Shown: positions 1 through 28,053, counted from the first letter of the stretch. The stretch: 28,053 bases of DNA from a virus (IMGVR_UViG_3300042691_027737:1-28053); one strand, 5' to 3'. Notes: generated by a model not told the origin, from the sequence alone. Made by a program: numbers and translations.

Positions 1-970
1 TCGCAACATTCCTTTCAAATCTAACACATTTATAATCATTATTTATTAAAGCAAAGAATGTGGTTCCTGTATTTATTACATTTCCTGAATAAATAATAGG
101 ACCAGCAACGTAATATAAATTATTATTGTTACAATCTTTTAATTCTTTAGAGTCAATACATTCAAAATTTCCGCTATCAATAACATAAGTTACGGTTTCT
201 CCTGTAATATTATAAGGATAAATTACCGGTGTTGGGGTAGGTGTTGGGGTAGGTGTTGGGGTAGGTGTAATAGTAACTGAACTGAATGATATGCTTACCG
301 TATATGACTCACAAATATTTGGTGACGGTGTTGGTGACGGTGTAGGTGTTGGTGTAGGTGTTGGTGACGGTGATGGTGTTGGTGTTGGTATTTCACATAC
401 TGTTAATATATCAAAATCTAATATGGAGCATGGATCATATGGTGTTGGTGGTGGTACACAATACCCTTGATTAACAACTGTAACATTAAAATCAGGACAT
501 ACATCAAAACTTGGGTTTGTCCCATAAAATAAACAACTTGATGATAATCCTGTTGATAAACACCAATTAATGTTATTATAATATATTGTGGACCCGCTAG
601 TGCCTCCCGACCAAAAAGGGTGATCATTATAATTTCCTGCAACTACATAATTACCATTTAGCCCTGAATATGAATCGATTGCAATATTAACACATAGTAT
701 ATTACTACAACAATCACCAGTTAAACATAATGTGTCTGAACAACCTGTTTGTAGAGTGTATGTTCCTGTTAGTTGCGTAAAAGTTGTCGAACTGAAACCA
801 GAAGTGAATGCCGAAACTATTGTGTAACAACCGTCAGGTACTAAAGGATCACCTGAAAAATGATAGGTAAGTCCTGTTGTTGCGGTACCACCGGTGGCAA
901 CCCAATCGGTATCATCTGTAATATACTGATAACCTGAATAACAACAACCTTCGAATTTTAAATCCGCCAT
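1..970 (-). CDS. Modular fibre/adhesin-like structural protein with Pro/Thr linkers (3' end outside window)
   Basis: An open frame of 323 codons starts at the ATG at 970 and reaches the window edge without a stop, so the C-terminus is missing. The N-terminal ~90 residues are rich in Cys, Gly and Thr. Residues ~91-165 resemble a module in the 1012-residue protein encoded at 5803-8841: an IxC-[DN]V-x-ID start, a central N-x-x-P-[FY]-[WY] motif and a later N-x-W-x-LS motif. Two Pro/Thr/Ser tracts follow, at ~195-217 and ~235-250, separated by a short segment, and then a further domain with scattered Cys. This beads-on-a-string build is typical of phage fibres or virion-surface adhesins, and the neighbouring fibre gene and glycosyltransferases agree. 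A binding role is inferred; no enzymatic motif is visible. The start follows an A/T-rich leader with a TATTTATA element. Confidence 0.8.
   Translation of the reverse strand, partial: MADLKFEGCCYSGYQYITDDTDWVATGGTATTGLTYHFSGDPLVPDGCYTIVSAFTSGFSSTTFTQLTGTYTLQTGCSDTLCLTGDCCSNILCVNIAIDSYSGLNGNYVVAGNYNDHPFWSGGTSGSTIYYNNINWCLSTGLSSSCLFYGTNPSFDVCPDFNVTVVNQGYCVPPPTPYDPCSILDFDILTVCEIPTPTPSPSPTPTPTPTPSPTPSPNICESYTVSISFSSVTITPTPTPTPTPTPTPVIYPYNITGETVTYVIDSGNFECIDSKELKDCNNNNLYYVAGPIIYSGNVINTGTTFFALINNDYKCVRFERNVA
227..388 (-). repeat. Two Pro/Thr(/Ser) coding tracts
   Basis: Six-base-periodic tracts at about 227-268 and 320-388 encode the TP/SP linkers of the partial fibre gene. They are separated by a ~17-residue non-repeat segment. 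Being simple and repetitive, they are likely to vary in length between relatives. Confidence 0.85.
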
Positions 971-989
971 CTAATATTTAGCTTTATAA

Positions 990-997
990 TATAAATA
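990..997 (-). promoter_or_regulatory. TATTTATA element upstream of the partial fibre gene
   Basis: A perfect TATTTATA in gene orientation, 19 bases before the ATG at 970, in the 56-base gap after the HtrL/YibB-like gene. The same octamer lies upstream of several other uncoupled genes here. A promoter or initiation role is inferred. Confidence 0.35.
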
Positions 998-1026
998 ATC
1001 GAAAGTTTATTTTATTGAAGTTTAAA

Positions 1027-1809
1027 TTATTGGAATATACTAAAATATTGCCTCCAATCGGCTTTTATTATGTTAAATGTGTCTTTATTATCCTCATAGC
1101 AAAAATCATAATATTTTTCCTCACTACCCACATATCCGTTTTTTAAAAAATTTTCTATTAAATTTTCAAAACTTTCTATTAAAAAATTTAAATTAGATTT
1201 TTTTGGTACAAAAAAACAACCTCCATGAATATACCTATATTGCGACAATAAATGCATCTCTCGACTATGTATTGAAAACTCGGTATCGTGACTAAAAAAT
1301 GTTATTTTGTCTGAAAAACCGTTATTTACTTTTTCTATGTTTGGGAACTTTTGATTTTTAAATTCATCGTTTCTTAATAGTCCGGCATCACACCAAATAT
1401 AAAGATCATAATCCATTTCTTTTTTTGCTTGTTCAATAAAATAAAACTTATTGAATATAACCGTATTATATTCAGGATTAATCATTTCTGGTACTCTAAA
1501 ATGTATTTTTTTTTGAAAATCTTCAGAATCCATAATATTTTTTAATTTATTAAAATATTTTTTATATGATTTTAAATTTTCAAATTTTTCTACAACTATT
1601 TTAGTTTTTTCTAAACTTGGGTCAATAGTTCTTCTACTTTGTAATATAGTCTCTACAAATTTTTCTTCTGTAAAAATTATAAAATGAGAATCAATATTTA
1701 ATATATTATTCATCCAATAAAGATATGTTACGTATGATTGTTGATAATTTGACCACGTATCTCTTCCAATATCAAAAAGAGCTGTTACAATAACCGAATT
1801 TTTAATCAT
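1027..1809 (-). CDS. HtrL/YibB-like glycosyltransferase
   Basis: A 260-residue protein resembling the HtrL_YibB (WlaTC-like) family of putative glycosyltransferases. Visible landmarks are the N-terminal IVTALFDIGR segment (residues 6-16), an acidic IWCDAG motif at ~138-143 in the position of a DxD-like metal or nucleotide-sugar site, and HGGCFF near residue 195. I chose the ATG at 1809 rather than the upstream ATG at 1836. It overlaps the TGA of the preceding glycosyltransferase as ATGA, which implies translational coupling, and it places the family-typical hydrophobic start at the N-terminus. There is no signal peptide or membrane segment, so it probably acts in the cytoplasm of the infected cell. 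Donor and acceptor cannot be read from sequence. The context, between two fibre genes, suggests modification of the phage fibre or of a host glycan. Confidence 0.75.
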   Translation of the reverse strand: MIKNSVIVTALFDIGRDTWSNYQQSYVTYLYWMNNILNIDSHFIIFTEEKFVETILQSRRTIDPSLEKTKIVVEKFENLKSYKKYFNKLKNIMDSEDFQKKIHFRVPEMINPEYNTVIFNKFYFIEQAKKEMDYDLYIWCDAGLLRNDEFKNQKFPNIEKVNNGFSDKITFFSHDTEFSIHSREMHLLSQYRYIHGGCFFVPKKSNLNFLIESFENLIENFLKNGYVGSEEKYYDFCYEDNKDTFNIIKADWRQYFSIFQ

Positions 1810-3041
1810 ATATTTCCAGTATATTGTTTTATCCATTCTTTAGATTTAGAATGAACCCAAACTGACCAACTTTTTGGGTTGTTTGTTACTAAAAAATTTC
1901 TACAAATATTAATAAACTTAACACTTAAATAATTTTTTATTTCTTGTTCGGTACAATCTTTTCTATAAATTTCATTTCCATTTTCATCGTGGAAAGTAAT
2001 GGCCCAAAAATCATAATCCTCTTCTTTAAACTCATTAAAATCTAAATTAATACAATGTGTAAAATTTTTGGTAAAACTATTCAACCATTCTTGTTCTGTA
2101 TTAAAATCGGGGTTTGGTGGGTAATGTTTTTGTATCGTATAATCTTGTACTGCCCTTTTTTCAAAAAGTAATCCTGCATATTTTTCGTAATCTCTTAAAG
2201 TTCTTAAATTACCTAACCCATATTTACCATCATGACCTTCTTGGTGTTCTCCGTCCATCCCAAATAATCTTCTATTTAATAAATGTGATTTTTCATTTAA
2301 TTTCCACCACTCTTTATCGTCGTCCCACTGTTTTACTCTACCATTTCTAGTGTATTCGTGCCATAAAACAACGCGGTGAGGGTGAAATAAATCATAACCG
2401 TGTGTAAAAGACCTAACAGTGATTGATATTTCTTCTCCGTGAAAATAAAAGTCAGGATTGTGTTGAACTTCTTTTGCAAAACAACCTAAAGTAAAACAAA
2501 AATGGGCAGAATAAAATCTTGCAGGTACGGGTAAATCAATATCTTGCCAGTTTGGTATTGTTTCGGGAAGAAAAAATACGGCCCCTTCAGGTATAAATTT
2601 ATCAAAAGCCATTTGCCAAGGAACTCTAACTCTACCTTCGGGATCATTATTTGGGTCGTAAGATGAAACATATCCCGTTAATAAAGGTTTTGGAATTCCT
2701 ATATCTTGAAGTTGCTTTATCATACCAATTAATGTCTCGTCCCAATCTTTTTCAAAACGCATATGGGAATCAATTTGTAAGGTATAATCCTCTTCATCAT
2801 AAAGTTGTTGTACTTGATTACGAGCCCAACAAACTCCTTTTGATTCACTATATGGTATGTTTAAAATTTTAAATCTTTTATCATTTTCAAATTCACCAAT
2901 GTTGAAATCGTCTTTTGGGTTGTATTGATTACAAATACCAAATACTAAATTCTCGGGATATTTAGCATTTTCTAAACAAGAATTAATGGTAGGGATAAGT
3001 TCTGGATCCCTATAAGAGGCTATTTGAATGAATATTTTCAT
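1806..3041 (-). CDS. GlcNAc-type glycosyltransferase (PF11397-like)
   Basis: A 411-residue GT-A-type glycosyltransferase resembling the 'Glycosyltransferase (GlcNAc)' family, which includes the Dictyostelium Skp1 hydroxyproline GlcNAc-transferase. Motifs fit in order: N-terminal FIQIASYRDPEL (4-15), SKGVCWARN (67-75), the QIDSHMRF catalytic/metal-binding block with DSH at 91-93, and HGEEISITVR followed by a WHEYTR block (~201-232). No membrane anchor is present, so it should be soluble. It likely transfers a sugar from a nucleotide donor. The acceptor is unknown, but neighbouring proteins carry Pro/Thr/Ser-rich linkers. Its TGA overlaps the start of the next glycosyltransferase gene, so the two are probably co-translated. 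A 41-base gap separates it from the upstream fibre gene. Confidence 0.85.
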   Translation of the reverse strand: MKIFIQIASYRDPELIPTINSCLENAKYPENLVFGICNQYNPKDDFNIGEFENDKRFKILNIPYSESKGVCWARNQVQQLYDEEDYTLQIDSHMRFEKDWDETLIGMIKQLQDIGIPKPLLTGYVSSYDPNNDPEGRVRVPWQMAFDKFIPEGAVFFLPETIPNWQDIDLPVPARFYSAHFCFTLGCFAKEVQHNPDFYFHGEEISITVRSFTHGYDLFHPHRVVLWHEYTRNGRVKQWDDDKEWWKLNEKSHLLNRRLFGMDGEHQEGHDGKYGLGNLRTLRDYEKYAGLLFEKRAVQDYTIQKHYPPNPDFNTEQEWLNSFTKNFTHCINLDFNEFKEEDYDFWAITFHDENGNEIYRKDCTEQEIKNYLSVKFINICRNFLVTNNPKSWSVWVHSKSKEWIKQYTGNI

Positions 3042-3082
3042 AACCTAAAAATAGATTTTTGAAAATATTTTGTAAATATAAA

Positions 3083-5182
3083 TTAAGATTCTAAATTACT
3101 AATTCTTATCTTTAACTCCTCAATAATTTTTTGTTGTTCTTTAATCGCCTCAACTAAAACTGCAGTTAAATTATCTTGGTGGATACCTTTGATTTCATCT
3201 TCAGTGTTATTATTGGTAAAGACTAATTCCGGTATTACTTTTTCAACTTCTTGAGCAATAAACCCAATTCTTTTACCTTCAATACCAATCCAATTATAAG
3301 TAATCCCACTTAATTGTAATATTTTTTCTAAAGAATTTGTAAGTGGTTCTATTTTTTCTTTTAATCTAATATCTGATGTATTTGTTGTTAAAGTACCATC
3401 GGAACTATAGTGAAGTGCCCCAGCAGATGCGGTGGATCCTATAGCCCTAAACCTACCATTACTATCCACATCTATACCTGTTGATGGTTGTTCCGATGAG
3501 ACGTAAAAGGCAGCCCCTATACCCAATTTAGCTCCTGTGGTTATTATTGCTGATGTTGGTGTTGGGGTTGGGGTTCCGCTAAATCTAAATCCTGATCCTA
3601 CACCGCCAGCACCAATCACTAAACTTCTACCTCCAGTAGCCGTTATAACCGTATCACCTGAAATTGTATTAAAATTATATGAACCATTATCGGCCGTAGG
3701 AATTATAAACACACCCTTAGGTACTGGTTCATTATTCACCGCCCTAAATGCAATATCGTCAATAACAAAATCACCTGAATTAACGTGTAATATCGATGAT
3801 GGGTTTGACGTTCCAATACCAACGTTACCATTACTATCAATTCTCATTCTTTCACCAACAATCGTTCCTCCACTCAAAGACCCTGTTGTTCCTGTTGTTG
3901 CAAAAATCAAAGACCCTTCTGATAAAGCATTAATAATACCACCAATGTAACTTTTAACACCAACACCATCAGTATCACTACTATAAAATTCAATTTTTCC
4001 GTTAAACTGTGCACCAGCAACCGTATCCGTGTCGGTAAATCTTAAAGTATTATTTACCGCAGTTGTTGTGTTAAATGCCGCAATATCTAATTTAGTGAGT
4101 GGTGATATAGTTCCAATTCCGGTATTCCCAGATAAAGTGTTTAATAATACATTACCTCTTACGGTTGCTCCTGACGTTACTTCTAAATTTGTTGTTGTTG
4201 TTTTTCCTGAAACATTAACCTCATTCCCTGCAGCAAATAGTAAATTACTTCTGTTTACATTATCAGAACCATTACCAATCATGAATGCACCTTCTGTTGT
4301 ATCTCCTGTTGAATTAAACTGTCCAACAACGCTTTGGAAGTTACCGCTAGCATAGGTTCCTTTACCTTCGGAATGTGAGTATTGCCCAAAAGATGTTGTT
4401 CCCGATCCTTCGGCATGTGATCCAGCACCATATGATAATGTGAATCTACCCTCAGCATGTGAGCCAGTACCTTCTGATGTTGTTAATAAACCTTCAGCAT
4501 GTGAACTTCTACCAATTGCCGTACCACCTGAAAAAACACCACCATCATAATAACCACCCTCAGCATGAGAACCCCTACCTGAAGCCAAAGTGGCGACTCC
4601 TTCGGCATGAGAACCATCACCACTGGCGATTGTAAAGGCTCCTTCGGCATGTGAACCTCTGCCCGATGCGGTACCACCTGAATAAATTGTCGATCCAATA
4701 TTATAACCACCTTCGGCATGTGAACCAACCCCCGACGCAATTGTATACGCACCTTCCGCATGTGAAGCGGTATTTGATGCCCAAGTGTTTGCCCCTTGTG
4801 CCAATGAACCAATCCCCGATGCTCTTGTTTCATAATTTAGTGCGGTACTAGCACTTGTTGTTGCAGATGTTCTAATACCATACGAAAATGCTAACTCTTG
4901 ATTTGTTACTGTTGATCCGGGTGATTTAATAGAATCATATATTGTTATAGGTGAACATCCATGTATGTTTGTTACGTATAAATCAGCAATACAATTTCCT
5001 GAACCTCCACTGAAAGTTGACCCACTAAATAGTCCGGCAAGTTGGCCTAATTCTGCTTTATATGATGAACCAGCAAGATTCTGAGATGGATCACCTGTGT
5101 ATACAATATGGATAAGTGTTGTCGGCGTAATTGCCGAAGAATGAGCTAAGGTTCTGTCTGTAAGTAATTGATATGTTGGCAT
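3083..5182 (-). CDS. Tail fibre with SHAEG (YadA-head-like) repeats and S74 chaperone domain
   Basis: A 699-residue fibre protein. Residues ~127-275 hold nine SHAEG/SHSEG repeats, mostly 14 residues apart with occasional ~9-residue insertions. This is the pattern of the left-handed beta-roll in YadA-type trimeric adhesin heads. Residues ~340-600 contain stalk-like segments with NGNVGIGT-type motifs common in phage fibres. Residues ~601-699 match the intramolecular chaperone of endosialidase (peptidase S74): SDIRLKEKI at 603-611, IGFIAQEVEKVIPELV at 639-654, and a terminal coiled coil at ~675-699. In this family the domain trimerises the fibre and cuts itself off at a Ser beside the SDxRxK motif; Ser603 is the likely site here. 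The gene follows the 95-residue gene after a 21-base A/T-rich gap with a TATTTATA element. Confidence 0.88.
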   Translation of the reverse strand: MPTYQLLTDRTLAHSSAITPTTLIHIVYTGDPSQNLAGSSYKAELGQLAGLFSGSTFSGGSGNCIADLYVTNIHGCSPITIYDSIKSPGSTVTNQELAFSYGIRTSATTSASTALNYETRASGIGSLAQGANTWASNTASHAEGAYTIASGVGSHAEGGYNIGSTIYSGGTASGRGSHAEGAFTIASGDGSHAEGVATLASGRGSHAEGGYYDGGVFSGGTAIGRSSHAEGLLTTSEGTGSHAEGRFTLSYGAGSHAEGSGTTSFGQYSHSEGKGTYASGNFQSVVGQFNSTGDTTEGAFMIGNGSDNVNRSNLLFAAGNEVNVSGKTTTTNLEVTSGATVRGNVLLNTLSGNTGIGTISPLTKLDIAAFNTTTAVNNTLRFTDTDTVAGAQFNGKIEFYSSDTDGVGVKSYIGGIINALSEGSLIFATTGTTGSLSGGTIVGERMRIDSNGNVGIGTSNPSSILHVNSGDFVIDDIAFRAVNNEPVPKGVFIIPTADNGSYNFNTISGDTVITATGGRSLVIGAGGVGSGFRFSGTPTPTPTSAIITTGAKLGIGAAFYVSSEQPSTGIDVDSNGRFRAIGSTASAGALHYSSDGTLTTNTSDIRLKEKIEPLTNSLEKILQLSGITYNWIGIEGKRIGFIAQEVEKVIPELVFTNNNTEDEIKGIHQDNLTAVLVEAIKEQQKIIEELKIRISNLES
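4358..4804 (-). repeat. SHAEG coding repeats
   Basis: An array of ~42-base degenerate repeats coding for nine copies of SHAEG/SHSEG inside the fibre gene. Two of the units carry longer loops. The repeat lies at protein level and drifts at the DNA level. Confidence 0.8.
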
Positions 5183-5191
5183 ACTTTATTT

Positions 5192-5199
5192 TATAAATA
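5192..5199 (-). promoter_or_regulatory. TATTTATA element upstream of the SHAEG/S74 fibre gene
   Basis: A perfect TATTTATA in gene orientation, 9 bases before the ATG at 5182. It is close enough to be either an initiation-region feature or part of a promoter. Confidence 0.3.
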
Positions 5200-5203
5200 T
5201 TCA

Positions 5204-5491
5204 TTATTGAAAATAATACCCGACTCCATCCATAAAATTGAAGAATATCAAATCTTGGAAAGCCTTTTGACCCTCACAATCAATCTCTTTTGAATATAAA
5301 CAACCATTAATATCTATTATCCTAATGTATAAAACAGTCTCGTTAGGAAAGTAATTATCTGTATCGATTTCAACGGTAGCAGGAATGTTGGTGAGTCCTG
5401 AAACATAAAAACATGATGTATTTGTAGGGTCACATAAAAATATGTCGTAAGGTTCAACTCCGCCTGTATCTCCTGTGATTTGTATTATCAT
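5204..5491 (-). CDS. Small one-domain fibre-associated protein, paralogue of the upstream gene
   Basis: A 95-residue protein that is nearly all one predicted beta-sandwich-like domain. The order of landmarks (IxI near the N-terminus, GG-x-x-P-[YI]-x-[IF], CD, then a C, and IDINGCLY with a following C) parallels the adjacent 96-residue protein, so the two look like a tandem duplication. The [DN]-x-x-GC ending also recalls single SprB-like units, as in the 1012-residue protein upstream. No catalytic motif, signal peptide or membrane segment is visible. A role as a small decoration or adaptor on the tail tip is inferred from position only. Confidence 0.65.
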   Translation of the reverse strand: MIIQITGDTGGVEPYDIFLCDPTNTSCFYVSGLTNIPATVEIDTDNYFPNETVLYIRIIDINGCLYSKEIDCEGQKAFQDLIFFNFMDGVGYYFQ

Positions 5492-5498
5492 ATAAATA
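5491..5498 (-). promoter_or_regulatory. TATTTATA element abutting the start of the 95-residue gene
   Basis: A perfect TATTTATA whose last A is the A of the ATG at 5491. It is too close to be a -10 box for this gene unless the transcript is leaderless. It may instead be a shared low-structure initiation context. Confidence 0.2.
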
Positions 5499-5508
5499 AA
5501 TATTGAAC

Positions 5509-5799
5509 TTATAAAAACTCTAAGGTATCACCATCTTCAGTTGTGAGTAAATCACCTAATTCAGTTAAAATGTAATAAGTTTCTTCAGGCGCACAACTTA
5601 TTATTTTAAAATATATACACCCTGTATTGTCTACTGATTTTACCATAAAAGTGGTTGCCGTTTGAATCAATGTTGGTAAAATATAAACACCAGGAGATGT
5701 ACCTAATAGTGTACAATTATTTCCATTTTCATCACAAGCATAAAAAGTAATTGGTGCAGTCCCTCCAACAATATTTGATATATCTATTGAATATGCCAT
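5509..5799 (-). CDS. Small one-domain fibre-associated protein, paralogue of the downstream gene
   Basis: A 96-residue protein with an SprB/Ig-like appearance: GGTAPITFYACD at residues 12-23, Cys pairs, and DNTGCIY near residue 59. It ends in an acidic ILTELGDLLTTEDGDTLEF-type tail that the 95-residue paralogue lacks. It starts 3 bases after the TAA of the 1012-residue gene (TAAAATATG), which suggests translational coupling. It has no membrane segment or catalytic motif. A small tail-tip component is the likeliest role, inferred from context. Confidence 0.65.
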   Translation of the reverse strand: MAYSIDISNIVGGTAPITFYACDENGNNCTLLGTSPGVYILPTLIQTATTFMVKSVDNTGCIYFKIISCAPEETYYILTELGDLLTTEDGDTLEFL

Positions 5800-5802
5800 A
5801 TT

Positions 5803-8800
5803 TTAACACTGATAAACATTAACTACTTGACCTGAACCATTAACTTGTGCAACATACCTACTACCAACTATTGGGCAATCATTTGATAAATAACATCTAC
5901 CGAACCCTCCATTTGCCGCTCCAACATTAAAACCAACCACAGGATTTGTTAATGCACTATCATAATATAATATTGTTCCAACTGTTATGGTTGGTGTTGC
6001 CGTATAAATTGATAGTCCGCAACCAGTTGCTGAACAAACAGAAAAATCACTTGAGTAATATGAGAAAAACCCATTATTAAACCATCTAAAATTAACAGTT
6101 GTCGGAGTTGGGGTTGGAGTCGGAGTTGGGCTCGGAGTCGGAGTTGGGCTCGGAGTCGGAGTTGGGCTCGGAGTCGGAGTTGGGCTCGGAGTCGGAGTTG
6201 GTCCAGGCGTAGGACAAGGTCCTAAAATTGATGAATTTATAATAAATGAAGTATTAGTCCCTGACCATTGGGTAGCGGAAATAGGGTAGTGTCCTTGGTA
6301 ATCTATGTATCTAATATAATTAGGATTACCTAAATAACTTTGTGATAATTCCCATCTGTTATTTGTTTGGTTCCACCAAACATAAACTGGTAGTGTATTG
6401 TTACATGTACTATCTCTTAGTTCATAATATGGTCGACCATTAAACTTACCTGAATGACCATAACTACAAGAGTATGGTCCACCGAATCCATCAATTTCAA
6501 CATCAAAACATATGTTTTGTGAAATATCTTCTAAACAACTAATATCATATTCAACTTCTAATTCTAATTTAAATTCAGTTTCCCCTATTGGGTCTATCTG
6601 TCCTGTAGAACAATTTGATTTTATTGTTAGTTTATTATTTAACAAATCAACATTATAACTACCGACTTCAGGTATACTTGAAAGTATTGTTTCTATTGTT
6701 TGTTTCCAAGTGGTATCATTTGTTATTATAAAAGTTTGTGTATATGCACTTCCATTTATAGTTATCACACAGGATAGATTAACCGAGTTTAAGATACATC
6801 CAGTGTATCCTGTTGTTAAATCAATATAACCCTCGTTTATCATTTCATTTATGCCCCTTTTAACAGCATAATTAGTTATAAAATTAGACTCACATAAATC
6901 GTAAGTGGTTTGTCCAGTAACTAACGATGTAGAGCAATTTATTGTAAAATTATGATAATTAGTACATCCATCACTATCAACTACTGTAACGTAGTAACTA
7001 CCACCTGAAAGCCCTGAAACAGTTGATCCTGTTTGGGCCATAGGAACATTAGGTGACCAATTATAAGTAAATGTTGGTTCTCCATCAAAAATTATAACAG
7101 AAGCGGTACCATCATTACCTAAAACACAATTATTAGATAATAAAACACTATTTAAAATGCCTCCGTCAGTTATTAAAAAACTTTTTGTGACTGAACAATT
7201 ACTCTCATCTGTTACTGTTAGTGTGTATTGTCCAGGTGATAAATTATCATAAGGCAATGTTGTATTTTCTATGTTAAAAACTTGTTGACCATTACTAAGT
7301 ACATAATCTAACACACCATTTGCGTTCCAATTAGTATATCCAGTTCCTACGTTTACTATTGCATTCCCATTTGGTGATCCGCAAGTGGCTCCTGTCGTGG
7401 ATATGTTAACACTAAACTTTTCTTGTGACGAAACAACCACAGTATCAACATATGAACAAGTATTGTTTTGACCTAAAATTTGTAAGGTGTAAGTATCGTT
7501 TGGTAAATTAGAAAATGTATAATTTTGATTTGGTGTATTAACGTTTCTTATTTCGTTAGTGGTTTGCCCGGTTAAACCTAATGAGTAACTAGCAGCATAT
7601 GGTGCATTAAATGTAGTTAATATTACTCCTGAATTTTGATTACACTGTGAGTTTGTTACAACGTTTGATACGTTATAAACCCCACCTTGTGGTACTAAAT
7701 ATACAATAGTATCTAAAGGACAAAAATTAGCATCTCTAATTGATACGGTGTATGTACCTGCATTTAAATTATTTACTGTGAATGTATTTGATAATGTATA
7801 TCCATTGAGTCCATTATTTAATTCGTAATAAAAGGGAGCAGTTCCGCCAACAAGTGTTGTTGTAAATGACCCATTATTAACTGAACAAGTAGGGTTAACG
7901 GTTGTTGTAAGACCAACAGTTAATGGTAATGCTTGTCCAATTAAAACTTCTTTTTGTGTTGTACACCCATAAAAGTCTGTGACTTGTACCGAATAAACCC
8001 CCTGAGTTAGTCCTGTTGCTAATTGACTAGTTTGTCCATCAGACCATAAATAAGTATATGGTCCTACACCTGTTGTTCCTGTGACCGCCGCTTTACCTGT
8101 GTTTGTTACACAGTTAGCAGCATTTACAACCCAAAAACCATAGTCAATACCTGTACTAGCACTTATAACCGCATTTTCAGTCTTTGCAGTTGTAAATCCA
8201 TAATCATAAACCAAAACATCATAGATTCCATTATCTAAACCAGAAACTAAGAAAGGTAATGTATTTGCTTCATATAAGTCATGAAATAACCCATCTTTAT
8301 TAACCACAATTTTAAATGGCGAAACCGTTGTATTAGCACTAACAGTAAAAGATCCATTATCTTGTCCGCAATTAGTACCATTAACATTATATAACGATGT
8401 TTCAAAACAATCAGATATAATAACATTAAAATATACCTCATTATTTTGGAATCCTTGGCTATCATTAATTCTAAAAACATAAGTCCCCCCAGTTAATCCT
8501 GTATACGATACTTGGGATGTGAATGTCTTAGCAGATAAACCACCAGGAACTACATTATCTATAGTATAACCAGGACTACCACCATATACATTTATTGTAA
8601 CGGTACCGGCAGAAAATGTACCACAATTTCCATTTGTTGTAAAATTATAACTTAAAGATCCCGTATTACAATCTTCTGTACATGCAGATAAAGGGTCTAA
8701 ATAAACCCCTACCGCAGATCCTGAAAGTGCCTGATCCGCACAAACTGGTTGATATAGAGGTCCGATTCCTGTTTGTATGTTTCCACAACAATCGAAATAA

Positions 8801-8841
8801 CTATAATAAACATCATTAGTATAACCCGAAATACACGCCAT
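5803..8841 (-). CDS. SprB-repeat tail-tip/adhesin protein with PTPTPS linker
   Basis: A 1012-residue modular protein. Residues ~60-640 are a run of about seven Ig/SprB-like domains. The clearest, at ~245-300, has [14 protein letters not shown], then [12 protein letters not shown] and GC; another at ~565-632 has FTYNWSP and [16 protein letters not shown]. These match SprB repeats known from flavobacterial gliding and surface adhesins. Residues ~775-850 form a module shared with the protein encoded at 1-970. A Pro/Thr/Ser linker (876-915) follows, then a ~95-residue Cys-containing C-terminal domain. No secretion signal is present, which fits a virion protein rather than a host adhesin. Its ATG overlaps the preceding gene's TAA by one base (TAATG). 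Host binding is inferred. Confidence 0.83.
6097..6216 (-). repeat. 18-bp tandem repeat encoding a PTPTPS linker
   Basis: Four perfect copies of an 18-base unit (CCAACTCCGACTCCGAGC up to phase, gene orientation) run from 6116 to 6187, with a partial fifth copy at 6188-6201 and degenerate flanks. The array codes for the Pro/Thr/Ser linker at residues 876-915. Because the unit is a multiple of three, copy-number changes would keep the frame. Confidence 0.9.
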
Positions 8842-11828
8842 TACCCACAGTTAATTTGAACGTCTAGACCAATTTTAATAATTAGTCGTTTATTGGTGAA
8901 ATCATCGTAACAAGTACTGTTACTCACAATTAATTCTCCACCACTTATATAATAATTCAATCCATTCTCATATAAATAGATTAATTCATCGTCTATATAA
9001 TTTAAAATATCAGAATAACTTAAAGGTATTCCCGTATTAATATCCACAGCACTCTGCCCGTAACCAGTAAAAAACTCTTGGTCTAATAATAACTCCTCAA
9101 CAGTTGTAAGTAAATTTTTCATTTTTACAATAACACTCCATGTAGATATAATTGTATTTGTATTACATTGATTTGGGGTATACCCTTGTGAACTAATTAT
9201 ATCGTTAACTTTAGTGTTTAAAACAGTGGCAGGATTAAAAACAGGTAGTGGACAAGTAGTTGTTTGATCTATACAATCATAAAGAAAAGGTTCTCCGTTA
9301 TATTCACAAGGAATACAAGATAAAGCAATAATTTCACAACTTCTTTGTCTTCTCCAAACAAATTTTTGTCTGTGAAAAATTGAATTGTCCATTTTTTGCC
9401 CTGTATTCCAAATAGTCGTAGCCGGAACAAATTGTTCTAAAAGTCTAACCCAATAATCACCTATACCCAAAGTAAAATCAATCATTTTTTGATAGGTAAA
9501 TTTATTAGAAGGGATGTTAACTGTTTCTTCTGTTTGAAGATATTTCCAAAAAATCGATTGTAAAGCAGGATATCCTCCTGTTTTACCATCTGAAATTGTT
9601 TGTCTATTTCTTACATTTATTAAATTATTATAAAATGTTTGAGCAAATTCAGCAAATGTTTTTTTATTTGGTTTTGGATTTATTACTGTCCAATCATTAA
9701 GTCCAGGTGATGGATATGGTGCGGTCAATCCTGAATTTGGTATTGGGTAACCGTATGTTGCGGACATCCTCCAAATATCGTATGTTATACCTTGTCCCAT
9801 ATTTAAATAGACTTCCATGTTTTTTACATTCAAAGCTAACCTTTCATCTTCTATATAATATTTTGTTTGTGATAATGGTTGTTCACTAGATCTAATACCG
9901 TTTTCTGTTGTAACCCAAGATTTTTTATTATCGATTGTTTTAGTTAAACCGTACCCTAAAGACATAAATGGAAATTGCCTATATCTATTAAGATATTCTT
10001 CACCATATGTGAATGGTTTTAAAGATGTCTTAATAATTGCTGGAACCACATTAAAATTAGATAACTCTGTATTAATAACCTCAGAAGATCTGTGGTCAGG
10101 TGTTACTTCAAACCAACCAGCACCTTTTTGATAAAAATAATCGTCGGTATAAACAGGACTTTCTGGGTAACCATTATTTAGGTTTATTGGATAGTAAATT
10201 AAATCCAAATTAGTTTGTCTTAAAACCCCCGTCGTTGTAAATCCAGTATATTGTATCCCTTGTATTTTAAATAAATCTGTTGTTAAATAAGATGGTTGGG
10301 ATACATATTGAGTCCCTCCTGAAAATTCTGCATATTGACCATAAAAATCGTCAACTGAAATTTTTTGATCGGCAATGTATATATATTCATTAAATTCTAT
10401 CAAAGCCTCAGGGGCACCAACCATTCTTAAAATATATTCTATTGATTTTCTTGTTCCTTTTGATCTAAAAAGTGTTGCTGCATTTAAAATAATATTTCTG
10501 TAATATTGATAGTTTAGTTCTGCAGGTGTTTCTTGTTTTGATTGCCCTGGATATATTATTTGATTTGTTGTTGTAAATAATGTTTCTAAAAGCCCATCAT
10601 TTGTTATTGGTGAAATGTTAGTATTTATTCCTAAAGTTTGTGCTAAATTTTGTAAAAGTTGTGATGGTATATCGTTACCAATTCTATAATTAACAGAAGT
10701 CATAAACGATAAAGAATCAATAAACTTTTTAACTTCATCAAAACTTCTACCATAAAGTTGTAAAACTTTTTCAACCTTTTGATCTGGAGTATCAAACTCT
10801 TTTATAGAACCTGAAATTAAAAATCTACTTAAAAGATTTGTTTTATATTCATCTAATTTTTCGGCAATATCATTTATCTTTTGAAGATAACTATCGAAAG
10901 CATTTGTACGTATATCTAAATTCCAAAAACCGTCTAAAGGCCATGTTATGTCTTTAACAAACATAACATAATCACCATTAGAATCATAATCGGGATATTT
11001 AAAAGTTGTTGTGTATATTGGGGTTTTTTCTCTATTTAAAAGAAAGTCTTCTACCTCATCAAAATCATCTTTAAATATTTGCTCTGTTATAATACTATTT
11101 GGTTTCAACAAAAATGTTGAGGTCGTTGTAGTTGATGTGAATGGTCTACCTTTAACTGTTACTGTTATAGTCCCACCAGTTAAACTGTTAGAAGCGTCAA
11201 AGTCCACCATTTGGTATTCCGTATTTAGATTACTAAGGTAAAGAGCATAACTTTCAAAGTTACTAGTCAAATTTCTATACTTAGAAACTTTCATAGGTCT
11301 ATTTTGTATATTAATCGCAGCATTTACTGAGTAATCAATATCAAATGGATTGTTAAAAAGATAAACGGGAACATCAAATGTTGTCTCATCTTCTGTTGTG
11401 TCATAAACAATATTATATGCAGTATTTCCTGTTTGTAATATTAAGTTCCTTGAATTAACCTGTATTGCCGCTGGAAAATAATTTATAATTTTTGTAATAG
11501 ACGTAGATAGTCTTTTTTGTAACGAACCATACAATGAAAAACTAGTGATTTGAGAAAGGTCAAAGTTAGGATAAACTTGAAAGTTTTTTTGAACTAAGAG
11601 TTTAGCTTGTTCTATTGTAGGGATTTTAAGTGTCTCTAAATTAAATGGATCTGAAAAAACTCCCGTAGTAAAACTTCTATCGTTTTTTCCTCCTATTGCA
11701 GTGGTAAACTGAAAATTACCTAGCGTAAGTCCTCCTCCTCCGACTAATTGTAATCCTACTAAGTTGTCAGAAAATGTACTCGTACCTACTGCGGCCGGTG
11801 GTGGACATATAAATTTAGTTTTTGCCAT
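8841..11828 (-). CDS. Large tail/baseplate protein with P2 gpI-like patch
   Basis: A 995-residue structural protein. Residues ~310-485 are helical, and ~445-478 ([20 protein letters not shown] onward, with a following MVGAP and IEFNEY) resemble the KGT...LL..LG signature of P2 gpI-type tail proteins that join fibres to the baseplate. Residues ~795-830 contain [17 protein letters not shown] followed by an Arg/aromatic-rich stretch. After this comes a Cys-rich patch (831, 838, 841, 852, 859) that could bind metal. The remainder is beta-rich. The start ATG overlaps the upstream TAA (TAATG), and its own stop overlaps the next start in the same way, so it sits in a coupled chain. The family is not firmly recognised; a baseplate-to-fibre connector is the best guess. 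Confidence 0.75.
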
Positions 11829-12736
11829 TAACTAATAATATTTGTAAAGTTTTTACTAAAGTCTATGTTAGTTCCTCTATCTTGTCTTACTTCATAAAGT
11901 AATTCATTAAAGTTATCCCTAACCTCAAATAGGTTATACTGTTTATAGATATTATTTGCACTATCATATAATGTGTATATACCATCTTCCATACTTTTTG
12001 TCTGATTACCATAAAGAGCAATTGCCAGTGTGTCTATATCGTGTTCGGCCATTTGAATGTCTAAAGTAATCGGATTAAAGAAAGTATTTGTTATAATTAT
12101 ACTTTGATTTGGTTGACCAATAAAAGGTGTTGCGTTTGGTTTATTTGTAGGCGCAGATGATGGTGAAAGTGTTAAAAACAATAAATCACTAGCATTTTCT
12201 AAATACCTATATCTAATGACTTTTTGTGAAGTATTAACTTGATCGGTAATAATCGGTTCACAAAAAAATGATGAAGTGACTATTCTAAAAAAGTTTGGTA
12301 TCTTTGTTCCGTCGGAGTTTAAATACTCAATTCTATAACCAACCAAACCTTGATTTGTAAACTTGTTTCTAAATTCTTGTGGAACTTCATTTTTATTTAA
12401 AATAATACCTTTAATTGTTGGTAATGCAGATAAAACACCACAATCTTCAATGGTCATTCTTATTTCTGCAGGTCTTATGTAAAGGGTATAAATACCAAGT
12501 TTATTGAACTCAGTTGCTGGTAATTTTAAATTGTAAAGTCCTCCCAAAATTTCTACGTTAGCATTACCACCTGTATTATTATTGTGAAAATATGGTGTTA
12601 AAACACTTGCTGCATCTAATTTTTTTAACACAAACTCGTTTGTTACATCCCTTGATGGTGTATAGTTTAAGATTATCTCCACGTCTTGTGGTGATACATC
12701 TGCCGGTCTTACAATACCATATGAACCTAATGCCAT
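11828..12736 (-). CDS. Structural protein of unknown family in the baseplate block
   Basis: A 302-residue protein I do not recognise. It starts MALGSYGIVRPADVSPQDVE. Its middle (~80-105) reads as beta-strands ending in an EDCG motif, and a Pro/Ser-rich loop lies near 192-212. There is no signal peptide, membrane segment or catalytic motif. It follows the PKD-containing gene after a 35-base gap holding a palindromic A/T element with TATTTATA, so it may begin a new transcription or translation unit that continues through the 995- and 1012-residue genes. A virion role is inferred from neighbours. Confidence 0.7.
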   Translation of the reverse strand: MALGSYGIVRPADVSPQDVEIILNYTPSRDVTNEFVLKKLDAASVLTPYFHNNNTGGNANVEILGGLYNLKLPATEFNKLGIYTLYIRPAEIRMTIEDCGVLSALPTIKGIILNKNEVPQEFRNKFTNQGLVGYRIEYLNSDGTKIPNFFRIVTSSFFCEPIITDQVNTSQKVIRYRYLENASDLLFLTLSPSSAPTNKPNATPFIGQPNQSIIITNTFFNPITLDIQMAEHDIDTLAIALYGNQTKSMEDGIYTLYDSANNIYKQYNLFEVRDNFNELLYEVRQDRGTNIDFSKNFTNIIS

Positions 12737-12747
12737 AATTTTTTATT

Positions 12748-12755
12748 TATAAATA
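12748..12755 (-). promoter_or_regulatory. TATTTATA element upstream of the 302-residue gene
   Basis: A perfect TATTTATA, part of the palindrome TATTTATAAATA, 11 bases before the ATG at 12736 in a 35-base gap. It is a candidate promoter or initiation element. Confidence 0.35.
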
Positions 12756-12771
12756 GAGTTTATTGAGGTTT

Positions 12772-13854
12772 TTATACTGTGTTTATTTTGAAAAATCCAT
12801 ATCCGTATCTTACTAAATCACCCATATTATCAACTTCACCTAGTCTTTGTAATTGTTCATACCCTGAATATTTACCTCTCTCAACATACACATCAGATCT
12901 TATTTCAGGGTCAAAAACAAAATCTAAAAGTAATTCATTTTTAGTTAAACCTGATGCTATTAAATTTGATGGTGTAAAACCAGATGAATTTACAAAGTAT
13001 ATTGTTTTACTATTGTTCAAGTCGAAATATGAAATATTATTAATAGTATATGCGGTATATTCTGAAGTTATTTCATCCACATAACCAATAGATTGTGCAC
13101 CTAAATTCATAATATAACCTACGGTAAATGCTTGTGGCCCCCACCTTCTTAAAGTATTTAACCTAGAATTTGTAAAACCTGAAACAACAAAAGGAACTTG
13201 TGTGTAGTTACTCGAATAATGTGCGTTTACATCATTATTACTGTCACCAGTGAAAATGTAGTTATAATTTATTGGTATTCCTGACCAATTACCTCCTTGT
13301 TGCGTAAAAGTAACCGTACCTAATTGATTATCTACTGTTACACCAGTAAAAGGTAATGTTATTTTTTTAATAATTTCAGTAGTCCCCCAAATATTATTTT
13401 GAGTCATTTTTATTGAATACTCTTGGGGTACTTGTGAATAAGTATGAACTTGTGTATTCTCTTTTATATTCACAGTACTTGTGTTAGACCCATCACCCCA
13501 ATCGATTGAATAATTTGAAAGAGCCAAATAATTGTTTACACCAAAACCGGCAGTATTATAAATTGTTATTTGGTATGGTTGTATTGAATTTCCTGAAATG
13601 TAAAAATTATTGATGGTATCTTGTTGGTCTATAAACCCATCAAATTCGTCGTAAAACCCTAAATCATTAAATGTATTTGTTAATAAAATAGGGATAGTTA
13701 ATCCCGTAAGTAAAGAACTACCATCCACCCCACTTGTTAATACTTGAGTCATTCCTGAATATATCCCAAAGGCATTACCATCATAATTCAAGTCGAATAT
13801 GTCTCTATTCAAAACTTCAGGAGATATAATATAATTAGTTTTTTCTGATTCCAT
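12772..13854 (-). CDS. Structural protein with PKD-like domain
   Basis: A 360-residue protein. Residues ~96-168 look like a PKD domain: YSIDWGDGS at 115-123, HTY at 137-139, then EYSIKMTQNNIWG at 145-157. In PKD folds the WGDGS and HTY strands are hallmark positions. PKD domains usually mediate protein or glycan contacts on surfaces. The flanking regions are beta-rich and unassigned. Its ATG overlaps the TAA of the 277-residue gene by one base (TAATG), which indicates translational coupling. A peripheral baseplate or spike-associated protein is plausible; no enzymatic function is visible. Confidence 0.75.
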   Translation of the reverse strand: MESEKTNYIISPEVLNRDIFDLNYDGNAFGIYSGMTQVLTSGVDGSSLLTGLTIPILLTNTFNDLGFYDEFDGFIDQQDTINNFYISGNSIQPYQITIYNTAGFGVNNYLALSNYSIDWGDGSNTSTVNIKENTQVHTYSQVPQEYSIKMTQNNIWGTTEIIKKITLPFTGVTVDNQLGTVTFTQQGGNWSGIPINYNYIFTGDSNNDVNAHYSSNYTQVPFVVSGFTNSRLNTLRRWGPQAFTVGYIMNLGAQSIGYVDEITSEYTAYTINNISYFDLNNSKTIYFVNSSGFTPSNLIASGLTKNELLLDFVFDPEIRSDVYVERGKYSGYEQLQRLGEVDNMGDLVRYGYGFFKINTV

Positions 13855-14687
13855 TATGGGTTTACATATTCATACCATTTTATCGGACTTGTTGTTCCTA
13901 TTCTTTGTAAATTACCAACACCATTATCATACTCATAAACCTCATATTGATTTGTTTGATAATTTAATTGGTATTTGTAATAAAAGTATTCACTCTTATC
14001 TATATTAAATTTATTCAACCCATTAAAGGTTGATTGTGGTGTGTTAATCAATCTAATAAATTGTCCTTTTTTTGCGTTAAAAAACTTAGCACTAACATAA
14101 AATTCAGTTATATCAACATAAGACCTATCTTTTAACCAATAAATGAAAAAACCTTCTTTATCTGCCCCTGAATAATCTAATAAAAATTTTGGTTTTTTAA
14201 CCTCAACCTGTGTTTGATTTAATGGTGGCCCTATTGTTCCTGGTTCTTTTAGTCCTTGTTGTGTTGGTATAATGACGCTAAGATATATTGTTTGACTTTC
14301 GGTAATATTAGAATCATAAAAATCTAACTTAAAAAAACTTCCTTTAAATGAGTTTGCAAAATAATAAATTTCTGTATCAGTAAAAGATGTATTTTCATAA
14401 TCTGAAACCCAATTAGTAATAGTTGCTGCGGATGGTGTAATAAGATAGTCAAAGAAAAAAAACTCATAATTTATATCAGTTCTCATTACATTATTTACAT
14501 AATATTCTTTGTGAGCAAATTTTGTAATTTCAAAATCATTAATTGGATTGATAATTTCTTCAATAACATCATTTTCCCATTCATTAATAAGGTCTTCTCT
14601 ACCTTCCATATCAAATTTTATCTCGACCGGAATGTTAATGTATTGCTCATTAACTGTTTGAATTTTTCTAAAATAGTTATTATTCAC
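13854..14687 (-). CDS. Structural protein of unknown family, GTG start
   Basis: A 277-residue protein I do not recognise, rich in aromatic and acidic residues. It has an aromatic patch YEFFFFDYL near residues 74-82 and no membrane segment or catalytic motif. The start is a GTG at 14687 inside the end of the 594-residue gene: GTGAATAA places the TAA 3 bases after the start codon, an 8-base overlap. The first downstream in-frame ATG (MEGRED, ~27 residues in) would lose this coupling. Its own TAA overlaps the next ATG. The coupled position between baseplate-type genes supports a virion role. Confidence 0.7.
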   Translation of the reverse strand: MNNNYFRKIQTVNEQYINIPVEIKFDMEGREDLINEWENDVIEEIINPINDFEITKFAHKEYYVNNVMRTDINYEFFFFDYLITPSAATITNWVSDYENTSFTDTEIYYFANSFKGSFFKLDFYDSNITESQTIYLSVIIPTQQGLKEPGTIGPPLNQTQVEVKKPKFLLDYSGADKEGFFIYWLKDRSYVDITEFYVSAKFFNAKKGQFIRLINTPQSTFNGLNKFNIDKSEYFYYKYQLNYQTNQYEVYEYDNGVGNLQRIGTTSPIKWYEYVNP

Positions 14688-16464
14688 AGTTATCGTTTGT
14701 TGGTTGATTTATTATTGTTATGTCTCCTACCATACCGTTTGAACTTCTAGCTATAGGGTATTGTAAAAATATAATCTCTTTAAATGGGTAATGTGCACCA
14801 TTAATAAAGGGATGATTAATTCCGATACCATCACTATCAATATACCCATAAGTATATAAATCTCTCCATATAAATTGTTGGGTTTCATTTGAGTAGTACG
14901 AATAAAATGGGGCATCACTTACTTGTTCCAAACCAGTACTTTCTATATAATCACTAAAGACTCTTATAGGAACTGAGTAGTGTGGTTTATAAATATAACC
15001 TTCAGGTATTTCGGGATCGTTAAATAAATTACCAAAATTTAAACTAATACCACCACCAAAACCACCACCAATAGTTACTACGTTTTGGTTTAACTGACTA
15101 TTAGAAAAAAGATTCGTATTAAAACTATACTTATGATGAATATCTGATAAAACATATTCTTTTTGTTCTATGTTGTTATATTCACAAAAATCACCTTTTA
15201 CTATATCACCAATGTTTGGGGTTTGGTTATAAAAAAATCCTTGTCCACCTATTTGGTACGTATTAAATGGAATGTTATCTTTATTTACCGAGGAATCGTG
15301 TTTCCACCATTGATTATTCACGTCTTTTGTAAAGTTAAACTTCCAACCAATATCGATAGCACTTGAACTGTTTAACGCTGGTTTATTAAACCAACCACCA
15401 TAACCTTTATTTATTATTGTTATAAAAAATTCAGTTATTGGTTTACCATTATTATCTATTAAATTTTCAACACTAAGATCTTTATTAATTGTAAATCCAT
15501 AAGATTGTCGTCCGTCTTTAACTGAAACTCTTTGTACATTGTTTGGTGTTAATGCTGAATACTCTAATTTTTTTTCTACAGGAAATGGATTATTCTCAAA
15601 AGCCATTTTTGTAAGAAATGTTTCGTCTTGTGATGACAGTATTTTATGTAATCTAATATAGTATCTAGATTCGCTTTCACCACTATTCGCCAAAGTTATA
15701 ATTCTTTTAAAGTTACCATATGTTCCCGTTATTATGTCATTTGGGTCGAATTTTAAATCGTATATTGAAAAAACATTTTTTTCTGTTCCGTATGTCCCAT
15801 CACCAACGTCATATACTTGGAAAACGTTTTTATTATTTATCGTAATATTAAGTTTTACGTATTGTCCAGGTGTTAGGTTATGACTAGTCGCACAATAAAA
15901 ATAAACCAAATCTTTACCATTAAATGTTCCCGTATCTATTACAAATGGGATACCCTCATGTACTTGAAAGTTAGTATTTGTTACATTAAATTTTTCACTT
16001 GTGTACGACATGGTTTGAGCGGTTGTACTACTAAAGGCATATGATGTATATATAGACCAATTATAAGTTGTTGAGCTTTTAGAGACAAAGGGCACATGGT
16101 TTTCAATCATACTTTCTCTAATAAATTCAAATTCTTGATATGGTGGGTATCCTTGCCAAACACCGGTAGAAATAGATTCTTGTGGGTTTATATAATATAA
16201 ACTGTTTTTGAAAGGACTGTAGTTAGTTCTACCTGAAACACTATTATTAAATATGTTTACGATTTTACCAGCAATTCTAAAAGTTGTTGATTTCTGTCTT
16301 TCTTTTTCAAATATATCTTGTAAATCAACTAAAGTCGTCCGATCCCCCTGTATAAAATTTCTACTATCACCCTTCAATGGTAATTGTATTTGTACAGGTT
16401 GGTTTGAAGCACCGGCATATCTTTTATTACCTAAAACAATTCTTATATCATCCTGTTTTCTCAT
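14680..16464 (-). CDS. Structural protein of unknown family in the position of a gp8-like wedge gene
   Basis: A 594-residue beta-rich protein. The N-terminal ~60 residues (IRIVLGNKRYAG, later FIQGDRTTLVDLQDIFEKER) look like a folded linker. The rest is rich in Tyr, Asn and Thr strands with a Gly-rich loop (GGGFGGG) near residue 467. It starts 2 bases after the TAA of the 2094-residue gene (TAATAATG), so translation is probably coupled. In T4 the order gp6, gp7, gp8 is conserved, and here the gene is second after the gp6-like gene, but no sequence similarity to gp8 is apparent to me. The assignment is positional only. Confidence 0.7.
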   Translation of the reverse strand: MRKQDDIRIVLGNKRYAGASNQPVQIQLPLKGDSRNFIQGDRTTLVDLQDIFEKERQKSTTFRIAGKIVNIFNNSVSGRTNYSPFKNSLYYINPQESISTGVWQGYPPYQEFEFIRESMIENHVPFVSKSSTTYNWSIYTSYAFSSTTAQTMSYTSEKFNVTNTNFQVHEGIPFVIDTGTFNGKDLVYFYCATSHNLTPGQYVKLNITINNKNVFQVYDVGDGTYGTEKNVFSIYDLKFDPNDIITGTYGNFKRIITLANSGESESRYYIRLHKILSSQDETFLTKMAFENNPFPVEKKLEYSALTPNNVQRVSVKDGRQSYGFTINKDLSVENLIDNNGKPITEFFITIINKGYGGWFNKPALNSSSAIDIGWKFNFTKDVNNQWWKHDSSVNKDNIPFNTYQIGGQGFFYNQTPNIGDIVKGDFCEYNNIEQKEYVLSDIHHKYSFNTNLFSNSQLNQNVVTIGGGFGGGISLNFGNLFNDPEIPEGYIYKPHYSVPIRVFSDYIESTGLEQVSDAPFYSYYSNETQQFIWRDLYTYGYIDSDGIGINHPFINGAHYPFKEIIFLQYPIARSSNGMVGDITIINQPTNDNCE

Positions 16465-16466
16465 TA

Positions 16467-19400
16467 TTACCCTATAATGTATTTAGTTATATATCTATTA
16501 ATGGCCGTTTTACCTTTACCTAATCCAAAATAAAAATGATATGGGGCTCCGACAATAAAGTTACTTGATTGATTGGGTGGGAACTCTAAAATATTTTGAT
16601 TAAAATTTCCGTTACTATCATAATTGATTATATATCCAGTTGCTCCGTTGAAGGGTCCTGTACCATTTTGTGGTTGAAAATAATCAGTAGTATCGAGTTT
16701 CATTTTTTGGTACGGTGTCTGATAGAAACCTCCGTTTTCTAAATCAGTATCCCAATCATTTAGTTCGCTACCAAACATATTAGATGTTGTATCATATTTC
16801 CATTTATACATAGGCACAACTTGTGTTTTTGGGTAACCGTTATTTTGCAATACAGTTCCGTATGTTTGTATTCCTGGAGTTAAAAGAATCCTATTTTGTG
16901 TATTCGATGAAAAATATAAACCAATGGTTGGTCCTGAGACTCCTTCAGAATTAACAGCACTAAAAAGAAAAACATCGTCATCATTATAGTTATCATCATT
17001 AAATGGTACAATTCCGTACTCTGAATTTATGCTAAATAATTGTGTTGCATCACCATCTAACCTATCTTCAGACCTACTAAATAACGCATTTAATTGTCTA
17101 TTCCCCGCAGTTAATAAATTACCTAAATCGCTGTTTAAAAGTCTAGATAAAATAAAAAATAATAAAACATCACTTGTATCATTAAATGAAGTACTTTGTA
17201 AGGTCTCAACTAAATAACCGTCTAATTGGGGGTTAAAACATATCTCTTTTGCAAATTCGTCTCTTGGGCCCAAATCCATTAATGTTGTTGGGTAATAAAT
17301 GTTTCTTTTATTTAAACCATCATAATTAGCGTTTATCCATAACCCAAGACCAAAAAATTCTCTGTATCTTGGTTTTTGACCAATAAATTGGTTTGTTTGG
17401 TATTCGTATGGTGTAGACCTATATAAAAAAGTATTTTTAGTATCATCGAAATAAATCGGTCCTTGATATTGCCTGATTGGGTTTACTAACCCGTCAACGG
17501 AACCACAGTATGAATATTTTTTTAAATTTCCCTGAGAATCAAAAATATTTTTCTTTTTAAAACCAAAAGAATATAAAGTACCGTTAACCCAATTATTTTG
17601 GAATACGTGGCCGATAACCCCTCTACACGCAGCAAAAACCAAAGTAAATCTTGCTCTCCATTCGGTAAAGTTTGTTATGTCATTATTTATTGATGTTGCC
17701 GTAGCATAAGGTGCTTGTACAAAATAATAACAACCACCAATAACTCTTTGTGTTGTTAAACTACTATCCTGATTTGCCGGACATGGTTTAACAACACCAA
17801 AATCAGCACCAGTACCACTATAACAAGATAACAACGTTAATCCCTCACAACTCAAACTATTAATAATAGCATCTGAAACAGCGCTCTGGGTGTCCCCTGA
17901 AAAATCTTGCGTATTAGCATTACTTATATCTTGATTTATTGTAACATTAAGTTCTTCAACATCACCAGTTGAGGTAATACTTGCGATATAGAAAGTATCG
18001 TTTAAAAATAAAGGTAATGATGTGTTACCAACAACTGTGGGGTTAGATGATACAGGTAAACGATCGCTCCGTAAAACTAATCTTTGTCTGTTCAACATTT
18101 GTACATCTTGGGTATTTTCTAAATGGTACGATGGTGCATATACTCTTGCAAAATTATTAGGATTAAGAATATCAATCATTTCTCCAGGTATTATGTTAGA
18201 ACCTATAAATGAAATACCTTCAATCCTTCCTTGGTCATATGTTACATTGTTAACATATAAAGGGTCTAACGGGTCGATAATAGTGTCAGGATCCCCCATA
18301 GTCCAACTAAACCCTAAAGTAGAAGAACCGGCAGTTCCAAGATAACTTACAGGACAATAAAAACCATTATTTGAAAAACTACCAATATTAAATTGGTCGT
18401 TAGGAAAGGCAATATGATTTACTCTAGACTTATCTGTAGATGTATAATATTTTACTGAATTATTTGTAAATGCCGACCACTTTGCTGATGGAATATTGAA
18501 TGAATTAAAAGTACTATGATAGAGTCTTGGATCAGTATTAAATTCAATATCATGACTTACGGGTGTTCGATGATCTTGTCTCCATGTTGCTTGATTTACA
18601 CCAGGAATACTCCAAGTATCCGTTAAATTAGTTGAGTTTTTTTGTATTGGTATATTTAAATAATATTCACCTTTAACTTTGTATGTTCCGTCATTAGCAT
18701 TAAATAATCTTGAAATATCATATTCTATGGTTTGTTTTGTCGTATATGGATCGACTCCTCTTGTTAGAATAATTAATTCTGATTTATTAAAATCGTTGAA
18801 GACTTGTTCAACATAAACATTATACCCTCTAGCAACGGGCCTCCATGTCGTTAGTGGTAAGGGATTTACTACACTAAAATTAAACGCCGTGTAAATTGTC
18901 CCGTCTGAATTTAAAAGTCTCATATTCGACACCCCTAAATTTACAGTACTAAAACTTCCAACTATTAAAATTCTATAATCAGGTGTTACTTTGATGTCGT
19001 AAACAACTGCCGGACCTGATGGTGATATAGTGCCTGCGTCAAATGTACCATCTAAAGTACCGTCACCAAATAGTCTCACAATGCCAGACCTATTTATTCC
19101 ATTATACGTGGTAAAATAACCACCAACAAGTATAGAACCATCTACATTTACGTATATTGATTTAATAGAAATTGAACCGGATCCTCCTAAATTACCGACA
19201 GTGAATGAGGTATCTAATGAACCGTCATCATTTAGTCTCAAAACTCCGTTATATGATGTTCCTCCAATAGTCATAGTACCAGTCAAACCTATTAAAATTT
19301 TACCATTCCCATCTAAAGATATTGCACTAACATACGGTGAATATGTATTATCAAATGGCGTTTGAAATGTGTTATCTAAAGTTCCGTCACTATTTAATCT

Positions 19401-22400
19401 AACCACTTTTCGATTACCAAAAGTTTCTGCGTATTTTGTCAGATAAATTTTTTGGTAGTGGGTGCTGGATGAATCTTGATCAATTTCTAATTTTTTTATT
19501 TCATTTGTCGCAAAACTAGGTGGTTGAAAAGTCGAGTCAATGGTCCCTGTGCTATCTAATCTTGCAATATTATGTCTATTAAATGGTAAAACCACATTCT
19601 TATATTTATAAAAGTTTCCACAAACAATAATACTATTATCCCATGATTGTTTTTTTATATCTTCAACTTTAGTAGTATTAGATATAGCATCAAATCCAAC
19701 ACCAACATTAAAACCTACATCAATACTACCAGTAGGTGTTAGTTTAACTAAACCTACTTTAGTTGTTGCTGGGTTGTTATTATTTCTAAAACTACTAAAA
19801 CTACCACCAAAATAGACTGACCCATTACTATCTGTTAACACTTTTAATACGTCACCACCTAAAAGCCCATTATTAAGTGAATTAGTTATAAAATTATTTT
19901 GCCAAGCACCGTTATTGTAATCTATTTTTGTTATTTTTTGATTATTTTTTGTTCCGTATTGAGTAAACTTACCACCTAAAAAAATATTAGAATTAATTAC
20001 ATCGTAATCTACTGAATATGTTATATTATTTAAGTTTTCCCCAAATTTACTACTACTACCCCAACCTTTACCCCATCTAAATTTCATACTTCCAGTATAA
20101 ACATATTGCGATATAAAAGACTCCCATGGTTCACCTACTAGTAAATTTTTAAAGTTAGATAATGTACCACCAGTTATGACTTGATAATATTCGGTACCCG
20201 CAGGAAAATTGTAGGATTGTGTCGAAGCGGTTAGTTTTAAAAATAAATTGGCAGTTAATTCTTGATCAACATTATAATCATTTTTTGCATATTTTACTTG
20301 TTTTTGAACTAGCGCGGTGGTATTAAAAGTAGTTGTGCCTGTGACTGATTTTTTATTAAACTGATTGATTGTTGCCCCAGTTAAATTAGGGTCGTTTATT
20401 TGGGTTAAATCGTTAAAGGTTAAAAGACTACCACTACCACCAATATTTTGTAATGTCCCACTATCACAAACTAAAATAAATGGTTGATCAGTAAACGTAT
20501 CAGACACTTGTTCAATATTGTTAAAATCCTTATTTTTTACTGTCGTTTTTATTACTGATAAATTTTCAAAATATCTTTCTCTTGAGTTTAACATATTTAA
20601 AATTTGTGCCCATGAAACGGTAAATGATTGTGCACCAATTCTAGAGTCTTGCGACATCCATGTTGTGATCGGAACTCTTTGTAATTTTTCTCTACCTTCC
20701 GTTTGTGGACCTGAAAAACCAGCAAACCCTTGGTTTATTGCATAGTAAAATGTGTCTTCAGTTACATCACACCCTTCAGGAAATGAACTACAGTATGATT
20801 GGAATACTGACCATTCTCCACTTTCTTTCCATAACCAGCTTTCAATACTATTACAATCTACTAAAACACTCTGATTTATTCTATCTAAAGTCAATTCTCT
20901 ATCCGCATCAACTATCGCTGTTTGAACATTTTCACAATTACATGCTTCACAGTCTGGATATGATTGCATTGGTAAAAATAATCTAGGAAATGTTCTTGGT
21001 TGGACTTCAGGTATTACTCTGTCTTCGCAATTATCTTGGCTCCATCCTAACCAACCTTTTATTCTATTAATAGCCCTACAAACACCTAATATTATCCTAT
21101 TGGCAAATCTTATAAACCCATTAACTATTTCAATTATTTTTAGATATAAAAAAATAATAATGTGATAAATTACAATTATTATTACAAAAACAACAGCAAA
21201 TAAAATCATTAATATTTGAAATAAGAAAAATATTAAATCAAAGTTTCTAACCCCATCATTAACCGGTAACCTATTTGTTGTTGTTGTACAAGTCCTATCT
21301 GTTATCTCTTTTATTCCTAAATGTCTGGCCCTATTATAACCCCATTTCCATCTATCAATAAAACTACTTACAGTATATACCCTATTAAAATTAAACTCAA
21401 AAAATCTATCATCACAATTTATTGCTTCTGTAACCATTTGTTGACCTAAAGTAGTAAAACCACTCGTTACAGGGTCTAATTGACCATAATCTTGCCAATC
21501 GGTACTAAAAGCGTATGAATTTCTTTGTAAGTCTAAATCGGTAGGTCCGTTTTCTGCAGCACCGTTTTGATTTCTCCACCCATATTCTTTAATGTTTGGT
21601 ACTAAATAATCCGCTCTTATAACTTGTGAATTGACTCCACCCTCATTTTGATACTGTATTTTAAATCTGTATTTTCCTTTTGTTGGTACCCCAATTTTAG
21701 GGTCATTAGATATGACTTGTTCTCCAAATTCATTCGTTGATACGTAATCTAAGTTCATAGGTACCTCTATTAACCATGTGCCTTCACCATCTATTACATT
21801 ACCACCTTCAGGTAATTTATATTCCTCTAAAATTGGTAACCCTAAACTATCCGTATAAATTGTTTGTCTAATTGCTAAAATTTTACCAGGAGCACTTACT
21901 AAATCACATAAATTTCCTGAATTAAATTTAGGTTTACAGTTTGTTCCCATAGCATCTTCTTCGGAAGTTGAGAACATAGATCCCATGAATACCGCCTGTG
22001 GTTCTATTGTAATTCCTTGTTCTCTTAAATCAAAATCTACTCTTGTTATACCAACATTACAGATATCTGTTTCACCCCAAAAAGAACTAATCTCAATATC
22101 TTTACTCAAATTAACTATTTGTGGTAAAGATTCTATATTTTCTGATGACCTAAACTGAGAACCAGCAAATTGTGATTCTACACCCATCCCCATTCTTACT
22201 AAGTCTGATGGTCTAAGAGAAAAACAACCAATATTTGATACGTCCATATCCATGACTATGACTTGCATCCCTAAAGGAACACCAACAATCATAAAATCAC
22301 CACTTTCATTAGTTTTAACTGTGTATTTGTAATATTTCTCGTATATCTCTAATACTTCTTGTCTTTCTAATACATCTTGAATATCGGGAAAAGTCCCTGT

Positions 22401-22751
22401 AGGTGTGTGTCCACCATACTCAGACTTATATGGTAATAAATTATATCTATAACCATCATCATTTTTTTGATCAACTCTTTTATATGGGTATAGTGTAGAA
22501 ATTACAGGATCCAATTCGTCTTGCGCTGTTAATGGTACAAAAATTGAAATGTTAACGTTTGGTACGCCATACCCTCCGTTAGCAATTACCCTACCGGCAA
22601 CTACACCGTAGTCGGCACAAAAACGAGTATAAACGTCAGATTGTTTAAGTTTTAAAGACAAGACTTCGATCATATCAAAATCTTGTTCAATATTAAGTCT
22701 TACTTCTCTATCTTGGTTTAAGTTTGTTCTAAATCTATAGCTTTTAGACAT
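16467..22751 (-). CDS. Giant baseplate-region protein with hydrophobic segment and delta-60 beta-propeller
   Basis: A 2094-residue protein, the largest here. Residues ~41-175 resemble a carboxypeptidase-regulatory-like beta-sandwich (YGVVAGRVIANGG, then NVNISIFVP and SGDFMIVGVPLG). Residues ~503-547 are strongly hydrophobic, followed by an amphipathic basic stretch to ~570 and a CEACNC cluster at 601-606. Residues ~907-1300 carry seven delta-60-type repeats with L-x-x-DGT-x-D-x-x-F cores at 1004, 1065, 1119, 1173, 1227 and 1280 and a degenerate one at 943. The 53-61 residue spacing fits a seven-bladed propeller. The C-terminal ~800 residues are unassigned. Coming straight after the gp6-like gene, it occupies the position of T4 gp7. 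No signal peptide is visible. Host or membrane contact is inferred. Confidence 0.8.
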   Translation of the reverse strand: MSKSYRFRTNLNQDREVRLNIEQDFDMIEVLSLKLKQSDVYTRFCADYGVVAGRVIANGGYGVPNVNISIFVPLTAQDELDPVISTLYPYKRVDQKNDDGYRYNLLPYKSEYGGHTPTGTFPDIQDVLERQEVLEIYEKYYKYTVKTNESGDFMIVGVPLGMQVIVMDMDVSNIGCFSLRPSDLVRMGMGVESQFAGSQFRSSENIESLPQIVNLSKDIEISSFWGETDICNVGITRVDFDLREQGITIEPQAVFMGSMFSTSEEDAMGTNCKPKFNSGNLCDLVSAPGKILAIRQTIYTDSLGLPILEEYKLPEGGNVIDGEGTWLIEVPMNLDYVSTNEFGEQVISNDPKIGVPTKGKYRFKIQYQNEGGVNSQVIRADYLVPNIKEYGWRNQNGAAENGPTDLDLQRNSYAFSTDWQDYGQLDPVTSGFTTLGQQMVTEAINCDDRFFEFNFNRVYTVSSFIDRWKWGYNRARHLGIKEITDRTCTTTTNRLPVNDGVRNFDLIFFLFQILMILFAVVFVIIIVIYHIIIFLYLKIIEIVNGFIRFANRIILGVCRAINRIKGWLGWSQDNCEDRVIPEVQPRTFPRLFLPMQSYPDCEACNCENVQTAIVDADRELTLDRINQSVLVDCNSIESWLWKESGEWSVFQSYCSSFPEGCDVTEDTFYYAINQGFAGFSGPQTEGREKLQRVPITTWMSQDSRIGAQSFTVSWAQILNMLNSRERYFENLSVIKTTVKNKDFNNIEQVSDTFTDQPFILVCDSGTLQNIGGSGSLLTFNDLTQINDPNLTGATINQFNKKSVTGTTTFNTTALVQKQVKYAKNDYNVDQELTANLFLKLTASTQSYNFPAGTEYYQVITGGTLSNFKNLLVGEPWESFISQYVYTGSMKFRWGKGWGSSSKFGENLNNITYSVDYDVINSNIFLGGKFTQYGTKNNQKITKIDYNNGAWQNNFITNSLNNGLLGGDVLKVLTDSNGSVYFGGSFSSFRNNNNPATTKVGLVKLTPTGSIDVGFNVGVGFDAISNTTKVEDIKKQSWDNSIIVCGNFYKYKNVVLPFNRHNIARLDSTGTIDSTFQPPSFATNEIKKLEIDQDSSSTHYQKIYLTKYAETFGNRKVVRLNSDGTLDNTFQTPFDNTYSPYVSAISLDGNGKILIGLTGTMTIGGTSYNGVLRLNDDGSLDTSFTVGNLGGSGSISIKSIYVNVDGSILVGGYFTTYNGINRSGIVRLFGDGTLDGTFDAGTISPSGPAVVYDIKVTPDYRILIVGSFSTVNLGVSNMRLLNSDGTIYTAFNFSVVNPLPLTTWRPVARGYNVYVEQVFNDFNKSELIILTRGVDPYTTKQTIEYDISRLFNANDGTYKVKGEYYLNIPIQKNSTNLTDTWSIPGVNQATWRQDHRTPVSHDIEFNTDPRLYHSTFNSFNIPSAKWSAFTNNSVKYYTSTDKSRVNHIAFPNDQFNIGSFSNNGFYCPVSYLGTAGSSTLGFSWTMGDPDTIIDPLDPLYVNNVTYDQGRIEGISFIGSNIIPGEMIDILNPNNFARVYAPSYHLENTQDVQMLNRQRLVLRSDRLPVSSNPTVVGNTSLPLFLNDTFYIASITSTGDVEELNVTINQDISNANTQDFSGDTQSAVSDAIINSLSCEGLTLLSCYSGTGADFGVVKPCPANQDSSLTTQRVIGGCYYFVQAPYATATSINNDITNFTEWRARFTLVFAACRGVIGHVFQNNWVNGTLYSFGFKKKNIFDSQGNLKKYSYCGSVDGLVNPIRQYQGPIYFDDTKNTFLYRSTPYEYQTNQFIGQKPRYREFFGLGLWINANYDGLNKRNIYYPTTLMDLGPRDEFAKEICFNPQLDGYLVETLQSTSFNDTSDVLLFFILSRLLNSDLGNLLTAGNRQLNALFSRSEDRLDGDATQLFSINSEYGIVPFNDDNYNDDDVFLFSAVNSEGVSGPTIGLYFSSNTQNRILLTPGIQTYGTVLQNNGYPKTQVVPMYKWKYDTTSNMFGSELNDWDTDLENGGFYQTPYQKMKLDTTDYFQPQNGTGPFNGATGYIINYDSNGNFNQNILEFPPNQSSNFIVGAPYHFYFGLGKGKTAINRYITKYIIG
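18852..20033 (-). repeat. Delta-60 (DUF5122-like) beta-propeller coding repeats
   Basis: Seven protein-level repeats of 53-61 residues within the giant protein. Each couples a G-[GN]-x-F strand to an RL-x-x-DG-[TS]-[LI]-D core. At the DNA level the copies have diverged. The seventh (most N-terminal) lacks the canonical DGT. Confidence 0.85.
21111..21245 (-). other. Segment coding for a hydrophobic stretch (possible membrane hairpin)
   Basis: Encodes residues ~503-547 of the giant protein, dominated by Ile, Leu, Phe and Val with few charges before a Lys near 538. It is long enough for one long or two short membrane helices. Basic residues follow (548-566). Confidence 0.6.
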
Positions 22752-22823
22752 ATTCTTCTTTAGTGATAAATAGTTATTTTACGTATTTTTATAATACGAT
22801 TAAATAAACCAAAATAAATAATC
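22752..22823 (-). promoter_or_regulatory. Intergenic leader of the giant protein gene
   Basis: A 72-base gap between the gp6-like and giant genes. It contains a small hairpin (CGTATT at 22798-22793 pairing with AATACG at 22787-22782) without a T-tract, then a TATTTATC near-match to the recurring octamer at 22765-22772, then AAAGAAGAAT before the ATG. The purine run just before the start is the nearest thing to a Shine-Dalgarno site in this block. Confidence 0.3.
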
Positions 22824-24662
22824 TTATCCGAAGTCTACTGTAGAAAGATTCTTTACTCTTACTTTAATGTCTTTATTTGAAAACCTTACTTGATAAATTT
22901 GATCGGGTTCAGCATATATAGTCTCATCTATTAATTCTATTTGTTTTGTAGCAGGATCTATATATCTTTGGGAGGTTTCGGAAGAAGAATACTGTCCCCC
23001 AATTTTATTATACACTCGTATCTCTGTAATTGTATTAACTCCTCCAATATCTTGTATATTTCTTTTTATATCGGCAACATTAACATTTTGACCTAACTCC
23101 CTATTTTGAGGTGCCATATAATCACTTACACTATTTATTATTTGTGTTATAACTTCTGCTTGACTTCCAGGGTTATCAATAACAACAAAAACTTCAAATT
23201 CTAAATCTATAACCTTTGCAACCTCTATAGATATATAATCATTAATCATTCTATATTTAGAAAGGTATGTTGCTAAGTTTGTTTTTAAATTGTTAGAGAC
23301 AGTTTGAGTTAAGACCCCTGAACTATCATAAGAAAGAATTTTAATTGAAATTTTATTATCGGTTTCGCTTATAGAAACCTTTGCGGGTGCACCAAAATTC
23401 CCCGGCATAGTATCAATTAAAGATTTGTAATCATTAATTGTTACCGCTCTTTTTTGTGCCGCAAAGTTAAATGAAACCATGTTTCTAACTTCTTCTAGTG
23501 TTGGTTGATTGGCTCCCCCAATCGCTGCGGTAACATTGGTAATTGCTAAAGATTGAACTACATTTATATTTTTTTGTTCTGATGGCCCATTAACTACAAA
23601 ATCAACTGTACCTATTTGTGTAATTGCACCAACACCTATATTTGATGCTAATCCACCCCCAACTCGATATTGAACAAATATTGTTGTGTTTGGTTGAACG
23701 GTTTTACCTAAACCAATATTATTTTGGTAATTAGCTAAATTTAATGGTACCCCTGTTCTTGTAAAACTTCTTAATTGATCGTCAGGTGTGGTAGTAGCCG
23801 CACCAAATTGTATCTTTAAGAAACCTTCTGGTGTGTATTCAGTTATAAATCGATTATCCGTTTTTAAATATTTACCAACTTTTACCCCCGCAGAATCAAT
23901 AGGTTTAGTTGGGTCTTCAATAAACACAGTGTCTTCAACCAACGAATCAACTTCATACCATCTATCGTTTGAACCATTAAAATCACTGTAAGATGGTGTA
24001 TTAGTATAGGTTGTTCCGTCTTTTTGTATAATTGATGATACCCCCAAAACATTTTTTTCAGGTAAAAAGAAGTTAAAGAATGGTGCAACGTCTGATGAGT
24101 TTATAACTCTTTTAAATACTTTTGTGGTACCATTTACAACAACTTCTCTTTTAGTAATAATATAATTTATTAGATTGTTATCTTGATCAAAGACGGGAAC
24201 TTTAGTTCTATTAATAAACCCTTCTCTATTGAACTGACTTGAGAAGTCAATATCATATATAGTTTCAAATGTTGTTCCACCACCATTAAATTGGGCTCCC
24301 GCTCTTAAAATACCTAGATATCGAGTATCTTCATTAGCACCAAACGCATCTACAGTGATAGAAATATCAACAACGGCAACTGACGGCCTATACCCAGGTA
24401 TTTTTAAACCATAAGTCCTTGCAATATTAAATACCGAAGAACGTTGTTGTGCGTATTGTAAAACAGTTTCTTGAACACTTCTATCAATATGATAATTTAA
24501 ATTATCCGCAACCGCAGCATTTAAATCCATTAATACGGAAAATACCGATGCATCGTTAAAGTTCTGAATAAGTTCAGGGTAATATTGTTGTGTAAAATTT
24601 ATCAGGTCTCTCCTTATTCCTTCAAAATCTCTTTCTGTGTATGATATTTTTTTATTTGCCAT
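22824..24662 (-). CDS. gp6-like baseplate wedge protein (Baseplate J family)
   Basis: A 612-residue protein close in length to T4 gp6 (about 660). The N-terminus has ISYTERDFEGIRRDLINF (6-23), then DASVFSVLMDLNAAVADNLNYHID (~37-60), the usual start of gp6/J-type wedge proteins. Residues ~400-430 (AAQKRAVTINDYKSL, then PGNFGAPAKVSI) match the conserved [KR]RAVT-x-x-DY...PG motif of the family. In T4 two gp6 copies per wedge form the ring that links neighbouring wedges around the hub. It begins 4 bases after the stop of the gp25-like gene, and a near-match of the TATTTATA element (AATTTATA) lies just before the start, within that gp25-like gene's end. Confidence 0.88.
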   Translation of the reverse strand: MANKKISYTERDFEGIRRDLINFTQQYYPELIQNFNDASVFSVLMDLNAAVADNLNYHIDRSVQETVLQYAQQRSSVFNIARTYGLKIPGYRPSVAVVDISITVDAFGANEDTRYLGILRAGAQFNGGGTTFETIYDIDFSSQFNREGFINRTKVPVFDQDNNLINYIITKREVVVNGTTKVFKRVINSSDVAPFFNFFLPEKNVLGVSSIIQKDGTTYTNTPSYSDFNGSNDRWYEVDSLVEDTVFIEDPTKPIDSAGVKVGKYLKTDNRFITEYTPEGFLKIQFGAATTTPDDQLRSFTRTGVPLNLANYQNNIGLGKTVQPNTTIFVQYRVGGGLASNIGVGAITQIGTVDFVVNGPSEQKNINVVQSLAITNVTAAIGGANQPTLEEVRNMVSFNFAAQKRAVTINDYKSLIDTMPGNFGAPAKVSISETDNKISIKILSYDSSGVLTQTVSNNLKTNLATYLSKYRMINDYISIEVAKVIDLEFEVFVVIDNPGSQAEVITQIINSVSDYMAPQNRELGQNVNVADIKRNIQDIGGVNTITEIRVYNKIGGQYSSSETSQRYIDPATKQIELIDETIYAEPDQIYQVRFSNKDIKVRVKNLSTVDFG

Positions 24663-24666
24663 AGTT

Positions 24667-25128
24667 TTATAAATTTATAATTACAAACTCTCTTGATCCG
24701 AAAGCACTACTATCATCAGTATATTCTATTTTCACTTTTGCGGTATATTCTTCTGTGTTAGCCCCTGGCACTCGATATACAGGAATATCAAATTGTTCTG
24801 ATGGTAACTCACCTAATGATATTTCTGTCTCAATATAAGGTTCAATGGTGATATTTTCTATTGTTAAATTTGGTATATACTTAGCCACTGATTCTTCAAT
24901 TTCTGACCTTATAGTATCAAATGTTTGTCCATCTAAAGGTTCAAAGATATATTCATAAAGTCTCGTTCCAAAATCAGGAAGATAATATCTATAACCTTTT
25001 CTAGTTAAAAGAAGATGGATTAAGTTTGCTCTTATTTCATCACCAGTTTCTTCTGTTAAATTTAAGTATGTTCCTTTCTGACTTTGTCTAAAAGGAAAAT
25101 TAATACCATAAGTAATACCATCTGCCAT
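24667..25128 (-). CDS. gp25-like baseplate wedge protein (GPW/gp25 family)
   Basis: A 153-residue protein of typical gp25 family length. The diagnostic block is LLLTRKGYRYYLPDFGTRLY at residues ~39-58, followed by EYIFEPLDGQTF; family members share a pattern of this kind (G-x-R...P-x-[FY]-G-x-x-L...F-x-P). In T4 gp25 sits at the core of the wedge, near the gp6 ring, and is part of the machinery conserved across contractile injection systems. It is the first gene after the terminator at 25166-25197, so it probably opens the structural transcription unit. The start follows two A/T-rich octamers. Confidence 0.9.
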   Translation of the reverse strand: MADGITYGINFPFRQSQKGTYLNLTEETGDEIRANLIHLLLTRKGYRYYLPDFGTRLYEYIFEPLDGQTFDTIRSEIEESVAKYIPNLTIENITIEPYIETEISLGELPSEQFDIPVYRVPGANTEEYTAKVKIEYTDDSSAFGSREFVIINL

Positions 25129-25158
25129 ATTTAATAAATATAATGTGGTATTATTTTA

Positions 25159-25166
25159 TATAAATA
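25159..25166 (-). promoter_or_regulatory. TATTTATA element heading the structural block
   Basis: A perfect TATTTATA 30 bases before the ATG at 25128 and just past the terminator stem, with a near-match (TATTTATT) at 25133-25140. The distance and position suit a promoter for the baseplate block. Confidence 0.45.
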
Positions 25167-25197
25167 AAAAAAAATCACCGATTACTCAGTGATTTTT
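25166..25197 (-). terminator. Rho-independent terminator after the DUF5522-like gene
   Basis: On the minus strand a 12-bp stem (25197-25186 with 25181-25170, one U-G wobble) encloses a GTAA tetraloop and runs into nine T residues (25174-25166). The wobble would be a C-A mismatch if transcribed from the plus strand, so the structure fits minus-strand transcription. The TGA of the 77-residue gene lies in the 3' arm of the stem. Confidence 0.8.
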
Positions 25198-25408
25198 CTT
25201 GTAGGTTTGTATTACCTCTTTCAAATTTAGGTTCGTATGGACAATGTAAACATCCGTTACCACAACATCTACCTCGTCTTTTGTGATATTCTTCTGTCAT
25301 AACCATTCTTCCTTGACTGTCATAATAAAATTCCGTTGGTTGAAGTTTTGGTCCAAACTCTCTAACGTATTGTTGTTGTATCCAATCTTTTGATGCTCCT
25401 ACATTCAT
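25175..25408 (-). CDS. DUF5522-like CCxxxCxxC protein
   Basis: A 77-residue protein resembling DUF5522. FYYDSQGRMVMTEEYHKRRG (27-46) leads into CCGNGCLHCPY with Cys at 48, 49, 53 and 56. The four cysteines could bind a metal or an iron-sulfur cluster; the function is not known. Related small proteins are common in Bacteroidota genomes, so it was probably taken from a host. It starts with TAAAATG, overlapping no gene but lying one base after the stop of the 26-residue micro-ORF, and ends inside a terminator stem. Its closeness to the ribonucleotide reductase gene suggests co-expression and possibly a related role, which is inference. Confidence 0.75.
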   Translation of the reverse strand: MNVGASKDWIQQQYVREFGPKLQPTEFYYDSQGRMVMTEEYHKRRGRCCGNGCLHCPYEPKFERGNTNLQEKSLSNR

Positions 25409-25409
25409 T

Positions 25410-25490
25410 TTAATTATTCTTTCTAAGATTATAAAACGCCAACATAACTTGGTATGTTAGCGTCATATCGTTACCCCATTGTACTTTCAT
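25410..25490 (-). CDS. Possible 26-residue micro-ORF
   Basis: ATG at 25490, three bases after the reductase stop, reads 26 codons (beginning MKVQWGNDMTLTYQV) to a TAA one base before the next gene's ATG. The tight fit between two real genes favours translation. Against it, the segment carries an 11-bp hairpin and the peptide resembles nothing I recognise. Confidence 0.4.
   Translation of the reverse strand: MKVQWGNDMTLTYQVMLAFYNLRKNN
25436..25463 (-). terminator. Hairpin downstream of the reductase gene
   Basis: An 11-bp inverted repeat (25463-25453 with 25446-25436, one wobble) with a CCAAGT loop, followed by TTTATAATC rather than a clean T-run. It may be a weak terminator or a processing/stability element, and it falls inside the micro-ORF. 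Confidence 0.35.
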
Positions 25491-25493
25491 GAC

Positions 25494-27353
25494 TTATACA
25501 ATTTCACAAGCTCCACCTGCACAAGCAGCTTCACCTCTAAGGTCGGTGTTATCTTGTAACTCGATTACTTTTGTAAGATCGACATCTGTTAATGATTTAA
25601 CCAATCTTTCAAAGTCTTCTTTTGTACAATCTTCAAAAGGTGCTTGAGTATATGTCCCTCCGTTGTATGGTAATACTGAAAGTCCGTTATAGAAGTCTCT
25701 ATTATTCCACATCCAATCACCAACTAATTCCCACTCATCTTCTTTAATTGAAACGGTTGCTGATACGTTGTGAGTATTTTGTCCGTTTCTATGACCAGGT
25801 TTAATCCATTCTTGTGAAACTTTTTTAACTCTCTCTAACATCTGAAATACTGATTCGTGTCTTACGATTGATCCTTCAGGTGATTTTTGTGGGATAGTAA
25901 TTACCGCAGTATCGTGTGGTCTAAAGTATTCATCTTCAATTAATTCAGGATGATTAATTGCTAAGTATGAATAGATTGACTCATTTTTTCCAACACGGAT
26001 TCTTCTTAAATAGTAATCATTATGCCAAGCATGAATACCTGATGATGTTCCCAATACCAATGATGAGGTACCTGATGGTTTAACCGTTGTTGTTCTTGCT
26101 GATTTGTTGATTTTAATAAGACCTGCAACTCTTTCGTTTTCTTCTTTAACCATCTTAGCGGCTCTTTTCATATCATAACCCAACACGACACCTGAACCAA
26201 TACCTGTCATACCTACACCGATAAGTGCGTCTTTTTCAGTTGTTCTTTTCCAAATATCTCTTAAATAATGGAAGTCTGTGTATCCAGCTTGTAGTGTACC
26301 AATGAATGATGCTGCCTTAACTCTTGCGTCAAAGTCTTCTTGTGATTCAATATCAGATGCGTTTACCTCACATAAGTTACAGAATTGGAACGGGCGAAGT
26401 GCGATTTCACAACAAGGGTTTGTTCCCCAATCTTTATCGTTAGATAGATAAATTCCTGGTTCACCTGCTCCTGATAATTCAATACGTTTCCAAAGATCCA
26501 TAAAGAATTCTTTTGTGATTTTGTGACGAAGAAGTACTGCTGAGTTATTTGCTCTACCTCTTTGTGCGTTTTGTTCCCACCAACTTCCTGACTTACAAGA
26601 AATCATTTCTTCATCATCTGCACTAAATAATGAGATAAGTGCAGCTCTTCTAATACCACCAGCAAGTACCGCATCTGCAATATGACAAACTATGTCATGT
26701 GTTTCAATAGGTGTTAATCTTTCACCATCTTTTTTGTTATCCAACACTTTTGTTATGTGGTGAATACAATCTTTAAGTGGTTGAGGTCCGGGAGCCTTTC
26801 CTCCTGATGTTACAAGGTTTGCTCCTTTGTGTCTAATATCTGAAAAATCAAATACAGGTGTTGATGATTTATATCCCAAGTATGATTCCATTAATACTTT
26901 AATAGCATCTGCCCATCCTTCAATAGAGTCGCCAATAAGGTATCTTCTTGTTCTTTCAGGATTTGGTTTTTTTATTTCTGGTAGTTTTTCAACGTGGTGT
27001 TTTTGAACTGAGTACCCAACTCCTGTTCCACCTAAAAGTAAAAACATTGTTTCAGAAAATGCATCCACATGATCGATTGGCATATATGCACAGTTGTAAA
27101 CTCTGTTTGGTGAGATTTCAATCGGTTTTCCACCAAATTGTAATGACCTCATTGAAGGTAATACTTTTTTATCGTACACCATTTTATATACCTCTTCTAT
27201 CTCATCTTTGATGTGTGGGTACTTTCTTTGGTGCATCTCTTTGTTACGTGTTACCAACTCTTCCCAAGTCTCTCTCCTGTTCAATTCAGGTTGAAACTTA
27301 GCGTATTTCATAAAGACAGTAATGTCACTTAATATTTTTTGCGAAATATCCAT
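25494..27353 (-). CDS. nrdJ: Adenosylcobalamin-dependent (class II) ribonucleotide reductase
   Basis: A 619-residue reductase that converts ribonucleotides to deoxyribonucleotides with a thiyl radical generated from adenosylcobalamin. Active-site residues fit the Lactobacillus leichmannii enzyme: Asn312, Cys314 (radical Cys) and Glu316 in NPCCE; the redox pair Cys88 (in VYNCAY) and Cys325 (in FCNLCE, 11 residues after Cys314, the same spacing as 408 to 419); and a C-terminal shuttle pair Cys611/Cys616 in CAGGAC. It is shorter than the ~739-residue Lactobacillus enzyme, and no ATP-cone is seen at the N-terminus. Needing no oxygen and no small subunit, it suits phage DNA synthesis in varied conditions but relies on host cobalamin. 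It starts 25 bases after the helicase stop. Confidence 0.9.
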   Translation of the reverse strand: MDISQKILSDITVFMKYAKFQPELNRRETWEELVTRNKEMHQRKYPHIKDEIEEVYKMVYDKKVLPSMRSLQFGGKPIEISPNRVYNCAYMPIDHVDAFSETMFLLLGGTGVGYSVQKHHVEKLPEIKKPNPERTRRYLIGDSIEGWADAIKVLMESYLGYKSSTPVFDFSDIRHKGANLVTSGGKAPGPQPLKDCIHHITKVLDNKKDGERLTPIETHDIVCHIADAVLAGGIRRAALISLFSADDEEMISCKSGSWWEQNAQRGRANNSAVLLRHKITKEFFMDLWKRIELSGAGEPGIYLSNDKDWGTNPCCEIALRPFQFCNLCEVNASDIESQEDFDARVKAASFIGTLQAGYTDFHYLRDIWKRTTEKDALIGVGMTGIGSGVVLGYDMKRAAKMVKEENERVAGLIKINKSARTTTVKPSGTSSLVLGTSSGIHAWHNDYYLRRIRVGKNESIYSYLAINHPELIEDEYFRPHDTAVITIPQKSPEGSIVRHESVFQMLERVKKVSQEWIKPGHRNGQNTHNVSATVSIKEDEWELVGDWMWNNRDFYNGLSVLPYNGGTYTQAPFEDCTKEDFERLVKSLTDVDLTKVIELQDNTDLRGEAACAGGACEIV

Positions 27354-27378
27354 TTTAATTCAAATTTAATAATTTATT

Positions 27379-28053
27379 TTAAGATTCTTGTTGTTCTTTT
27401 TGTTTTTTTCTTTCTAACAGTTCTTTTATTCTGTTCCTATTCTTTTCTTCTTTTTGCTCCTCGTGGCCAAGGAATGTTACACTTTGTTCAGTGTCTATAT
27501 CTAACATACCGTTATCAAACTTACAATTTTCAAAGATAATTCCATCTTTCCCAATTCTTGATTTAGTTATTGCTATTGTTGCTAAGTTCATCTCTTTTTG
27601 TTGTAATGATTTTGCAACCGTTATAATAACGTGCCCAACTTGTGCTTTTTTAATTGACCCACCCATTTGGTCTGTAGTAACGACCTCAGATGAAATTGAA
27701 TTTCTATTACCTTGTGTTGCCGTCCATCCTGCAATATCCAACTCATGACACATTGCTTCAAATCCTCGCATTACCGATCCTTCACTCTTCCATTCATCAC
27801 CTAACATTTTGTCAGGAACCACACAATCAATATAATCTAAAATAATCATATCAACTTTAATCCCTTCGGCAATCATTTTTCTTACTTGATTTTTTATTTG
27901 ATTCATAGTTACGGTATCAGATGCCAATTTTTTCATAATCAACTTATTTTTTCTTGTTGATTGAAGTTCTCGTACTTTTTCCATAACTTCTTTTCTATTT
28001 TCAGAAAGATCGTCGGGGTGTATTCCTGTCCAAAGTGTAAAGTGTTTTCTTTG
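27379..28053 (-). CDS. Replicative DNA helicase, C-terminal part (DnaB / T4 gp41-like; 5' end outside window)
   Basis: An open frame of 224 residues enters from the window edge, so the N-terminus and Walker A are missing. Visible are a Walker B strand VDMIILDYID (67-76, Asp73), then TATQGNRNS (111-119) in the place of the DnaB TQLNR motif, a GGSIKKAQVGHVIITV block (~131-146), and ITKSRIGKDG (152-161) matching the DnaB KNR-x-G arginine-finger region. The last ~40 residues are a Lys/Glu/Gln-rich tail. The first in-window ATG (27984) is internal, because coding similarity continues upstream of it. The enzyme would unwind the phage replication fork as a hexamer. It is closely followed by the reductase gene, a pairing that links replication with nucleotide supply. 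Confidence 0.85.
   Translation of the reverse strand, partial: QRKHFTLWTGIHPDDLSENRKEVMEKVRELQSTRKNKLIMKKLASDTVTMNQIKNQVRKMIAEGIKVDMIILDYIDCVVPDKMLGDEWKSEGSVMRGFEAMCHELDIAGWTATQGNRNSISSEVVTTDQMGGSIKKAQVGHVIITVAKSLQQKEMNLATIAITKSRIGKDGIIFENCKFDNGMLDIDTEQSVTFLGHEEQKEEKNRNRIKELLERKKQKEQQES

Follow-up and report, generated by a model that had tools for sequence, protein, structure and literature searches.

A predicted delta-60 beta-propeller as an optional, exchangeable cassette in a baseplate-locus protein of probable large T4-type phages

Main finding

A viral DNA stretch of 28,053 nucleotides (IMGVR_UViG_3300042691_027737:1-28053, hereafter the window) encodes a giant protein into whose middle a delta-60 beta-propeller, predicted to have seven blades, is built. 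As judged from alignments with close relatives, this domain occupies one insertion site between conserved mounts and is present in some of them and absent from others; its alleles are deeply divergent and break off sharply at the mounts, and the insertion site is predicted to be a flexible loop in a relative without the propeller. The explanation that we favour, and consider reasonably probable, is that the propeller could serve as a swappable module for binding surfaces or receptors, mounted on a loop of a conserved protein from the baseplate locus of a large T4-type phage, probably one of Bacteroidota. Gripping of the host surface and trading between viruses are suggested because relatives either do without the propeller or carry a very different version of it. 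The carrier protein would then be part of the virion baseplate, the propeller would face outward with its variable loop face free and bind a glycan or protein on the host surface, and exchange of the cassette by recombination may shift host specificity while leaving the baseplate undisturbed.

Carrier protein and delta-60 repeats

The carrier (P0001) is an ORF of 2094 residues, the length given for it in an earlier note on this DNA, and lies at 16467-22751 on the minus strand as the first gene after gp6, with a start that is conserved across the family. It belongs to the delta-60/DUF5122 family by two profiles, both scoring above their curated cut-offs: PF17164 (DUF5122 beta-propeller, Pfam) matched over six stretches with E 1.8e-31 and 108.5 bits (cut-off 27 bits), and TIGR02608 (delta_60_rpt, NCBIfam) with E 4.7e-24 and a score of 84 (cut-off 76.5). 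A six-frame search of the window with PF17164 gave six family matches, each within this ORF, and the remaining repeat of the seven is a degenerate blade 1, visible in the predicted structure and not among the six stretches. The D strands of the seven A-B-C-D blades are spaced 60, 61, 54, 54, 54 and 53 residues apart, in agreement with the seven repeats of 53-61 residues proposed by the earlier note, whose span of 18852-20033 (residues 907-1300) fits the cassette listed in Table 1. Comparison of the whole 2094-residue protein with the sequences of solved structures (PDB) gave zero matches.

Table 1. Coordinates of the carrier protein's features and of neighbouring genes in the window (residue numbers refer to the carrier).
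Feature	Position	Strand	Basis
gp25-like baseplate wedge protein	24667..25128	-	PF04965, E 2.7e-10
gp6-like baseplate wedge protein (Baseplate_J)	22824..24662	-	phrog_219, E 1.2e-21
Transthyretin/carboxypeptidase-regulatory-like N-terminal domain (tentative), residues ~45-250	22002..22619	-	L014 model
Very hydrophobic, transmembrane-like helix, residues 504-540	21132..21242	-	hydropathy maximum 3.36
YPDCEACNC motif, residues 598-606	20934..20960	-	pattern in 88/101 relatives
N-side mount FRWGKGWG, residues 891-898	20058..20081	-	kept with or without propeller in the window's subclade
Propeller cassette, residues ~899-1298	18858..20057	-	PF17164, AlphaFold2; absent in L014, L016 and others
Blade 1, residues 911-954	19890..20021	-	AlphaFold2 strands, blade table
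Blade 2, residues 968-1014	19710..19850	-	PF17164 family match, AlphaFold2, blade table
Blade 3, residues 1029-1075	19527..19667	-	PF17164 family match, AlphaFold2, blade table
Blade 4, residues 1085-1129	19365..19499	-	PF17164 family match, AlphaFold2, blade table
Blade 5, residues 1141-1183	19203..19331	-	PF17164 family match, AlphaFold2, blade table
Blade 6, residues 1195-1237	19041..19169	-	top-scoring PF17164 stretch, AlphaFold2, blade table
Blade 7, residues 1249-1290	18882..19007	-	PF17164 family match, AlphaFold2, blade table
C-side mount TTWRPVARGY, residues 1301-1310	18822..18851	-	
594-aa protein, invariably the gene that follows the propeller protein	14680..16464	-	66/66 eligible loci
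277-aa and 360-aa proteins, syntenic	12772..14687	-	62/62 and 50/50 eligible loci

Predicted fold and variable face

Residues 855-1345 were modelled with AlphaFold2 from an alignment of 13 sequences, giving a mean pLDDT of 74 (core mostly 80-94, flanks below 50) and seven strand triplets with short D strands. Foldseek and VIA-align matched the model at Z 27-29 to the CylK propeller (top match) and to WD40 and designed propellers with seven blades, and since the matches to closed seven-bladed structures run end to end over model residues 47-429, the ring of seven four-stranded blades is predicted to be complete and closed. The earlier note had expected a complete seven-bladed propeller and had suggested structure prediction and an HMM search against PF17164 as checks; both came out in its favour, the latter well above the cut-off.

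The top fold match is an enzyme propeller, and some phage propellers, such as endosialidase, are enzymes, so a depolymerase-like domain that degrades glycans from its place at the baseplate has to be considered. The positions conserved among the propeller alleles are almost all structural, namely glycine, aromatic or aspartate, which argues against a common catalytic site, and no common polar constellation was evident among the alleles; we regard an enzymatic propeller as very improbable. A binding propeller, the reading that we prefer, could be accommodated by the geometry of the loops. In propeller topology, the B-C and D-A loops exit one face and the A-B and C-D turns the other, and across 14 alleles the former loops hold 261 of the 300 residues inserted relative to the window and the latter turns hold 18. 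Long loops generally vary more than turns, and this distribution is consistent with a binding face without proving one.

Locus, virus type and putative host

Gp25 and gp6 immediately precede the carrier gene, and the gp6- and gp25-like wedge neighbours that the earlier note had recognised were confirmed by profile matches (Table 1). In every eligible locus the neighbours had the expected strand and lay on the expected side (91/91 for gp25 and 104/104 for gp6; the other three as in Table 1), and the order gp25-gp6-X-594-277-360 did not vary across about 100 contigs, the median gaps by tblastn being 79 and -1 bp. The carrier gene, next to gp6 and gp25 within a T4-type tail locus, holds the position of a T4 gp7-type gene. 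A T4-type portal (E about 1e-75) was present in four of the five longest records (166-292 kb) that were searched, and a sheath match just below the curated cut-off (E 5e-8 to 2e-6) in each of the seven records searched for one, so that the virus is most likely a large T4-type, contractile-tailed myovirus.

Leaders without Shine-Dalgarno motifs, a GC content of 32% and the SprB repeats encoded in the window would fit, weakly, a host among the Bacteroidota. Tblastn searches of isolate phages, in which the N-terminus and a distant member of the family served as queries, returned no carrier relatives of note, and none was confirmed in bacterial genomes, so that neither a prophage nor a host link was obtained. 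The window also encodes a 1012-aa protein (5803-8841, minus strand), probably another adhesin, that combines SprB repeats with a TPSPTPTP stalk and was seen in few of the relatives examined for it, and a 699-aa fibre-like protein (3083-5182, minus strand) with repeated SHAEG motifs and a C-terminal S74 intramolecular chaperone.

Remainder of the carrier protein

Outside the propeller, the carrier had no matches in PHROG, Pfam or PDB sequences. Its N-terminus is tentatively assigned as a transthyretin/carboxypeptidase-regulatory-like domain from a model of residues 1-1200 of the propeller-less relative L014, in which this domain, of moderate pLDDT, aligned to 5aq0, 2nsm and 6hif at Z ~10 (VIA-align) and filled the list of fold matches; residues 620-1200 of the carrier were modelled at a pLDDT of about 90 and gave no known fold among the matches listed. 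The YPDCEACNC motif could possibly be a metal or disulphide site. In BFVD, the sole match to the scaffold model below E 0.001 was A0A8S5LA66 (Myoviridae sp. ctPuP5), a metagenomic, uncharacterised protein that is regarded as a relative of the carrier because it is 42% identical over 356 columns. In profile comparisons the carrier showed no homology to proteins of the baseplate region in Flavobacterium phage immuto or Microcystis phage Mel-JY01, both of which share gp6.

The hydrophobic helix occurs in all sampled relatives, is one long helix in the L014 model, and is longer in relatives without the propeller, e.g., residues 494-590 in L016. Such a helix is odd in a wedge protein, and it may reflect membrane insertion during infection or a role in the host membrane. 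If the latter applied, the helix would anchor the protein in the membrane of the infected cell with the propeller outward or periplasmic, for example masking the receptor against re-infection, and the high hydrophobicity of residues 504-540, the longer helix of propeller-less relatives and the lack of homology to known wedge proteins could all be read in this direction. We nevertheless consider a host-side membrane protein quite unlikely, given that the gene sits in the invariant order of the tail locus described above, that an N-terminal signal sequence is not apparent, and that exclusion proteins do not usually reach a size of 1600-2100 residues.

Presence and absence of the cassette

An initial search of viral contigs with the 2094-aa protein gave 29 loci. 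Alignments of the N-terminus were used in four scans, which confirmed 501, 349, 541 and 532 overlapping stretches; the 80 best of each scan were kept, and 110 proteins remained once duplicates had been discarded. The full-length relatives in this set fall into two size classes, 1589-1806 aa without the propeller and 2088-2106 aa with it. Three shorter proteins that end in a stop (1256, 1388 and 1394 aa) look truncated; two of these, L046 and L129 (1388 and 1394 aa), stop soon after the propeller, whereas near-identical relatives reach about 2090-2100, and their early stops would be due to a frameshift or an assembly error.

FRWGKGWG and the W..VARGY motif flank the insertion site. In L014, a member of the window's own subclade, a short linker joins the two mount sides with no propeller between them, and the insertion site forms a low-confidence loop (~890-920) inside a confidently predicted region of its model. 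The L014 form is known from one contig; L014 and L041 are a sister pair, 98% identical over the first ~500 residues, and L014 is the one without the propeller. Across a tree built from residues 1-495 (90 rows, of which 21 carry the domain), the propeller must have switched between presence and absence at least five times, and each switch is forced by supported branches. PF17164 matches in the records that carry them are confined to a single ORF of ~2100 aa, as judged by open-frame length and position, and PF17164 was not found in propeller-less records of 292, 214 and 166 kb.

On these alignments, the propeller is an optional, exchangeable cassette, and it cannot be the sole receptor binder of the family since many relatives do without it. 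The earlier note had offered a receptor-binding or a scaffold device; the scaffold role is disfavoured because most relatives have no propeller and yet retain the remainder of the carrier as well as the order of the genes.

Divergence and exchange of alleles

Compared with its nearest relative, L013, the window has a propeller of 41% identity, whereas all other compared genes and segments are 80-98% identical (87-98% for the compared genes, from ribonucleotide reductase to the 1012-aa adhesin, and 80-96% for the other segments of the carrier). Domain exchange and diversity above that of the neighbouring genes are expected of a receptor-binding protein, and the suggested receptor-binding role would fit this pattern and that of presence and absence. 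Nucleotide identity is 0.83 over residues 880-899 but 0.25 over residues 900-919, and it is restored at ~1295-1300. Since synonymous divergence also doubles in the propeller (1.50 vs about 0.75), although saturation blurs dS, the comparison points to another allele having been swapped in rather than merely to fast amino-acid change.

The most informative comparison, that of L044 with two relatives, indicates the same. L044 and L053, with an N-terminal dS of 0.77, have propellers that are 88% identical with a dN/dS of 0.08, whereas the propellers of the closer pair L044 and L048 (dS 0.45) are 45% identical with a dS of 1.79, so that replacement of whole alleles is indicated rather than fast evolution. 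The conflict between the scaffold and propeller trees of these three was assessed by AU tests (p-AU 0.0028 for the propeller and 0.07 for the scaffold). Flanking segments agree with the propeller, at weak support; the conflict is suggestive and not decisive. As window and L013 were not rejected as sisters in the propeller tree (p-AU 0.28), and the conflict of the other three is suggestive, very fast divergence would be a formal, if less probable, alternative. Searches of IMG/VR for a donor of the window allele returned two distant delta-60 proteins and no close relative, and those for a donor of the L013 allele returned its own contig alone. A diversity-generating retroelement target was considered and rejected: no reverse transcriptase (PF00078) was found in eight records, some of them incomplete, and the changes are silent as well as replacement.

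These divergence patterns also bear on whether the propeller could be a structural or decoration module that pads or stabilises the baseplate with no specific binding, its alleles differing through weak constraint. Propellers are used structurally in phage tails, as in papers on the T7 and SU10 tails, and the absence of the domain in many relatives shows it to be dispensable in the family at large. Weak constraint would sit poorly with the strong, not relaxed, purifying selection on the allele common to L044 and L053, with the sharp end of divergence at the cassette edges, and with the tightly held total length of the proteins that carry the propeller, and we take decoration to be unlikely.

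Implications

If the receptor-binding reading is correct, T4-type phages would have another route to a changed host range, in which a compact, self-closing domain is swapped inside a baseplate-locus protein, and such a domain could be gained or lost with its carrier undisturbed. A broader picture, somewhat unlikely as a whole, is that of an uncultured, widespread, large T4-type lineage that builds its baseplate around a membrane-inserting giant protein, in one branch of which a loop may have become a socket for plug-in propellers of ~400 residues, so that host specificity would be swapped in this way and not by changes in tail fibres. The carrier represents a large, uncharacterised protein family that has no isolate. 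The receptor-binding idea is directly testable on the natural relatives, some of which have the propeller and others not, and on divergent alleles that occur in nearly identical backgrounds.

Comparison with known systems

The earlier note had called a propeller in a wedge-region protein unusual, which holds in part. Propellers in phage baseplate adhesins are already known from the phi11 RBP and PhiKZ gp131C (PMC4901313), and delta-60 repeats are also known from phages; new here is the internal, optional and allele-swapping placement in a conserved protein adjoining gp6. PhiKZ gp131C is a baseplate-periphery protein with a seven-bladed propeller (PDB 4GBF; PMC4901313), and is similar in that a myophage baseplate protein carries such a propeller, for which a receptor-binding role has been proposed and is unproven in PhiKZ. 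Compared by description, its propeller is a C-terminal domain, whereas the one described here is an internal, optional delta-60 insert in another protein, with exchanged alleles. The RBP of Staphylococcus phages phi11 and 80alpha (PMC4901313, PMC7048315) likewise places a propeller on a baseplate adhesin for which binding of a surface glycan is proposed, but is set apart by description through its five blades and its trimeric stem-platform-tower architecture.

The delta-60/DUF5122 family has the same repeat sequence and predicted fold in mostly bacterial surface or secreted proteins, in contrast to the phage tail-locus protein reported here. Stenotrophomonas phage RAS14, a 320-kb isolate, encodes two adjacent large proteins (WAX21589 and WAX21590; L036:4259-9944) with DUF5122 and weak BNR-like matches. 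Among viral contigs, L225 carries a delta-60 propeller at 2743-4911, and in L226 (2728-5196) the propeller forms the N-terminus of a Thr/Pro-rich stalk protein, the gene of which lies between a large ORF and a tape-measure-like ORF, just before the latter. The RAS14 proteins, BFVD A0A6J5M436 and those of the IMG/VR contigs L225 and L226 are thus likewise phage-encoded delta-60 propellers, but they are separate or stalk-fused proteins rather than inserts in a conserved baseplate-locus protein.
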